DNA of 64,000 nucleotides from assembly GCA_008933615.1 (NCBI GenBank), contig WBUR01000010.1, positions 1-64,000 of the forward strand, in the 5' to 3' direction. Positions 1 through 64,000 of this stretch are shown one piece after another (the stretch's first letter is position 1; each line of letters opens with the position of its first letter). The notes beneath the pieces are model-generated. The model had not been told where the DNA came from. It saw only the letters and a list, made by a program, of their open reading frames with translations, and did not search any database. Origin of the DNA: a bacterium (GTDB lineage Bacteria; CLD3; SB21). Made by a program: the position numbers and the translations under genes.

Positions 1-1
1 G

Positions 2-580
2 CACTTCAACTGCACTCCGCAGCCCGTTTATCGCTCGATCAAGAGGGCGGGTGACGGGGCAACTTCTGGATTAAGTAAACCCGGATGGTTTCGAGCGGAC
101 AGTTTGGATATCGGAACAAAAAATACAGGCCAGCAAGCTGCCGTCACCGGATCAGCCGCGGCGATGATTTATACTGGCGGGGCATTAACGAAAGATAAGC
201 AAGATGCAATGATGGCCGAGATAAAATCGTGGATAGGTACTCCATATAGATTTGGTATGGTGGAAAAAGGAAAGGGGACAGATTGTTCCGGGTTCGTCGG
301 ATCGGTATTCAAGAAAGTGTTAAATGTAGATCTGCCAAGACAATCCGCAGAAATGTATAGCGCCGGAGAACCCATCACGCAGAAAGACCTGAAATTTGGT
401 GATCTGGTCTTTTTTCAAAATACATATAAAGGGTCAAAAGGGGCATCCCACGTAGGCATCTGGGTCGGTGACGGTAAATTTGCTCATGCGAGCACAACCG
501 TTGGCGTTACGATCTCTGAGTTATCTGAAGATTATTATACAAAACATTATTTAGGCTGCAGAAAGATAATAAAGAACTGA
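2..580 (+). CDS. NlpC/P60 family cell-wall hydrolase, C-terminal part (5' end outside window)
   Basis: The reading frame is open from the first bases of the window, so the gene starts upstream; a TTG at 104 is only an internal codon. The C-terminal half matches the NlpC/P60 papain-like fold: the catalytic Cys lies in the TDCSGFVGSVF block, the first His in SHVGIWVGDG and the third polar residue in FAHAST. These enzymes cleave gamma-D-Glu/diamino-acid bonds in peptidoglycan stem peptides in the periplasm. The visible N-terminal stretch is low-complexity and probably a linker from an upstream domain. The stop at 580 is followed by about 175 bases without a gene. Family assignment is firm; the exact substrate and missing domains are unknown. 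Confidence 0.85.
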   Translation, partial: HFNCTPQPVYRSIKRAGDGATSGLSKPGWFRADSLDIGTKNTGQQAAVTGSAAAMIYTGGALTKDKQDAMMAEIKSWIGTPYRFGMVEKGKGTDCSGFVGSVFKKVLNVDLPRQSAEMYSAGEPITQKDLKFGDLVFFQNTYKGSKGASHVGIWVGDGKFAHASTTVGVTISELSEDYYTKHYLGCRKIIKN

Positions 581-755
581 GACTGTGGCAAAATGAACCT
601 TAATCGGATAGTGATAGGAAAGTTTTAATTGTTATTAACATTATAGTTTCGCCCGTCTAACCAATCCCCGGTTAATTGCAGTTTCCCAATATATAATGCT
701 GACTCTGCGCATTGACTCATGAATTCAATCAGGCCAGTCAATATTTATGCGCGCT

Positions 756-1414
756 CTATTTTTTATCGCCAATATTAAAAAGGGCATTGAACGATGATTT
801 ATCCCTATATACAGTTAGCGCGATAAGAATTATTCCCAGCGTTATAATAGTTGTAGTAAATCCAATAGTAACGATCAACGGAGCAATATCTAATTCAACC
901 AAAGCCATGGACGAAAAAAAAAAGGATCGCAACAAATTTAACAAGACGGGAAACGATTGAATATTGAGGAAAATTTTCTTTAAGCAGTGCATTATAAACG
1001 GTTGAAGAGGTGCGTGATGCAATAATCCAACCTAATCCAAAAATTAGCAGCGCTGTAATTAGCTTTGGGATAAAAACCACGCATTGTTGGATTAGGCCGG
1101 ACAGCGCTGTAAGTTTCATCGCATCGAGGGAGGAGTTGAGAAAAATTAGAAAAATAACAAAAAAAATCGCATTCCCAATTAAATTGAAAACGGCGTATCT
1201 TACGTCGGCTTTAGACAGTTGCTTGTCGCCACTGTAATCTTATAAACAGCTTTTCAAATCTTAATACTACAAGCAATTGAACAACTATCCTCTTTACAAG
1301 CCATCCAATTAGCCAACCAATTAATAACAAAATAATTCCAGCTAATAGGCTTGGCAAATAATTGATTATCTGTCTTCCAAAATCGAGAAACAGACTTTCT
1401 AAATTGTTATCCAT
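756..1414 (-). pseudogene. Broken TM-helix / MscS-like channel protein (two frameshifts)
   Basis: Three overlapping minus-strand frames together encode one membrane protein. Frame 1 (from ATG 1414) gives an N-terminal helix rich in Leu/Ile/Gly (SLLAGIILLLIGWLIGWLVK); frame 2 can be read from about 1239 with further hydrophobic helices; frame 3 continues from about 915 to the TAG at 756. The joins fall near 1225-1240 and in a run of ten A at 914-923, where removing one base restores ...AILFFSSMALVEL.... The repeated helix pattern resembles the 'conserved TM helix' proteins related to small mechanosensitive channels. Either the gene is decayed, or the A10 tract is slippery or mis-sequenced. The neighbouring USP gene is also broken, which favours real decay. 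Confidence 0.65.
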
Positions 1415-1415
1415 T

Positions 1416-2365
1416 TTAAACTCCTATCTTCTTTGGTGATTTTAATAATAGTTTCCACAAGGGCTCCCTTTCTTCGTACTCTTTTACCCAAAGAACCGGA
1501 CATGCCGCTTGTTCAGTTATTTCCTGCGAAACCGAACGACCGAATAAAAGTTCCAGAAACTCTCCCGTCGATCCGCCCATCGGAATGAGATCTACTTTCC
1601 TAAATTCATCAACAACGGTCTTGACAATGTCAGCGTCCCTGATGATCACAACATCCGCGACAAGTGAATTTTCCACAATCAGTTCTTTGACTTTTGATTC
1701 TCTTTCCACTCTTTCACTTAAGGTTGTTTCGGGATCATATACCAAAAGAATAGTTAGCTTGCACTTAAAGTAGTCTATTAACGCAGGAGCAATTTCGGTT
1801 GCCAAAATGGTGTGTATATCAATTGTAAAGGTTGATGTTTTGACGTTCAAGAATACCGTGTAAAACGGCAACCTCCCCTGGAAATTTACGAATAACGCTT
1901 TCAATGATCGATGAAAAAAATCTTTCAAAAAAATCCGGATGTTTTCGCCTTCCGACCAAAATAAAGTTACACTCTTGTTCCTCGGCCGTATTCACAATAC
2001 CCTGAGATATCCTGTATGATACATTCAGGATTGACCGTGCAGCAACGTTCTCGTTTGGCGGCGACCTCATTGGCAGGATCAAAAAGCGGCTTAATTCTCA
2101 CATGGTCGCTTATCTCGGCAACTAGCGGACTTTTTCTCTGACTTCGTCAACATGCAAAAATAGTATTTCAGCCTTCGATTTCTTTGCAATAGCCACGGCA
2201 ATGTGCGTTAGACCGATCACCGATTCAACATTTGAAAGAGGTAATAATACTCTATACTGCTTTAATTCCAGCTTTTCTAAAGTTCTGACTTTTCGTATAT
2301 GTTCTATCTCCCTGTGTGAGGCCCATTTCTCTACTGAGATGAACTTCCGTGTCAAATTTGTTCAT
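1416..2365 (-). pseudogene. Broken tandem universal stress protein (UspA) gene
   Basis: Fragments of two Usp domains lie in different minus-strand frames. The likely original start is ATG 2365, with a GAGAGG ribosome site upstream, but that frame soon ends. The frame starting at TTG 2355 carries a beta-strand/helix unit (YRVLLPLSNVES...AEILFLHVDE) and stops at TAG 2122-2124. A third frame holds ISQGIVNTAEEQECNFILVGRRKHP, and the last frame (to 1416) holds the nucleotide-loop-like GGSTGEFLELLFGRSVSQEI and CPVLWV end of the second domain. At least three lesions are needed to explain this. The domain order resembles the cytoplasmic tail of amino-acid permease-Usp fusions, but no permease part is present here. 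Confidence 0.7.
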
Positions 2366-2550
2366 AAATAAACCTCTCACTGAACATCAGGAATAATTTA
2401 ATGATCTTTGGATTTTAATTCAAAGCATTATTTAGGATGAAAAAAGTTTGGAGGGTTAAGAGTTGTCAGGTTTGGACCAAAAAAAGGACATGCTTACGCA
2501 AATAGTTGACCATTAGCGGCGTTGCTGGATTGAGAAAACTTATGGATTGA

Positions 2551-5500
2551 TCATAAGGTTGAATTGTCTGTAAATGCCGATTCTATTATTCGAGCAAGTT
2601 CCCTGATTTGGTAGGGTTTTGTCAGCACGTTTGTAAATCCGAAATTCTTGTAGTTTGCCATAATGGGATCGTTGGAATAGCCGCTGGAAACAATTGCTTT
2701 TACGTTTGGATCGAAGTCTATCAATTGCTTGATTGCTTCCTCTCCACCCATGCCGCCCGGAATAGTCAGATCCATGATAACAACATCGAAAGGCGACCCC
2801 GCATTTTTATGCTTGATGTACATTTCGATAGCTTCTTTTCCGTCCTTTGCCGTGCGAACCTGATAACCGAGTTCCGTAAGCATAGTTTCACTCATCTCTG
2901 CTATGATGTCTTCATCGTCCATGATTAATATTTTGCCGTGAGCCGGCGCCGGGCGGCTTTCCTGAACCTTTTGTACCGGCATAATATTCTTAGATGCGGG
3001 TAACACAATGATAAAAGTGGTGCCTTTACCGGAGATCGACTCAGCAGTGATTGCGCCTTCATGATTCTTAATAATCGAATATGATGTTGCAAGTCCTAAT
3101 CCGCTCCCGGTCTTTTTGGTCGTAAAATACGGATCAAATATTTTCTGTAGATTCTCCGGTGCTATTCCCATACCCTGGTCACGGACGGCGATCTTTATGT
3201 AATTTCCCTTTTTCAGAAGGACACCGTATTTTGTATTGTCCGAGTCGAAAATAATATTCAGCGCCTCTATTGTGACGACACCGCCATTGGGCATGGCCTG
3301 TCGGGCATTAATGATCAAATTATTGATGACTTGGCTCATTTGACCGCCATCCATATCGACCTGCCAGAGATTAGGGGAGATCGCGAACTCGCACCGGACA
3401 TTCGAACCTGCAGAGGAAAAATTAGCCGAATCACGAAGCAGGTCTGAAATGCTTGAGGTTTTTCTTACCGGTGCGCCGCCCTTTGAAAAAGTTAATAATT
3501 GCTGCGTAAGGTCACGCGCTCGTTCCGACGCCTTTTCGGCGCGTATCAAAAGTTCAAGTGATTTTTCTTTATTCCCGTGTTCCAGTTTCATTTTGGACAT
3601 GGAAATGTTGCCAAGAATTGCCGATAAAATATTATTGAAGTCGTGCGCAATCCCGCCGGCCAGTATTCCGATGGATTCGATTTTCCGCGCCTTCAGAAGT
3701 TCTTCTTCCATTTTCAAACGATCCGTAGTGTCGCGGAAAACAACCACCACGCCAAGCAGGTTACCGTCTTTATCCTGAATAGGCGCGGCGTTGTCGGTGA
3801 TAATGTGACGTTCTTTGTTTCTATGCATGATTAATACATGATCAGCGGCATCGGCAATTCGTTTGGTCTTTAGAACTTTGTCAACGGGATGGTCAATAGA
3901 CTCTTCGCTTTTGATGGATCTGAGAGGGAGGATCTGTCGAATCGGTTTATCAAACGCTTCTTCCTGCGTATATTGCGTGATCAACTCCGCGCTTTTGTTC
4001 ATTAGCATCACTCGTCCCAAAATATCCGTTGTGATCACTCCTTCGCCGATCGACCGTAAAGTGACTAATAGACGGCCTTTTTCTTCTGCCAAAGCTTCAT
4101 TTGCCTTCTTTCGGTCTGTAATGTCTCTAAAATTAAGAACGATTGCTCCAATGCTAGGCTCGGTCAAAAGATTATTGGCCACGCCCTCCATCCATCGCCA
4201 GGAACCGTCCTTATGAAACATTCGGAACTGTATCGTCAGTATGTGTCTGGGCCGTTTCAGCAGTTCATTAAACAATGATTCAGTTTGCTTTCTATCATCG
4301 GGGTGGATGAACTGGAATAAATTGACCGTCAATGTTTCTTCTTGGGAATGGCCGACAATGTGCGAAAAAGATGGGCCTACGTATGAAATTATGCCGTCAC
4401 CGGAAATGAGTATTAAGGCATCCGAACTGTTCTCAACTAAAGCCCGGAATCGTTTATCGTTTTCTCTGAAAGCCTCTTCTGCCTCTTTTCTCTCCGTGAT
4501 GTCCCTGTAATTAAATACGATGGCCTGTACACTGGGTTCATGTGTCAGGTTATTTACTACACCCTCCATCCATCGCCAGGACGCGTCTTTGTGTTTGATT
4601 CGAAACTGCAGCGATTGTACGCTGCCTTCCTTTTTTCTTAAAACGGTCATTTGTTCCAACACAGTCGAGAGATCGTCGGTGTGAATCAGGTCAAATACAT
4701 TGGTTCCGACAAATTCATTTGCAGAATAACCCAGCACACGGTTTGTCGAACGGCTGGTGTATAGTACGATGCCGTACGGATTGATGAGTGAAATAGCGTC
4801 GGAGATATTTTCGAGCAATGCTCTGAAATGTTTAACGCTTTCTCGCAGCGCTTCTTCGGCTCGTTTACGTTTAGTGATTATTCGCGCTACAAGGATAATT
4901 TGTCGAACATGGCCAAGTTCATCTACAGCCGCATTCCATTGCGATTCGATATGTTTATATTCATCGTCTTGAATAATCAGCCGATATTCGATCCGTTTGT
5001 CGGAGTCGCCTTTTAGAACGTCATGAAAAGTCTGGAGGGTCAAACCACGATCGCCGGGATGAACATCAGAAAAAAAATCATACCCGGTTTCGATCTTTTT
5101 ATTGTTCAGTATCCGGTGATAAGATGATGAAGCAAAGGTGATATGCCCCTGCGAATCAAGAATGAGGAGCATATCTGAAATGGTATGGTCGATCAACTCG
5201 AAAGTATCAATGCTGCGTTTATCGTTTTCATTGAGAATTTCGTAAGATTCTGGAAATTTAGACTTCAGTAGTGCGCGTTGCATCGCCGGGCCCAGCAGTT
5301 CGAGCTCATTCTTGAAAATATAGTCTGATGCGCCGTTTCTGTAACAGGCTATTGCAGTTTCTTCGTTATTGGGAAGGGTCAGAATAATGACCGGGGTTTT
5401 TGGGGAATGTTCTTTAACTATTTTTAGCGCTTTCAGGCCGTTCAGCGATGCAACGTTGTAATTAGATATCACGATATCGGGATTAAACCCTTTAAGTTGT

Positions 5501-5634
5501 TCTTTCAGCTCATCTTCAGCTGCAACTTGTTTCAGCTTGAACAGTATCTGTGATGACAAAAGAGAACTGACGATCAACTTTGCTTCAGAAATGGAATCTT
5601 CAACTAAAAGTACGCGAATATCATTATCCATCAT
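2551..5634 (-). CDS. Hybrid multi-PAS sensor histidine kinase with two receiver domains
   Basis: About 1027 residues, apparently cytoplasmic (no membrane segment seen). Domain order: N-terminal receiver (about 5-120), four PAS domains (about 145-640, two of them with near-repeated PAC segments such as WRWMEGV.NNL), HisKA with the phospho-His in GGIAHDFNNILS, an HATPase domain with DQGMGI and GSGLGLA boxes, and a C-terminal receiver (last ~120 residues). The C-terminal receiver keeps its Asp (VVIMDLTIPGG) and Lys (LTKPY). The N-terminal one has Asn where the phospho-acceptor Asp should be (PDIVISNYNV), so it probably cannot be phosphorylated. I chose the ATG at 5634 over a TTG nine bases upstream; the adjacent ATG at 5631 is also possible. 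The signal is unknown, and no dedicated output gene adjoins it. Confidence 0.88.
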   Translation of the reverse strand: MMDNDIRVLLVEDSISEAKLIVSSLLSSQILFKLKQVAAEDELKEQLKGFNPDIVISNYNVASLNGLKALKIVKEHSPKTPVIILTLPNNEETAIACYRNGASDYIFKNELELLGPAMQRALLKSKFPESYEILNENDKRSIDTFELIDHTISDMLLILDSQGHITFASSSYHRILNNKKIETGYDFFSDVHPGDRGLTLQTFHDVLKGDSDKRIEYRLIIQDDEYKHIESQWNAAVDELGHVRQIILVARIITKRKRAEEALRESVKHFRALLENISDAISLINPYGIVLYTSRSTNRVLGYSANEFVGTNVFDLIHTDDLSTVLEQMTVLRKKEGSVQSLQFRIKHKDASWRWMEGVVNNLTHEPSVQAIVFNYRDITERKEAEEAFRENDKRFRALVENSSDALILISGDGIISYVGPSFSHIVGHSQEETLTVNLFQFIHPDDRKQTESLFNELLKRPRHILTIQFRMFHKDGSWRWMEGVANNLLTEPSIGAIVLNFRDITDRKKANEALAEEKGRLLVTLRSIGEGVITTDILGRVMLMNKSAELITQYTQEEAFDKPIRQILPLRSIKSEESIDHPVDKVLKTKRIADAADHVLIMHRNKERHIITDNAAPIQDKDGNLLGVVVVFRDTTDRLKMEEELLKARKIESIGILAGGIAHDFNNILSAILGNISMSKMKLEHGNKEKSLELLIRAEKASERARDLTQQLLTFSKGGAPVRKTSSISDLLRDSANFSSAGSNVRCEFAISPNLWQVDMDGGQMSQVINNLIINARQAMPNGGVVTIEALNIIFDSDNTKYGVLLKKGNYIKIAVRDQGMGIAPENLQKIFDPYFTTKKTGSGLGLATSYSIIKNHEGAITAESISGKGTTFIIVLPASKNIMPVQKVQESRPAPAHGKILIMDDEDIIAEMSETMLTELGYQVRTAKDGKEAIEMYIKHKNAGSPFDVVIMDLTIPGGMGGEEAIKQLIDFDPNVKAIVSSGYSNDPIMANYKNFGFTNVLTKPYQIRELARIIESAFTDNSTL

Positions 5635-5754
5635 ATGCCCCAAGAGAAATGCAACTTTAATTGTTACTTACCAGCTACCGACTGATTTCCAATTTAGTAA
5701 AATGACACCGATCTTACAAGAACATAGTATCACAGGCGTTAAAATAATGTCATT

Positions 5755-6906
5755 CTATTTCAGAATGGCCCGGAGCAAGTTTAAAAATTCGCGCCCATCA
5801 TTCTGAACCAGCCGGAAATTTTTGTAAGCGCTTTTGTATGATGGATTAATTTCGTAGGCTTTTTTGAATTGTGTCATCGCTTTAATAAATAAATTACGAC
5901 ATTGGATCAAATAGACCGTTCCGAGTGAGTTATGCAGATCGGCATATTTTGGATTTTCTTCAACGCCTTTTTCCAAACGTTTTCTATAATCTAACAACAC
6001 TTTTTCGTCTTTGCCGGCGCCGCCAAACAGAAACTTAAGATAAAATCCGTGGATCGTTTCATCCAGATTTGGCTTCTGAATGGCATCTTTAATTTCTCTA
6101 ATTGTTTCAATGGCTTGTGGCAACTGATCCGATTGCAAGAGTTTTATAGTTTTTTCAATACGGTAAGTATAAAACCGGTAACCCGAAAATTCAGGAACAG
6201 TGGTTACAAGATTCTGCAAACTCTCAATCACTCTGCTAATTCGAATTGCGACAGGGGGGAGATTTCTGTCTTCAGGGCTGTTTTTTACACTTTCCAATAA
6301 CAAGGTCGCAATATTTAGTTGCGGCTCAAGATAATTAGGGTTGATTTTCAGCGCCGTCTGCAATTCAGCCATGGCTTCTTCATATTTCTTGCATTTGCCT
6401 AATGCAATTCCAAGGTTATTTCTTAAATCGGCATAGTTCGGCTCCATGCCTACTGCTTTTTTTAAGATATCAATTGCATCGGATAAGTCGCCTTTTTGAG
6501 ACAAAGCCATGCCCAGATTGTTGTATGATTCTACTAATTCAGGGTTTTTTTCAACGGCATGCTCAAATTCTACAATCGCTTCGTCCATCAATCCTTTGCG
6601 CATGAAAAGAAGCCCCATCTTATTATGCGAAATGGAATGCTTAACGGTCCGTATTTTATCGCGGATGAAGAAAAGTAATTCAATTTCCCACGCAATGTCC
6701 TGATGAAAAGAGCTTACCGTTTCTTTGAAATCTTCTTCGGTAATGTTTTTCATTCCATCGTCAAGCTTCTTTCTGTGAACCGTTACCACGCGTCCGGCGT
6801 CAAATATTTCCGACTGCATTGTCAGACCCGAGATATTACCTGCAGTCTGGATATGGAATATTTTACCGCCGGCAAATACATTGCTGTTCAGACCAATTTG
6901 TTCCAT
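5755..6906 (-). CDS. TPR-repeat protein
   Basis: A protein of 383 residues with tetratricopeptide repeats. At least three consecutive TPR units lie at about 95-205 (NKMGLLFMRKGLMDEAIVEFEHAVEKNPE; YNNLGMALSQKGDLSDAIDILKKAV; LRNNLGIALGKCKKYEEAMAELQTAL), and further copies lie near the C-terminus (YADLHNSLGTVYL...AMTQFKKAYEINP). The first ~90 residues are not repeat-like. No signal peptide or membrane segment is evident, so it is probably a cytoplasmic scaffold. It lies upstream of the hybrid kinase on the same strand with a gap of about 120 bases, which allows but does not prove a functional link. Specific function unknown. Confidence 0.75.
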   Translation of the reverse strand: MEQIGLNSNVFAGGKIFHIQTAGNISGLTMQSEIFDAGRVVTVHRKKLDDGMKNITEEDFKETVSSFHQDIAWEIELLFFIRDKIRTVKHSISHNKMGLLFMRKGLMDEAIVEFEHAVEKNPELVESYNNLGMALSQKGDLSDAIDILKKAVGMEPNYADLRNNLGIALGKCKKYEEAMAELQTALKINPNYLEPQLNIATLLLESVKNSPEDRNLPPVAIRISRVIESLQNLVTTVPEFSGYRFYTYRIEKTIKLLQSDQLPQAIETIREIKDAIQKPNLDETIHGFYLKFLFGGAGKDEKVLLDYRKRLEKGVEENPKYADLHNSLGTVYLIQCRNLFIKAMTQFKKAYEINPSYKSAYKNFRLVQNDGREFLNLLRAILK

Positions 6907-6909
6907 TGA

Positions 6910-7271
6910 AAAATCTTTCTTACGACTATGTAAGTTCTACAAAATTTAATTCGAATAAATTAATTAACTTCTCACATTACAGCGTAAAGTGACAACAAAC
7001 ATGCCTAATAACAAATTTAGTTGTAAATTATTATTATTATATGGTTTGTCCGAAAGAAACTAAAAACTGGAATGCCAAATAGTGTTAATTTTATCTTAAA
7101 AATGCAACTCATTTTTTGATAAATAGTCGCACGCATACGACGCGGTATCATCAGCATGTTTTTTGTATTCTAATTATATAGTCCAGTGGTAATTAATATT
7201 GTAAAAGAAAGAGGTGTTTACTATCTTCATTCCGTTAATACAAATCATTTAAAGCTGGACGTTAAATCTCG
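6910..7271. other. Divergent intergenic region, AT-rich, no gene seen
   Basis: This 360-base stretch separates the minus-strand TPR gene from plus-strand tadA. It is markedly AT-rich and has stops in all frames. It must hold the promoters for both genes, but I cannot single out a convincing -35/-10 pair. No tRNA, strong hairpin or repeat was recognised. Confidence 0.5.
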
Positions 7272-7742
7272 ATGAGTGAACATGATGCATGGATGCAATT
7301 TGCGTTTAAAGAAGCCGAAAATGCATACAAAAAAAATGAGATCCCAGTAGGCGCTGTAGTCGTGTTTGAAAATAGAATTATTGGCAGGGGATACAATCAG
7401 ATTGAAATGCTCCAAGACCCGACGGCTCACGCTGAAATGATAGCTATTACTTCGGCCGTTGCAACGATCGGTTCTAAGTGGCTGAATGGCGCTACGCTGT
7501 ATGTGACCCTCGAACCCTGCGTTATGTGCGCAGGGTCGATTGTGCTGGCGCGAATGGATAGGGTCGTATTCGGAGCGTACGATGCAAAAACAGGGGCATG
7601 TGCGTCGCTTTATAATATTGTTCAGGACGAAAGACTCAATCACCGCGCAGAATTGATCGGCGGGGTCATGGAAGATAAATGTTCGTCTATTCTCAAGGAT
7701 TTTTTTGCACAATTGCGTAAACGAACGCCAAATATGAATTAA
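7272..7742 (+). CDS. tadA: tRNA-specific adenosine deaminase
   Basis: A protein of 156 residues, normal length for TadA. It converts adenosine-34 to inosine in the anticodon of tRNA-Arg(ACG). The zinc-site signature is intact: H53-A-E55 with the proton-shuttle Glu, and the PCVMCAGS motif with C83 and C86. GRGYN and the RMDRVVFGAYD block are also typical. It is encoded alone on the plus strand and runs tail-to-tail into the minus-strand decarboxylase gene, whose stop begins at the next base. The lack of space between convergent stops leaves no obvious terminator. Guanine deaminases of the same superfamily are an alternative, but the motif context favours TadA. Confidence 0.93.
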   Translation: MSEHDAWMQFAFKEAENAYKKNEIPVGAVVVFENRIIGRGYNQIEMLQDPTAHAEMIAITSAVATIGSKWLNGATLYVTLEPCVMCAGSIVLARMDRVVFGAYDAKTGACASLYNIVQDERLNHRAELIGGVMEDKCSSILKDFFAQLRKRTPNMN

Positions 7743-8678
7743 TCACTTCCTATTCATCAGCGCCCGGTAAAATTCTATCGTCTTACTTAAACCGTCCCGA
7801 ATATCAACTTTCGGTTCCCATCCCAGAACTCTTTTTGCTTTACTGATATCCGGACGGCGCACAGCCGGGTCGTCCTGTGGGAGAGGTTTATGAATAATTT
7901 TACTTTTACTATTGGTTAGTTCAATGATAATCTCTGCAAATTGCAGAATAGTCATCTCGTTTGGATTGCCTATATTGACCGGCCAATGTTCGTCGGACTT
8001 CATCAACCGGTAAATACCGTCGATGAGGTCACTGACGTAGCAAAACGAACGCGTTTGTTTGCCTTCGCCAAAAACGGTAATGGGTTCGTTACGAATAGCT
8101 TGATTGATAAAGGACGGTACGACACGTCCGTCATTGGCGCGGTTACGCGGCCCGTAGGTATTAAATATACGTACAATTCGCGTGTCCACTTTATGAAATG
8201 TGTGATAGGCCATGGTCATGGCCTCCGCGAAACGTTTTGCTTCGTCGTAAACGCCGCGCGGCCCGACCGGATTAACATTGCCCCAGTATTCTTCATGTTG
8301 CGGATTGATCAAGGGGTCGCCGTACGTTTCGGAAGTGGATGCTAATAGGAAGCCGGCGTTTTTATGTTTAGCCAGCCCAAGCGCCTTGTGTGTTCCGAGT
8401 GATCCGACTTTAAGGGTTTGTATCGGCAATTCCAAATAATCGATCGGGCTTGCCGGGCTGGCAAAATGAAAAACAAAATCAACCTGCCCGTCCACATAAA
8501 GATAATTAGTTACATCATAGAAAATAAAAGTGAAATTCTCATTTCGGATGTGTTCGATATTAGCAATGCTGCCGGTGATCAGATTATCAATACTAATAAC
8601 CTCATGTCCTTCTGCAAGCAAGCGGTCACACAGATGTGAGCCCAAAAACCCGGCGCCTCCCGTAACGACAATTCTCAT
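7743..8678 (-). CDS. UDP-glucuronate decarboxylase (UDP-xylose synthase), SDR family
   Basis: A protein of 311 residues of the extended short-chain dehydrogenase family. NAD-binding TGGAGFLG is at 6-13. The catalytic set is the ASTSETYGD block (Ser/Thr 114-116), Y144 and K148 in GVYDEAKRF. The run [12 protein letters not shown] followed by [10 protein letters not shown] is characteristic of UXS enzymes, which oxidise and decarboxylate UDP-glucuronate to UDP-xylose, a precursor for cell-surface glycans. A GGAG ribosome site precedes ATG 8678. It lies 48 bases downstream of rpoN and may be the last gene of the recO-lpt-rpoN transcript, which would fit an envelope-polysaccharide role. Confidence 0.9.
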
Positions 8679-8726
8679 GCATATCTCCGGTTTAACTTAT
8701 CTGGAACTGAAATTCTTTCAATAAAA

Positions 8727-10391
8727 TCATATTTCTTTTCTTAAACGGGCGGCCGGAATCATCATTTGCTCGCGATACTTTGTAATGGTTCGCCGTGCGA
8801 TCGGCGTGCCGCGTTCGGTGAGTATTTTTGCCAGATCCTCGTCACTCAATGGTTTCTTCTTATCTTCCTCGTCAACGACCTGCTTTAATAGAACTTTAAT
8901 CTGTTTGGTAGAGATGTCTTCGCCGTCGGAATTGACCATACCGGTCGAAAAGAAATATTTTAATTCAAAAACCCCGTAGTCCGTCTGCGCGTACTTTCCA
9001 TTCGTTGCTCTACTGATCGTGGATATATCCATGCCGATTCTTAAAGCAACATCTTCAAGCTTCATGGGTTTGATGAATTCTCTCCCTTTTTCGAAAAAGT
9101 CTTTCTGAATGTCGACGATCGTTTCCACGGTTCTGTAGATGGTATCACGGCGGCGGTAAATGGAGTTGATAAGCCATTTAGCAGCCTCTAGTTTATTTTT
9201 GATAAATTCTTTTGCTTCCTTTTTTTCTTTGTTCTTTTCCAGCATCATTTTTTTATAAGCGTGATTAATACGTAAATTAGGAACGCCGTAATCGTTTAAA
9301 ATGATTTCAAATTTGTCGTTCACTTTCTTGATGAGAACGTCCGGTGTGATATAGTTTTGTTCCGGCTTAATATAACCATCGCCCGGCTTGGGATTAAGTT
9401 GCAGTATGTATCCGATAACGTTTTTAATCGATTCCATAGGTATTTTGAGTTGCCGGCTGACTTTGTCATAACGGCGATTGATGAAGTCGTTATATGCTTC
9501 GTTTATGATTTGGATGGATAACGAAATCCCATCGTCATAAAATCCCGTTTTTGATCTCTCTAGCTGAATAAGAATACATTCCCTTAGATCGCGCGCAGCT
9601 ATGCCCGGGGGATCCAATGATTGCACTACTTTCAAAACTTTTTCAATCTCAGCATTTGTTGTTTGCAATTCCTCTGCAATGGCCTGAATAGGGTCAATTT
9701 TGGCATTTGGTTTACCTTTTTTTTGAATTTCAGACTCGTTTTGAACCGGCTGAGACGTGTTGTTTTCCTGAATAAACGATATATGGTCGTCTCTGAAATC
9801 GTCCGCCGCTTCGGCAAAACTTTTAATTTCTTCGGCCTTTGATTTTTCAAGCACCGGCTCATCAAACATGAGGTAGCCGTCTTCGTTAATATTCCAAATA
9901 ATGTATTCGCCGATCTCGCGTTCTTTTTCGTTCAGCGGAGTAAATCGAAGCTGTTCTATAAGAAAATCCGCCAGCGTCTTTTGATCGGGCTGGATCCATT
10001 CCGACTCGTCTTCTTCACTGCTAAAATCGCGAGGCGTTCGCACTTCAAAATTATTCTCGTCATTCAAAAATTTATCCCAATCAACCTCTTCCTCTTCTTT
10101 ACGTTCTTTTTCACGTTCAGCCTTGATTTGTTCTTCTTCCCTCTCTTTTTCGTCTTTCTCCTGTTTCTGCAGCAGTTCCTGTTTTTCTTCTTCTTCGAGT
10201 TCCAATTCCTCTTCTTGTTCGACAACTTCTTCAAGTTCCTGAGCTTCTTCCAATAAGGGGTTCATTTCAAGTTCTTGTTTGAGCCTTTGTTCAAGCTGTT
10301 GTAGAGGCAATTGTAGCAGACTGGACAGCAATATCTGCTGCGGGGTCATCTTCATCTGCTGGCTCAAAACCTGTTTCATACCCTGGGACAT
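8727..10391 (-). CDS. rpoN: RNA polymerase sigma-54 factor
   Basis: A protein of 554 residues, somewhat longer than the usual ~480. The N-terminal Gln/Leu-rich activator-contact region I is clear (residues 1-50, LSQQMKMTPQQILLSSLLQL). The core-binding domain (about 240-330) has DPPGIAARDLRECILIQL. The C-terminal DNA-binding part ends with the RpoN box (ARRTITKYREQ) and AARLRKEI. The extra length is a highly acidic, Glu/Lys-rich region II from about 50 to 115. It sits 14 bases downstream of lptB, a placement known from many diderm bacteria. A candidate partner, an NtrC-type activator, is encoded at 56.8-58.1 kb. Confidence 0.96.
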   Translation of the reverse strand: MSQGMKQVLSQQMKMTPQQILLSSLLQLPLQQLEQRLKQELEMNPLLEEAQELEEVVEQEEELELEEEEKQELLQKQEKDEKEREEEQIKAEREKERKEEEEVDWDKFLNDENNFEVRTPRDFSSEEDESEWIQPDQKTLADFLIEQLRFTPLNEKEREIGEYIIWNINEDGYLMFDEPVLEKSKAEEIKSFAEAADDFRDDHISFIQENNTSQPVQNESEIQKKGKPNAKIDPIQAIAEELQTTNAEIEKVLKVVQSLDPPGIAARDLRECILIQLERSKTGFYDDGISLSIQIINEAYNDFINRRYDKVSRQLKIPMESIKNVIGYILQLNPKPGDGYIKPEQNYITPDVLIKKVNDKFEIILNDYGVPNLRINHAYKKMMLEKNKEKKEAKEFIKNKLEAAKWLINSIYRRRDTIYRTVETIVDIQKDFFEKGREFIKPMKLEDVALRIGMDISTISRATNGKYAQTDYGVFELKYFFSTGMVNSDGEDISTKQIKVLLKQVVDEEDKKKPLSDEDLAKILTERGTPIARRTITKYREQMMIPAARLRKEI

Positions 10392-10405
10392 CTGTCAGTT
10401 TCTCC

Positions 10406-11224
10406 TTAATGTCTAAGCTTGAATTTATCGCCAAGATATAATTTACGCGCTTCGGGATCATCTGCTAAATATTCGGCTGAACCGCTTTTCAGCACTTTGC
10501 CGTCGAAAAGCAGATAAGCGCGATTGGTAATAGCGAGCGTCTCGTGAACATTATGGTCAGTAATCAGAATCCCAATGCCGCGCTCGCGCAATTCTTTTAC
10601 AATGGATTGGATATCTTCAACGGCGATAGGATCTATGCCTGCGAACGGTTCGTCCAGAAGTAAGAATCGGGGATTGGTCACTAACGCCCGCGCAATCTCG
10701 GTTCTGCGTCGCTCGCCTCCCGATAGCGAATACCCTTTGTTCTTCGCAATGCGCGTGATCGTCATGTCCTCCAGTAATTGTTCAAGTCTCTGCTTACGTT
10801 CCTGTCGCGAAATATCCAAAGTCTGCAGAATGGCCATGATGTTTTGTTCAACAGTCAATTTTCGGAATATGGATGCTTCCTGAGACAGATAGCCTATGCC
10901 CATGCGCGCCCGGCGGTACATTGCCATTTTGGTAATATTTTTTTCGTCGAGAAATATTCGGCCGACGTTAGGCTTGATCATGCCGGTGATCATATAAAAC
11001 GTCGTAGTTTTTCCCGCACCGTTGGGGCCGAGCAGCCCTACGATTTCTCCCTGAGTAACCTGAACGTCAACGCCGTTCACTACGCTTCGACCGCCGTATT
11101 TCTTAACAAGAGCTTCTGCGCGCAAGGTTTTCTTTGCTTCACGCTGGTGGTCAATGTAATCTGCTGATAATTCAACGGTATGCGCAGACGCGCGACTCGT
11201 AGGTGTGTCACGGTTCGCATCCAT
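10406..11224 (-). CDS. lptB: LPS export ABC transporter ATP-binding protein
   Basis: About 272 residues from ATG 11224. Walker A is [16 protein letters not shown], the signature is [17 protein letters not shown], and Walker B is [13 protein letters not shown], followed by the H-loop ([10 protein letters not shown]). The [21 protein letters not shown] stretch is diagnostic of LptB, the cytoplasmic ATPase that powers LPS extraction with LptFG. The frame is open further upstream (ATG at 11266 and beyond), but those starts overlap the preceding gene. I prefer 11224, although even this leaves about 30 extra residues before the ABC core. LptF and LptG are not in the window. Confidence 0.93.
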
Positions 11225-11240
11225 ATTTTGGTTTTCAAAA

Positions 11241-12452
11241 TTAGTTTTTCCCAACTTTATCCTCATATTTTTCAGGAAAATAAGTTCCTTCCGTTCCACC
11301 CACAACTTTAAATCGGTCCAGCTTACCGGACTGTGCAAAATATAGGATGATCTTTGGGCCGGAAATTTCGTTAACGCCGCCATTATTTTCAAGATAATAA
11401 ATGTTATACGCATTGCCTTGAGCTTCCAGCGTTTGCAGCTTATTATCCTCGATGGACATCGTCATTTCTTTGGCTTTCAAACGGTGAGTTTTTTTTCCAC
11501 GTGAGTCTGCTTCAGACGAGGCTTCGCCATTGCCTTTAACGTAAATAGTATGTATGACCTTATTTTTAAATTGCACCTGCATGGTGTCGCCAGTCATTAA
11601 ATTATTTTCATAAGTTGCCGCAGGCTTGTCTTCAAGCAACAAAATTTCTTTTTTTGTAAAAAACGTTGCCTTTTGCGATGTGGTATAGAGCTTCTCTCGA
11701 ATAAAAGATACGCTGTCCTTGATAATAACTTTGTTTTTTTCAATAAACGATTCCACGAAAAGGCCCTTTGCGGATAACTGGTCCTCAGACCGGTATCTGA
11801 TCGGATTGCCTATGGTATCCAATATAGGATTAGACATCAAACCCCTGCTTAAGCGAGCCGTATTCTGGCCTTTGAACTTTGTGCTGTCGTATTGTATCAT
11901 ATACGGGTGACCCTTCACGTTGGCATATTCCCTTCGTACATCGTAGAAACTTTCATCCCCGTAAATGGTAACGGATTCCAGGCTGTCAAATACTACCACA
12001 TTTCCATAAGCAAACAGTTGTCCGATGTCCTGAAAATAGATCAAAGAATCCGCGACCAGCGTCGTTGAACGGTCAATAAATACGACGTTGCCCTGGCATA
12101 CTGATTTTCTCTGCTTCGCATAATACCGTGCCTTTTCGCAGAAGATCGTACGGTGGAGATCATGTAGCGCCACATCACCGATCAGGATGGCCATCTGAAG
12201 ATCCCTGAAAAATGCGGCCTGATCGCAAGTGGCCGTTAGGGTGTCCTGAGAAAATTTAACATGGCCTTTAGCTTTGAGAATATCCTTGTTGTCAATGCGC
12301 TGATTTTCGATCTCATCGGCCGCGTCAAGCCGTAAAGGATTATATTCCTCCTGTGTTTGCCGTGGCGAATTTGTTTGAGCCCGCAGCATTTCATAGCTCA
12401 ATGTTAAGAGCATTAGCGCTGACAGGAGCCTATTCACAAAAACGATCATCAT
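11241..12452 (-). CDS. OstA/LptA-like periplasmic protein of LPS transport
   Basis: A protein of 403 residues, much longer than E. coli LptA (~185). It has an N-terminal signal peptide (about 1-26, hydrophobic, ending ...EMLRAQ). Repeating short beta segments of the OstA/LptA type follow ([46 protein letters not shown]-like units; [39 protein letters not shown]). Such jellyroll strands bridge LPS across the periplasm. Together with lptC upstream and lptB downstream this supports a role in LPS transport. The length suggests several stacked OstA units, as seen in Bacteroidetes/Chlorobi-type proteins. Confidence 0.82.
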
Positions 12453-12479
12453 ATCTCATGAGGCATTATACATTGCTCA

Positions 12480-13133
12480 TTATTTGTTTTCCTTCAGCAC
12501 GTTCTGCATTTCCTTGTCCATTTCATCATCCTGCTTTCGAACGTTTTTCTCGTTCTTTGAACGGATCGAACCCGTTCGCAAATCAATATCCCGTGCGGAC
12601 TGTCCGTATGCATTCTTCATTTTCCAATTAGACAAGTCCTTGTTTGATTCAAATCCATATCCATTGAGCGTGTCTTCGGCAGAAGTCAGGGTCACAAAAC
12701 CGTCTGCAAATACTAACTGTTTCTGGTCATCCCAGTAAATCTTTTGAGTTCGCATCATAAGTCCGCTGTCGGACACGATCACAACATTTCCAAAAGCAGA
12801 AAGATTATTCGTGGCGCCGCGAACTTCTCCGCTGTCGGAGGTCAAAGTCGCATTATGTTTTCCCTTTTCATAAAACTCTACTCGCAAACTTTGCCCGAAT
12901 GTCGTCAGTTTCTGAGCGTTCCACCGCATCATATGCCTTGAAAAAAGTTCCGCCTCCACCACGCCTCTGGTTGTAAAAACAGCTTTAGAATTCCATCCTT
13001 CCTGATCAGGATTGGCCAGATCCTTACCGACCGATTCGGTGCCGGATTCGGTCAAATCGGAACAGGCAACCCCTGGGAAGAGCGCTGCAACAAAGACAAA
13101 AATTACCGTGATTTTATTTATATAAAAAACCAT
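12480..13133 (-). CDS. lptC: LptC-like LPS export protein (predicted lipoprotein)
   Basis: A protein of 217 residues. An N-terminal hydrophobic segment ends in PGVACSD, a plausible though weak lipobox. The body (about 50-180) has the LptC/DUF1239 beta pattern: FTTRGVVEAELFSRHMMR, LRVEFYEKGKHNATLTSDSGEVRGATNNLSAFGNVVIVSDSGL and TQKIYWDDQKQLVFADGFVTL. LptC passes LPS from LptBFG to LptA. The C-terminal ~40 residues are charged. It starts three bases after recO ends, and the lptA-like gene follows 27 bases later, so the three genes are almost certainly cotranscribed. Confidence 0.85.
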   Translation of the reverse strand: MVFYINKITVIFVFVAALFPGVACSDLTESGTESVGKDLANPDQEGWNSKAVFTTRGVVEAELFSRHMMRWNAQKLTTFGQSLRVEFYEKGKHNATLTSDSGEVRGATNNLSAFGNVVIVSDSGLMMRTQKIYWDDQKQLVFADGFVTLTSAEDTLNGYGFESNKDLSNWKMKNAYGQSARDIDLRTGSIRSKNEKNVRKQDDEMDKEMQNVLKENK

Positions 13134-13136
13134 GTT

Positions 13137-13898
13137 TTACGCTAATTTCAAAAAAGAAAGCGAATTTAGATTCTGTAATTCCTCCATATGATACTGCAAG
13201 TGCCTAAGAAGCAAGTGGTAGACTTCATTGCAAGCTTTCTCTGACATCGCAATATTGTATATTCCATTGCCGTGTGAACGGGCTATCTGTCTCATAATAC
13301 CCAACGATTCTTTTGACAACAATGCGCCTGAAACATTCCGCAGGTGAGATGGGCAAGATTCGCAAACCACTCGGCCATGTTCTACACTGAAATTCAGTTC
13401 TTTGTGGTCCATCACATCTCGGCAATTTTTGCATGAATCAAAGTCCATCGTGAATCCTAATCGAGTCGCGACGTGCAACATGAAATACAATAACCCGTTC
13501 ACAGGTCTTTTTTCAGCGCGGTCAATTCCCTGCAGGGTTTGTACCAAAAGGTCAAATAAGTGCAAATTATCTTCATTGGCGTGGATTAAACGGTTGCACA
13601 TTTCTATAATAGCCAGCGCTTCATATGTTCTGTCCAGGTCGTTATGAATTTGTAGAAACGGATCAATAACGCTCACATCTGAGACATATTGCAGGTCTCT
13701 TTCTGTCCGATCATAGTAAATGACCGAGATGTACGTAAATAATTCCAATGATCCGCCGTATTTACTCTTTACGTCGCGTGCGCCTTTTGCAAGCAAATTG
13801 ACCTTACCCATATTTTTCGTAAAAGTGGTAAGGATTTTGCTGGTTTCCCCATAGGGAATGGTCTTAAGAATTATAGCTTCCGTTCGCTGGATCGACAT
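13137..13898 (-). CDS. recO: DNA repair protein RecO
   Basis: A protein of 253 residues, typical length. The N-terminal OB-fold begins with RTEAIILKTIPYGETSKILTTFTKNMGKVNLLAKGARDVKSK, the standard RecO opening. A helical C-terminal domain carries a four-Cys zinc site (CKNC...CESC, about residues 157-182). RecO loads RecA onto SSB-coated single-stranded DNA with RecR; recA and two ssb genes lie at 38.8-41.2 kb. It is the first gene of the recO-lptC-lptA-lptB-rpoN series, and the promoter must lie in the 160-base divergent gap 13899-14061. Confidence 0.93.
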   Translation of the reverse strand: MSIQRTEAIILKTIPYGETSKILTTFTKNMGKVNLLAKGARDVKSKYGGSLELFTYISVIYYDRTERDLQYVSDVSVIDPFLQIHNDLDRTYEALAIIEMCNRLIHANEDNLHLFDLLVQTLQGIDRAEKRPVNGLLYFMLHVATRLGFTMDFDSCKNCRDVMDHKELNFSVEHGRVVCESCPSHLRNVSGALLSKESLGIMRQIARSHGNGIYNIAMSEKACNEVYHLLLRHLQYHMEELQNLNSLSFLKLA

Positions 13899-14061
13899 TC
13901 TGTTGGCTCATTTTTTGCTATTTAGTGCATGTGAACATAAAATTATTTACGTCGAAAATCAACAGTAATTTCAAGCATCTATAGCCGGTTTATGGCCAAA
14001 AATACCTTGATTTTAACTTCTGAATGGGGTAATTTTCTTCAATAAATCGTATGGTACCGTC

Positions 14062-14502
14062 ATGAAGAAAAAAATCGTTATTATTAGTTTTGTTGTAGCC
14101 CTTTGTGCACTGGGTTTTGTTTTTCAATCAAAGTTACACAGCGGAATTTCCCTATTTCAGGATTTGAAAAAAGCAAAAATAGAATTTGCCGAGGAGGAGT
14201 TTGATTTCGGCAAAATCAAAGAAGGCGAATTGGTGGAACACGTATTTACCTTTACCAATATCGGCAACGATACGTTAAAAATAGCGCAGGTAAGAGCCTC
14301 ATGCGGCTGTACTGCCACTTTGCTGAGCGCCAATCGGATTCCGCCTCAAGGCATGGGAGAAATCAAAACGACGTTTAATTCAAAAGGCAGATTCGGAATA
14401 CAAAAAAAGACTCTTACTGTTTTTTCAAACGATAGTGATTCACCGGCAATAAAACTCGTTTTTCGTGCGGAAATTGAAGCTTTGGAAAACAAGAACCCTT
14501 AA
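14062..14502 (+). CDS. DUF1573 domain protein, membrane-anchored or secreted
   Basis: A protein of 146 residues. One N-terminal hydrophobic segment (5-22) is followed by an Ig-like DUF1573 domain: FDFGKIKEGELVEHVFTFTNIGNDTLKI and the CGCT motif in VRASCGCTATLL, then PPQGMGEIKTTFNSKG and FSNDSDSPAIKL. Proteins of this family are common in Bacteroidetes and relatives and are predicted to be periplasmic or surface-located; their molecular role is not established. It heads a plus-strand run of five genes, though the following gene starts 55 bases later and shows no functional relation. Confidence 0.85.
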   Translation: MKKKIVIISFVVALCALGFVFQSKLHSGISLFQDLKKAKIEFAEEEFDFGKIKEGELVEHVFTFTNIGNDTLKIAQVRASCGCTATLLSANRIPPQGMGEIKTTFNSKGRFGIQKKTLTVFSNDSDSPAIKLVFRAEIEALENKNP

Positions 14503-14556
14503 GGCGCGTTTTACGATATTTCGATGGAATATTTATTAAACCAACAATCTAAATAC

Positions 14557-14973
14557 ATGAATAAGAAGATCAAAGTTTTAGTAGCTAAACCGGGACTGGA
14601 CGGCCACGACCGCGGCGCTAAAATTATTGCCAGTGCGCTTAGGGATGCGGGCATGGAAGTCATTTATACAGGATTACGCCAAACTCCAGAGATGATTGTG
14701 AGCGCAGCCGTTCAGGAAGACGTCGACGTAGTTGCAGTCAGTATTTTATCGGGATCCCACATGACGTTATTTCCTAAAATACTGGATCAGATGAAAAAAG
14801 AGGAACTTGAAAATATACTTCTGATCGGTGGCGGCATTATCCCGGATAAAGACGCTGAGGAACTCGAAAAAATGGGCGTGGGAAAACTCTTCGGCCCTGG
14901 AACTGCTACAACGGATGTGGTTATGTATATTCAAGACTGGATGCGCAGTCACCAAACCGAGCCAATAACTTAA
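14557..14973 (+). CDS. Cobalamin-binding small subunit, methylmalonyl-CoA mutase type
   Basis: About 138 residues from ATG 14557, a complete stand-alone B12-binding domain. The opening [15 protein letters not shown] contains the DxHxxG signature whose His replaces the lower axial base of cobalamin. SILSGSH and LIGGGIIP are the other conserved loops. Family members serve as the small subunit of split acyl-CoA mutases; the catalytic large subunit is not in the window. An in-frame ATG at 14524 would add eleven residues unlike family starts. The next gene starts seven bases downstream. Confidence 0.87.
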
Positions 14974-14979
14974 TTCTTC

Positions 14980-15600
14980 ATGAATAACATTACTTCGATT
15001 TTCTGGGATCTGGGAGGGGTCGTACTGACCAATGCATGGGATCGCGAGCAGCGTGTTCGTGTGCTGAATGAATTTAATATCCGTACAGGTGAGGAATTAA
15101 ACGAATTCGGCGACCGGCACCGCGAAGTAGCTGCGTTGTTTGAAAGCGGCAAATTTTCCCTGCAAGAATATCTGAATCTGACGTTGTTTGGAATGCCTCA
15201 GATTTTTACTCACGACCAGTTTAAGGAAAAGATGTTCGAACAGTCGAAACCGTTACCCGGTTTGGAAGTACTCAAGCAAGTTGCCGGAACCGGTAAATAT
15301 TTTTTGGCGTCGCTGAACAACGAATCCAAAGAACTCAATGAACATCGCATCAGACATTTTGACCTTCCAAATTATTTCGGAGCGTTTTTTTCCTCCTGTT
15401 ATCTTAACATCATGAAGCCTAATCCTGAGATTTATCGTGCCGCCCTAAATATTTCACACCGCAAGGCGGAGGAGTGTGTATTTATAGATGACCGTTCGCA
15501 AAATGTCGAAGCGGCACGGCATTGCGGTATGCACGCAATTCATTACAAAGACCCGGACCAATTACGAGTCGAGCTTGACAAACTCAACATGTCCATCTAA
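14980..15600 (+). CDS. HAD-superfamily hydrolase (YihX-like)
   Basis: A protein of 206 residues. Motif I is FWDLGGVVLTN, with the nucleophilic Asp and the Gly-Gly form common in the YihX/HAD-IA group. Motif II lies in FLASLNNESKELNE, and motif III/IV in KPNPEIYRAAL...CVFIDDRSQNVEAARHCGM. These enzymes dephosphorylate small sugar or other phosphometabolites; the substrate here cannot be told. The gene begins seven bases after the B12-binding subunit and ends 15 bases before the SpoU methyltransferase, consistent with one operon. Confidence 0.88.
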   Translation: MNNITSIFWDLGGVVLTNAWDREQRVRVLNEFNIRTGEELNEFGDRHREVAALFESGKFSLQEYLNLTLFGMPQIFTHDQFKEKMFEQSKPLPGLEVLKQVAGTGKYFLASLNNESKELNEHRIRHFDLPNYFGAFFSSCYLNIMKPNPEIYRAALNISHRKAEECVFIDDRSQNVEAARHCGMHAIHYKDPDQLRVELDKLNMSI

Positions 15601-15615
15601 CGCTTTGAGTTCGCT

Positions 15616-16419
15616 ATGGTGACTTTTGAGCGGATAACCAAAAACAAACTGCAGTACTTTTCTTCGGTTTTGGACAAAAAAAAGAGGCAAGTATCGGGGT
15701 TATTTCACATCGAGGGCATTCATCTCTTTGAAGAATTTTTGAAAAGTGGATTTAAAGCCGAATGGATAGTCCTTCATACTGACTTTATTTCACAACATCC
15801 TCAACTGGCCAATACGATCTGGAACAAATTCTCCGCAATTACTTTTCAGGCAAATGCTGCAGAATTCCGAAAAATATCCGATACGGAAAATGCACAGGGA
15901 ATTGCTGCGGGTATTTATCAAAAAAAAAATAACGAAATTGATTTTTCTACTACAACAAAAGACATCATCGTAGCTTTAGATCAGATTAACGATCCGGGAA
16001 ACTTAGGAACGATTCTTCGCAGCGCCGATTGGTTTGGGATTAATAAAATTGTATTAAGTAAATCGTCGGTAGATATTTATAATCCGAAAGTGGTTAGGGC
16101 CAGCATGGGATCGATTTTTCGAGTATCCTGTCAGTCACTGGACTTGCCGCAATTTCTGATGCAGGCAAAAGAAAAAAACTATAGCATTTTTGCGGCCTCC
16201 ATCGATCCAAATGCACCCGCCGACTTTGAGAAAACGAATACGTCCAACGTTATTGTCATCGGGAATGAAGCGCACGGCATTTCAGAGCCCATAAAGCGCC
16301 TCTGTTCGCACGAGATCAGAATTCCTAAATTCGGCCATGCAGAATCCCTAAATGCCGCAACTGCTAGCGCAATTTTAATGTACGAATTTTCAAAGCAACG
16401 TTACAGGAATGCCAAGTGA
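15616..16419 (+). CDS. SpoU/TrmH-family RNA 2'-O-ribose methyltransferase
   Basis: A protein of 267 residues. An N-terminal substrate-binding part (about 1-100, with HIEGIHLFEEFL) is followed by the SPOUT knot domain with all three motifs: LDQINDPGNLGTILRSADWFG (motif 1), VIVIGNEAHGIS (motif 2) and IPKFGHAESLNAATASAILMYE (motif 3). It uses AdoMet to methylate a ribose 2'-OH in rRNA or tRNA, RlmB-like by architecture; the target nucleotide cannot be assigned. Its stop overlaps the next start by four bases, indicating translational coupling. Confidence 0.9.
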   Translation: MVTFERITKNKLQYFSSVLDKKKRQVSGLFHIEGIHLFEEFLKSGFKAEWIVLHTDFISQHPQLANTIWNKFSAITFQANAAEFRKISDTENAQGIAAGIYQKKNNEIDFSTTTKDIIVALDQINDPGNLGTILRSADWFGINKIVLSKSSVDIYNPKVVRASMGSIFRVSCQSLDLPQFLMQAKEKNYSIFAASIDPNAPADFEKTNTSNVIVIGNEAHGISEPIKRLCSHEIRIPKFGHAESLNAATASAILMYEFSKQRYRNAK

Positions 16420-17735
16420 AGAGGATAATCAAAAACGGAAAAATTGTTACCATGAATGCTGCGCGTGAAGTATTGCGCGGCGATATTCTGATTGAAGGTG
16501 ATAGGATCGAGAAAGTTGGACGTTTAAACCGATCTGATTTCGAAAATGCAAAAACCATGGATGCCTCGGAGTTGACTGTTTCGCCGGGTTTTGTCCAAAC
16601 GCATGTGCATTTGTGTCAAACCCTTTTTCGTAATCTTGCGGACGATCTTGAACTGCTTGATTGGCTGAAAATAAAAATCTGGCCGTTCGAGGGCGCTCAT
16701 TCGCCTCAATCGATAGCCTTGTCAGCCAGAATCGGGTTGACCGAACTTATCAAATGCGGTACCACAACGATTATGGATATGGCTACGGTTCATCACACCG
16801 ACCGGGTTTTTGAAGAAATCGAAAAATCCGGGATACGAGCAATTTGCGGAAAAGCCATGATGGATGACTGTGCTGGCGCCCCGAAGAGCCTGACGGAATC
16901 TATGAGATGGTCGATCGATGAGAGTTTGCGTCTTAAAAAAGACTGGCATGGAAAGTCCAATGGACGGTTACGATTTGCCTTTGCGCCTCGATTTGTGTTG
17001 TCCTGCAGTGAGAAACTTTTGTGTGAAGTGCGTGATATTGCAGCTGAGGAGAAATTACTTATTCATACTCATTCTTCCGAAAATCGGGGCGAACTTGACG
17101 AAGTAGTCCGACGTTATCAAAAAAGCAATATTGAATATTTTCATCATATTAATTTGACCGGGGAACGATTATGTCTTGCTCACTGCATATGGCTTAATTC
17201 GAATGAAATGGATATTCTGCAGGAAACGCAGACTAAAGTGCTGCATTGCCCATCGTCAAATCTAAAATTGGGATCGGGAATTGCTCCCGTTCCGGAAATG
17301 CTCGACCGCGGCATTACGGTATCTTTGGGCGCTGACGGAGCTCCATGTAACAATAATCTGGATATATTTCAGGAAATGCGTTTGGCTGCGCTTATTCAAA
17401 AACCCAGAGTAGGCCCTAAATCCCTGACGGCGGAAAAAGTATTTGAAATGGCAACTATCCAGGGCGCACGCGCGCTTGGAATGGAAAAAGAAATCGGGAG
17501 CATTGAACCTGGGAAAAAGGCAGATCTTGTTTTGATGGACTTAGAAAATGTACACTCTATGCCGGAAGAAAACATATACTCCAGCATTATCTATTCAGCC
17601 AGATCCACAGATGTTAAAACGGTAATTGTCGACGGTAAGGTTGTAATGAAGAATCGTGAATTACGAACCATAGACGAGCAGCAAGTTGTCAAAAATATTC
17701 GTCCACAGATCAAAAAACTATTAAATCGGATATGA
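16416..17735 (+). CDS. Amidohydrolase, MTA/SAH deaminase (MtaD/SsnA) type
   Basis: A protein of 439 residues. The TIM-barrel amidohydrolase metal ligands are H63 and H65 (QTHVHLCQT), a later His in LIHTHSSEN, one in CLAHCIW, and the Asp in SLGADGAPCNNN. LFRNLADDLELLDWLKIKIWP is typical of 5'-methylthioadenosine/S-adenosylhomocysteine and 5'-deoxyadenosine deaminases. The likely reaction is deamination of an adenosine-type nucleoside or related heterocycle in purine/AdoMet by-product salvage; other substrates such as guanine remain possible. It starts within the stop of the methyltransferase gene. Confidence 0.87.
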   Translation: MKRIIKNGKIVTMNAAREVLRGDILIEGDRIEKVGRLNRSDFENAKTMDASELTVSPGFVQTHVHLCQTLFRNLADDLELLDWLKIKIWPFEGAHSPQSIALSARIGLTELIKCGTTTIMDMATVHHTDRVFEEIEKSGIRAICGKAMMDDCAGAPKSLTESMRWSIDESLRLKKDWHGKSNGRLRFAFAPRFVLSCSEKLLCEVRDIAAEEKLLIHTHSSENRGELDEVVRRYQKSNIEYFHHINLTGERLCLAHCIWLNSNEMDILQETQTKVLHCPSSNLKLGSGIAPVPEMLDRGITVSLGADGAPCNNNLDIFQEMRLAALIQKPRVGPKSLTAEKVFEMATIQGARALGMEKEIGSIEPGKKADLVLMDLENVHSMPEENIYSSIIYSARSTDVKTVIVDGKVVMKNRELRTIDEQQVVKNIRPQIKKLLNRI

Positions 17736-17810
17736 ACATTAAAAGATGTGACCGCTCGGACGTGTATTCTGTATATTTAGTCTAAATAAAATCATTATAC
17801 ATGCTGTGAT

Positions 17811-18149
17811 ATGGAAGACTATATTTTCATCAGTTTATGTGAATCTATTGGCTTTCTTTATTTGTGGCCTCGCGCAGTGGGAAAAACAACCGATTGGAGC
17901 AGTAAATTCATGCAACGGGATAATCCGCACCTGCGTATTTGTTACTTTGCCCGAAAGTGGGTAACGCCTTTACTTTTTGTGGCGCTGACAGTCATGGTAA
18001 TTGTCACTGTTTTAGATCATGCAAAAGAATTTATTGAGATTGTTATTCTTAATTTGCTTGTAGTGATATCGTCGCTGCTGATTGGATCTCTTGCCAGCCA
18101 GTATATCGTTGAACGATATAGGGTAGGACGAAAACATTTTTTTAATTAA
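17811..18149 (+). CDS. Small membrane protein, unknown function
   Basis: A protein of 112 residues, not recognised. The N-terminal ~47 residues look soluble and include a Trp/Arg-rich stretch (YLWPRAVGKTTDWSSKF). Two adjacent hydrophobic helices follow (about 49-69 and 74-94), then a basic tail. It overlaps the 3' end of convergent birA by eight bases. The start codon has only a weak ribosome site, so the N-terminus is uncertain. Coding potential is supported mainly by the coherent two-helix pattern and its fit after the amidohydrolase gene (75-base gap). Confidence 0.5.
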   Translation: MEDYIFISLCESIGFLYLWPRAVGKTTDWSSKFMQRDNPHLRICYFARKWVTPLLFVALTVMVIVTVLDHAKEFIEIVILNLLVVISSLLIGSLASQYIVERYRVGRKHFFN

Positions 18150-18873
18150 CCAATATATGCACATCCCCGGCGTATAGTTTTTCAGCTCTTCCGTTTCTTT
18201 CTACAACTAAAGCGCCATCTTTCGCGATGTCTGTTGCCATTGCTTCAAATGTATGATCACCCTGCACAACCGTAATCCGATGCCCGAGCATACCGGATAG
18301 CGATTTCCATCGTGTGATAATTTCTGGACTTAAATTGATGTTGTTATCGTCAAATCCGGACATTATTTTCTCGAGTATAACCCAACGATCCCATACGGTT
18401 TGCGTTTCAATGAAAAGTGAAGTTGCCGATCCGTCCAGAGGCCCCGGAAAGTCTTGCTGATTGATATTGATGCCTATACCGATGATCAGGAATACTTTTT
18501 TGTTCTTGTTCACCGTTTCCGTTAAAATTCCACAAATCTTCTTACCATTAATTAGAATGTCGTTCGGCCATTTAAGTTCAAACAGCAACCGTGTCAGTTC
18601 CTTGAGCGCTTCACAAACGGTCACGGACACCATAAAATTAGTCCAGACCATTTCTTCATGGCTCTTTCCCGGTTTCAGGATGATTGAAATCCAAAGTCCC
18701 ATGCCCCGCGGGGATTCCCACTTTCTGCCCAGCCGCCCTTTGCCGTGGGTTTGATGATTTGCAACCACGACGTATGTATCCAGAATATCCTCGTGCAGCA
18801 CAAGTTTTTTTGCATATTCATTGGTTGAATCAACTTCTTCCAGTTGAATAAGCTTATAGTTGATATCAGGCAT
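18142..18873 (-). CDS. birA: Biotin--[acetyl-CoA carboxylase] ligase
   Basis: A protein of 243 residues without the N-terminal HTH of E. coli BirA, so a group I enzyme that ligates but probably does not repress. Motifs: EVDSTNEYAKKL, the biotinyl-AMP loop HGKGRLGRKWESPRGMGLWISIIL, the catalytic-Lys block LKWPNDILINGKKICGIL, and GIGININQ. A small C-terminal SH3-like domain follows (IVQGDHTFEAMATDIAKDGALVVE). It attaches biotin to carboxylase carrier proteins. It is the last gene of a minus-strand set that begins with the UbiA-like gene. Confidence 0.93.
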   Translation of the reverse strand: MPDINYKLIQLEEVDSTNEYAKKLVLHEDILDTYVVVANHQTHGKGRLGRKWESPRGMGLWISIILKPGKSHEEMVWTNFMVSVTVCEALKELTRLLFELKWPNDILINGKKICGILTETVNKNKKVFLIIGIGININQQDFPGPLDGSATSLFIETQTVWDRWVILEKIMSGFDDNNINLSPEIITRWKSLSGMLGHRITVVQGDHTFEAMATDIAKDGALVVERNGRAEKLYAGDVHILVN

Positions 18874-18885
18874 GAAGGGCGGTTC

Positions 18886-19659
18886 TCATTTTTTTTTGTT
18901 CTTGATGCTGATGATTTCTGCAAGAATGCTGACTGCGATTTCTTCGGGCGAATCGCCCCCGATGTCAATTCCTATAGGCGCATGGATTCGTTCGAATAGG
19001 GATGGATGAAAACCATCGGCTTGCATGTTTTGATACACAGTTTGAACTTTCTTTTTGCTCCCTATCATACCAATGTATTTGGCGGGCGAACCTATCACTC
19101 GCCTCAACGCGGCCTCGTCCGTTGGGCAACCTTTAGATACAAGACAGATATAGGTATTTTCTGTGATCTTTGGAATGGCGCTGAAATCCGGCGGCGTATG
19201 GATTCGATTGATTTTCAGCCCAGGTTCATTTACGTCCACATATTCTTTTCGGTCGTCGACGATGGTAATAGAAAAATCGAGCAGCGATGCTGCTTTGGCG
19301 AGGGCCTTGCCGACATGTCCTCCGCCGACGATCAATAAATCCGGTGTATTGGTAATCATTTCGATCATCACCTCCACTTGTCCGCCGCATATCGCGCCGG
19401 TAGCGTATTTGCCTTCCTGGTTAAAAGAATATTTTTTTATCACGGTCTTGCCGTTGCGCAGAACACCGAGAGCATCCTTAATAACGATGGATTCAAAAAT
19501 GCCCCCGCCAACGGAATGGAGAAAACTTTCGTCAGGGAAGACCAGCATTTTGGCCCCGCCCTTTCGGGGAGTCGAACCGTTCGCGTTTATGATGGTTACG
19601 ACTGCGATCTTTTCGTAACGATCTAACGATTCGAGAATATCTTTATATATTTGTTTCAT
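18886..19659 (-). CDS. XdhC/CoxI-family protein
   Basis: A protein of 257 residues. The N-terminal XdhC_CoxI domain (about 10-80: VVTIINANGSTPRKGGAKMLVF, HSVGGGIFE) is followed by a Rossmann domain (about 105-250) with LLIVGGGHVGKALAKAASLLDFSI, the ID-region VDDRKEYV and GMIGSKKKV. Homologues handle or sulfurate the molybdenum cofactor for xanthine dehydrogenase-type enzymes. No molybdoenzyme gene is in the window, so its client is unknown. It overlaps the upstream membrane-protein gene by 17 bases and ends 12 bases before birA. Confidence 0.88.
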   Translation of the reverse strand: MKQIYKDILESLDRYEKIAVVTIINANGSTPRKGGAKMLVFPDESFLHSVGGGIFESIVIKDALGVLRNGKTVIKKYSFNQEGKYATGAICGGQVEVMIEMITNTPDLLIVGGGHVGKALAKAASLLDFSITIVDDRKEYVDVNEPGLKINRIHTPPDFSAIPKITENTYICLVSKGCPTDEAALRRVIGSPAKYIGMIGSKKKVQTVYQNMQADGFHPSLFERIHAPIGIDIGGDSPEEIAVSILAEIISIKNKKK

Positions 19660-20758
19660 CTCTGCTATCCAAAGGTGATAGAGGTGTTATCCTCAAGATC
19701 CGGCTCCATATGAAAAGCCCGGTTCCGATAATAAAAATGATGACGGCAAAATATATCATGTTCCAGCTGTACTGTTCCGTGAGCGACTTAACAAAGAATA
19801 CGATAAGGCGCAATGCTTCGTAGCTGACGGAACCAACTGCCGCTTCGCCGTACGTAAATTGTTTCGAAGATATGGAAAAGATATCATTACTTTTCGCTAA
19901 TAATAAAGCAAAAGGCAGCGGAAGCAGAATGCCTGAAAGGACGAAAGGAAAACCAAGACGATGCAATAAAACAGATAAATTTCCGTAGTTAATGATCACA
20001 ATGAGCATAAGGAAAAACAACAGTACGCCGTAGCCAAAAACCGCAAACGTTTGTGAAAATCGATATAGTGATTTTAGTTCACGTATAATTCCGATCTGAT
20101 CATTCTTTCCGTTTGTGCTCCTAAGCAAACTAAGGCTGTCGGGTAAAAAGTCAACCGCCCTCTCAATTTGGATCCGAAGTGATTTAAATAGCAATTTCTG
20201 AACGGCCTCGGGTGGCCTGCATGTTACATTCAATTTTCTGATATCAATATCCATACCCTTACGCATTGTTAAAAAACTTGGACTCATCTTGATCAGTTCC
20301 TGATGTGTGCATTGTGGAAGGCTGTTCATTTTTGCCTTGATGAGCATGGTAAGGTTTTCAGAAAGTAGATTTTTGCGGTCCGTTAAAAGGATTCCCACAA
20401 AATAACGTCCATCCGTTACGGGGTCTTTGATGAAATCAATCAGATCGGCATGAGAGGCCGATAGGTTGTTCAGAAGCCACTCTTCAGGAAATGTTTTTTG
20501 AATCACCTTACGGACGTCGTCTTGTGCCGGCATCAATGGAGTGTCTACCAGGAGCCCAAGCTGTTTTTGTTCAACGATTTTTTGTACTGTGAGCCGGCAG
20601 AGATTTTCATACAAGTTAGCCGATTTGACATTATCAATCAGCTTTTGTGTATTCATGATCTCGTCTAAAAGGCGTTCCATTGGAACAAAAGTTACAGTCA
20701 GGAAGGTTACAGCTATTCCAAAAAAATATGAAAAAAAGGTTCGCACGACTTTACACAC
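19643..20758 (-). CDS. Membrane protein of unknown function
   Basis: A protein of 371 residues, family not recognised. One N-terminal membrane segment (about 7-26) is followed by roughly 200 residues likely outside the cytoplasm, containing two Cys (PQCTHQE and NVTCRPPE) that could form a disulfide. Three hydrophobic segments near the C-terminus follow (about 240-262, 270-290, 330-355). The start is GTG 20758, eight bases inside the UbiA gene's 3' end; a second GTG four codons later has better spacing to an AAAGG site. Overlaps on both sides indicate cotranscription with the UbiA-like and XdhC-like genes. Confidence 0.7.
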   Translation of the reverse strand: MCKVVRTFFSYFFGIAVTFLTVTFVPMERLLDEIMNTQKLIDNVKSANLYENLCRLTVQKIVEQKQLGLLVDTPLMPAQDDVRKVIQKTFPEEWLLNNLSASHADLIDFIKDPVTDGRYFVGILLTDRKNLLSENLTMLIKAKMNSLPQCTHQELIKMSPSFLTMRKGMDIDIRKLNVTCRPPEAVQKLLFKSLRIQIERAVDFLPDSLSLLRSTNGKNDQIGIIRELKSLYRFSQTFAVFGYGVLLFFLMLIVIINYGNLSVLLHRLGFPFVLSGILLPLPFALLLAKSNDIFSISSKQFTYGEAAVGSVSYEALRLIVFFVKSLTEQYSWNMIYFAVIIFIIGTGLFIWSRILRITPLSPLDSRDETNI

Positions 20759-21683
20759 CTTTAAAATTAGGATAGATAATGTTAAAGCGCCTTCGGTAAT
20801 AAAACCGAGTCAGTATGAAAAACAAAATTATGAGTACGATATACAATGGAAAGAAAATACCTACCATTAAAGAAAAAAACAATAGCCCAAATTTAATTGT
20901 TAAAATTGAAGAAGAAACGTTTTTGAACATTACGAGTCTGACGTAAAGGGGGAGTGTCATTACCGATGGAATCAGAATCAGCCAATCCGTTGTTATTCCG
21001 GCCAAGGTGATTGCAATTAATTCAAACCCCAAGGCCCAGTAGATTGTTGTATGAATGCCATAGACGACGCAAATGGTCTTTTTTTGTGTAAGTTTGTCAC
21101 CTTCGGCATCCGGAATAGTCGTCAAAAAGTAGAGTGCAGTATTGAAGAAGAGATACGGCAAGGATTTTTCAATGAAGAGAAGGAAGGAGGAATCGAGTGC
21201 ATACCAGCCAAACGCAAATGCAAAAGTTCCCATCAGTGAGTTGGCGATGAAACTGCCAAAGGTTCGGTCTTTGAGTGAAAAAGGTTTCAGGTTATAGGCT
21301 ACCGTTATCAGAAATAAAGCCAGTATGTGAATGACTAACATTGGCCATGAGATAAATGCGGCGATTGCGAGTGAGGATGATATTAATATCCATGTTTCTA
21401 TTATCATTGTTTTTTGATGAGTGACACCTTCTGACAAAAAGAACAGTTTCTGGTTGACACGGTCTGTTTCTTTATCTTTGATCTGGTTCACGATAAAGCC
21501 GGCGCCCATGACCATAGCGGAAGAAATACATACAAGGATTAACGAAGGATTTGCGTCGAAAAAACTCAAGTGAACTTGGGTGTTACCTGCAGCGAGAAAT
21601 CCGGCTAATGTGGTGGTCCATCCGGGAAAGAAAAGGATCGGCCTCAAGACAAAAAAATAATCCAGTAGATTAATGAATCGCAT
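20751..21683 (-). CDS. UbiA-family prenyltransferase
   Basis: A protein of 310 residues with about eight membrane segments. The two Asp-rich prenyl-diphosphate/Mg sites are visible: NQIKDKETDRVN near residue 66 and TIPDAEGDKLTQKK near 195. It should transfer a polyprenyl group to an acceptor in the cytoplasmic membrane. The spacing resembles chlorophyll/bacteriochlorophyll-synthase or geranylgeranylglyceryl-phosphate-type members more than UbiA or MenA proper. No quinone-pathway genes adjoin it, so the acceptor is open. Its 3' end overlaps the next gene by eight bases. Confidence 0.82.
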   Translation of the reverse strand: MRFINLLDYFFVLRPILFFPGWTTTLAGFLAAGNTQVHLSFFDANPSLILVCISSAMVMGAGFIVNQIKDKETDRVNQKLFFLSEGVTHQKTMIIETWILISSSLAIAAFISWPMLVIHILALFLITVAYNLKPFSLKDRTFGSFIANSLMGTFAFAFGWYALDSSFLLFIEKSLPYLFFNTALYFLTTIPDAEGDKLTQKKTICVVYGIHTTIYWALGFELIAITLAGITTDWLILIPSVMTLPLYVRLVMFKNVSSSILTIKFGLLFFSLMVGIFFPLYIVLIILFFILTRFYYRRRFNIIYPNFKGV

Positions 21684-21763
21684 AGCCGCAAAGTGGTGAG
21701 GAATTTTTCAATAATATAGTTGATTCATCGGCTAGTTTCAAGACATCTGATATTGAAACAGAG

Positions 21764-21798
21764 GCAAAAAAAAAGCCTCAAAGCAAGCTTTGAGGCTT
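21764..21798 (-). terminator. Rho-independent terminator of the RRM-protein gene
   Basis: On the minus strand a near-perfect 11-12 bp stem (arms 21773-21784 and 21787-21798, GC-rich GCCTCAAAGC) is followed directly by eight or nine U. It lies about 60 bases after the stop of the RRM gene at 21856 and separates it from the downstream UbiA gene. Confidence 0.9.
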
Positions 21799-21855
21799 AT
21801 AACGAAAGATAGTAACGATCGAATCAATAATCTGGAGATATCTCCTTTTTATCGT

Positions 21856-22161
21856 TTATCGTGAATCTCTTCTGCTGAATCGGTCGCCGCGATCGCCGAA
21901 ACTCTTTTTTTCTTGCGGCTTGGCTTCATTCACCACCAACTGTCTTTCCATGTAGGAAAAGTTGTTGAACATTTCGATGGCTTTTGCTGCCTCTTCGGTT
22001 GTTGCCATTTCGACAAAACCGAAACCTTTTGAACGACCGGACATTTTGTCCACGATGATCTTAGCGGAAGTTACTTCGCCTGCCTGTTTAAACAGATCGG
22101 CTAAGGTTTGTTCGTCCGCTTTGTACGAAAGGTTACCAACGTAAAGTTTGCTGGTATTCAT
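21856..22161 (-). CDS. RRM-domain RNA-binding protein
   Basis: A protein of 101 residues. One RNA-recognition motif at 4-80: RNP2 is LYVGNLSY and RNP1 is KGFGFVEM, with aromatic residues in place for base stacking. A short Arg/Asp/Ser-rich tail (GDRGDRFSRRDSR) follows, the standard layout of small bacterial RRM proteins of the Rbp type, often cold-induced. ATG 22161 is preceded by an excellent AAGGAGAT site; the frame is open upstream to 22311 but that part is not protein-like. The long leader has a hairpin, and a strong terminator closes the gene, so it is monocistronic. Confidence 0.93.
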   Translation of the reverse strand: MNTSKLYVGNLSYKADEQTLADLFKQAGEVTSAKIIVDKMSGRSKGFGFVEMATTEEAAKAIEMFNNFSYMERQLVVNEAKPQEKKSFGDRGDRFSRRDSR

Positions 22162-22203
22162 GAGATATCTCCTTGAAAAAGTTAAACTATGGGATAAAAA
22201 AAA

Positions 22204-22232
22204 TCTCAAAGCGCCCATATAACACTTTGAGA
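22204..22232 (-). promoter_or_regulatory. Hairpin in the 5' leader of the RRM-protein gene
   Basis: An 8-bp perfect inverted repeat (TCTCAAAG at 22204-22211, CTTTGAGA at 22225-22232, loop 13) lies about 43 bases upstream of the RRM start. The arm contains CTCAAAG, the same heptamer that forms part of the gene's terminator stem. A role in autoregulation or cold response is inference. Confidence 0.4.
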
Positions 22233-22439
22233 CAATGGATAAAAACTTATTTTTTGGAAATTTTTCGAGACAAGCAAGTCCAAAAAAAGTACACAAAGTA
22301 AAGGTATTCACCAGACTCTAATGAGCTGTTTCCCACTTGGGACAAAACATCTTAACAAAAAACATACAAATCCACAAAGTGGATATGCTTGGTCAATATA
22401 AAGTAATAAATAACGCTTGTCAAGAGATATTTTTGGTTA

Positions 22440-22468
22440 TTGACAATACTATGTCAACTGAGTATATT
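22440..22468 (+). promoter_or_regulatory. Sigma-70-type promoter of the tRNA-Gly gene
   Basis: Consensus -35 TTGACA at 22440-22445, a 17-base spacer, and -10 TATATT at 22463-22468. The mature tRNA begins 17 bases after the -10 box, so transcription would start a few bases upstream of it. Confidence 0.8.
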
Positions 22469-22484
22469 TTCACCGAAAGTCAAT

Positions 22485-22559
<75 letters not shown>

Positions 22560-22585
22560 TTTTATTAAAATTCCTCAAAACCTGC

Positions 22586-23662
22586 ATGCGCCCTAATCTG
22601 ATTTTTTCAATTACATTCACACTCCTCGTCTTTTCATTTTTTGTGAATTCATGTTCCGATTTGTCAAACCTTACCCGGGCGGAACGCCAGAAAATTGCCG
22701 TGAGCTCTTTTCAAAAAGGGCTGAAAAGTAAAAATGACGGCAACAATGACAAAGCCATACAATTCTTCAAAAAAACCATTGAAGCTGATTCGACATTTGT
22801 TAGTGCATACTGCGAAATTGGTGAGATCTTGATTTTGCGCGGAGATTATAGAAATGTTGAATCTATTTTAAGCAATATTCCGACGACCGTTCGGAACGAT
22901 GCCAAAATTTATTATCTTATCGGATCGGCTCAATTTTATCAGAAAAAAATGAATGATGCAGTGGTGAATCTTGAAAAATCCATTCAAATAGCTCCAGGTT
23001 ATTGGAAGCCATCATGGATGTTGGCTCAGTTATATTTCCAGTTAGAGAACTATAAATATGCATCAGACTACTTGGAGAGGTTATTGGAAGACAGTTTGTC
23101 CGCAGACAATGAAAAAATCGTTGCCTTGAGCCAAAAGGTCAATGCCATCCTACATGTCCATAATCCGAAGAATTCGTTTGAAAACGAACAGTTAAGAAAT
23201 CTAAACCAATCGACTACGGTTACTCGAGGTCAATTTGCGCATTCTATGGTCATCGAATTTAGGGAATTAAGTGACGGGGCAACTACCGCTACCCGCTTCT
23301 TAGATGTTTCGGACGATCACCCAATGATAGATTTCTATAAAAGGTCGGTTATAATGGGAGCATTAGAGCCATTACCTGACGGGAAATTTTATCCTGAATA
23401 TGTGATGAAAAGGCGCAACGTTGCGTATTATTTGTATCTTTTTTTAAAGGTAAAGACTTCGCTAAATCACCGATTCGAAAAGGAAACAGTTCCATCCGAT
23501 GTGGAGAAAAACGATTTTCAATTCGATGCGATCAGAACAATTTGCAGGCAGGGAATTATGACCCTCACGGCTGACGGCCGATTCAGGCCGGATGAACCTA
23601 TCAGCGGCTTGGAGCTGATGAAATCCATCACGATTGTCAAAAATCTTCTCGAAACGCGTTGA
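22586..23662 (+). CDS. TPR lipoprotein with C-terminal SLH-like repeats
   Basis: About 358 residues from ATG 22586. A signal peptide ends at FFVNSCSD, a lipobox-like site. TPR-type repeats span about 40-180 (FQKGLKSKNDGNNDKAIQFFKKTIEADS; AKIYYLIGSAQFYQKKMNDAVVNLEKSIQIAPG; YWKPSWMLAQLYFQLENYKYASDYLERLL). Two S-layer-homology-like units follow: FLDVSDDHPMIDFYKRSVIMGALEPLPDGKFYPEYVMKR and FDAIRTICRQGIMTLTADGRFRPDEPISG. The combination suggests an outer-membrane or periplasmic scaffold that may bind cell-wall polymer. The frame extends upstream through the tRNA gene, but the signal peptide fixes the start here. Confidence 0.83.
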   Translation: MRPNLIFSITFTLLVFSFFVNSCSDLSNLTRAERQKIAVSSFQKGLKSKNDGNNDKAIQFFKKTIEADSTFVSAYCEIGEILILRGDYRNVESILSNIPTTVRNDAKIYYLIGSAQFYQKKMNDAVVNLEKSIQIAPGYWKPSWMLAQLYFQLENYKYASDYLERLLEDSLSADNEKIVALSQKVNAILHVHNPKNSFENEQLRNLNQSTTVTRGQFAHSMVIEFRELSDGATTATRFLDVSDDHPMIDFYKRSVIMGALEPLPDGKFYPEYVMKRRNVAYYLYLFLKVKTSLNHRFEKETVPSDVEKNDFQFDAIRTICRQGIMTLTADGRFRPDEPISGLELMKSITIVKNLLETR

Positions 23663-23729
23663 ATAGTTTTTGCAATGGTCATTGTTTTACCTATATTATT
23701 CCGACATAAATTGACTTGAAGGAGCTTTT

Positions 23730-25850
23730 TTGCAAGAGGAAAAAAAACAAAAAGCAGTATATGATCCACTTATAGAGATCATTAACTACTATGCCAGTAA
23801 GAAATCCGACACCGCAAAAACAAAGGCTCCGGTTTCATCTTCCGTCGAGGAACGTCTGAAGAATCGTATCATTGACGGGGAGAAAAAGGGATTGGAAGAC
23901 GATCTCAAATTAGCGTTACAAAAATATGAGCCACTCGATATCATCAATACGATTCTTCTTGACGGCATGAAGGTTGTGGGTGAACTTTTTGGCAACGGTG
24001 AAATGCAGTTACCTTTCGTGTTACAATCGGCGGAGGTCATGAAAGTTGCCGTAGCCTACCTCGAACCTTTAATGGAAAAAGCCGGCAGTACACAAAAAGG
24101 GACGATGGTCTTAGCGACGGTCAAAGGCGATGTTCATGATATTGGAAAAAATCTGGTCGATATTATTCTGACTAACAACGGTTATAAGGTAATCAACTTA
24201 GGTATTAAATGCCCTGTCGACGTCATGTTGCATGCGGTGGAAGAGCACAAAGCGGATGCGATAGGTATGAGCGGCCTGCTTGTAAAGTCAACGATGATCA
24301 TGAAAGAAAATCTGGAAGTAATGGCAGAACGTGACTTGAAGGTACCGGTTCTACTTGGAGGCGCCGCGTTAACTCGTCGTTATGTTGAGGAGGATCTTAG
24401 AGCCGTTTACGATGCTCCGCTGTTCTATTGTGAAGATGCATTTTCCGGATTACATGTAATGGAAAACCTGATGAGCGGGCTAAAGGTAGAAATGAAAACG
24501 GCCGACGATACGCTTGCAGTGCCGGCAACTACCATCCAGGAAACGATAAAGAGAGTTCGCATTGTTCGTCATCAATGGAATAAAGCGCTGGAATATATTT
24601 CAGATGAAGATTTTGAAAAGCCAAAAGTGTTTGGTCAATGGTCGGTGCATGATATGATCGCTCATTTTATTGAATCGGAATACTTTCAAATAACACGACT
24701 AAGACATATTGTGAAGAATGAACTTTCAAAAGTTTACTTAGTCACCGGCGAAGTGGAAAATCGCATGAATGCTGAAGCAGTGGAAAAATACAAAGCCCAT
24801 CCAAGAATAGAGCTGATGGACATATGGAATGAAGCCCAATCCGGACTTATCCAACAGATTTCGTCGTTACAACCTGAGCAGCTGTCCATTATCGTTAGCG
24901 GAGTTTCTGTTAGCGAGATGATCGCTGACTCTTCCTTTGCTCATGAATATGCTCATCTCCGTAAAGTTCAATCATGGATTCGGGAAACTCAGAAGCCAGA
25001 GAAAATTAAAGCGCCGATGGTCATGCAGCGTTCGAAGGTTGCAGCAAATGCCGACATACCGACGCCGCCTTTTTGGGGAAGCAAGATCGTAGATCCGATT
25101 AAACTTAATGACATATACCCCTATATTAATGAGATTGCACTGTTTCGAGGGCAATGGCAATTTACTCGCGGAAAAATGAGCGGCTCGGAATATGATATCT
25201 TAGTTAAAGAAAAAGTTTTGCCGGTATTTGAACATTGGAAATCCCGATCGGCCGCGGAAAATCTGCTTATTCCAAAGGTTGTGTATGGTTATTATCCATG
25301 CCAATCCGAGGGGGATGATCTGATACTGTATCACGACGATTTGAAAACGGAGAAAGTGCGTTTTACCTTCCCGAGACAACAGGCCGGTACTTATTATTGC
25401 ATTTCTGATTTTTTTGCTTCAAAGGATTCCGGTAGAATGGATGTTTTCAGTTGCATGCTTGTTACCGTTGGTTTGCAGGCATCGGAATTTTCGGCAAAAT
25501 TATTTGAAGCAAATAATTATTCCGATTATTTATATTTTCACGGCCTTAGTGTTGAGACGGCAGAAGCCTTAGCGGAATACTGGCATCGGCAAATACGGAG
25601 CGAACTTGGTTTCAGTCAAGACGATAATCCAGAGATCAAAAAATTATTTCAGCAAAAGTACCGCGGCTCGCGATACAGTTTTGGATACCCCGCGTGTCCG
25701 TATCTTGAAGATCAAGCCAAATTGTTTGATTTACTTGAACCGGAGCGGATCGGGGTTTTGCTGACTGAGGAATTTCATCTTGTTCCGGAACAATCGACCA
25801 GCGCTATTATAGTACATCATCCGGAAGCAAAATATTTTAATGTGAAATAG
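23730..25850 (+). CDS. MetH C-terminal-half protein: B12-binding and AdoMet-activation domains with an inserted DinB-like domain
   Basis: A protein of 706 residues. The TTG start is fixed by an AAGGAG site six bases upstream. Residues ~35-115 are the MetH cobalamin cap (LLDGMKVVGELFGNGEMQLPFVLQSAEVM). Residues ~124-250 are the B12 Rossmann domain with D134-V-H136-DIG. Residues ~445-706 are the reactivation domain (PYINEIALFRGQWQF; AdoMet motif FGYPACP). The homocysteine- and folate-binding halves of methionine synthase are absent. Between the B12 and activation domains, residues ~270-420 form a DinB-like four-helix unit with WSVHDMIAHFIESE (H312) and HEYAHLRK (H405, H409) as probable metal ligands. 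It could be the B12 half of a split methionine synthase or another reactivatable corrinoid protein. No partner is nearby. Confidence 0.85.
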   Translation: MQEEKKQKAVYDPLIEIINYYASKKSDTAKTKAPVSSSVEERLKNRIIDGEKKGLEDDLKLALQKYEPLDIINTILLDGMKVVGELFGNGEMQLPFVLQSAEVMKVAVAYLEPLMEKAGSTQKGTMVLATVKGDVHDIGKNLVDIILTNNGYKVINLGIKCPVDVMLHAVEEHKADAIGMSGLLVKSTMIMKENLEVMAERDLKVPVLLGGAALTRRYVEEDLRAVYDAPLFYCEDAFSGLHVMENLMSGLKVEMKTADDTLAVPATTIQETIKRVRIVRHQWNKALEYISDEDFEKPKVFGQWSVHDMIAHFIESEYFQITRLRHIVKNELSKVYLVTGEVENRMNAEAVEKYKAHPRIELMDIWNEAQSGLIQQISSLQPEQLSIIVSGVSVSEMIADSSFAHEYAHLRKVQSWIRETQKPEKIKAPMVMQRSKVAANADIPTPPFWGSKIVDPIKLNDIYPYINEIALFRGQWQFTRGKMSGSEYDILVKEKVLPVFEHWKSRSAAENLLIPKVVYGYYPCQSEGDDLILYHDDLKTEKVRFTFPRQQAGTYYCISDFFASKDSGRMDVFSCMLVTVGLQASEFSAKLFEANNYSDYLYFHGLSVETAEALAEYWHRQIRSELGFSQDDNPEIKKLFQQKYRGSRYSFGYPACPYLEDQAKLFDLLEPERIGVLLTEEFHLVPEQSTSAIIVHHPEAKYFNVK

Positions 25851-25932
25851 TTTAGTTCACATTTCTTCATAACAAAATACTTTAAAACGGTTGCAGAACA
25901 GGGATTAATTTTCCATAGGAGAGTAGGAAACC

Positions 25933-27156
25933 ATGAATAATATAGCTGAATCGTACGTAAAATTAGTTTTGCAAGTTGGTTTGTATGACGCGGACTTCGT
26001 CGACGCCTATTATGGCCCTGAAGAATGGAAGCCGTCGGAACCATCGGGAGATAGGGATGATAATTTGAAAAAACTCGAAGAGCAAACGATGAAACTATCT
26101 GAAAAACTGAAGCCCTTCGACAACTCTGATTTACCGGAAATGGACAGATTGCGTTATAATTTTTTGGCCAAGCAATGCGTGGCAATTCGAACGAAAATAC
26201 AAATGCTAATCGGCAAGAAATTTACTTTTGACGAAGAATCGCGATTGTTGTACGATGCCGTTGCGCCAAAACATGATAAGTATTTTTTTGAAAAAGCGAT
26301 GAAAGAACTGGATAATGAATTGCCTGGCAGCGGCAGCGTATCGCAGCGATTAGAGGAATTCAAAAACGCTTTTATTATCCCAAAAGATAAACTGGATCAA
26401 GTTTTTAAAGCGGCCATTGAAGAGGGCAGAAAACGTACAAGGAAATATATTTCACTGCCGGAAAATGAAAATTTCGTCGTAGAATATGTGACGAATAAAG
26501 CGTGGAGCGGTTATAATTGGTATAAGGGCGGCGCTTTCAGCCTGATTCAGATCAATACCGATCTGCCGATCTACATCGACCGCGCGGTCGACCTCGCCTG
26601 TCATGAAGGCTATCCGGGGCACCATGTGTATAATTCACTGCTCGAAAAACATCTTGTAAGAGAAAACAAATGGTTTGAGTTTTCCGCGTATGCGCTTTTC
26701 AGCCCGCAGTCTCTAATCGCAGAAGGTACGGCCAATTTTGGAATCGAAATGGCCCTTTCGGGGAAAGAAAGGATCGATTTTGAGAGCAAAGTACTATTCC
26801 CAATCGCCGGTATGGCGCCGGAAACGGCAGCAAAGTATTACCAGATACATGAGTTGGTCGGAAAACTGGGTTATGCCGGAAATGAAGCCGCACGTGACTA
26901 CCTCGATGGAAAAATGACCATGGAGGAAGCGGTGGAATGGCTGATTCAGTTTGGGTTATATCCTCGCGATCGCGCGCAACAACGTATTCGTTTTATAGAG
27001 AAATACCGAAGCTATGTGATCAATTATAATCTCGGTCAGGATATCGTCAAGAATTATATCGAGAAAAATGGGGGAACGTTGGCAAACCCTGAAAAACGCT
27101 GGAGCATCTTTACAAAATTAATTTCCACACCACAGACACCGTCGGGGTTGAATTAA
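25933..27156 (+). CDS. DUF885-type zinc metallopeptidase-like protein
   Basis: A protein of 407 residues with no signal peptide, so probably cytoplasmic. The gluzincin-type motif is H224-E225-GYPGH-H231 (HExxxGHH form), and the downstream helix LIAEGTANFGIEMAL supplies a likely third ligand Glu. This is the DUF885 signature. The family is predicted to be peptidase-like, but most members have no proven substrate. An AGGAGAG site precedes the ATG. The gene is 82 bases downstream of the MetH-like gene and may share its transcript; no functional link is evident. Confidence 0.8.
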   Translation: MNNIAESYVKLVLQVGLYDADFVDAYYGPEEWKPSEPSGDRDDNLKKLEEQTMKLSEKLKPFDNSDLPEMDRLRYNFLAKQCVAIRTKIQMLIGKKFTFDEESRLLYDAVAPKHDKYFFEKAMKELDNELPGSGSVSQRLEEFKNAFIIPKDKLDQVFKAAIEEGRKRTRKYISLPENENFVVEYVTNKAWSGYNWYKGGAFSLIQINTDLPIYIDRAVDLACHEGYPGHHVYNSLLEKHLVRENKWFEFSAYALFSPQSLIAEGTANFGIEMALSGKERIDFESKVLFPIAGMAPETAAKYYQIHELVGKLGYAGNEAARDYLDGKMTMEEAVEWLIQFGLYPRDRAQQRIRFIEKYRSYVINYNLGQDIVKNYIEKNGGTLANPEKRWSIFTKLISTPQTPSGLN

Positions 27157-27263
27157 ATTCACCTTAAATTACAAAGCCTCTAAGAAAATGAAAGCCCTGT
27201 AGTTTTTTTATTTTGTGTTAAATTGTATAGTGCCGGAAGTTGCCCCGTTTGATTCAAAAGCCT

Positions 27264-27593
27264 ATGAAAAAAAAAGTTTCTGTACAAAATTCCTATTCCA
27301 TCATCTGGGAAACCGTAAAACGAATTCCAAAAGGCAAAGTATCAACTTACGGCCAGATTGCGCGTATCGCGGGATTGGGCGAGAATGCGCGTCTAGTCGG
27401 ATACGCCATGCACAATATTCCACGCGGCTCATCCATTCCGTGGCACCGCGTGATCAATTCCAAAGGTATGATTTCGTTACCGCAAAAAGACGGAATGTAT
27501 CAGCTGCAGAAGAAGTTATTAAAAAAAGAAAATATTGTTTTTAAAGGTGAAAAGATCGATCTGACTAAGTTTGAGTGGACCCCGAAAGACTGA
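27264..27593 (+). CDS. Alkyltransferase-like protein (ATL), non-catalytic MGMT homologue
   Basis: About 109 residues from ATG 27264 (a TTG at 27240 is an alternative). It matches the DNA-binding domain of O6-alkylguanine-DNA alkyltransferase: IIWETVKRIPKGKVSTYGQIA (recognition helix), VGYAMHN (Arg-finger region altered) and IPWHRVINSKG. The active-site PCHRV is PWHRV here, with W60 replacing the acceptor Cys, which defines ATL proteins. ATLs bind O6-alkylguanine without repairing it and channel the lesion to nucleotide-excision repair. A base-excision AlkA lies 1.4 kb downstream, giving a small alkylation-damage neighbourhood. Confidence 0.92.
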   Translation: MKKKVSVQNSYSIIWETVKRIPKGKVSTYGQIARIAGLGENARLVGYAMHNIPRGSSIPWHRVINSKGMISLPQKDGMYQLQKKLLKKENIVFKGEKIDLTKFEWTPKD

Positions 27594-27612
27594 CCGCTCA
27601 AAAGGAGGCCGT

Positions 27613-28644
27613 ATGAGAAGTTATCTTATATTTATACTGACGACGTTTGCGTTAGTGTCCTGCGCAGATAAGATATATAAAGTTGCATACCCAACGCTCG
27701 CCGACGGGAAATACGACTCGGAGTTTCCTTATAAAGATTGTTCGAAACAGTTATCCGAAATTGTTGAGACCGTAAAAATGATCAATGCGACGGCTTTCTA
27801 CAAAACGTATACTTTTTCTGAAAAATCACAGATAGGTATCAGGGATATTAACGAATCGGTTCTGAAAGAGAAATCCATACAAATCACTTATCCGCACAGT
27901 TTCGTCGTAGGAACAGCTACGGTGATTTACTATCAGGATGTGCGCGTAGCGCTTCTGACCTGTGCGCACATCATTGATTTTCCGGATACGATGATCTCAT
28001 ATTACAGCAAGGATGACAACGGCCACGGATTTATTCAAAGCATTTCTTTTAAAGACCGTCAGATCAATTTTATCAAGGATCTGCCTGAGGGCGGGGAGCT
28101 TGAGATACTGGCAATTGATAACGCGCAAGATATCGCCATTCTTGGCCGGAAATTTGATCATAGGCCGGAGTCAGCCATTCCGGTTTTTACGTATCCGATT
28201 GGGAAATCCAAGGATTTAAATTGGGGAACGTTTATATATATCGTCGGCTATCCGATGGGATTCAAAATGATCACCAAAGGGACTGTGAGCAGCCCCAACC
28301 GAGATAAACGGGGTTCTTTTCTAACCGACGCCTCGTTTAACAGAGGTTTCAGCGGCGGTATTATATTAGCTATTCGCGACGGAGTTCCTAACTTTGAGCT
28401 CGTCGGAATGGCGAAATCGGTTCCGGCAAACTCCACCTACGTTTTAACTCCAAACAAGGAGTTCGAAGTCAGCGAATATAGTCCGTCAATCCCATACCAG
28501 GGTGAGATGTACGTCGAACTCAAAACCGATCTCAAATACGGCATAACAAACTCCATTTCCACAGAGTCCATCAGTGACTTGATTAAAAAAAACCGGCAAA
28601 CGTTTATAGATAGAGGTTATGACATTGAAAAATTATTTCCGTAG
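27613..28644 (+). CDS. Trypsin-like serine protease, predicted lipoprotein
   Basis: About 343 residues from ATG 27613, chosen for its strong AAAGGAGG site and because the signal peptide then ends in a good lipobox (ALVSC, Cys17). The chymotrypsin-fold triad is visible: H119 in LLTCAHIID, D173 in AQDIAIL and S247 in FNRGFSGGIIL, with the VGYPMGF strand typical of HtrA-like cores. No PDZ domain is evident. It should be a periplasmic, membrane-tethered protease. It starts 20 bases after the ATL gene and precedes alkA by 18 bases, so all three are probably cotranscribed without obvious functional connection. Confidence 0.82.
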   Translation: MRSYLIFILTTFALVSCADKIYKVAYPTLADGKYDSEFPYKDCSKQLSEIVETVKMINATAFYKTYTFSEKSQIGIRDINESVLKEKSIQITYPHSFVVGTATVIYYQDVRVALLTCAHIIDFPDTMISYYSKDDNGHGFIQSISFKDRQINFIKDLPEGGELEILAIDNAQDIAILGRKFDHRPESAIPVFTYPIGKSKDLNWGTFIYIVGYPMGFKMITKGTVSSPNRDKRGSFLTDASFNRGFSGGIILAIRDGVPNFELVGMAKSVPANSTYVLTPNKEFEVSEYSPSIPYQGEMYVELKTDLKYGITNSISTESISDLIKKNRQTFIDRGYDIEKLFP

Positions 28645-28662
28645 ATCTTCCGGCCAAGGCGC

Positions 28663-29592
28663 ATGAAACATTTTACGATAGTAATTGATGTCGTGCCGCC
28701 ATATGATTTTTTTGCCTCTACCCATTCTCATCGATACAAAAAATATCACTTTGATCAGTATGAACGCTCGAACGGGAAATACAAAAAAGCGTATGAATTT
28801 GAAAACAAACTTCTTTTGGCCGAAATGGTCAATGAAGGAACTGTAAAGAAGCCGCGATTATCCGTTTCGCTTATAGGTAATAGCATCAGTGAAAGAGCGG
28901 TGGATTCGGTTAGAACGCAGATAGAACGGCAATTTTTAGCAAACACTGATCTGAAGCCGTTTTACAAGCATTGTTCTCATGACAAAACATTAGCAGGATT
29001 GTTAGCGCAGTATTTCGGATTGAAGCCAAACTACCCCGGCGATCTTTTTGAATGCGTAACACGGTGTATCATCAGCCAGCAGATCAACGTAACATTTGCC
29101 GATAAAGTGGAAATGAACTACGTGCAAAAGTTTGGAAAAAAGTTGGCCCATCATGGCGAATCTTTTTATGTTTATCCGGATGTCAAAACGGTGTCTGAAA
29201 TCAATAAGAAAGATTTGCTGAACATTCAGTTTTCAGAACGCAAAGCCGAGTATTTGATCGATCTGGCTCGTGACGTTGTAAACGGGATAGTTGATTTTCA
29301 TAAAATGGAATCCCTGCCTGCTGAGGCATTTAGAAAAGAAATTACAAAAATTCGCGGAATTGGGATGTGGACTGCCGAATGTTGTTTGATGCATCTCGGG
29401 CATCGTGACATATTGCCGCGGGGCGACATCGGACTTCATCAGGCCATTCGCAGGTTTTATAATTTGGATAAAGATACCGGTTTGGAGAAAGTTCTAAAAT
29501 ATGCAGACAAATGGAAGGGCTGGGAATCTTTTGCAACGTATTATCTCTGGCATGCACTTACTAATGACCGATTGAAGAAGTCGGGCGTATGA
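28663..29592 (+). CDS. DNA-3-methyladenine glycosylase II (AlkA family)
   Basis: A protein of 309 residues. The N-terminal AlkA-like beta domain (about 1-110) is followed by the HhH-GPD glycosylase core: CVTRCIISQQINVTFA, the helix-hairpin-helix KIRGIGMWTAECCLM and catalytic D255 in LPRGDIGLHQAIRRFY. It removes alkylated bases (3-methyladenine, 7-methylguanine and others) from DNA to begin base-excision repair. No iron-sulfur cluster Cys set is present, as expected for AlkA. An AAGG site precedes the ATG. Confidence 0.9.
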   Translation: MKHFTIVIDVVPPYDFFASTHSHRYKKYHFDQYERSNGKYKKAYEFENKLLLAEMVNEGTVKKPRLSVSLIGNSISERAVDSVRTQIERQFLANTDLKPFYKHCSHDKTLAGLLAQYFGLKPNYPGDLFECVTRCIISQQINVTFADKVEMNYVQKFGKKLAHHGESFYVYPDVKTVSEINKKDLLNIQFSERKAEYLIDLARDVVNGIVDFHKMESLPAEAFRKEITKIRGIGMWTAECCLMHLGHRDILPRGDIGLHQAIRRFYNLDKDTGLEKVLKYADKWKGWESFATYYLWHALTNDRLKKSGV

Positions 29593-29593
29593 A

Positions 29594-30742
29594 ATGGAAT
29601 TGAACGGATTTGATATATTTTTGATTTTATTTGTTAGCTTTTATGCGTTAATCCTTGCCGCGTACAGCATTGGATTTCTATTTTATCAGCCCGTCGGTTT
29701 TGCGCGTCACAAAAATTTCGTATCAGTTCTCGTCGCCGCGCGTGATGAAGAAGAACACATTGGGACATGTATTCAACACCTTCTACGACAAACCTATCCG
29801 AGAGATCAGTTTGAAATTATTATCATCGACGACCGTTCTACAGACAAGACCGCGTCTGTTGTTAAGTCCTATCAAAAAGAGAATAGCGCTATTCGATTGA
29901 TTACTGTTACTGAACCATCTCCGCACATGGCTCCTAAGAAACATGCTCTAAATGAAGGGATCAAAGCTGCAAAAGGAGACATCATAGTATGTACTGATGC
30001 AGATTGCCGGCCGGAGGAGAATTGGTTGAATGCGATGGTGTCCGAATTCGGTGAAAGAGTTGGCATGGTCGTCGGGTATTCGCCCATCGAACCCATACGA
30101 AAGTATTCCGTATTTGAGAATTTTATTGCGTTGGATTCACTTGCATTGGCATCGGTAGCCGCAGCAAGTTCAGCTTTTGGAAAAACGATGACTGCGACCG
30201 GCCGCAGTCTGGCTTATCGTAAAAAAGTATTCCAGGAAGTAGGCGGATTTTCTAAGATTGCACATTTTGTGTCCGGGGACGATGATCTGTTGCTCGGGTT
30301 GGTTAGAAAAACACTTTGGGAAATAAGATATTGTTTGGGCGATAAAACAATGGCCGTCACAGATCCGCCATCGTCGTTTGGTAAATTTGTAAATCAAAAA
30401 ATACGACAGGCGTCAAAAGGACGCCATTACGGCTTTGCCATGATTATCGGCTTAAGTTTATTTTATGTTTTTAATGTTTCGATGATCACATATGTTTCTG
30501 TAAAAATACTGATCTCTGAGACTTTTATTCATTTCTCATTCTATGCTATGGTGTGGGCAATCAAATTGATCGCTGATTTTTTACTTATGACAGTTGGCGC
30601 ATTCCGTTTTAAAAAATGGACGTATCTGCTGTTTTATCCCATTATCGCCTTGCTTCACCCTTTGTATATTTCAGTTTTTGGAGCGTGGGGGTTGTTTGGA
30701 AAATTTCAATGGAAAGATACGGTTTCAAAACCGCTTAATTAA
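29594..30742 (+). CDS. Membrane-anchored family 2 glycosyltransferase
   Basis: A protein of 382 residues. One N-terminal membrane helix (about 8-28) is followed by a GT2 catalytic domain: VSVLVAARDEEEHIGTC, the nucleotide-binding DDRSTDKT, DADCRP (DxD metal site) and a GxD-type acceptor motif VSGDDDLL. Three C-terminal hydrophobic segments (about 280-375) follow. It should transfer a sugar from an NDP- or polyprenyl-phosphate donor at the cytoplasmic membrane; substrates are unknown. The stop of alkA is one base away. The next gene is a close paralogue, so the pair arose by tandem duplication. Confidence 0.87.
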   Translation: MELNGFDIFLILFVSFYALILAAYSIGFLFYQPVGFARHKNFVSVLVAARDEEEHIGTCIQHLLRQTYPRDQFEIIIIDDRSTDKTASVVKSYQKENSAIRLITVTEPSPHMAPKKHALNEGIKAAKGDIIVCTDADCRPEENWLNAMVSEFGERVGMVVGYSPIEPIRKYSVFENFIALDSLALASVAAASSAFGKTMTATGRSLAYRKKVFQEVGGFSKIAHFVSGDDDLLLGLVRKTLWEIRYCLGDKTMAVTDPPSSFGKFVNQKIRQASKGRHYGFAMIIGLSLFYVFNVSMITYVSVKILISETFIHFSFYAMVWAIKLIADFLLMTVGAFRFKKWTYLLFYPIIALLHPLYISVFGAWGLFGKFQWKDTVSKPLN

Positions 30743-30754
30743 GGCCGGAATATC

Positions 30755-31864
30755 ATGATTATTATAGCTGTGTTGACCGGGGTCGTTCTTATCGTATATC
30801 TTGTCATGAGTATGCTATACCTCATTGGCCTTTTCGTGCCTGCACGAAGTAATAATTCAGCCCAGCCGTTTGTTTCTGTGCTTATTGCGGCCCGCAACGA
30901 ACAAGACAACATTATTCGATGTTTGGAATCCGTCGTAAATCAAACGTATCCGAAAGATTTGTTCGAAGTCATTGTGATTGATGACCGTTCCACAGACAAA
31001 ACGTCGCAGTTGGTTTCGGAATTTGTAAGGCATAACATGCAGGTCAAATTGATTCACGTTTCGGATAAATCCGAAAAAATTTCCGGCAAAAAAAATGCTT
31101 TGTCTATGGGAATAAAAGAATCCAAGGGTGAGATACTGCTATTCACCGACGCAGATTGCCGTGTTAGGAACTCTTGGATAGCAGGAATAGCCTCCTTTTT
31201 TCTGGAAGATGTTGGAGTCGTGATAGGTTTTTCAGAAGTAGAATCGAAGACTTTTTTTGAACGTTGGCAGGAGTTTGATTTTTTGACTCTGATGTCGGCT
31301 ACGTGCGGAATAACCAATATGGGGTTTCCATTGGCTGCGAGCGGACAGAATCTTGCTTACCGCAGAAAAGCCTTTGATGCCGTCGGCGGATTTGAAGAAA
31401 TCATCGAACGTATTTCCGGCGATGATACGTTGATGATCCAGCTTATAAGAAAATATACTTCATACCGGATAGTGTTTTCCGGGCATGCGGGAACATTTAA
31501 TACAACACTGCCGATGAATACATTATTTGAATTCATTCAGCAGCGCGCTCGTTGGGCGTCAAACGGAACTATTATGCTTCGTCTGAATCCGTTATTTTTT
31601 TTCTACCTGATTAGTATATATTGTTTGCACTTTTTGCTGGTTGCGGGATTGGCCTTAAGCGTCGTATACGCTCCGATCATGGTCATGACCGCATTTGTTT
31701 GGATAACCAAAGGCATAGTAGATTTCGCGGTGACGTTCTATGGGGCCCACATTTTCAAAAAGAAATATTCTTTTGCAGTTTTTGTTGCATGGTTTTTTTT
31801 GCAGACCCCTTTGGTACTTTGGGTAGGGCTAAAGGGCGCTTTAGGTTATTTCAAATGGAAATAA
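30755..31864 (+). CDS. Membrane-anchored family 2 glycosyltransferase (paralogue of the upstream gene)
   Basis: A protein of 369 residues with the same plan as its neighbour: N-terminal helix, VSVLIAARNEQDNIIRC, DDRSTDKTSQL, FTDADCRVRNSW, ISGDDTLMIQL and a QQRARWASNG motif (the Q/RxxRW site of processive-type GT2 enzymes), then C-terminal membrane helices. The upstream paralogue has QKIRQASKGR at this site, without the Trp, so the two may act on different steps of one surface glycan. The start is 12 bases after the first gene's stop. Confidence 0.87.
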   Translation: MIIIAVLTGVVLIVYLVMSMLYLIGLFVPARSNNSAQPFVSVLIAARNEQDNIIRCLESVVNQTYPKDLFEVIVIDDRSTDKTSQLVSEFVRHNMQVKLIHVSDKSEKISGKKNALSMGIKESKGEILLFTDADCRVRNSWIAGIASFFLEDVGVVIGFSEVESKTFFERWQEFDFLTLMSATCGITNMGFPLAASGQNLAYRRKAFDAVGGFEEIIERISGDDTLMIQLIRKYTSYRIVFSGHAGTFNTTLPMNTLFEFIQQRARWASNGTIMLRLNPLFFFYLISIYCLHFLLVAGLALSVVYAPIMVMTAFVWITKGIVDFAVTFYGAHIFKKKYSFAVFVAWFFLQTPLVLWVGLKGALGYFKWK

Positions 31865-31873
31865 GCAGATCTA

Positions 31874-32764
31874 TCATTGCCACGTTGAATAAATACTGCC
31901 TCCCAGGTTTTCATCATCCGATCCGAAGATCACGCCTCCGCCCGGGCCCGGAACAAATTCTATGGCCTCAATTTTGTGATCATAGAACTGCATAATGCGG
32001 TACATAACGGGATTTTTACTAAAAAAGATTTTTTTGTTCCAAGCTCTGAAAACTCCTGCAACATAGAAGGCCGATTCAAATGGCCCGTTATTGCCTAAAT
32101 CCGATGAGGCCACGATGTATAGAATTCCCAAAGGGCCGACCTTTAAATCGGCAACATGGCGTACACCTTCGACTGGCCACGGAACCATCAGCATTTCGGA
32201 GCCTATTGATGAAAACGTATAATTTGAAGGATCGAATATACTCCAAAATAATTTTGCCGGTACCGATCCTTGCCCGCGGTGCGCCCATACGGCAAGCACT
32301 TCCCCATTCATCCTTAGGAAAGAGAGCCCTTCATAATTACTTCCCTGATCTATTTCCGGTAAACTAAAAGTATGGACGACTTGAACTGTTTTTGACAACG
32401 GATCAAAGATGATATGAAACAGTTTCCCGCCGCTTGCCATCACTACGAAAGCATTCTCCGTACCGGGAATTGCACTAATGGCTTCGGCATCAATGGGAGG
32501 ATTATTGTCAGGCCAAACAATGCTTTCATAAATTGGGAGTTTCCCCGGTTCGTCCGTGATTATTGCCAGGCGGGGTTCACCCGGTTTCTTGGCATCATGA
32601 ACGGCGATATACTGAGTTTGTTTTCCAGCATGGCTTATCAAAGCTAATCCGCCAATTCCACACAGCATCGTACCTTTGACCAATTTCCATTCCTGTCCCA
32701 CTGCCGGATGTTGAGTCCCCGCTATCAATAGAGATGCAAAAAGAATTTGTCGCCATGAACCCAA
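31874..32764 (-). CDS. Secreted protein, possible beta-propeller (phytase-esterase-like)
   Basis: A protein of 296 residues with a signal peptide (about 1-23, ending HPAVGQ). Short beta-rich segments, including DAEAISAIPGTENAFVVMASGG and NYEGLSFLRMNGEVLAVWAHRG, resemble the propeller blades of 'esterase-like activity of phytase' proteins. No catalytic set can be pointed to. The start is TTG 32764, supported by an AAGGAA site about ten bases upstream; an ATG beside it leads into a frame that stops quickly. It faces the glycosyltransferase genes tail to tail. Confidence 0.6.
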   Translation of the reverse strand: MGSWRQILFASLLIAGTQHPAVGQEWKLVKGTMLCGIGGLALISHAGKQTQYIAVHDAKKPGEPRLAIITDEPGKLPIYESIVWPDNNPPIDAEAISAIPGTENAFVVMASGGKLFHIIFDPLSKTVQVVHTFSLPEIDQGSNYEGLSFLRMNGEVLAVWAHRGQGSVPAKLFWSIFDPSNYTFSSIGSEMLMVPWPVEGVRHVADLKVGPLGILYIVASSDLGNNGPFESAFYVAGVFRAWNKKIFFSKNPVMYRIMQFYDHKIEAIEFVPGPGGGVIFGSDDENLGGSIYSTWQ

Positions 32765-32802
32765 TGTTTCATTTTCCTTTCTGTGTGTGCTTATCAGGAG
32801 GC

Positions 32803-33948
32803 TTAATTGGATGTATTGAGGATATATTGCTGGATGGCTTGCAATCCGCTTCCGGGTTCGAATTCGAATTTCAAGTCGTTTAGCGTGTTTTCTATTCCTG
32901 CGATAACAGTTACCATATCAAAAATATCATAATAGCCTAAATGTGAAATTCGAAAGATTTTTCCTTTAAGATGATCCTGTCCGCTTGCCAGTGTTATACC
33001 GTACTTGCTGCGCATCGTTTTAAAAACCATATCGGCGTCCAGGCCGGATGGAACTTTTACAGCCGTGACGGAATTGGCGGGTTTTTCAGCAAACACTTCC
33101 AATCCCAATGCCTTTACGGCTAAACGGCATGACTCGGCCATTTGCGAATGCCGTTTCCACACATTTTCAATACCCTCTTCCCGGATCAATCGCAGCGATT
33201 CACGTAATCCAATGATTAATGTTATGGCCGGCGTAAATGGCGTCGTAAACGAACTTAATTCTTTCTCTGCGCGTTTAAAATCAAAATAGAACTTTGGCAG
33301 ATCGGATGTCTCTCTCGCTTTCATCGCGCGTTCGCTTACCGCGCAAAAGCCAAGACCGGGCGGCAGCATCAGGCCTTTTTGCGAGCCTGTCGCGACCGTA
33401 TCAAGGCCCCAATCATCGAATTTCAATTCCATGGCGCCGACCGATGTAACGCCGTCCACCATGACCAGGGCATCGGAGTTTTCATGCACAACTTTTGAAA
33501 TTTCTTTTACATCCGTGAATGCGCCGGTTGACGTCTCGCTGTGCGTCATGACCACGGCTTTGATCTTCGGGTTGGTTTTCAATCTTATTTTGACATCATC
33601 CGCTGTTACAGATTTTCCCCATTCAACCTTCATAAGGTCTACGTGGACGCCGTATGCCTGAGGGATTTTCGTCCAGCGTTCGCCGAACTTTCCTCCTTCG
33701 ATATTGATGACGGTATCGCCTTTGGATAAGCAGCTAACAAAGGCGGCTTCCATCGCGCCGGTTCCGGATGATGCGAAGGTTAAAACGGGACGGGATGTTT
33801 GATATAAATACTGCAGTCCTAAATTAACTTCCCGAAAAATCTCTTCAAAGTCTTTATTACGATGGTGAAGGATCGGCTGAGCCATTGCCTGCATGACAGA
33901 CTCAGGGACGGGCGTGGGGCCCGGGGTAAACAGTCGTTTCTTCATCAA
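32803..33948 (-). CDS. Class V aminotransferase (alanine/serine-glyoxylate or -pyruvate type)
   Basis: A protein of 381 residues, fold-type I PLP enzyme. FTPGPTPVPESV and PILHHRNKDF form the N-terminal signature. SGTGAMEAA contacts the cofactor phosphate, VDGVTSVGAMELKFDDWGLD supplies the ring-binding Asp, and ATGSQKGLMLPPGL holds the Schiff-base Lys. The family includes serine-pyruvate and alanine-glyoxylate aminotransferases and archaeal-type phosphoserine/aspartate enzymes; the exact amino donor cannot be decided. It lies upstream of the secreted-protein gene on the same strand with a 38-base gap. Confidence 0.88.
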   Translation of the reverse strand: MMKKRLFTPGPTPVPESVMQAMAQPILHHRNKDFEEIFREVNLGLQYLYQTSRPVLTFASSGTGAMEAAFVSCLSKGDTVINIEGGKFGERWTKIPQAYGVHVDLMKVEWGKSVTADDVKIRLKTNPKIKAVVMTHSETSTGAFTDVKEISKVVHENSDALVMVDGVTSVGAMELKFDDWGLDTVATGSQKGLMLPPGLGFCAVSERAMKARETSDLPKFYFDFKRAEKELSSFTTPFTPAITLIIGLRESLRLIREEGIENVWKRHSQMAESCRLAVKALGLEVFAEKPANSVTAVKVPSGLDADMVFKTMRSKYGITLASGQDHLKGKIFRISHLGYYDIFDMVTVIAGIENTLNDLKFEFEPGSGLQAIQQYILNTSN

Positions 33949-34066
33949 AAACTATGGATAGGATGTTTAAATTTTGAATGAAGCAATATATTTTTAATTC
34001 GATATAAATGAAAGTTTTTTTTTCAAAGATTTGATTTTATTTCGTAGGTGGGCGGGAGCATAAATC

Positions 34067-34196
34067 CTGCTTATCTGGTTTTCTCACAATTGATAGAAAC
34101 ACTGTCAGCCTAAGCCCGTCGAAGGTTGATTTTATTGATAGTTTGTCATGCTTCGACAAGCTCTGCATGACTTTGTGAGCCAACCCGATAAGCAGG
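34067..34196. repeat. MITE-like palindromic repeat, copy 1
   Basis: About 130 bases bounded by imperfect terminal inverted repeats of 23 bases (left 34067-34089, right 34174-34196; 20 of 23 match, core TGCTTATCGGGTT). Inside is a second palindrome, GTCATGC...GCATGAC, around TTCGACAAGCTC. The same termini flank copy 2 at 37315-37466. It occupies most of the gap between the aminotransferase and the WYL regulator. Confidence 0.75.
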
Positions 34197-34232
34197 TTGA
34201 AAATTGTATTTTGACATCGCAGGGATTCTGTC

Positions 34233-35075
34233 CTATCGTGAATATTTTTCAGTGATTGCTTTCGCCTTGTTCAAAACGTTCTCTACCAATTCTTTTGGTT
34301 CTAGAATTCGAACCGCGCTGCCCCAACCCATTATCCATGCGACAAACTCATTGGACAGTTTGACCTGCATGGTAACTTCAAATCCATCGTCGGTCTGTTT
34401 CACTTCTTGATTTTCCACCCAAAATTTTTCAGACATATATTGTTCCATTTCGTCCTGAAAGAGAAGGCGTACTTTAGTGATTGCGCCTCCGGTAAACGAG
34501 CCCCAGGAATATTTAAATAGTTCGCCGAGTGAAGGTACGTTTTTTATAGCTGAACGTTGGCCTGTAAACCGAAATGCATTGATGCGTTCGAGCGTAAACA
34601 TTTTCGGAGTCTCGTGATGCATAGCGATGAGGTAATGGGTTTTACCTGCATTGTAAAACGTCACCGGCGTGACGGAGCGCCATTGGAGTCTGCCGTTTTT
34701 TGCAGCGCGGTATTCGATCTCCATGATAGTTTTTTCGCGGATCGCTTTAATGGTCTGTACAAAAAACGTCAATGTTTTTTTTTGAAATTTTTCAAAAACC
34801 AATGGGAGATTTTTTATCGTTTCATTATTGCCGAAGGCGAAATAGGCGGTAACCAACTGATTAACCTGTTCCTGCGTCAATTCAATTCGGTAGGAGTGTT
34901 TACGTGAATGGATCACGATTCCCATTTCACGAAGCGCCTTCATATCGCGACGTATGGACGTATCGCTGGTAAAAAAATGTTCCGCGAGCTCTATTTCGGA
35001 ATATTTATCGGGATGTTCGAATACGAATGCAACAATCTCGATCTGACGCTGGAGTTCGTCTATACTTTTGATCAT
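34233..35075 (-). CDS. WYL-domain transcriptional regulator
   Basis: A protein of 280 residues. A DeoR-type winged helix-turn-helix is at about 10-60 (EIELAEHFFTSDTSIRRDMKALREMGIVIHS). A WYL domain spans about 115-190 (IMEIEYRAAKNGRLQWRSVTPVTFYNAGKTHYLIAMHHET), followed by the WCX-type tail (EVTMQVKLSNEFVAWIMGWGSAVRILEP). WYL proteins bind single-stranded nucleic acid or nucleotides and often control DNA-damage or defence genes. No defence cassette is adjacent, so its targets are unknown. Repeats flank it on both sides. Confidence 0.88.
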   Translation of the reverse strand: MIKSIDELQRQIEIVAFVFEHPDKYSEIELAEHFFTSDTSIRRDMKALREMGIVIHSRKHSYRIELTQEQVNQLVTAYFAFGNNETIKNLPLVFEKFQKKTLTFFVQTIKAIREKTIMEIEYRAAKNGRLQWRSVTPVTFYNAGKTHYLIAMHHETPKMFTLERINAFRFTGQRSAIKNVPSLGELFKYSWGSFTGGAITKVRLLFQDEMEQYMSEKFWVENQEVKQTDDGFEVTMQVKLSNEFVAWIMGWGSAVRILEPKELVENVLNKAKAITEKYSR

Positions 35076-35086
35076 AAGCTATAAAA

Positions 35087-35230
35087 TTTTAGCCACAGAG
35101 AACACAGAGTCATGTTTTTAAACTATCTGCTTCAAATAACAATTTTTTCAGTGGTCACATGGCGAAAAACATAAGTCCCTTAGTTCACTTAAATATCTCT
35201 GCATTTTCTCTGTGGCCTCTGTGGCAAAAT
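35087..35230. repeat. CCACAGAG-type palindromic intergenic repeat (A)
   Basis: Left arm TTTTAGCCACAGAGAACACAG starts at 35087 and the right arm CTCTGTGGCCTCTGTGGCAAAA ends at 35229; they are inverted copies with a few mismatches around an AT-rich centre. It fills the space between the WYL regulator and the M13 peptidase gene. Related sequence occurs at 39247-39358 and 40562-40647. Confidence 0.65.
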
Positions 35231-35233
35231 GAT

Positions 35234-37276
35234 CTACCAAAGCGAAACACGAATTTTCTCATCCCGGTACATCGGTTCGCCGGGTTGAATATTGAATGCC
35301 CTGTAAAACTCCGGTGTATTGGACATCGGTCCGATCACGCGAAATTGAACCGGCGAGTGCACGTCCGTCATGATCTGCGCGGCCAGCGACTCATTGCGGT
35401 ACTGCATCATCCAGGCATATGCAAATCCAAGAAAATACCGCTGATCGGCCGTTAATCCGTTTAATGTTTCGTTTGACTTGCCCTGAGCGGTTTTCTTAAA
35501 CGCCGAGTATCCTAATTGGATGCCTCCCAGATCGGCTATGTTTTCACCAAGTGTAGCTTCACCCCGAACGTACAAACTGTCAAGCACTACGTAATTATTA
35601 TATTGCTCGATCAGAAGTTTAGTGCGCGCTTCGAATTTCTCGCGGTCTTCTTTTGTCCACCAGTTATTCAGCCGCCCTGTTTCGTCATATTGACTTCCCT
35701 GGTCGTCGAAACCGTGAATGATCTCGTGACCGAACGTGCTTCCGCCTATAATCCCGTAAAGTACCGCATCATCAGGTAATTTCTTGCCATACCCCGGGAC
35801 AATAATATTACAGCCCGGAACGACGATCTCATTTCCTGTGGGATCATAGTACGCGTTATACGTCTGGGGAAACATATTCCATTCATGGCGATCAACCGGA
35901 TTGCCGTATTTGCGAATCATATAGTTAAATGACCACTTATGCGCATTCATCACATTTTGCGCATACGAATCACGCGATACTTCGAGTTCAGAGTAATCCT
36001 TCCACTTATCGGGATAGCCGACTTTCATGACCAGGGTTTCTATTTTTTTGAGTGCCATTTGACGCGTAGGCTCGGTCATCCAATCTAGTCTCATGATTCG
36101 TTCACGTGTTTCATCCCGAATATTATTTCCGATTTCGATCAATTTTTCTTTCGTTCCTTTCGGAAGATAATTGGCAACATATTCTTGTCCGATCACTTCG
36201 CCAAGGGAACGGTTTGTTTTTTCTACAACGCGTTTCCAGCGCGGTTTAGGTTCCTGGATTCCGTAAATAGTTCTAGAGTAAAAATCGAAATCCTGATCGT
36301 CAAATCTTCTGCTGACGTACGCCGAGTAAGTGTTGATCAGATTCCAACGCAAATACGTTTTCCATTTATCGATACCTACCGCTTTCACATTATCGTTGAG
36401 TGTCTTGAAAAATTCCGGCTGCCCGACAACGACTGTATCCAATTTCGTCACACCCATTTCTTTAAGCAGTATGTTCCAATCGATTGAAGGAGTAAGCTTG
36501 TTCAGTTCAGCGATGGTCATTTTGTTATAATTCTTATACGGATCGCGCAAGTCTTCGAGCTTACGGCTTGATTTGGCCAGCGCGGTTTCCAGTGTCACGA
36601 TATCATTGCTGAGTTTGTCGGCCGAGGATAGATCGCCTAATTTCTGTAACATCTGAAACATCGCTTGCAGGTGTTTAAGGTATTCACTGCGGATATTAGC
36701 GGTTCGCGCGTCCGTATTGAAATAATAATCACGATTGGGTAAGCCGAGACCGCCTTGATTCAGAAATATTGCATATTGGGCCGGAACTTTGTCGTCACGG
36801 TTTACATAGATACTGAACATCGCGCCGACCTGCAGTGTCTGTAAATGCGCGACCGTTCTTAGTAGTCCTGGAATGTCTGTAATGGCATCGATCTTTTGAA
36901 ATTCGGATTCAAGGGGTTTCAAATCCATTTGTTCAATCATAAGCGTATCCATGCCGCTGGAAAAAAAATCACCGATCTTTTGTTTGTTACTTCCTTTGGG
37001 TGCTGATGCTTTGGCGGAAGTTTCGCAGATTTCTTTTACGGCATCTTTCACGCCGTCCTGGATCGTGAGCCAAATTCCATTTGAAGATTCTGAAGAGGGG
37101 ATCGGGTTATTTTTAATCCATCCTCCGTTGGCGTAATAAAAAAAGTTTTGACCGGGAGCTACTGTCGTATCACGATTTGCTACCAGCGGATCATTTAAGT
37201 CTGCCTGTTTTACTGAAGGCCAGCATGCAATAAGAGTCATTGCGATCACTGCCAGCAGTGTGAAAATTCGATTCAT
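35234..37276 (-). CDS. M13-family zinc metallopeptidase (neprilysin/PepO-like), predicted lipoprotein
   Basis: About 680 residues from ATG 37276, preferred to a TTG 18 bases upstream because of the AAGGAAC site. The signal peptide ends in MTLIAC, a lipobox. The large M13 N-terminal domain begins DPLVANRDTTVAPGQNFFYYANGGWIKNNPIPSSES. The zinc site is HEIIHGFDDQG (His517, Glu518, His521), with the third ligand Glu in GENIADLGG (about 578). The M13 structural motif NAYYDPTGNEIVVP is present. The family cleaves oligopeptides and would act in the periplasm or at the cell surface. The C-terminus ends RVSLW; the usual CxxW Cys is missing. Confidence 0.93.
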   Translation of the reverse strand: MNRIFTLLAVIAMTLIACWPSVKQADLNDPLVANRDTTVAPGQNFFYYANGGWIKNNPIPSSESSNGIWLTIQDGVKDAVKEICETSAKASAPKGSNKQKIGDFFSSGMDTLMIEQMDLKPLESEFQKIDAITDIPGLLRTVAHLQTLQVGAMFSIYVNRDDKVPAQYAIFLNQGGLGLPNRDYYFNTDARTANIRSEYLKHLQAMFQMLQKLGDLSSADKLSNDIVTLETALAKSSRKLEDLRDPYKNYNKMTIAELNKLTPSIDWNILLKEMGVTKLDTVVVGQPEFFKTLNDNVKAVGIDKWKTYLRWNLINTYSAYVSRRFDDQDFDFYSRTIYGIQEPKPRWKRVVEKTNRSLGEVIGQEYVANYLPKGTKEKLIEIGNNIRDETRERIMRLDWMTEPTRQMALKKIETLVMKVGYPDKWKDYSELEVSRDSYAQNVMNAHKWSFNYMIRKYGNPVDRHEWNMFPQTYNAYYDPTGNEIVVPGCNIIVPGYGKKLPDDAVLYGIIGGSTFGHEIIHGFDDQGSQYDETGRLNNWWTKEDREKFEARTKLLIEQYNNYVVLDSLYVRGEATLGENIADLGGIQLGYSAFKKTAQGKSNETLNGLTADQRYFLGFAYAWMMQYRNESLAAQIMTDVHSPVQFRVIGPMSNTPEFYRAFNIQPGEPMYRDEKIRVSLW

Positions 37277-37314
37277 GTTCCTTATTCCTTTCAAGCGGTT
37301 ATCTTAATTTTATT

Positions 37315-37466
37315 TGCTTATCGGGTTTGCTCACATACGTCATGGTGAGCCCTTCGGCGGGGCTCAGGACAAGCTTGTCGAACCATGACCAAGTTTAGTA
37401 AAATCAGTCTTCGACTTCACTCAGACTGAAGGGTTCTCTTCCATTTGTGAGCCAACCCGATAAGCA
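37315..37466. repeat. MITE-like palindromic repeat, copy 2
   Basis: About 150 bases with terminal inverted repeats of 21 bases (left 37315-37335, right 37446-37466; 20 of 21 match). Nested palindromes inside include GTCATGGT...ACCATGAC around GACAAGCTTGTC, and CTTCGACTTCACTCAGACTGAAG. Its ends are the same as copy 1. It fills most of the 350-base gene-free gap upstream of the M13 peptidase; the remaining 37467-37628 is AT-rich without a recognised feature. Confidence 0.78.
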
Positions 37467-37628
37467 CGTATTTTTATTTACGTGTAATTGAACGCCAGCT
37501 GACCGGATCAAGTCACAGCGCGAATCATTATTACGCAAAAACTAATTAATTGTTTTGTTTCATTTTGATTGTACTTGGCGGCGATTAAATAAATTATTCA
37601 TACGTAAGCTGACCAACTTTGCGGACCT

Positions 37629-38534
37629 TTATTTTCTGCGTTTTAGCCACTCTTTTTTATTTTCTACAATGGTTACGGAATCCTGAAAAATAATAGAATA
37701 AGGATAACGGTGGGAAAAGCCTACTTTATGCAGAATGGGGTAGCGCATGTCGTCCGTTCCGGTCGGCTGGCAAAGGTAATATTTTTTTCCGTTGCTATCA
37801 GGATAGAAAAAATAGGTTCGTGTCCGGTCGAAATTAAAATCACCGTGTACACCGACCATCGTGTGGTCGAGACTGTCACGGTCTGTGGGAAATACAAGCA
37901 GCGCATCAAGTCCTGCTGTGATCATCAGGGAATGCATAAGTATCGAAAGGTCGGCGCAATGCCCGCGTCCTTCAACCAGCGTTTCGATGGGCATTTTAAC
38001 ATAATATTTTTTTTTGTCTTCATAGGGAATGCTGTTAACGAAGTTCAGTATTTTTTGAGCATTTGCATCATTGCGTACGGAGTCATTGGGTACAATGCGC
38101 AAGCTGTCCAGAATAGTGTAGAGGAAATTCTCATGCGGCGTCGATGCGTCAATGAAACGCTGCAGTCCACTCTCCTGTTTTCGTCGCCGGTGTTCAAAAT
38201 ACTTATTTGCATTGAATGATAACTCGAGGTATTTCCCTTTTTGCTGGCCGTAAATATAATATTGGTGCGATATCTCTGCCGGATAAAATATACCGCTTTC
38301 CGAAGGAATGACGAGATGATACCACTTATTTTCTTCCACAAGTAGCCGGTTATTTTCCTGGTACTTTGCTATGCTGTCCCGGGCGTATCTGAGGTTAAGT
38401 TCAAGGCTCATCACACGATCCTTCAGAGGAATCGTTTGATTTAAGTATTCGTAATACCAGGCAGAGCCTGCGGCGAGGCTTATTACCAATATGCTTACTA
38501 GGACGCTAATTGTAATTTTTACGGATTTTGACAC
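37629..38534 (-). CDS. Transglutaminase-like domain protein, membrane-anchored
   Basis: A protein of 301 residues. A single N-terminal membrane helix (about 6-26) is followed by a short coiled region and a transglutaminase-like papain fold with catalytic C193 in VEGRGHCADLSIL and H224 in SLDHTMVGVHG. The active site faces outside the cytoplasm. Many bacterial members act as proteases or peptide amidases rather than true cross-linkers, so the reaction is open. The start is GTG 38534; no better start is near. It stands alone, with repeat copy 2 beyond its 3' end and the ssb region on the other side. Confidence 0.8.
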   Translation of the reverse strand: MSKSVKITISVLVSILVISLAAGSAWYYEYLNQTIPLKDRVMSLELNLRYARDSIAKYQENNRLLVEENKWYHLVIPSESGIFYPAEISHQYYIYGQQKGKYLELSFNANKYFEHRRRKQESGLQRFIDASTPHENFLYTILDSLRIVPNDSVRNDANAQKILNFVNSIPYEDKKKYYVKMPIETLVEGRGHCADLSILMHSLMITAGLDALLVFPTDRDSLDHTMVGVHGDFNFDRTRTYFFYPDSNGKKYYLCQPTGTDDMRYPILHKVGFSHRYPYSIIFQDSVTIVENKKEWLKRRK

Positions 38535-38696
38535 AATAAAATTTCTTTTGGTAAAATAAATATTTGCAGATTAAATATGTTCAAAGTTTCCTCACAGACA
38601 TTTCAAGGCCTCAAACTTACCATATCCAGCCAAATAAATCAAATTTTTTTACAATAATGCATTTTCGGTCAAATTTTGAGCGAAAATCCGTCTTTA

Positions 38697-38715
38697 GTAC
38701 TATTAAATTAAGTAC
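38697..38715. promoter_or_regulatory. Palindrome upstream of the first ssb gene (possible operator)
   Basis: GTACT at 38697-38701 and AGTAC at 38711-38715 around an AT-only 9-base centre, about 70 bases before the ssb start. Its layout resembles a damage-response operator, but no consensus for this organism is known to me. Confidence 0.25.
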
Positions 38716-38785
38716 GTGAACGATTGGAAAATGAACTTTGAAAATAAACTAACTTAATTAACCGTAACTAAAAAAGGAGGACATT

Positions 38786-39226
38786 ATGTCCAAAGGAACA
38801 TTAAACAAAGCCGTATTGATCGGACGATTGGGGAAAGACCCTGACGTGCATTATACGAAAAGCGGAATACCGATCAGCTCGTTCAGTATCGCCACCAATA
38901 ACGTCTACAAAGGTAAAGACGGGAACATGGTCGAGCAAACGGACTGGCACAAGGTGGTTACGTGGCGTAAGCTCGCGGAGATCAGCGGACAGTATCTGAA
39001 AAAGGGGTCTCTCGTATGCGTGGAGGGTCAGCTTAAAACCCGTTCGTGGGACGACAAAGACGGCGTCAAACGGTATATGACTGAGATCATAGCCGAAACG
39101 ATGCAGATGCTTTCGTCTAAGAAAGGAACGGAACAGCAAGAATTGCTCACCCATGAGCAAGCGAATGACGAGCCCGTCGAAACAGACGAAGCAGAAACGC
39201 CGTCGAAAGACGATCTACCGTTCTAA
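38786..39226 (+). CDS. ssb: Single-stranded DNA-binding protein (first copy)
   Basis: A protein of 146 residues. The OB-fold (about 1-110) is clear: [66 protein letters not shown]. An acidic linker ends in the DDLPF tip that recruits RecO, helicases and other partners. An AAGGAGG site precedes the ATG. It shares most OB-fold motifs with the second ssb at 40.7 kb. The two flank recA, so both may belong to a repair-inducible set or one may serve a special role. Confidence 0.95.
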   Translation: MSKGTLNKAVLIGRLGKDPDVHYTKSGIPISSFSIATNNVYKGKDGNMVEQTDWHKVVTWRKLAEISGQYLKKGSLVCVEGQLKTRSWDDKDGVKRYMTEIIAETMQMLSSKKGTEQQELLTHEQANDEPVETDEAETPSKDDLPF

Positions 39227-39246
39227 AATATTCGTTGGTGTGTAAC

Positions 39247-39358
39247 AATGGCGCCCTGTAAAAAATAACTTTACTACACAGGACGCACAGGGAATACGGA
39301 AAAGGAATCTCTGTGAAACTCTGTGTTCTCTGTGGCTAAAAAATTACAGGGCGCCATT
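39247..39358. repeat. Palindromic intergenic repeat (B) between ssb and recA
   Basis: 112 bases with perfect 15-base terminal inverted repeats, AATGGCGCCCTGTAA at 39247-39261 and its complement at 39344-39358. The interior carries CACAGG and CTCTGTGTTCTCTGTGGC runs like repeat A. Confidence 0.75.
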
Positions 39359-39478
39359 ATTTAAAAAAGTGAGGAAAGACTTTACGTGAATTATGCTTGC
39401 AGAATAGTATTTGTTTTTATACTTTCACGAACCTTTCTACACTAAAATAGAAAATTTTTTTAATCAAGGAGCGCATAA

Positions 39479-40555
39479 ATGGCAGAAGAAGCAATTTTAA
39501 TGGACAAAGATAAGAAAGCCTCGTTAGACCGGACTTTGCAGGAAATCGTCAAAGAATACGGCAAGGGCTCGATCATGAAATTAGGCGACCGCACGTCAGT
39601 TGGCGTGGACGTTTATTCCACCGGGTCGATCTCGGTTGATGCGGCATTGGGCGTGGGAGGAATTCCGCGCGGCCGAATTACAGAGATCTACGGTCCGGAA
39701 GCCAGCGGTAAAACGACTTTGTCGCTGCATATCATTGCCGAAGCGCAAAAAACGGGCGGCATTGCGGCATTTATTGATGCAGAACACGCGTTAGATGCGA
39801 TATACGCAAAGCGGATAGGCGTAGACACGGAGAATCTACTCATTTCACAGCCGGATAACGGCGAACAGGCTTTGGAGATCACGGAACGACTCGTTCGCAG
39901 TAATGCGGTGGATGTGATCGTGATCGATTCGGTCGCGGCGCTCGTTCCGAGAAGCGAAATAGACGGCGAAATGGGCGATGCCACTATGGGCGTTCAGGCG
40001 CGTCTGATGAGCCAGGCGATGCGTAAACTGACTGGCGTGGTGAGTAAGTCTAAAACGTGCGTCATATTCATCAACCAGGTTCGAGATAAAATCGGTGTGA
40101 TGTTTGGTAATCCGGAAACCACTACCGGCGGACGCGCACTGAAATTCTACACGTCGATTCGGGTTGATATCCGCCGAATTGGTCAGATCAAAGCCGGCGA
40201 GGCTATTGTTGGAAATCGAACTAAAGTGAAAATCGTCAAAAACAAACTCGCGCCTCCGTTCCGAGAAGCCGAAGTGGATCTCATGTATGGTACCGGGATT
40301 TCCAAAGAAGGCGACCTCATCGATCTTGCATCGAATATGAACATCGTTCAGAAGAGCGGAACGTGGTATGCGTTTGGCGACGAAAAGATCGGGCAGGGAC
40401 GCGAAAACGCGAAACAGTTTCTGATCGATAACCCGGAAACTTCCAAAAAGATCGAATTGAAGATCCGGCAGGAATTGGGTTTGATTCCCTCGGCGCCGCA
40501 GGAAAAGGAAACGCCGAAGCAAAGTCCAAGCAGTTCCGAGAAAAAAAGTAAGTAG
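39479..40555 (+). CDS. recA: Recombinase RecA
   Basis: A protein of 358 residues, normal length. Walker A is [10 protein letters not shown] (usually GPESSGKTT), Walker B is [12 protein letters not shown], loop L1 is SEIDGEMGD, loop L2 contains [20 protein letters not shown], and the [11 protein letters not shown] block is typical. The Lys/Ser-rich C-terminus is the usual regulatory tail. RecA forms the filament for homologous recombination and for self-cleavage of LexA-type repressors. An AAGGAG site precedes the ATG. A palindromic element, AGTAT-N8-ATACT at 39406-39423, lies about 55 bases upstream of the start and could be an operator. Confidence 0.97.
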
Positions 40556-40561
40556 CATTCA

Positions 40562-40647
40562 TGCCACTAAGACACTAAGGCACCAAGAGTCAATATTGAA
40601 ATTTATTTTTTCTTCGTGTTGTTTTGTGACTTTGTGTCTTTGTGGCA
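40562..40647. repeat. Palindromic intergenic repeat (C) between recA and the second ssb
   Basis: About 86 bases. The left arm TGCCACTAAGACACTAAGG (from 40562) and the right arm ending TTTGTGTCTTTGTGGCA (to 40647) are inverted copies with roughly 21 of 26 positions matching. It begins a few bases after the recA stop and may serve as a terminator-like structure. Confidence 0.65.
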
Positions 40648-40698
40648 ACAAAATACGTAATTGTAAAAACAAATAATCATTAAAAATCAGGTGAAAGT

Positions 40699-41154
40699 AT
40701 GGCAAAAGGAACATTAAATAAAGTAATGCTTATCGGCAGACTGGGCAAAGACCCGGAACTACGTTATACGCCGAGCGGGAGCGCCGTGGCAACGTTTAAT
40801 ATCGCTACGGACGAATCCTACAAAGACAAAGAGGGCAAAAAGGTCGAGAATACCGACTGGCACCGCGTCGTGGTGTGGAATAAACTCGCCGAGATTTGCG
40901 GGCAATATTTGAAGAAAGGCTCACTCGTCTACATCGAAGGCAAATTAAAGACACGCTCCTACGATGATAAAACAACCGGCGCGAAAAAATTCATTACCGA
41001 AGTAGTCGGTGATCAGATGAATATGCTGGGTGGGAAAGGCGATGGAGGAAGCGGGGACTACGTTCCGCCGCCAGGCGAAATGGATTCCAGCGCGCCGTCG
41101 GGCACTGCGGATTCATCGTCGGGCTCTTCCAATAACGACGATCTACCGTTTTAG
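40699..41154 (+). CDS. ssb: Single-stranded DNA-binding protein (second copy)
   Basis: A protein of 151 residues. The OB-fold is [72 protein letters not shown] Gly/Ser/Asp-rich linker follows and ends in DDLPF. It is a bit closer to the housekeeping SSB consensus ([13 protein letters not shown]...) than the copy before recA. A strong terminator follows 29 bases after the stop. Confidence 0.95.
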
Positions 41155-41182
41155 CGGACAAGCATTGTCAAACAAAAATAAG

Positions 41183-41212
41183 CCGTCTCTGTCGAAGGGA
41201 CGGTTTTTTTTT
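41183..41212 (+). terminator. Rho-independent terminator after the second ssb
   Basis: Stem CCGTCTC (41183-41189) with GGGACGG (41197-41203), seven pairs including one G-U, loop TGTCGAA, then nine T. Confidence 0.9.
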
Positions 41213-41213
41213 G

Positions 41214-41299
41214 ACCACCCCCTCGGTCTCCCTCTTTGCGCGTCAGGAAATGAGTGAGTTTGTAAGTTTTTTTTGCGTAAGGAGGGGGCATGGTGTGGT
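41214..41299. repeat. Imperfect inverted repeat, possible degenerate intergenic element
   Basis: ACCACCCCCTC at 41214-41224 faces GGAGGGGGCATGGTGTGGT at 41281-41299, giving an interrupted palindrome. The rest of the gap to 41420 has no other feature I can support beyond a GTCATCCTGAAG-like remnant near 41317. Confidence 0.3.
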
Positions 41300-41420
41300 T
41301 TGATGATTAAAGGCTGTCATCCTGAAGACTCTGCGGTCAGGCATTCAAGGACGAATACTGAAAAAATGGTTGTTTCTATATAAAGTGTGCTACTATACTT
41401 GCTGCCTAGCAAAATTCACT

Positions 41421-42983
41421 CTACTTCGCTACATCGACCGCTCTATATTCACGAATGACGGTGATCTTGACTTGTCCGGGGTATTCCAGTTCGCTTTCGA
41501 TCTTGCGTGTAATATCATCCGCCAATATCATCATCTTATTATCATCCAGAATATTAAAATCAACAAGCACGCGAATTTCGCGTCCTGCCTGAATTGCATA
41601 TGCTTTTAGTACGCCTGGAAATGACAGCGCGATGTCTTCCAGCTTGTGGAGCCGTTTTAGATAATTTTCCAATGCGTTTTTCTGTGAGCCTGGCCGTTCC
41701 TTACTTAGCATATTGGCAGTACTTACGATCACGGCGATCGGGTGCGCGGTGGTTGGGTTTTCATGATGTAAGAGAATCGCAAGCTGTACAGTTGCATTTT
41801 CTCCGTATTTGCGGGCGACATCAGCGCCGGCTGCGGCATGATGCTGGTCCGTTCGGTCTACGGCAAACCCGATGTCATGCAGAATCGCTGCACGTTTTGC
41901 CAATTGTACGTCAAAACCCAATTCTGCAGCAATCAGTCCCGCGATAGTTGCTGTTTCAATACTGTGCTGAAGCAAATTGAGTCCATGTTGAGTGCGGTAT
42001 TTCAACTTTCCAAGCAGTTTAACGATCTCTATGTGGGTGCCGTGTATACTAACCTCAAATAGCGCTTCTTCGCCGGTGCTTATGATCAGTTCGTCCAGAT
42101 CGCGTTTAGCTTTTTCGACTACGTCCTCGATACGGCCCGGGTGAATACGTCCGTCGGTGATCAGACTTTCCAATGCCATCTTGGCAATTTCTCTGCGAAT
42201 CGGATCAAAGCCGGAGATCACGATCGTATTCGGCGTATCGTCAATTAGAATTTCACATCCCGTGATCGTTTCGAAAGCGCGGATGTTTCTGCCTTCACGG
42301 CCGATGATACGGCCTTTCATCTCATTGCTGGGCAATTTGATCGACGTGACGGTTGTTTCTATCGTATGATCCATCGAAGTCCGGTTGATCGCCTGCAGCA
42401 GCACATTTTTGATCTGTTCCTTAGCCGTTAATTGAGCCTGTTCCTTGATATTTCGAACAGCTTGCGCTGACTCCTGCTTAGCTTTTTCGGTCATATTATT
42501 CATTAGAACTCGTTTGGCATCCTCCGCGCTCATCCTTGCCATCTGCTCCAGCTTCTCATTTTCAGATTTGATCATCGCATCGAGTTGCTCGTTCTTCTTA
42601 GTTGTCTCTTCCATTTTGCTGTGGAGGAGCTGTTCACGGTTAAGAAAATCTTTTTCTTTGCGTGTGACCAGATCGCCTTTTTGTTCGATGTTGCGCTCGC
42701 GTTTGAGAAGTTCATCTTGCTGATTCTTAGTCTGAGCGCGTATGGCCTTGGTCTGTTCATCAAAATCCTGCTTCTTTCGGTACCACTCATCGGAAACTTC
42801 GATGAGTTTCTCTTTTTTTAGGTTTTCAGCGTCCACCGAGGCGGAGTTCAGTATTGTTTTCGCTTCATCTTCCGCTTCCCGGATACGCTTGGCCACTCTA
42901 ATCTTGGTGGCGTAGAGTTGCCCGAAAATGAATGCAGCTACCGCTATAACAAGGCCGGATAGTATAAATATTGCTATGTCCAT
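41421..42983 (-). CDS. rny: Ribonuclease Y
   Basis: A protein of 520 residues, typical. An N-terminal membrane anchor (about 4-24) is followed by a long coiled coil rich in Glu/Lys/Arg (about 30-200), a KH domain (IKLPSNEMKGRIIGREGRNIRAFE) and an HD hydrolase domain (metal-binding HD in AAILHDIGFAVD, plus HH in LAILLHHENP). RNase Y starts mRNA decay at the inner membrane. It lies 138 bases downstream of zapA; the gap holds a terminator-like hairpin, so expression may be partly uncoupled. Confidence 0.95.
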   Translation of the reverse strand: MDIAIFILSGLVIAVAAFIFGQLYATKIRVAKRIREAEDEAKTILNSASVDAENLKKEKLIEVSDEWYRKKQDFDEQTKAIRAQTKNQQDELLKRERNIEQKGDLVTRKEKDFLNREQLLHSKMEETTKKNEQLDAMIKSENEKLEQMARMSAEDAKRVLMNNMTEKAKQESAQAVRNIKEQAQLTAKEQIKNVLLQAINRTSMDHTIETTVTSIKLPSNEMKGRIIGREGRNIRAFETITGCEILIDDTPNTIVISGFDPIRREIAKMALESLITDGRIHPGRIEDVVEKAKRDLDELIISTGEEALFEVSIHGTHIEIVKLLGKLKYRTQHGLNLLQHSIETATIAGLIAAELGFDVQLAKRAAILHDIGFAVDRTDQHHAAAGADVARKYGENATVQLAILLHHENPTTAHPIAVIVSTANMLSKERPGSQKNALENYLKRLHKLEDIALSFPGVLKAYAIQAGREIRVLVDFNILDDNKMMILADDITRKIESELEYPGQVKITVIREYRAVDVAK

Positions 42984-43030
42984 TTTTCCTCTATATCGTC
43001 GTTGGTTATGATCTGTATGTGTTTAAAAAC

Positions 43031-43084
43031 AAAAAACCCCTGATATTACAACTTGGTTTGATCACCACAGCGGTAACAACAGGG
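43031..43084 (-). terminator. Terminator-like structured element between zapA and rny (possible small RNA)
   Basis: On the minus strand CCCTG (43084-43080) pairs with CAGGG (43042-43038), and an inner TTAC/GTAA stem follows; six U (A at 43031-43036) come directly after. The long loop contains GTGGTGATCAAACC, which can fold on itself. It could simply end the pheT-zapA transcript. Genes next to zapA often include 6S RNA, but the 138-base gap is short for one. Confidence 0.45.
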
Positions 43085-43121
43085 TTCGAAATGTAAAGGT
43101 AGGAAATACTCGACGAAAAAA

Positions 43122-43469
43122 TTACTTCTGCGAAAATAAGGATATTTCTTCTTCTTTATCTTCAACCGGGGCAGGCTCGGGTTTCTCGGTCACTCCCGCG
43201 TTCAGAGACTTAAGCAGTTTCTTTGCGCGCGATTCGTACGATTCGATTTGTAGCTTCTGTTCGTCCCGGGTTTTAAAGTATTCATCGGCGATATTGAGGG
43301 CGGCCAAAATGGCGACCTTAAGAGGGGACTTGATGGCTCCGCTCTTATTGATTTCTTTCATCTTCTGGTCGACAAATTGAGAAATTTTTTCGATGTGACC
43401 GGTGTCTGCATCACCTTTGATCACATATTCCGACCCGTAGATATTTACCTTAACAGTATTCTTGTCCAC
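43122..43469 (-). CDS. zapA: Cell division protein ZapA
   Basis: A protein of 115 residues. The N-terminal ZapA fold is KVNIYGSEYVIKGDADTGHIEKISQFVDQKMKEI, followed by LKVAILAALNIADEYFK and a coiled-coil tail. ZapA cross-links FtsZ filaments at mid-cell. The start is GTG 43469. The order pheT, coiled-coil protein, zapA, rny is a recognisable arrangement. The last 20 residues are acidic and variable. Confidence 0.88.
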   Translation of the reverse strand: MDKNTVKVNIYGSEYVIKGDADTGHIEKISQFVDQKMKEINKSGAIKSPLKVAILAALNIADEYFKTRDEQKLQIESYESRAKKLLKSLNAGVTEKPEPAPVEDKEEEISLFSQK

Positions 43470-43497
43470 TGTTGTTTTTACACCTGTGGTGTATCGG

Positions 43498-43989
43498 TTA
43501 ACTTGAATAAATAACTTTTTCTAATTGATCCAACTTTTGAACGACTTGCTCCAACCGGAACCGTATCTGATCGCGGCTATGCTGATCCATCGGATTCTGG
43601 TCGGATGCATTTGTTCTGAGTTGTTCAATATCTTCTTTCAAATTTTGATTTTCGGCTAAAATTAATTCTAACTGTTTTCGATGCTCACCGAGTGTCTGTT
43701 GTAATTCTTGCAACGACGCCTCTTTAGTTTTAAGAACTGCTTGCTGTCGCCGCAATATCTGCTCTTTTGCTTCCAGATCTTTATTCACGGATTCCAACGC
43801 CTCAGATAATCCGCTTTGGCTGTTTTCCACATCTGATCGGAGCCGGTCGCGTTCGGTTTTCGTTTCCTGCAATTCCCGCAGTAGTTCTACTGCTTTTATT
43901 TCCAGAAGGTCAAACTGGTTATTGGAAACCAGTTCAAGCGCAGCGATACTCGTCGTTTTGCTCTTCTTATTTTTGGCGGTTCCTTTCAT
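43498..43989 (-). CDS. Coiled-coil protein next to zapA
   Basis: About 163 residues from ATG 43989 (a GTG sits one codon upstream). Beyond a basic N-terminus (KGTAKNKKSK), residues ~30-160 are an almost unbroken heptad pattern rich in Glu, Gln, Leu and Lys. No enzyme motif is present. Its place 28 bases before zapA suggests a ZapB-like division partner, but this rests on position only, because coiled coils match many proteins by composition. Confidence 0.65.
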   Translation of the reverse strand: MKGTAKNKKSKTTSIAALELVSNNQFDLLEIKAVELLRELQETKTERDRLRSDVENSQSGLSEALESVNKDLEAKEQILRRQQAVLKTKEASLQELQQTLGEHRKQLELILAENQNLKEDIEQLRTNASDQNPMDQHSRDQIRFRLEQVVQKLDQLEKVIYSS

Positions 43990-44011
43990 CACGACGAGTT
44001 ACTCTATTAGT

Positions 44012-46411
44012 TTATCTTAATTGTGCGCCAAAATCTTTTTCAACTTTTGAAATTACCGTCTTCAATGCGGCATCAATCTCTTCCTCGGTCAATGTTCGTT
44101 CTGGAGATTGAAACAGAAGCGAGAAAGCTAAACTTTTTTTATCCGATGCGATCTGGTCCCCGGTATATACATCAAAAACATCAAGCGATTCTAAATTCGC
44201 TCCGGCATTACCGCGAATAACATTCATGAGCGAGCCGGCAGAGATTGACTTATTAACTGTCAGAGCCAAATCTCGCTGAATAGATGGAAATCGCGATATC
44301 GGCTTAACTGCTTTTTTGAATCGGGCTAACTCTGATAACTTCGTATAATCCAATTCAAACGCCCAAACGTCCTTTTCAATGTCAAAGTGCCGTAGAATAC
44401 TCTTTTGGATCTTTCCAATACGGCCCAGAAGATGTTTTCCTGAACAAATTTCCAAAGAGTTAGGTGCATACACCTCAATAAAATTATAGGGATTAAATTC
44501 AATAGAGTCAAGCATAAATTTTTGACAAATGCGCAGAATTACGCTCTTTAAGTCAAAAAAATCAAAAGGTTCTGATTGATGGCTCCAGTGAATTGGGTCG
44601 CGCATTCCTGTTGCGCATCCGCAGATTATTGTTTGTTCATCCGGTAATGGGTTGCCGACATTATGCAAATATATCTTACCGATCTCATACAGTTGGAGGT
44701 CATAGTTCTTTCTGAACAAGTTTCCCTTGATGATATCAAACAGGCTTGGGAGCAAAGAAGTACGCATAACGGACATATCTTCGCTGATTGGATTCATAAT
44801 CTTCATGAATTGCCCTTCAGCCTGCGGTGATAGTACGAGCTGAGGCTTCGGATGAACCATCGAATTGGTTACAGCTTCTGAGAATCCAATTTCACGCATG
44901 GTTGCGCGAAGTTCTCTTGAGAGTCTTTCTGGTTTCGATTCTTCCGCTTCATAATTTACATATGCGCCGGTTGCGTTTGGAATTTGATCATATCCGTAAA
45001 TACGGGCAATCTCCTCGATCAGGTCTTCTTCGACGTTCAGATCGAGCCTGAAACTCGGCGGTGTGACTTCAAATTCTCCGCCGCTTGTTTTATTTACGCG
45101 GCATTCCAATTTTTCTAATATTGAAACGGCGTCTTTCTCTGGAATAGTTAATCCGAGTAATTTATTTACTGCAGATGCTCGAAGTTTCACCGTTCGCGGC
45201 GCGCGGGGTTGTGCGACAACATCAATAACTCCGGACGCGATGGAACCACCGGCGCATTGCATGATGAGGTCTGTTGCGCGGTCGAGCGCTCGTAATGTTC
45301 CTTCCGTGTCAATTCCACGGCCAAATCGTCCCGATGCATCGGAGGTAATTCCAAGGAATTTAGAAGATCGACGTATCCGTTTTGAATTGAAATACGCCGA
45401 TTCCAGCAAAACATTCTTTGTCTCATCGGAAATTTCGGAGTTTTTACCGCCCATGATGCCGCCGATAGCAATAGCGCGTTCCGAGTCGCAGATCATAACC
45501 GCTTCGTCGTTGAGTTCATGAAATTTTCCGTCGAGTGTCTGAAATTTTTCACCTGCTTTTGATTTTTTGACGATGATACGGTGGCCTTTGAGTTCATCAT
45601 AATCAAACGCGTGCAATGGCTGGCCGCATTCGAGCATGACAAAATTGGTTATATCGACAATATTATTGATAGATCGTAATCCGACAGCTTCCAGTTTTTC
45701 GACGAGCCATTGCGGAGACGGTCCGATGGTCACGCCCTGCACAACGCGCGCGGCGTAGCGGGGACAACCATCCGCATCTTCAATTGCTACCGACGCAAGT
45801 GAAGTGACAGATTCATTACTTTCCGTAATCTTAGTTTCCGGAATTCTTAAAGGTTTATTTTCGATGACGGCTATTTCCCTTGCAATACCAAGCATATTTA
45901 AACAATCTGGGCGATTAGACGTCACGTCGATCTCAAATATGGTTTCTCCGAGTTTCATGAACTCCGTGAAGGCCTGGCCTATTTGATAGGATTGATGCAT
46001 ATCCAGTTCCCAAATTCCTGGAGATTTGTCTTTTTCGAATCCAAGTTCACTTTTTGAACAAATCATGCCGCTAGATTCTTCCCCCCGAATTTTAGCCTTT
46101 TTGATTTCAAATCCTCCCGGCATCATCGTACCGATAGTGGCGACAGCCACGAGCTGGCCTTCTTGTACGTTCGGCGCACCACAGACAATATTCAATAGGT
46201 CGTTTCCGATATCAACGCGGGTTAAAGACAATTTATCCGCGTTCGGATGTTTTGTGACTTCTATAACTTTGCCAATGATTACGCCTTTGAAAGGATCACG
46301 TTCAAAGATTTCTTCGACATTTAGTCCGTTCATCGTCAATCGATGCGCGAGATCGCGCATCGGCAGGGAAATATCAACATAGTTCCGTAACCAATTAAGA
46401 GATACTCTCAT
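44012..46411 (-). CDS. pheT: Phenylalanyl-tRNA synthetase beta subunit
   Basis: About 799 residues from ATG 46411, where a CGGAGTAAGT site lies directly upstream and the protein opens MRVSLNWLRNYVDI as in homologues. It contains the tRNA-binding EMAP-like domain (GKVIEVTKHPNADKLSLTRVDIG), B3/B4 editing domain (VDITNFVMLECGQPLHAFD), B5 (LIEEIARIYGYDQIP) and the C-terminal anticodon-binding domain (FPSIQRDLALTVNKSISAGSLMNVIR). It works as an alpha2-beta2 enzyme; pheS is not adjacent, since the upstream side is a 530-base divergent gap. Confidence 0.95.
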   Translation of the reverse strand: MRVSLNWLRNYVDISLPMRDLAHRLTMNGLNVEEIFERDPFKGVIIGKVIEVTKHPNADKLSLTRVDIGNDLLNIVCGAPNVQEGQLVAVATIGTMMPGGFEIKKAKIRGEESSGMICSKSELGFEKDKSPGIWELDMHQSYQIGQAFTEFMKLGETIFEIDVTSNRPDCLNMLGIAREIAVIENKPLRIPETKITESNESVTSLASVAIEDADGCPRYAARVVQGVTIGPSPQWLVEKLEAVGLRSINNIVDITNFVMLECGQPLHAFDYDELKGHRIIVKKSKAGEKFQTLDGKFHELNDEAVMICDSERAIAIGGIMGGKNSEISDETKNVLLESAYFNSKRIRRSSKFLGITSDASGRFGRGIDTEGTLRALDRATDLIMQCAGGSIASGVIDVVAQPRAPRTVKLRASAVNKLLGLTIPEKDAVSILEKLECRVNKTSGGEFEVTPPSFRLDLNVEEDLIEEIARIYGYDQIPNATGAYVNYEAEESKPERLSRELRATMREIGFSEAVTNSMVHPKPQLVLSPQAEGQFMKIMNPISEDMSVMRTSLLPSLFDIIKGNLFRKNYDLQLYEIGKIYLHNVGNPLPDEQTIICGCATGMRDPIHWSHQSEPFDFFDLKSVILRICQKFMLDSIEFNPYNFIEVYAPNSLEICSGKHLLGRIGKIQKSILRHFDIEKDVWAFELDYTKLSELARFKKAVKPISRFPSIQRDLALTVNKSISAGSLMNVIRGNAGANLESLDVFDVYTGDQIASDKKSLAFSLLFQSPERTLTEEEIDAALKTVISKVEKDFGAQLR

Positions 46412-46631
46412 ACTTACTCCGATTTTTTTTCGTCGCGATGTCTCATGCACGCCATTGCCGTCGACGCCATCGCTTTAATATTATTTTTTTTGCTGATAAT
46501 CAAGTACAAATTCGATTTTGAGAATCATACCTATTTGCTTCAAAGTTTCTATATAAAATTTCATGAAAATATTCAATTGCATTTTTGTTATTTTGCTTGC
46601 AGATCGGTACAGAATACCAATAATGAGCTAA

Positions 46632-46700
46632 TGTGGAGGTGATCTCCACACTTTGTGTGATCGTGGAGTGTATTATTTTCTGATTTTTTATTAAAATCAG
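46632..46700. promoter_or_regulatory. Mutually exclusive hairpins (possible attenuator-like element)
   Basis: TGTGGAG (46632-46638) pairs with CTCCACA (46644-46650); the same CTCCAC segment can instead pair with GTGGAG at 46663-46668. A separate perfect 8-bp hairpin (CTGATTTT 46680-46687, AAAATCAG 46693-46700) follows. Transcription direction is unknown. Confidence 0.4.
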
Positions 46701-46856
46701 TTGGGTATAAGAGTAAATCTATGTAAACAAAACCAGACTTAATCTTTGGAAACGCTAGAGTATTAGTAAAGTATTAATTTACAATATCTTAGTTAAGCTG
46801 TCACATTCTATTATCGAAAACAGAATGCAACTAAATGCATTAAATTTTACAAAAAC

Positions 46857-46870
46857 ATGACATACGTCAT
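46857..46870. promoter_or_regulatory. Palindrome ATGAC-N4-GTCAT upstream of the redox cluster
   Basis: A perfect 5+4+5 inverted repeat 75 bases before the ferredoxin gene start, resembling in size the operators of FNR/CRP-type dimers though not matching their consensus. Confidence 0.4.
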
Positions 46871-46944
46871 TGTTTGTGAAAAAAAACACAAGTATATTGA
46901 GTTTGTTGTGGAGATATTCCTAACACTTTTGAAAGGAACGGAAC

Positions 46945-47853
46945 ATGTCTGGCAAGAGTCGACGCGATTTTCTCAAAAAAACCGCAATAATCGGGGCAGG
47001 GGTTACGGGGCTATCTGTCTCACCGGCAAAAGCAGCCCCCAAGAATATTTTATCGGCAGATCGAATGGGGGTTCTTGTAGATACTACAGTGTGCGTGGGA
47101 TGCAGAAATTGCGAGTGGGCTTGCAAGGATGCCCATAATTTATCTGCCGGAGAGTTATTTTCTTATGAAGATAGAAAACCTATGGAAACTAAAAGAAGGC
47201 CTGATCACACTGCATTGACCGTTGTGAATGAGTATTCACATGGCAAGAATTCAAATCTGCCTGTTGATGTAAAAGTACAGTGCATGCATTGCGATCAACC
47301 GGCTTGCGTATCTGCTTGTATTGTTGGAGCTTTTTCAAAACAGGAAAACGGAGCAGTTATTTGGGATACCGATATGTGTATTGGCTGCCGTTATTGTCTC
47401 GCGGCATGTCCATTTCAGATCCCGGCGTTTGAGTATGATAAGGCGCTTGATCCGCTGATCATGAAATGTGATTTTTGCTTTAATAGAACAAAAGAAGGAA
47501 AACTTCCTGCTTGCGTTGCTATCTGTCCGGTCGAGGCGCTCACGTACGGACCCAGAAGCGAACTTATTAAGATTGCTCGTAATCGCATCAAGAGAGATCC
47601 GGATCGTTATGTGGATCATATACTTGGTGAACATGAAGTAGGCGGCACTTCGTGGCTGTACCTGTCATCAAAAGAATTTAAGGAACTGGAATTTCCAAAT
47701 TTAGGGAATAACCCTGCGCCAGGTGTTTCCGAATCAATTCAGCATGGAATTTTTGCATACTTCGTTCCTCCGGTTTCGCTTTATGCACTGCTCGGCGGAA
47801 TTATGTGGATTGCAAAACGCCGCAAAGAGTTAAAAGAGGAGGAACACGTATGA
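46945..47853 (+). CDS. HybA/NrfC-like periplasmic 4Fe-4S ferredoxin with Tat signal
   Basis: A protein of 302 residues. The Tat signal is SRRDFLKKTAIIGAG (twin Arg near residue 5), with probable cleavage after SPAKA. Four Cys clusters follow for four [4Fe-4S] centres: CVGCRNCEWACK, CMHCDQPACVSAC, CIGCRYCLAACP and CDFCFNRT...CVAICP. A C-terminal hydrophobic helix (about 268-288) followed by basic residues anchors it, as in HybA. It should carry electrons between the HybB/NrfD-like quinone subunit and the cytochrome encoded next. A GAAAGGAAC site precedes the ATG. First gene of the cluster. Confidence 0.92.
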   Translation: MSGKSRRDFLKKTAIIGAGVTGLSVSPAKAAPKNILSADRMGVLVDTTVCVGCRNCEWACKDAHNLSAGELFSYEDRKPMETKRRPDHTALTVVNEYSHGKNSNLPVDVKVQCMHCDQPACVSACIVGAFSKQENGAVIWDTDMCIGCRYCLAACPFQIPAFEYDKALDPLIMKCDFCFNRTKEGKLPACVAICPVEALTYGPRSELIKIARNRIKRDPDRYVDHILGEHEVGGTSWLYLSSKEFKELEFPNLGNNPAPGVSESIQHGIFAYFVPPVSLYALLGGIMWIAKRRKELKEEEHV

Positions 47854-49097
47854 ACCACGAATCTGTAAATCCCGTTCCCATTAAGCATAGATTTTTTACA
47901 CCCGGCGTCATAGTACTCGTCATGATTGCGCTAAATGGCATTGTTTTCTTAATGGGCAGGTTTTTCTTCGGACTAGGCGCGGTTACCAATCTTAATAATC
48001 AATATCCCTGGGGATTATGGATTGGAGTGGATGTCGCCGCCGGTGTTGCTCTTGCTGCAGGAGGATTTACCACTGCCGCACTGGGTCATGTTATGCATCG
48101 TGAAGAGTATCATGCCGTTATACGTCCTGCCTTGCTGACGGCTATGTTGGGTTATACTTTTGTTGCTTTTGGAGTTTTTGTCGATATCGGAAGGTGGTAT
48201 TTCATTTGGCATCCGCTGATTATGTGGAACGGCAACTCCGCTTTGTTTGAAGTAGGCATTTGTGTTATGATATATATGAGCGTTCTCTACATTGAATTTC
48301 TCCCCATTTTCACAGAAAGATTTATAGGAAAAGTTAATTTGCCCGGTGTATTGTCCGCTTTGAACAAACCTACAGATAAAATACTGAGATTTCTTGATCG
48401 TGGACTTTCAAAGACCATGTTCATATTCATAATTGCGGGTGTCGTACTCTCGACGCTTCATCAATCCTCGCTCGGCACCTTAATGGTCATTGCAGGGCCA
48501 AAGATGCATCCGCTTTGGCAAACACCGGTTCTCCCACTCTTATTTTTGCTATCTGCGGTTTCCGTTGGTTTCCCAATGGTCATTTTTGAATCTCTAATCG
48601 CTTCACGGTCACTTAAATTAAAGCCGGAAATGCACGTTCTTTCACGATTAGGATCCATGATTGCGCCTTTACTTGGAATTTATCTCGCATTCAAAATTGG
48701 CGATATCGTCATTCGAGAGACCTTTGTATATTTGGGGGAACTTAATACGGCAAGTGTTATGTTCACGATCGAAATTTTGTTTGGAGTAATTATTCCGTTA
48801 CGAATGTTCCTTTCACCGAAAGTTTTAAAATCGCCCCCGTTGCTATTTACGGCATCCGGGCTGGTTGTGTTTGGAGTTCTGTTAAACCGAATTAATAATT
48901 TTGTGGTTGCTTACACTCCGCCATACTCGACGGAATCTTATTTCCCGTCCTTCGGTGAAATTTCCGTAACGGTTGGATTCGTTGCGATGCTGGTTCTAGC
49001 CTACCGTTTTATTGTCTTAAATTTTCCTGTTATAAGTTTGCCGGGCAAACAAACCGCACAGCCCACCAAATATAGCATCAGAGGGGTGGAACAATGA
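47850..49097 (+). CDS. HybB/NrfD-like integral membrane quinone-interacting subunit
   Basis: About 415 residues from ATG 47850, which overlaps the ferredoxin stop (ATGA) and has an AGGAGG site; upstream codons lie inside the ferredoxin gene. About ten membrane helices. Typical blocks are PWGLWIGVDVAAGVALAAGGF, GRWYFIWHPLIMWNGNSALFEVGICVMIY and LHQSSLGTLMVIA. NrfD/HybB proteins bind (mena)quinone without cofactors and pass electrons to the attached ferredoxin subunit. Direction of flow is not decidable from sequence. It overlaps the next gene by four bases. Confidence 0.92.
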   Translation: MNHESVNPVPIKHRFFTPGVIVLVMIALNGIVFLMGRFFFGLGAVTNLNNQYPWGLWIGVDVAAGVALAAGGFTTAALGHVMHREEYHAVIRPALLTAMLGYTFVAFGVFVDIGRWYFIWHPLIMWNGNSALFEVGICVMIYMSVLYIEFLPIFTERFIGKVNLPGVLSALNKPTDKILRFLDRGLSKTMFIFIIAGVVLSTLHQSSLGTLMVIAGPKMHPLWQTPVLPLLFLLSAVSVGFPMVIFESLIASRSLKLKPEMHVLSRLGSMIAPLLGIYLAFKIGDIVIRETFVYLGELNTASVMFTIEILFGVIIPLRMFLSPKVLKSPPLLFTASGLVVFGVLLNRINNFVVAYTPPYSTESYFPSFGEISVTVGFVAMLVLAYRFIVLNFPVISLPGKQTAQPTKYSIRGVEQ

Positions 49098-50236
49098 AAA
49101 ACATTCTAATTAGTTTGTTTCTGATCGCAGCACTTTCAGCCGGAGTTAATGCACAGCAAAGCCCGGGTAAAGATCATGCCAAGCTTAGTATCAGTTGCAA
49201 AACCTGTCATACATGCGATGTACCAAAGAAAGATGAACCGTGCCTGGTCACATGTCCCCGTGAAAAAATAGTGACGATTTATCAAAAACCGGAGCAAACT
49301 CCCGAACTGATAATCATGGATCAGATATTGGATCGATACGGGCCTGTTTACTTTTCGCATAAGTTACATGCGCAAATGTCTATTATGTCCGGAGGTTGTG
49401 AGAATTGCCACCATCACAATACCTCGGGTCCCATTTTGCAGTGTAACAGCTGCCATGAATTATCACGAAAGCGGGAAGATGTCAGTTTACCTGATCTAAA
49501 GGGCGCTTATCACAGGCAATGCATGGATTGTCATCGGGAATGGAGTCATGAAACAGGTTGCAATTCGTGTCATAAATTGAAAAAAGATCTTAAGGATACG
49601 AAACAAGAAGATACTCATAAAAAGTATTTAGGAAAAGATCATCCTGTTATTTTGGAGCCGTCACACATCAGTTATGAAACCAATTCGGATAAAGGGAAGC
49701 TTGTTACATTTTATCATGACGATCATACGAAAAAATTTGGATTGTCCTGTGCCGGTTGCCATAAACAGGAAACATGCGCTAAATGTCACGACGTAAGTAA
49801 AAAATTCAATGGCAAAATAAAGTCTGCAAATGTAGACAAGTCTTTTGATGAGCAGCACAAAAACTGTATTTCATGCCACAAAGACGATAAATGCAGTTCG
49901 TGTCACAGCGATACAAAGCTTGAGCCTTTTGACCATGCGCTTAACTCCGGGTGGGCGTTGGGTAAACATCACGTGCGGCTTTCATGCGCCAAATGTCATG
50001 GATCAAAACTTCCGTATAAAAAAATCGACAATGCCTGTTTAAGCTGCCATAAAGATTGGAACAAAGATAATTTTAAACATTCGGTCACGGGCTTACAGTT
50101 AGATGAAACTCATTTTGAACTTGGTTGCGACGATTGTCATTCAGGTAATAATTATGCATTAAAACCAAACTGCACTGGCTGTCATGATAATTATGTATAT
50201 CCAAAACAAAAGCCGGGAAAGTTGGTTAATAAATAA
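49094..50236 (+). CDS. Thirteen-heme c-type cytochrome
   Basis: A protein of 380 residues with a Sec signal peptide (about 1-20, ending GVNAQ). I count thirteen CXXCH motifs: CKTCH, CENCH, CNSCH, CMDCH, CNSCH, CAGCH, CAKCH, CISCH, CSSCH, CAKCH, CLSCH, CDDCH and CTGCH. Extra His residues (FSHKLH, HVRLSC, DETHFEL) are probable distal ligands. The spacing resembles class III/NapC-type electron-wire cytochromes and not NrfA nitrite reductase, because no CXXCK is present. It should accept or donate electrons for the ferredoxin/HybB pair in the periplasm. No export partner (beta-barrel) is encoded nearby. Confidence 0.92.
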   Translation: MKNILISLFLIAALSAGVNAQQSPGKDHAKLSISCKTCHTCDVPKKDEPCLVTCPREKIVTIYQKPEQTPELIIMDQILDRYGPVYFSHKLHAQMSIMSGGCENCHHHNTSGPILQCNSCHELSRKREDVSLPDLKGAYHRQCMDCHREWSHETGCNSCHKLKKDLKDTKQEDTHKKYLGKDHPVILEPSHISYETNSDKGKLVTFYHDDHTKKFGLSCAGCHKQETCAKCHDVSKKFNGKIKSANVDKSFDEQHKNCISCHKDDKCSSCHSDTKLEPFDHALNSGWALGKHHVRLSCAKCHGSKLPYKKIDNACLSCHKDWNKDNFKHSVTGLQLDETHFELGCDDCHSGNNYALKPNCTGCHDNYVYPKQKPGKLVNK

Positions 50237-50288
50237 TAAGATAGTTGAAGGATTAAGAATCTGAACCGTCTCTAGGAACTAGCATACC

Positions 50289-52151
50289 ATGTTTAAACAA
50301 ATAGGATTCCGCCTTATATCCGTCGTTGCGTTAGCGTCGCTGATTATTATTGGCGTATTTGCTTACTTCAATGTCAAATCGCAAAGCAGCAGCTTTATCT
50401 CGGAGGTTGAAAGACATGCTAATCAGCTGGGTGAAACGGTTGTAGCCAGCACTCGCTTTGATATGATGCTGAATCAAAGAGACAGAATTCAACAAACCAT
50501 CAATTCGATAGGTAAGCAGCCGCAGATCAGAGATGTTCGGATCATCAACAAGGTCGGGGAAATAATTTATTCTTCCAATCCTGCTTATATAAATAAGATG
50601 GTCGATAAGCAGGCTGAAAGTTGTTACGCATGCCACTCGGAGGATCAGCCGCTTGAACAAATTTCGATTACTGAACGAACCAGGATATTTAAAATCCATC
50701 AAGACTCTAACCGGGTACTTGGCATAATTACCCCGATTTACAATGAACAATCCTGCTGGCAGTCTGACTGTCACGCACACCCTAAAAATCAAAAAGTTCT
50801 GGGAGTTTTGGATGTTTCTATCTCACTTGCAGAGATTGATAAAGCAATTATCACCAGAGAATGGGAAATTGTGATCTTTGCGGTTATAGCTATCATTTCG
50901 CTCGGATTATTAATCGCTCTATTTGTGCGGCGCTGGGTTTCGAATCCCGTGCATGAATTACTTAATGCAACTCAACAAGTCGGCCAGGGCAACCTGAATT
51001 GTACAATTAAGTATCTAGGCGATAATGAAATTGGAATGCTCGGCGAATCATTTAATAATATGACAAAGAAATTGTCCGAAGCAAGACTGCAGCTTTTCCA
51101 ATCGGATAAAATGGCCTCGCTTGGAAGATTAGCCGCAGGCGTGGCGCATGAAATTAATAATCCGCTAACGGGTGTTCTAACTTATAGCAGTTTCCTGCTT
51201 AAGAGGACAAAAGATAATCCGGAACTCCAGGAAGATCTGAAAGTCATTGTCAGAGAAACGTTGCGTAGCAGAGAAATAGTAAAGAGCCTGTTAGATTTCG
51301 CTCGCCAGTCCGTTCCGAAGAAGGGTGTTGCGGATATAAATGCTATAATTGATAAAGCCATTGCTGTCATTGAGAAGCAGCTAACGATCAAGAAAATAAA
51401 AATTGTCAAGCAGTCTGAAAATGATCTTCCCAAAATAACGGTTGACGCAAATCAGATGCAACAAGTGTTTATTAACCTTTTTGTCAATGCATCGGACGCG
51501 ATCGGAAAAGAAGGCGGTACCATAAAAGCATTCACAAAACAAATATCTCTTTCACCGTTTGGGGTCGCTCAAATAAAAAAGGCGACTTGTCCAAAACGGC
51601 ACAGTCTAATCGACAATGAATTCAAGATAGACGGGCTCCCGGCATTGAAAGTTAAAGTTGTTTCTCATAAAGAGGAAGGTATAGTTCACTTTGATCCCGT
51701 ATACGGAAAGCGTCGGAATCATTTTAATCCCGGTTATAAAATAGTCGCGGATACAAAATTTGTTTGCCCGGACTGCAATAGTTCCCTTGTTCCGCAGGAT
51801 AAACCCTGTCCCAACTGCGGAGCTCCCGTTCTATCTTTTGAAATAAGCGGGCAAGGCGTTTACGAAGTATGTTCGTCTGAAAAGAGCGATTGGGAGAAAT
51901 GGGACTTTGTTGACTCCGCCGGACTGAAAGAATATATAGAGATAAGAATTTCTGACAGCGGCAGCGGAATTAGTAAAAGTGATCTCCCGAAGATCTTTGA
52001 ACCATTTTTCTCCACGAAAGGACAAAAAGGAACCGGGCTTGGTTTAGCAGTCATTTGGGGAATAATTGATAATCATGATGGAACGATCAGCGTTGAAAGT
52101 GAAGAGGGTAAAGGAACTACATTCATTATCCGTCTTCCATTGAAAGCCTAG
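50289..52151 (+). CDS. Heme-motif sensor histidine kinase with zinc-ribbon-like insert in the ATPase domain
   Basis: A protein of 620 residues. TM1 is at about 8-28 and TM2 at about 192-212, enclosing a periplasmic domain that has C112YAC115H116 and C156WQSDC161H162, i.e. one CXXCH and one CX4CH. HAMP follows (about 213-265), then HisKA with H287 in GVAHEINNPL and HATPase with N-box NLFVNASDAIG, G1 DSGSGI and G2 GTGLGLA. Between N-box and G1, residues ~425-545 are an insertion with C434 and two CxxC pairs (C493/C496, C507/C510), a likely metal ribbon. The periplasmic motifs suggest covalent c-type heme and redox or gas sensing. The start lies 52 bases after the cytochrome gene. Confidence 0.88.
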   Translation: MFKQIGFRLISVVALASLIIIGVFAYFNVKSQSSSFISEVERHANQLGETVVASTRFDMMLNQRDRIQQTINSIGKQPQIRDVRIINKVGEIIYSSNPAYINKMVDKQAESCYACHSEDQPLEQISITERTRIFKIHQDSNRVLGIITPIYNEQSCWQSDCHAHPKNQKVLGVLDVSISLAEIDKAIITREWEIVIFAVIAIISLGLLIALFVRRWVSNPVHELLNATQQVGQGNLNCTIKYLGDNEIGMLGESFNNMTKKLSEARLQLFQSDKMASLGRLAAGVAHEINNPLTGVLTYSSFLLKRTKDNPELQEDLKVIVRETLRSREIVKSLLDFARQSVPKKGVADINAIIDKAIAVIEKQLTIKKIKIVKQSENDLPKITVDANQMQQVFINLFVNASDAIGKEGGTIKAFTKQISLSPFGVAQIKKATCPKRHSLIDNEFKIDGLPALKVKVVSHKEEGIVHFDPVYGKRRNHFNPGYKIVADTKFVCPDCNSSLVPQDKPCPNCGAPVLSFEISGQGVYEVCSSEKSDWEKWDFVDSAGLKEYIEIRISDSGSGISKSDLPKIFEPFFSTKGQKGTGLGLAVIWGIIDNHDGTISVESEEGKGTTFIIRLPLKA

Positions 52152-52154
52152 ATT

Positions 52155-52961
52155 ATGAGCAAATCAACAAAAATATTAGTCATCGATGACGAACAGGTGA
52201 TTATCGATGCCGTAACCAAGATCTGTTCGCTTGAGAGTTATTCAGTTGACTTTGCTTTGGGCGTAAAAAGTGCAATTGAGAAAATTTCTCAAAGCTATTA
52301 CTCAATTATTATATGCGATATCATGATGCCCGACGGCGACGGATTTCAAATTCTGGACGAACTTCGAAATCGGAATGTTGACAGCGCATTAATAATGATG
52401 ACGGGTTATTCCACCGTTGAAAATGCAGTCAATTCGCTTTACCAGGGAGCCGTTGATTTTATACCCAAGCCCTTTACGGTAGATGAATTGCTTAGTTCGG
52501 TATTTCGCGCAAATAAGTATCAGGAAATAAAAAAGAGACAAACGGATCTTTCGGCCCAAAATAACCCGAGCGGTTTTCTTTACGTTTCTTGTCCTGCAAA
52601 ATATTTACGTTTAGGTTATTCGAGTTGGATGTTCCAGGAGAATGACGGCAGCGTTCTCATTGGCGCGTGCGATCTCTTTTTAAAAACCATCGATTCAGTT
52701 AAAGAAATAGAACTTCTAGCATCAGAGGAAGAGATAGTGCAAGGCGTGAGCTGTGCCGCCATTAAGTCAGGCGATGATAGAGCACATAACATTCTTTCGC
52801 CTGTTTCCGGCAGGATAATTGAAGTCAATCACAAACTCAATTTGAATACGAACATGATTGAGAAGGATCCCTACTTTGAAGGTTGGATTTATCGCGTTAT
52901 TCCTGCTGATATTGCCTATGAAATAAAAACGTTGGTTCCTTATAATTCAGATAGATTGTAA
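52155..52961 (+). CDS. Response regulator with C-terminal GcvH-like domain
   Basis: A protein of 268 residues. The receiver (about 5-122) has its acid pocket at IDDEQ, phospho-acceptor D55 in ICDIMMPDGDG, and K107 region FIPKPF. The C-terminal part (about 145-255) aligns along its length with glycine-cleavage H protein: YLRLGYSSWMFQENDGSVLIGACD, then SPVSGRIIEVN (215 on) and EKDPYFEGWIYRVIPAD. At the lipoyl-Lys position, seven residues before SPVSG, it has D208; the nearest Lys is four residues further away. It is therefore probably not lipoylated and the fold may be a binding or sensor module. Three bases separate it from the kinase gene. No DNA-binding domain is present. Confidence 0.87.
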   Translation: MSKSTKILVIDDEQVIIDAVTKICSLESYSVDFALGVKSAIEKISQSYYSIIICDIMMPDGDGFQILDELRNRNVDSALIMMTGYSTVENAVNSLYQGAVDFIPKPFTVDELLSSVFRANKYQEIKKRQTDLSAQNNPSGFLYVSCPAKYLRLGYSSWMFQENDGSVLIGACDLFLKTIDSVKEIELLASEEEIVQGVSCAAIKSGDDRAHNILSPVSGRIIEVNHKLNLNTNMIEKDPYFEGWIYRVIPADIAYEIKTLVPYNSDRL

Positions 52962-52997
52962 ATTGGCAAAGAAATATTAATCTTTAGGAGATATATC

Positions 52998-54161
52998 ATG
53001 GCACTATTAATTCTTGCAGTAATAATATTTATCATTGCGGATATTGTTATCCGGATGGTCGTGAAGCGCCTCACCGACAATAAGTTAAAAAAAGAGCGCG
53101 AAATGGTGTTGCAGGAAAGCCTCAAACTGGATTTTACCAATGAAGCGAAGACATTGAAGCGTGCGGAAGTCGCAAATCCGAAAGCTAAGATTTTGTGCGT
53201 TGACGATGAAGAAGTTATTCTTAGCAGCTTTAGAAAAATTCTTGTTTTGGATGGTTATGCTGTGGATACAGTCGAAACAGGACAGGAAGCGCTCGGGATG
53301 ATTCAAAGACATCATTATGATTTTGTTTTTACAGATCTAAAAATGCCTTTGATGGATGGAGTAGAAGTAACGAAATCCGTTAAACATTTGCGGCCGGATA
53401 TCGACGTTATCATTATTACGGGATATGCGTCAGTGGAGACTGCCGTCGAAACCATGAAATACGGCGCAATGGACTATGTTCAAAAACCGTTTACTGAAGA
53501 TGAACTGCTTGATTTTGTGAAGAAAACACTGATTAAACGCCAGGATAAGATTCAGAAACAACTTAAACCTAAAGTCCATATTTCCCATGTCCCCGCATCG
53601 GGTGATTTTGTTAAAGGTGAGTTTTCAATTCCCGGTGGGGTTTTTATTTCCAAGAATCATACGTGGGTTAGTATGAACCAGGAAGGAATTGCGAAAATCG
53701 GTATTGATGACTTTGCTAAGAAACTTATTGGACGAGTCTATGCGATCGAACTACCAAATCTTGGCATGAATGTAAAAGCGGGCCAGCCCTTATTCACTAT
53801 TAAACAAGGAAACAGAAGCATTACGTTTAATTCCCCGGTAAGCGGAAAAGTATCGCAGATAAATACTTTACTTAAGGATAACCTGGATGCTCTGGACATT
53901 ACTCCATACGAAAGAAATTGGGTTTGCGCCCTCGATACAGACAACTTGGATAACGAAATCAAAAGTATGAGTATTGGAAAATCAGCCGTGGCTTTTTATC
54001 AAGAAGATATTCAAAAATTCAAGGACCTTATGGAAGATCTTCTTAAGTCTGAAAAAAGAGAAGGGGAGTATATTGAGAATGGACAAATATATATCGGGCA
54101 ACTAGAAAAACTAAACGATATGAACTGGCAAAAAGTGGTTGCAGAATTTTTTGTAAGGTAA
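52998..54161 (+). CDS. Membrane-anchored response regulator with GcvH-like domain
   Basis: A protein of 387 residues. An N-terminal membrane helix (about 3-22) followed by basic residues tethers it to the inner membrane, unusual for a response regulator. The receiver (about 63-180) is intact: VDDEE, D113 in VFTDLKMPLMDG, VQKPF. A GcvH-like domain (about 215-320) follows: ISKNHTWVSMNQEGIAKIGIDDFAKKLIGRVYAIELPNLG, VKAGQPLFTIKQ and SPVSGKVSQIN (279 on). The lipoyl-Lys position is N272. A helical C-terminal tail (about 325-387) has no recognised domain. A TTAGGAGAT site precedes the ATG. Output is probably protein-protein contact, not DNA binding. Confidence 0.87.
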   Translation: MALLILAVIIFIIADIVIRMVVKRLTDNKLKKEREMVLQESLKLDFTNEAKTLKRAEVANPKAKILCVDDEEVILSSFRKILVLDGYAVDTVETGQEALGMIQRHHYDFVFTDLKMPLMDGVEVTKSVKHLRPDIDVIIITGYASVETAVETMKYGAMDYVQKPFTEDELLDFVKKTLIKRQDKIQKQLKPKVHISHVPASGDFVKGEFSIPGGVFISKNHTWVSMNQEGIAKIGIDDFAKKLIGRVYAIELPNLGMNVKAGQPLFTIKQGNRSITFNSPVSGKVSQINTLLKDNLDALDITPYERNWVCALDTDNLDNEIKSMSIGKSAVAFYQEDIQKFKDLMEDLLKSEKREGEYIENGQIYIGQLEKLNDMNWQKVVAEFFVR

Positions 54162-54320
54162 GGCCGCTCCATTCCACTGTTTTGCGTATAGGAATGATTA
54201 TTACCGCCCGAGTAAAGGTTGTTTTCTAATGAACCGTCGTCGTCATGTTTCATGCATCCACTTATATAATGAAGTAAGTCTTGCGGCCATGCAGGCCGTT
54301 ATAGATTGATAAGGATAATC

Positions 54321-55058
54321 ATGAAAACATTTACAGAAGATACGCGGTGCGTCTGGATGACATCGAATGTGGTCGAGTATAGGCTGTGTGACAAGCAGTT
54401 TGAATGTGAACGATGTGAGTTTGACAGAGTTATGCGTAATTGCGCATATTCAGGTGAAAAGTCAGTTTTGAGTGAAAAAAAGACTGAAGATATTGACAAG
54501 ATTGACCTCTTGCTTGATGGGCTGATGTATGAACACTACAACGAACGTTTGATCTATCTGCCCAATAGTCTGGTTCTGGATGAATTATCTGATCAAACAT
54601 TTCGTTTAAGCCTGAGTTCTTTTGCTGTCCATTTTTTGGATAATGTGTTTACGGTCGTACCAGGCCGCCAAGGAACCGAGATTCGAAAAGGTCAACCTTG
54701 TTTGATGCTGAGCGGCGCATGGGGGGGAATGACGGTGAATTCTCCCATTCACTTCTTATATCAGGATAAGTCGGACGACAGTATCCAGCGTGACCAAGCA
54801 CACTGGGTTATAGGTATTATTGAAGCGGAAAAAAATGAAATTGCACGGGAATGTCTATCACAACAAGAGTGGCAACAACAGATTATCGAGTTATCCCGCA
54901 TGCTCATACAGCACAAGATTCAACACCCCGGCACGGATCGGACTGCTGATGACGTTGAACATAAGATTCAGCATTTGTATCAACGAATAGGTACGGAAGA
55001 TTACTTAAGTATGCTCAAGGTTCTTTTCAGACAAAAGATAAAAATCCGAAGTGTTTAA
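54321..55058 (+). CDS. GcvH-like protein with N-terminal Cys cluster
   Basis: About 245 residues from ATG 54321. The N-terminus carries C10 (CVWM), then C23, C29 and C32 (CDKQFECERCEFD) and C41, a probable metal or redox site. The middle (about 75-170) is a GcvH-like fold: LSLSSFAVHFLDNVFTVVPGRQG, IRKGQPCLMLSG, SPIHFLYQ and HWVIGIIEAE; the lipoyl-Lys position is Trp. The C-terminal ~70 residues are helical. No receiver domain is present. A GC-rich hairpin (CGGCC-ATGCA-GGCCG, 54284-54298) lies just before the ribosome site. It completes a trio of GcvH-like proteins with the two regulators upstream. Confidence 0.78.
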   Translation: MKTFTEDTRCVWMTSNVVEYRLCDKQFECERCEFDRVMRNCAYSGEKSVLSEKKTEDIDKIDLLLDGLMYEHYNERLIYLPNSLVLDELSDQTFRLSLSSFAVHFLDNVFTVVPGRQGTEIRKGQPCLMLSGAWGGMTVNSPIHFLYQDKSDDSIQRDQAHWVIGIIEAEKNEIARECLSQQEWQQQIIELSRMLIQHKIQHPGTDRTADDVEHKIQHLYQRIGTEDYLSMLKVLFRQKIKIRSV

Positions 55059-55112
55059 AAAATAAACAGTGTTATTTTATAAAATAAACTATTCACAAAT
55101 GAGAAACAGTCG

Positions 55113-55152
55113 CAGCCGGTCGCAAGATAACTTGCGGCTGATTTTTTTTTTT
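55113..55152 (+). terminator. Rho-independent terminator after the third GcvH-like gene
   Basis: CGCAAG (55121-55126), loop ATAA and CTTGCG (55131-55136), extended by CAGC/GCTG with a bulge, then about eleven T. It divides the cluster into two transcription units. Confidence 0.85.
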
Positions 55153-55192
55153 GGTACTTTTGATACATTAAATCAGTTGTTTTGGAGACGCA

Positions 55193-56785
55193 ATGCAGGT
55201 TGGGTTGCAACATAAATTTAGCGTCAAACTGATCTTGGTTATCTCTGGAATACTCCTCGCTAACCTTGCCCTGTATACCTATTTTACGACCTCCCATCTT
55301 AAATCGGACCTCATACTAGCCTATTCACAACATGCGTATAATCTCAGCGATGTGATTAAAAAATCAACACGTTATTCCATGCTCCTTAATCGCAGTGAGG
55401 ATGTGCATCAAATAATTAATACAATCGGCACAGAAAAAGATGTCGTTCACATTCGCATATATAATAATACCGGAACGATTATGTTTTCCACGAATTCCAC
55501 GGAAACTAAACATGCCGTTGATGTGAATGCCGAAGCCTGTGTTATCTGCCATACTAAATTCGGAGTATTTGCCAGCGTTCCTATCCAAGATCGAATCCGT
55601 ACATATACTCAGGACGGAAAAAGACTGATGGGGTTGATAAATCCCATTGAGAATGAAGCAGATTGTTATAATTCAAACTGTCATGCGCACAGTGCAGAGC
55701 AGGAAATTCTGGGCGTGCTTGACGTGGTAATATCCGTCGATAATATTGAGAAGATCATACGTTCCAATATTGCGAATATCGCTTATAATGCTATTGTTGT
55801 TACATTTACCATATCCTTTTTCTGCGGACTTTTTGTCACCGTCATGCTGAATCGCCCCATGGTTCAAATTAACAAGGGAATTCAGGAAATAGGGAAAGGA
55901 AATTTGGATTATAAGATCTTGCTCAATTCCCACGACGAATTTGGCCGACTTGCGAAAAGGTTTAATGATATGTCCGCTAAATTGCACGCCGCTTATAAGG
56001 AAATCAAAAATTGGTCAGACACGCTGAATACAAGGGTAAACCAAAAAACGGAAGAACTGAAAAAACTCTATGATCAGGTGATGCAAATTGAAAAATTAGC
56101 CTCGCTCGGAAAACTATCTGCTACCGTTGCACATGAATTGAACAATCCGCTCGAAGGAATCCTGACCTACAGCAAATTGATCGCTAAGCAGCTGGTGAAA
56201 GTTCAAAAAAAGAACGAATATGAAAAAGTATTAAGATATCTCTCTATGATTTCCGATGAATCTGCCCGATGCGGCAGGATAGTAAAAGATCTGTTGATTT
56301 TCTCACATCGTGACGAGGAAGTGTTTATTCGCGAGGATGTCCACGACATTATCAGAAAATCCATGGCTCTCATACGTCATCACCTTCAAATATATAATAT
56401 CGAAGCCGTAGAAAACTATAAAGCTTCGGATTCAACGATTGTCTGTAATCCTCAAAAAATTCAGCAAGCTTTGCTCGCGATATTCATGAATGCTATCGAA
56501 GCTATGAACGCCGGAGGAAAGCTCATCATTGATACTGCAACGGACGGCCAGGAAATTCACATTCACATCAAAGATACCGGACTTGGAGTTGATCCGAAAG
56601 ATCTCCCGCATATTTTTGAGCCGTTTTATACGACCAAATCCGGAGGAAAAGGAACGGGTTTAGGATTAGCCGTCGTATTCGGTATCATCAATCACCACAA
56701 TGGCAGCGTGGTTGTAGAAAGCACTTCGCCGGATGGCACAGCGTTTAAGATTACATTACCGCTGCCGAAAAAATCAGGTTATTAA
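55193..56785 (+). CDS. Heme-motif sensor histidine kinase (second copy)
   Basis: A protein of 530 residues. TM1 is at about 10-30 and TM2 at about 197-219. The periplasmic domain repeats the motif pair of the first kinase: C116VIC119H120 and C158YNSNC163H164, with ILGVLDVVIS after it as in the other copy (VLGVLDVSIS). HAMP is followed by a short coiled coil (about 268-300), HisKA with H314 in VAHELNNPLEGILTYS, and a regular HATPase (DTGLGV, GGKGTGLGLA) without the Cys insert. A TTGGAG site precedes the ATG. The adjacent sigma-54 regulator starts four bases after its stop and is the obvious partner. Confidence 0.9.
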   Translation: MQVGLQHKFSVKLILVISGILLANLALYTYFTTSHLKSDLILAYSQHAYNLSDVIKKSTRYSMLLNRSEDVHQIINTIGTEKDVVHIRIYNNTGTIMFSTNSTETKHAVDVNAEACVICHTKFGVFASVPIQDRIRTYTQDGKRLMGLINPIENEADCYNSNCHAHSAEQEILGVLDVVISVDNIEKIIRSNIANIAYNAIVVTFTISFFCGLFVTVMLNRPMVQINKGIQEIGKGNLDYKILLNSHDEFGRLAKRFNDMSAKLHAAYKEIKNWSDTLNTRVNQKTEELKKLYDQVMQIEKLASLGKLSATVAHELNNPLEGILTYSKLIAKQLVKVQKKNEYEKVLRYLSMISDESARCGRIVKDLLIFSHRDEEVFIREDVHDIIRKSMALIRHHLQIYNIEAVENYKASDSTIVCNPQKIQQALLAIFMNAIEAMNAGGKLIIDTATDGQEIHIHIKDTGLGVDPKDLPHIFEPFYTTKSGGKGTGLGLAVVFGIINHHNGSVVVESTSPDGTAFKITLPLPKKSGY

Positions 56786-56788
56786 GTT

Positions 56789-58138
56789 ATGGAAAACACA
56801 AAATTACTCGTTGTAGATGATGAAAAGATCGTGCGTGAGTCGCTTCATCATTGGTTCGAAGAAGAAGGTTATCTTGTTGATACGGCCGACAGGGCCGAAG
56901 ATGCGCTTAACAAATTTGATAAAGGAAAATACGACCTGTGTTTATTGGATATGAAGATGCCGGGAATGAGCGGATTGGATTTACTAAAAAAAATGAAGCA
57001 AATCGATCCTGATTCCATTGTCATTCTTATCACAGCGTATGCCTCCGTCTCGTCCGCGATCAAAGCGTTGAAAGACGGTGCCTATGACTATATCACTAAA
57101 CCGGTAGATCCGGAGGAACTTGAGCATCTCGTAAAAAAGGCTGTTGAACAAAAGAAATTGCGCAATGAGAATGACCAATTAAAGGAAAATATCGAAGAGA
57201 TCATCCGTCCTGATAATCTGATTGGCGAAAGCGCGCAAATGAAAAAAATATATGAGTTGATCAATACCGTTGCACAAACCGATACAACGGTTCTGATACG
57301 AGGCGAAAGCGGGACCGGTAAAGAGCTGGTGGCCAAGGCGATTCATATGAACAGCAAACGTAAATATTTTCCTATTGTCACGGTTACGTGTGGAACACTG
57401 GAGGAAACGATTTTAGGAAGTGAACTATTCGGCTATGAGAAGGGCGCTTTCGCCGGCGCGCATCACCGCCGCAAGGGAAAATTTGAAATGGCTGATGGAG
57501 GCACTATTTTTCTGGATGAGATCGGTTCAATATCCACTAAGTTGCAAATCGATTTATTGCGCGTTCTCGAGTCGAGGCAGTTTACGCGAGTCGGGGGATC
57601 GGAGACGCTCTCAAGTGATTTTCGAATCATTGCCGCGACTAATGAGTTACTGGATGAAAAGGTAAAGGCAGGTAAATTTCGGGAAGATCTCTACTACCGT
57701 CTGAATATATTTACAATCGTTATTCCGCCGCTGCGCGAACGTAAAGAGGATATTGCCGTGCTGTCTGAATATTTTGTTTCTAAATTTGCTGTGGCTATGA
57801 ACAAAAACAACAAAAAATTCTGCCCTGATGCTATGGACTTTATGATAAAGTACGATTGGCCGGGGAATGTTCGCGAACTGGAAAATGCAGTTGAACGCGC
57901 AATGGTCGTAGGCAAGTCTGAAACCATACAAGTCGACGACCTCCCGTTCCACGTTTCTCAAAACGTTCAATACGATGACACGAACCTGAGTTTGTCTGCC
58001 ATGGAGCGAAAACATATAAAAAATATCCTTGATAAGAACCATTGGAATATTTCGCGCAGCGCAGAGGTGCTGCAAATTGACAGGGTCACGTTATACCACA
58101 AAATTGAAAAATATGGATTTCGAAGAAATAAACGATAA
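56789..58138 (+). CDS. NtrC-family sigma-54-dependent response regulator with GAFAGA loop
   Basis: A protein of 449 residues. The receiver (about 4-120) has phospho-acceptor D54 (LLDMKMPGMSG). The AAA+ domain (about 143-380) has Walker A GESGTGKE (172-179), Walker B GGTIFLDEIG, and Arg fingers in FREDLYYRLNIF. The sigma-54 contact loop at 219-224 reads GAFAGA instead of GAFTGA. The Fis-type helix-turn-helix is the last ~45 residues (ILDKNHWNISRSAEVLQIDRVTLYHKIEKYG). The Thr in that loop is important in PspF and NtrC for sigma-54 contact, so activation may be altered or lost. Partner of the kinase upstream. Confidence 0.93.
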   Translation: MENTKLLVVDDEKIVRESLHHWFEEEGYLVDTADRAEDALNKFDKGKYDLCLLDMKMPGMSGLDLLKKMKQIDPDSIVILITAYASVSSAIKALKDGAYDYITKPVDPEELEHLVKKAVEQKKLRNENDQLKENIEEIIRPDNLIGESAQMKKIYELINTVAQTDTTVLIRGESGTGKELVAKAIHMNSKRKYFPIVTVTCGTLEETILGSELFGYEKGAFAGAHHRRKGKFEMADGGTIFLDEIGSISTKLQIDLLRVLESRQFTRVGGSETLSSDFRIIAATNELLDEKVKAGKFREDLYYRLNIFTIVIPPLRERKEDIAVLSEYFVSKFAVAMNKNNKKFCPDAMDFMIKYDWPGNVRELENAVERAMVVGKSETIQVDDLPFHVSQNVQYDDTNLSLSAMERKHIKNILDKNHWNISRSAEVLQIDRVTLYHKIEKYGFRRNKR

Positions 58139-58234
58139 ACATCCATATCAAAATAGGCTCGCATCATTTCGGCGTAGTAGGCAATAATTTGGAACTTTCT
58201 CGATTTTCAATCCTAAACAATGGAGGACACGGCT

Positions 58235-59038
58235 ATGATGAAAAAATATAGGGTACCCTTTGATCAAAAAATAAAACTGAAAGATTACGATCCGGATGAT
58301 ACGGACGAATACAAAGAGTCCAGTGATGTGCGCGAACAGTTTAAGGAATTTAATATGCGTATGATCGATCTGCAGGAAGTGATGTACGCTGAGAAAAAAC
58401 ATGGCCTGCTCATCATATTGCAGGCGATGGATGCCGGAGGCAAAGATGGAACAATCAAACACGTGATGCGCGGAATTAATCCTCAGAGCTGCCGTGTGAC
58501 CAGTTTCAAAATTCCATCGGATGAAGAAAGTTCGCATGATTTTTTGTGGCGTTACCATAAGGCGGTTCCGCCCCGAGGCTACGTCGGCATCTTCAACCGT
58601 TCACATTATGAAGATGTGTTAGTTACGCGCGTGCATAAATTGATCTCGGACAAAGTAGCCAAGGAACGATTCAATCAGATAAATGAATTTGAGGAATTGA
58701 TGACGGAAAACGGTATCACGATCCTGAAATTCTATTTGCATATATCCAAGAGTGAGCAGAAGGCCAGACTGCAGGAACGATTGGATAACAAAGATAAACA
58801 CTGGAAATTTTCAAAGAACGATCTCAGAGAACGCAGTCAGTGGAATGAATATATGGATGCGTTTGAAGATGTGTTTAACAATTGCAGTACCAAACATGCG
58901 CCGTGGTACATTATTCCTTCAAACCACAAGTGGTTCAGAAATCTGGCCGTTGCAAAAATTCTGGTTCAGGCAATGGAAGATATGAAAATGAGTACGCCTA
59001 AACCGGAGGAAGGTTTGGAGAAACTCGTAATTGAATAA
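58235..59038 (+). CDS. Polyphosphate kinase 2 family protein
   Basis: About 267 residues from ATG 58235, chosen because GGAGG lies eight bases upstream (an in-frame ATG at 58220 overlaps that site). PPK2 motifs: Walker A MDAGGKDGTIKHVM, the lid block FLWRYHKAVPPRG, Walker B IFNRSHYEDVLVTRVH, and WYIIPSNHKWFRNLAVAKIL near the end. PPK2 enzymes move phosphate between polyphosphate and nucleotides, generally making NDP or NTP from NMP or NDP. The single-domain length fits class I or III; the nucleotide preference cannot be set. It is separated from the regulator by about 100 bases. Confidence 0.93.
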   Translation: MMKKYRVPFDQKIKLKDYDPDDTDEYKESSDVREQFKEFNMRMIDLQEVMYAEKKHGLLIILQAMDAGGKDGTIKHVMRGINPQSCRVTSFKIPSDEESSHDFLWRYHKAVPPRGYVGIFNRSHYEDVLVTRVHKLISDKVAKERFNQINEFEELMTENGITILKFYLHISKSEQKARLQERLDNKDKHWKFSKNDLRERSQWNEYMDAFEDVFNNCSTKHAPWYIIPSNHKWFRNLAVAKILVQAMEDMKMSTPKPEEGLEKLVIE

Positions 59039-59095
59039 GTCCATTCTTTAAATCGCGATCAGAATTTGTTTATAATACGGTTGTGAAAAGATTCT

Positions 59096-59122
59096 AAAAA
59101 GGAAGAAGTGCGCCTTTTTTTT
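59096..59122 (+). terminator. Possible weak terminator after the PPK2 gene
   Basis: AAAAAGG (59096-59102) can pair with CCTTTTT (59113-59119), loop ten, with the T run continuing to 59122. AU-rich and therefore weak. Confidence 0.4.
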
Positions 59123-59242
59123 CGTTGCAGTTCTATTATATTCAGCATACCTTTGCGCGTTACCATTTCCAACCATCACGGGTTTCATTCTCTTTGTAAA
59201 ACCTATTTTCATTTGAATATATAATTCAATTCGGAGGATTTT

Positions 59243-61384
59243 ATGGATTCCAATAATTCTGTTGAAATGTTATGCATCAATACGATCCGTACGTTGTCCA
59301 TGGACGCCGTTCAACAGGCTAATTCCGGTCATCCGGGGACGCCAATGGGTATGGCGCCGGTGACGTTTACGTTGTATGATAAATTTATGAGACATAACCC
59401 GGCTAATCCGAACTGGCCGAATCGCGACCGTTTTATACTCTCAGCGGGACACGCCTCCATGTTGCTCTACAGTTCGCTCCATATTAACGGATACGACATC
59501 GGTTTGGAGGACATGAAGAATTTCCGTCAGTTGCACAGCAAGTGCGCCGGCCATCCGGAGTACGGGCTTGCCCCGGGAATTGAAACCACAACCGGGCCGT
59601 TGGGACAGGGCGTTGCCAATAGTGTTGGATTCGCCATTGCGCAGAAATGGCTGGCTAAATATTTCAATCGCCCGAATTTTGATCTCATCAATTACAAAAT
59701 ATTTTCGCTGGCCGGCGACGGATGTATGATGGAAGGCGTTTCCGGAGAAGCCGCATCGCTTGCAGGACACCTCGGATTGAACAATCTGATCTGGATCTAT
59801 GATAATAATCGTATTACCATTGAAGGTGCTACCTCATTAGCGTTTACTGAAGACGTGGGCGCACGTTTTGCCGCCTATCACTGGAACGTGCTTCGCGTCA
59901 GCGATGCAAATGATCTCAACGCGTTGTCCAATGCACTGCAGAGCGCAGTGAACGAGCCTTCTCGGCCAACAATGATCATTGTTGACAGTCATATCGCATA
60001 TGGCGCTCCGAAAAAACAAGATACACACAGTGCCCATGGTGAACCCTTAGGTGAAGAGGAAATCAAAGCAACTAAGAAAAATTACGGGTGGGATCCTGAA
60101 AAGAAATTTTTTGTTCCGGACGAAGTAATAAAATATGCGCAAGATGCTGTTTCAAAAGGGAAGCAAGTTGAAGAGGAATGGAATCAGAAGTTCACTGAAT
60201 ATTCAAGAACGTTTCCTCAATTGGCTAAAGAATTTCAATTAATACAAAGTCGCGGCTTGCCTGAAGGTTGGGATTCTGATTTGCCGGAATTTCCAGCCGA
60301 TTCAAAGGGTTTGGCTGGAAGAGATGCCAGTGGAAAAGTTCTGAATGCGATCGCTGCCAAGGTCCCGTGGTTGTTGGGCGGAGCTGCAGACTTAGCGCCG
60401 TCAACCAAGACCCTGATCACCGACGGCGGACATTTCCAAAAAGATAATTACGGCGGACGGAATTTCCATTTCGGTGTTCGTGAACATGCGATGGGTTCCA
60501 TTGTCAACGGAATGACCTTAAGTAAATTAAGGCCTTACGGGGCGGGGTTCTTGATCTTCTCGGATTATATGCGCGCAACGTTTCGGTTAGGAGCGCTGAT
60601 GGAGCAAAACCCGATTTTTATCTTTACGCATGACAGCATTGGTGTTGGCGAGGACGGCCCGACACATCAGCCTATCGAACAAATTCCGTCTCTGCGCGCA
60701 ATTCCGAATCTTGAGGTGATCCGTCCTGCCGACGCCAATGAGGTAACCCATGCATGGAAATATGTTATGGGCGTGAAAAATCGCCCGTCCGCGCTGATTC
60801 TTACTCGGCAAGCTCTGCCGACGTATGACCGAAAAGTGTTTGGCTCGGCGGCAGGTTTGCAGCGCGGCGGATATATTTTACTGGACTGCCAAGGCATGCC
60901 AGACGTGATTCTCATAGGAACGGGTTCTGAAGTTCAACTCTGTGTCGGCGCATATGAGAAACTGACCAAAGAGGGCATCAACTGCCGTGTGGTCAGCTTA
61001 CCCTGCTGGAGTTTATTTGAGCGTCAGGGCAAAGCGTACTGGGAAAAGGTTTTGCCGAGCAGCGTGCGATGCCGTATTGCGGTGGAAGCCGCATCGAGTT
61101 TTGGATGGAGACGCTACACTGGAATTGATGCCGATGGCGGTATCGTAGCCATGAGGGACTTTGGTGAATCGGCCCCGTTAAAAGCATTATTGCAGGAATT
61201 CGGATTTACAGTTGAAGCGGTGGTTAAATTAGCCAAAGCGCGGCTGAAACATTTCCAAAAAGGAAAACCAAAGGCGAAGAAAACGATAACTACGAAGAGC
61301 GCAAAGAAAAAAACGAAAAAAGCGATAAAGAAAAGTAAAAAGGTTGTGGCGAAGCCGAAGAAGAGGGTTTCTAAGAAAAGGTGA
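59243..61384 (+). CDS. tkt: Transketolase with lysine-rich C-terminal tail
   Basis: A protein of 713 residues. The thiamine-diphosphate site is GDGCMMEGVSGEAASLAGHLGLNNLIWIYDNN; other marks are ANSGHPGTPMGMAP, RFILSAGHASMLLYS, GPLGQGVANSVG, and in the pyrimidine domain ADLAPSTKT, FHFGVREHAMG and DSIGVGEDGPTHQPIEQ. It exchanges two-carbon ketol units between sugar phosphates in the pentose-phosphate pathway. After the normal end (about residue 665) comes a tail of roughly 45 residues made almost only of Lys, Ala, Thr, Ser and Pro, like histone-H1/AlgP tails and not usual for the family. A CGGAGGAT site precedes the ATG. Probably monocistronic. Confidence 0.95.
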   Translation: MDSNNSVEMLCINTIRTLSMDAVQQANSGHPGTPMGMAPVTFTLYDKFMRHNPANPNWPNRDRFILSAGHASMLLYSSLHINGYDIGLEDMKNFRQLHSKCAGHPEYGLAPGIETTTGPLGQGVANSVGFAIAQKWLAKYFNRPNFDLINYKIFSLAGDGCMMEGVSGEAASLAGHLGLNNLIWIYDNNRITIEGATSLAFTEDVGARFAAYHWNVLRVSDANDLNALSNALQSAVNEPSRPTMIIVDSHIAYGAPKKQDTHSAHGEPLGEEEIKATKKNYGWDPEKKFFVPDEVIKYAQDAVSKGKQVEEEWNQKFTEYSRTFPQLAKEFQLIQSRGLPEGWDSDLPEFPADSKGLAGRDASGKVLNAIAAKVPWLLGGAADLAPSTKTLITDGGHFQKDNYGGRNFHFGVREHAMGSIVNGMTLSKLRPYGAGFLIFSDYMRATFRLGALMEQNPIFIFTHDSIGVGEDGPTHQPIEQIPSLRAIPNLEVIRPADANEVTHAWKYVMGVKNRPSALILTRQALPTYDRKVFGSAAGLQRGGYILLDCQGMPDVILIGTGSEVQLCVGAYEKLTKEGINCRVVSLPCWSLFERQGKAYWEKVLPSSVRCRIAVEAASSFGWRRYTGIDADGGIVAMRDFGESAPLKALLQEFGFTVEAVVKLAKARLKHFQKGKPKAKKTITTKSAKKKTKKAIKKSKKVVAKPKKRVSKKR

Positions 61385-61499
61385 GGAGCGGGAGACGTTA
61401 ATAGTAATTTGACGTTATTTTGAAGAACAAAAAAGGCTACGAAATGATTGTAGTTTTTTTTGTGGTAATTTACAAAAAATTTTCAGGTTTTCAGAAGCA

Positions 61500-61841
61500 T
61501 CATTCCAACACCAGAATTTTAAGATTGTCCAACAGTTTTAGCTTACTCCGATCAGTTATAATTCCAAGGTGTTTTACAAATCGTTTGTTGTCAATGGCCC
61601 GCACCTGATCCACTAAAATATCCGACGGTTTTTCAAGACCGGCTTCGCCTTTACGCAGGTGAACACGTAATAAATCAGATTCCGGATGGATCTTGGTGCT
61701 GATGAGACATACGATCGTGCTGGCATGAATTTGATTGAGCATGTCGGTCTGGATCACGACAACAGGCCGCTGTTTACCGGGCTCGGTTCCAAATCGGGGA
61801 TTGAGGTCCGCCGTGTACACATGAAATTTCTTGATCGTCAT
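61500..61841 (-). CDS. mazF: MazF/PemK-family toxin (endoribonuclease)
   Basis: A protein of 113 residues. MazF-fold marks: the opening VYTADLNPRFGTEPGKQRPVVVIQTDMLN, the central VCLISTKI strand, and SDILVDQVRAIDNKR. The family cleaves single-stranded mRNA and stops growth when not bound by its antitoxin. It overlaps the antitoxin gene by four bases (ATGA), the classical arrangement with the antitoxin first. It runs convergent to transketolase; a weak CTAC/GTAG hairpin with a T run at 61433-61461 lies between them. Confidence 0.9.
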   Translation of the reverse strand: MTIKKFHVYTADLNPRFGTEPGKQRPVVVIQTDMLNQIHASTIVCLISTKIHPESDLLRVHLRKGEAGLEKPSDILVDQVRAIDNKRFVKHLGIITDRSKLKLLDNLKILVLE

Positions 61842-62074
61842 TCGCGAATATCGTCCTCAAGCTTCTCGAATTCTTTGAGGACTTCAAGCGACGTGTTGTA
61901 AACCGCCGCCGACTCACGAATCATCTGTTCTTTCAGCAGCTTACGGCGCATCAGGTGATTGTAAAAATCAACGGCGTCGTTGATGTAGGCGTTGCGGGAT
62001 GTATCGAGCTTTTCGACGGTCTTTTCGGCCTCCTTAAAAACCTCATCCTTTAATTTGAGCGATAGATTTACCAT
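61838..62074 (-). CDS. Antitoxin of the MazF-type toxin (ribbon-helix-helix-like)
   Basis: A protein of 78 residues. The N-terminal LSLKLKDEVFKEAEKTVEKLDTSRNAYINDAVDFYNHLMR fits a MetJ/Arc-type ribbon-helix-helix: a beta strand followed by two helices with the S/T-R-N-A-Y-I pattern. The acidic, flexible C-terminus (EFEKLEDDIRE) would wrap the toxin. It most likely binds its own promoter as a complex with MazF. An AAGAGGAAT site precedes ATG 62074. Confidence 0.85.
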   Translation of the reverse strand: MVNLSLKLKDEVFKEAEKTVEKLDTSRNAYINDAVDFYNHLMRRKLLKEQMIRESAAVYNTSLEVLKEFEKLEDDIRE

Positions 62075-62134
62075 ATAATTCCTCTTTTAATGGGTATCAC
62101 TAAAAGTATATCATATTGGTCAGAAAAAGTCAAT

Positions 62135-62164
62135 AAAAAAGGCTGCGGGATGTTCGCAGCCTTT
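62135..62164 (-). terminator. Rho-independent terminator after the nucleotidyltransferase remnant
   Basis: A perfect 10-bp stem (AAAGGCTGCG at 62138-62147, CGCAGCCTTT at 62155-62164, loop 7), followed on the minus strand by a U-rich tail. It isolates the MazEF pair from the genes upstream. Confidence 0.88.
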
Positions 62165-62172
62165 ATAATTAA

Positions 62173-62622
62173 TTAAAAAAGGTTTTCAAGATCATTGAGA
62201 TCAATATGCCGGCCGCTTGCTCTTTTATTGTCTTTAAGATCTTCAAGAGCAATAATAGGAATTGAAATATCCCCGATCAAAATTTCTTTTCTTCGTTTAT
62301 AACAAGCATCAAATTGAACGCCTGAAATAGTTGTGAGGATCTTAATTCTGAGCGGCGGAACTCCCATACGAATAACCTGGTGGGGCTACCGGAAGATGTT
62401 GTCCGTAAGTGAAGAGGAATCAAAACCGAATTCGATGAGGGCTTGAACGGTCTTGGCCGCATTCGAAGAAACTATGGATATCCACAGATCCATATCCTGC
62501 GTTGCCCGCACATATCCGTAATGCGCAACCGCGTATCCGCCAATCAGCAAATATTCAACGCGGTGTTTATTGAATAACCTCAATAGTTCTTTGAAGTCGT
62601 CCGGTAAGATATGAATCGCCAT
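62173..62622 (-). pseudogene. Nucleotidyltransferase (MNT-like) interrupted by an in-frame TAG
   Basis: From ATG 62622 a frame of 78 codons ends at TAG (62388-62386), and the same frame then continues without break to 62173. Before the stop: FNKHRVEYLLIGGYAVAHYG (GG...) and TQDMDLWI (DxD metal site), the MNT nucleotidyltransferase core. After it: GVPPLRIKILTTISGVQFDACYKRRKE and LEDLKDNKRASGRHIDLNDLENL, the usual second half. One base change from a sense codon explains the TAG, so this is a recent loss, an error, or a suppressed codon. Such proteins often pair with a small helical partner, and that gene is present upstream. Confidence 0.8.
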
Positions 62623-62716
62623 AAAATCGTTGACTCAACAATTCGAGTGCCGCCCAACGCTCTTCAGGTGTTTTTGTCAGCCAAAAAGCCGTTTCTTCTC
62701 TGTTGTTGTTTTTCAA
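62567..62716 (-). CDS. Small partner protein of the nucleotidyltransferase
   Basis: A 49-residue frame beginning at TTG 62716 and overlapping the nucleotidyltransferase start by 56 bases. Its core, TAFWLTKTPEERWAALELLSQRFYG, matches the short helical proteins commonly encoded just before MNT-type nucleotidyltransferases. The start is uncertain: a stop lies six codons upstream, leaving TTG as the only usual start. It is probably intact although its neighbour is interrupted. Role unknown; such pairs have been considered toxin-antitoxin-like. Confidence 0.6.
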   Translation of the reverse strand: MKNNNREETAFWLTKTPEERWAALELLSQRFYGDSYLTGRLQRTIEVIQ

Positions 62717-62814
62717 GCTTGGTTTTATCCATTTTTACTAAAGATTGTGTATTCATAACGGATTAATGTAAGGATAACAACACTGGCGTTCAAGCCGGAA
62801 ATTCATTCAATGTC

Positions 62815-64000
62815 TTAATATCCAACCAATTCCTCCAACGCGTGAAGGATCTTAGCCTCATCTACCAAAACGGCCGCTTCCAGAGCGCGTGAGAATGGAA
62901 CAGGCGAATCTTCGCTACAAACGCGCTTAATAGGTGCATCGAGATACTCAAAGGCATCCTGTGCGATTCGCGCGGCGATCTCTCCGCCAAATCCGCCCAT
63001 CGTTTGGTTTTCATGAACAATCAAGACCCGGTTTGTTTTTTTGACAGATTGTATGATCGTTTCCATATCCAAAGGAACGATCGAGCGAATATCAATGACT
63101 TCAATACTGACGTCTTTGTCGGCTAATTTGCTCGCAGCTCGTAATGCCATGTGTACCGTCGTTCCATAGGTCACGATGGTAGCGTGGGTGCCTTCTCTGC
63201 GGATTCGGGCTTTCCCGAATGGCACGAAATGCTCCGGCCCTGTCTTAGGGCTTTGCGCAAAAATCTGGTTGTATAAAAATTTGGGCTCTAAAAAAAATGT
63301 AATTCCTCTAGAACGAATCGCGGTTCGTAATAATCCGCACGCATCATCAGAAAATGACGGCATAACAACGCGTACCCCAGGCAAATTTGCTATAATACCC
63401 TCAATGCTCTGCGAATGATATAAACCACCGCCGATGTATCCGCCATGCGAGAGACGGATCACAATGTTCGGGCAATTCTGTCCGTTAGAGCGGTAATATT
63501 CGTGACTTGTTTCGACGATCTGTTCCATCGCAGGCCACACATAGTCTGCGAATTGCGCCGCTTCGATAACAAGCCTGATATCGTCTTTAAATCGTGACAT
63601 CCCGTTGGCCGTACCCACGATAAAGTCTTCTGCGATAGGCGCGTTAAATACACGTTCTCGTCCGAATTCCTGCTGCATGTTTTTGGTAACATTAAATACG
63701 CCGCCTTTATCTTTTGATGCGACGTCTTGTCCCCACAAAAACGTGTCAGTATTGTGACGAAATTCTTCATGCAGCGTACGATTAATAGCCTCCCGAATTT
63801 TTTCCGTAGGTTCGCCATCCGGTGTGGGAGTTTCATCTACAAAAATGGGTTCCGGAGTCACGTATAACAAGGCAGTTGTAGGGTCGGGCATTGGAGCGGC
63901 TTCCGCTCTGGCTGCGGCTTCATTCACTTCCTTCTGGCTCGCATTTTCTAAATCGCTAATTTCTTTTTCACTGAATATTTTCTCCTCAACGAGGAAGCTG
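62815..64000 (-). CDS. Fused E1 alpha/beta subunit of a 2-oxo-acid dehydrogenase, C-terminal part (truncated by window edge)
   Basis: The frame remains open to the right edge, past a GTG at 63927. The part near the edge (EEKIFSEKEISDLENAS, then AAARAEAAPMPDPTTALLYV) looks like the C-terminus of an E1 alpha subunit. After it comes a complete E1 beta: IREAINRTLHEEFRHNTDTFLWGQDVASKDKGGVF, NAPIAEDFIVGTANGM, RLSHGGYIGGGLYHSQSIEG, TIVTYGTTVHMAL, DIRSIVPLD and VHENQTMGGFGGEIAARI. It is thus a single-chain E1 of a pyruvate- or branched-chain-type dehydrogenase; the substrate is not decidable. Such fusions are known in Bacteroidetes and relatives. The stop at 62815 faces the nucleotidyltransferase pair on the same strand. 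Confidence 0.9.
   Translation of the reverse strand, partial: SFLVEEKIFSEKEISDLENASQKEVNEAAARAEAAPMPDPTTALLYVTPEPIFVDETPTPDGEPTEKIREAINRTLHEEFRHNTDTFLWGQDVASKDKGGVFNVTKNMQQEFGRERVFNAPIAEDFIVGTANGMSRFKDDIRLVIEAAQFADYVWPAMEQIVETSHEYYRSNGQNCPNIVIRLSHGGYIGGGLYHSQSIEGIIANLPGVRVVMPSFSDDACGLLRTAIRSRGITFFLEPKFLYNQIFAQSPKTGPEHFVPFGKARIRREGTHATIVTYGTTVHMALRAASKLADKDVSIEVIDIRSIVPLDMETIIQSVKKTNRVLIVHENQTMGGFGGEIAARIAQDAFEYLDAPIKRVCSEDSPVPFSRALEAAVLVDEAKILHALEELVGY

Follow-up and report, generated by a model that had tools for sequence, protein, structure and literature searches.

GcvH-like proteins without the lipoyl lysine form a cross-phylum family encoded beside FeS-NrfD and heme-kinase genes and include response regulators

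The proteins described here share with the H protein of glycine cleavage (GcvH, PF01597) a barrel-sandwich fold and the HxW, GxxD/T, SPxxG and DPYxxGW motifs. They differ from it in that the lipoyl lysine is replaced, the N-terminus carries a receiver, a transmembrane segment or a Cys-rich region, most members have a C-terminal extension and the neighboring genes encode redox proteins. GcvH-like proteins encoded in redox gene clusters outside of glycine cleavage are already known as the LbpA proteins of sHdr, which are linked to Hdr-like genes and keep the lipoyl lysine in all 95 aligned LbpA sequences (PMC6067878). In the proteins studied here the lysine is lost and the partner is a FeS-NrfD pair; we ruled out an identity with sHdr-LbpA, as there is no lysine and the neighbors are FeS-NrfD, cytochrome c and kinase genes.

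The redox genes resemble those of the Hmc and Hyb complexes (HmcBC, HybAB), which likewise combine a Tat-exported FeS protein that has a membrane tail with a NrfD subunit and a multiheme cytochrome. The proteins in the window, by which we mean the whole 64,000-nucleotide stretch of DNA analyzed, nevertheless score below the curated cut-offs of HmcB, HmcC and HybB, and because these equivalog cut-offs are not reached we call the FeS-NrfD pair Hmc/Hyb-like, with membership unproven. To our knowledge, neither a GcvH-like subunit nor a heme kinase or archaemetzincin accompanies the known Hmc and Hyb complexes. Periplasmic c-heme Cache sensors have been described (PMC3460858, PMC12889525), and the kinases found here are similar to those of the sCache_heme (GSU0582/GSU0935) type in fusing a periplasmic CxxCH sensor to a histidine kinase, with a weak match to PF21563, but differ in having a second motif, CxxxxCH, and a fixed linkage to the NrfD/GcvH-like cluster. 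A search of PMC12889525 found no mention of glycine cleavage or NrfD. Single-domain or non-DNA-binding response regulators provide the last comparison, since they too have the full phosphoacceptor residues in the receiver and no DNA-binding domain, but here the output domain is a GcvH fold. In the open-licence literature searched we found no account of the module described below or of a GcvH fold as receiver output, and as a unit of redox signalling or regulation the module is apparently undescribed.

All genes of the locus lie on the forward strand of the window, in the order FeS protein, NrfD, 13-heme cytochrome c, histidine kinase HK1, P0001, P0002, P0003, histidine kinase HK2 and AtoC-type regulator. 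The first encodes an HmcB/HybA-like 4Fe-4S protein (46945..47853; NCBIfam HmcB 3.8e-99, under the curated cut-off, and HybA 1.8e-71) with the sequence features expected of Tat export (RRDFLKK signal) and a C-terminal membrane anchor (TM 269-287). It is followed by a HybB/HmcC-like membrane subunit of the NrfD family (47805..49097, probable start ATG 47850; NrfD 4.1e-19, HybB-type 1.2e-105, HmcC 4.7e-82) and by a 13-heme c-type cytochrome (49094..50236) with 13 CxxCH motifs and matches to Cytochrom_CIII and Cytochrome_C7. Domain and motif searches identified HK1 (50289..52151), whose gene ends 3 bp upstream of P0001, and HK2 (55193..56785). Each has two transmembrane segments (9-27 and 194-212 in HK1, 9-27 and 193-211 in HK2) and a periplasmic sensor with both heme-binding motifs (CxxCH at 112 and CxxxxCH at 156 in HK1, 116 and 158 in HK2), which are the features of a c-heme sensor kinase. 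Between the kinases are P0001 (52155..52961), P0002 (52998..54161) and P0003 (54321..55058), the last followed by a terminator-like hairpin with a T run (55117..55149), although the terminator scan found such sites in the region no more often than in shuffles. The AtoC/NtrC-type sigma-54 response regulator (56789..58138), found by the same domain and motif searches, has GAFAGA in place of GAFTGA and may not activate sigma-54 normally. A sigma-54 promoter search of the window returned 22 sites, below the chance mean of 27, a sigma-70 scan gave no excess over shuffles and Rfam gave no match at the gathering threshold.

A preliminary description of this DNA had placed Asp208, Asn272 and a Trp at the lipoyl-lysine position of P0001, P0002 and P0003, and had held that the rest of the fold was kept. 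All three residues were borne out. In P0001 and P0002 the residue 7 before the S of SPVSG is D208 (codon 52776-52778) and N272 (codon 53811-53813), respectively. Both proteins match GCV_H above the Pfam cut-off (3.1e-17 and 1.1e-21) over GcvH-like domains at 52623-52937 and 53649-53993, and P0002 continues into the C-terminal extension (to 54158). EKDPYFEGW is present in P0001, while P0002 scores 66.1 bits against the NCBIfam gcvH equivalog, for which the cut-off is 115.85. The tip residue of P0001 was assigned from sequence alignment, and those of P0002 and P0003 also from AlphaFold models built on alignments. In the P0002 model (pLDDT 86.6) the GcvH-like part superposes on the H proteins of E. 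coli, Thermus and pea with TM-scores of 0.91-0.93 by target, and N272 falls in the turn joining strand 264-270 to strand 273-278, the hairpin tip that carries the lipoyl lysine in H protein. In both proteins the domain adjoins a receiver (PF00072, 2.7e-25 in P0001 and 9.8e-31 in P0002) with a complete Asp-Asp/Asp/Thr/Lys phosphoacceptor pattern. Of the three proteins encoded in the window, two are response regulators with a GcvH-like fold as output domain. P0002 additionally begins with a transmembrane segment (4-22) followed by basic residues, and from these and the usual receiver residues its main part is predicted to be cytoplasmic.

The fold is thus kept in P0001 and P0002, but P0003 is degenerate: its DPYxxGW motif is gone and it matches the family profile at 7e-5. 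Counting from the probable start at ATG 54321, the residue 7 before the S of SPIHF is W134 (codon 54720-54722; W139 if a TTG start is used). P0003 alone has no Pfam or NCBIfam match, yet it shares the motif C-x12-C-x5-C-x2-C (C10, C23, C29 and C32; 54348-54416), invariant in 22/22 aligned proteins, with 21 others that all match GCV_H, and it keeps a remnant of the C-terminal extension. H proteins were the top matches to its AlphaFold model (pLDDT 70.9; E 2e-5, TM-score 0.67-0.75 by target), and in this moderate-confidence model W134 is predicted at the tip, flanked by strands 126-132 and 135-140, as N272 is at the tip in P0002. The assignment of P0003 as a probable GcvH-like protein rests on family context and this moderate model, which together ruled out the candidate reading, based on the missing Pfam match, that it is unrelated to GcvH.

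Across the family, the tip site in 217 rows is G in 47, S in 46, D in 24, N in 23, K in 18 (8%) and other residues in the remainder, a count that sets aside 3 of 21 K rows (one from a canonical GcvH, two from the Lys-bearing GcvH-like proteins at locus L045). The 8% is close to the expectation from chance composition, whereas 19 canonical GcvH controls have K in 18 and R in 1. Among the receiver-fused relatives, lysine at the site occurs in 0/23, three rows of each type being near-identical same-genus copies. The proposal in the preliminary description that the fold is non-lipoylated is therefore well supported by sequence. Lipoylation could in principle have moved to another lysine, K204 in P0001, which the preliminary description had singled out, or K269 in P0002; some lysines do lie near the tip, LipA is encoded in the genome and 8% of the family has lysine at the site. 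At the K204 position, however, homologues have K, R, F, Q, V, I, L or A, the K269 position (-10) is 8 K and 3 R in 11 relatives of the P0002 type and lies in a strand, off the tip, in the model, and P0003 has a tryptophan with no lysine near it. Conservation and position in the model rule out these shifted lysines as lipoylation sites, and we consider it highly improbable that the domains are still lipoylated. As a separate observation, tandem GcvH-like proteins that keep the lysine (ESGKYVG) occur in an unusual context at L045:8441-9365.

On another contig of the same genome, a gene for a canonical GcvH with the lysine (EAVKTVSD) lies ~3 kb upstream of GcvP, and LipA and GcvT are encoded in the genome as well. 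Given this separate set of genes, P0001-P0003 are not glycine-cleavage H proteins, and the candidate reading that they are the genome's own H protein was rejected on the same canonical GcvH. The presence of GcvH, GcvP, GcvT and LipA, along with the high fold similarity to H protein, would also suit decoys that compete for GcvP, GcvT or lipoyl transferases and thereby regulate glycine cleavage or the lipoate relay. The genes adjoin redox genes and not glycine-cleavage or lipoate genes, however, which makes such decoys improbable. The family, whose usual annotation is "glycine cleavage system protein H", appears unconnected with glycine cleavage or lipoate.

The family is set apart from ordinary GcvH by the C-terminal extension, G-x-T-x-x-D-G-G ... 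W ... FF/FL in a profile made from relatives (A2); matches of ordinary GcvH to this profile stop ~40 positions earlier, and most relatives have the extension. An extension-bearing set, often of 2-4 copies, is carried by ~25/290 genomes that were sampled by kinship and then mostly as one per family. A scan of named genomes returned 208 relatives (alignment A3), and the best 80 of the 208 bear record labels of Gemmatimonadota, Syntrophaceae, other Deltaproteobacteria, Rokubacteria, Nitrospinae, Nitrospirae, Acidobacteria, Bacteroidetes, Ignavibacteria/Chlorobiota, Calditrichota, KSB1, Eisenbacteria, Glassbacteria, Schekmanbacteria, Abyssobacteria, Poribacteria and Planctomycetes. The relatives are spread over about fifteen bacterial phyla. 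By N-terminus, 134 are anchored by a transmembrane segment, 29 have the Cys4 "CWM" type under a strict pattern (more under a looser one), at least 14 have a second Cys-rich type, 12 have a receiver and 11 a transmembrane segment plus receiver. In an unrooted tree, canonical GcvH is recovered as a single group (support 100/96). The P0001-type domains, which are without the C-terminal extension, form another (100/98) nearest to it, and P0002-type domains fall among membrane-anchored members, within 95/98. These two placements may reflect more than one loss of the lysine.

Conserved Cys and His residues make ligand or cluster binding the main rival to the explanation that we propose below. On this view the proteins would work in the cytoplasm, either sensing redox state or a ligand or carrying electrons, and the vacated barrel and the N-terminal Cys clusters would bind an Fe-S cluster, zinc, heme or quinone. 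It is favored by the invariant Cys4 motif of the P0003-type proteins, by the existence of a second Cys-rich type and, beside the tip of P0001-type domains, by a -4 His in 12/12 and a Cys ahead of the hairpin in 11/12. Nevertheless, the Cys clusters are absent from P0002 and from the commonest, membrane-anchored type, and across the whole family the tip itself has no conserved ligand-like residue, so we judge this rival unlikely, though worth serious consideration.

The three proteins belong, beyond what the preliminary description had claimed, to a family that spans phyla and has a fixed set of partners. Among 80 family loci, FeS genes were found in 68, NrfD in 67, a sigma-54 regulator in 56, a heme kinase in 54 and an archaemetzincin in 52, compared with 0, 0, 3, 0 and 0 at 20 control loci of canonical GcvH; the 80 were picked by similarity to membrane-anchored members and come mostly from MAGs, many of them on short contigs, and the counts are lower bounds and phylogenetically uneven. 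The commonest order is GcvH-like, FeS, NrfD, GcvH-like, GcvH-like (Cys4), kinase, regulator and archaemetzincin. A GcvH-like gene directly abuts FeS or NrfD on the same strand in 60/70 loci having either, the FeS protein has a clear Tat motif in 45/64, and CxxCH plus CxxxxCH precede the kinase core in 69/84 kinases longer than 450 aa. The archaemetzincin, a protein whose biological role is described as scarcely understood (PMC3427221), adjoins the kinase/regulator pair on the same strand in 46/50 loci (among L038, L039, L041 and L095-L174), and the full HExxHxxGxxHCx4CxM...CxxC motif is present in 53/63. In one fragmented MAG (L043, 1869-3809) a single ORF joins NrfD, a transmembrane segment and a GcvH-like domain, which may be an assembly error; a similar fusion in L092 was discarded, its N-terminal part being in the wrong frame.

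Three Bacteroidota/Ignavibacteria MAGs (L114, L121, L122) carry a receiver form and a free form of the module side by side, the receiver form consisting of NrfD, a 13-heme or other cytochrome, a kinase and two receiver-GcvH proteins. The window holds the complete receiver form and, of the free form, only P0003, HK2 and the regulator; the FeS, NrfD and archaemetzincin genes of this second module are not in the window, and a search of the source genome found no archaemetzincin. This loss, together with the degenerate P0003, could point to decaying paralogues without function, which we find scarcely credible given that P0001, P0002 and P0003 appear to be under constraint (dN/dS 0.04-0.14 within the genus) and that the family persists in many phyla.

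The use of the fold as an interaction or ligand module, suggested in the preliminary description, fits the NrfD/FeS complex, the heme kinases and the receiver fusions nearby, as far as gene content can indicate. The best explanation as a whole, to which we give slightly less than even confidence, is that these lipoate-less GcvH-fold proteins act in a redox complex of the NrfD type, as subunits or as regulators, the receiver members being under heme-kinase phosphorylation. The family would have given up the role of lipoyl-lysine carrier and would serve as rigid cytoplasmic subunits or regulators of a quinone-reactive membrane complex made of the periplasmic FeS protein, NrfD and the multiheme cytochrome c. 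Because the Tat-exported FeS protein and the hemes face the periplasm and the receivers are necessarily cytoplasmic, we expect the side of NrfD that faces the cytoplasm to be where the GcvH-like domains lie. The periplasmic c-heme kinases may sense the redox state of the cytochrome or another heme ligand, and HK1 would then phosphorylate the receivers of P0001 and membrane-anchored P0002, altering the docking of their GcvH-like domains on the cytoplasmic NrfD face and so tuning electron flow directly. HK2 would act on the sigma-54-type regulator, and P0003 may represent the Cys4 type in the second module, which is partly decayed. The computations establish the fold, the loss of the lysine, the family, the conserved gene set and the receiver, heme-binding and Tat signatures in the sequences, while physical docking, phosphotransfer and the direction of regulation are inferred. 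P0001-type domains may have a different partner, since they lack the C-terminal extension and are nearer canonical GcvH in the tree. Counting against a role in the complex, some Bacteroidetes/Ignavibacteriales loci (L162, L166) have pairs of membrane-anchored GcvH-like genes without FeS, NrfD or kinase genes within the stretch analyzed. The same kind of pair without complex genes or kinase was seen on shorter contigs (L163, L164, L167).

A broader proposal, which we advance only tentatively, is a cross-phylum redox-signalling module in which these proteins are dedicated cytoplasmic subunits of FeS-NrfD and, in some lineages, response-regulator outputs, through which the heme kinase would control the respiratory complex directly, by phosphorylation and not by transcription. 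If this is true, many uncultured bacterial lineages would have the family as a conserved component of an energy-metabolism complex, two-component systems would gain a new type of output, and bacterial archaemetzincins would gain a recurrent genetic context.

Two further features of the signalling genes were observed. The GAFAGA of the regulator in the window occurs otherwise only in a same-genus relative (L034), and GAFTGA is found in 63/69 relatives. HK1 has a Cys4 zinc-ribbon-like insert within its ATPase domain (residues ~485-520), and the same CxxC...CxxC insert is present in five related kinases encoded upstream of receiver-GcvH proteins (L035, L036, L037, L114 and L121).
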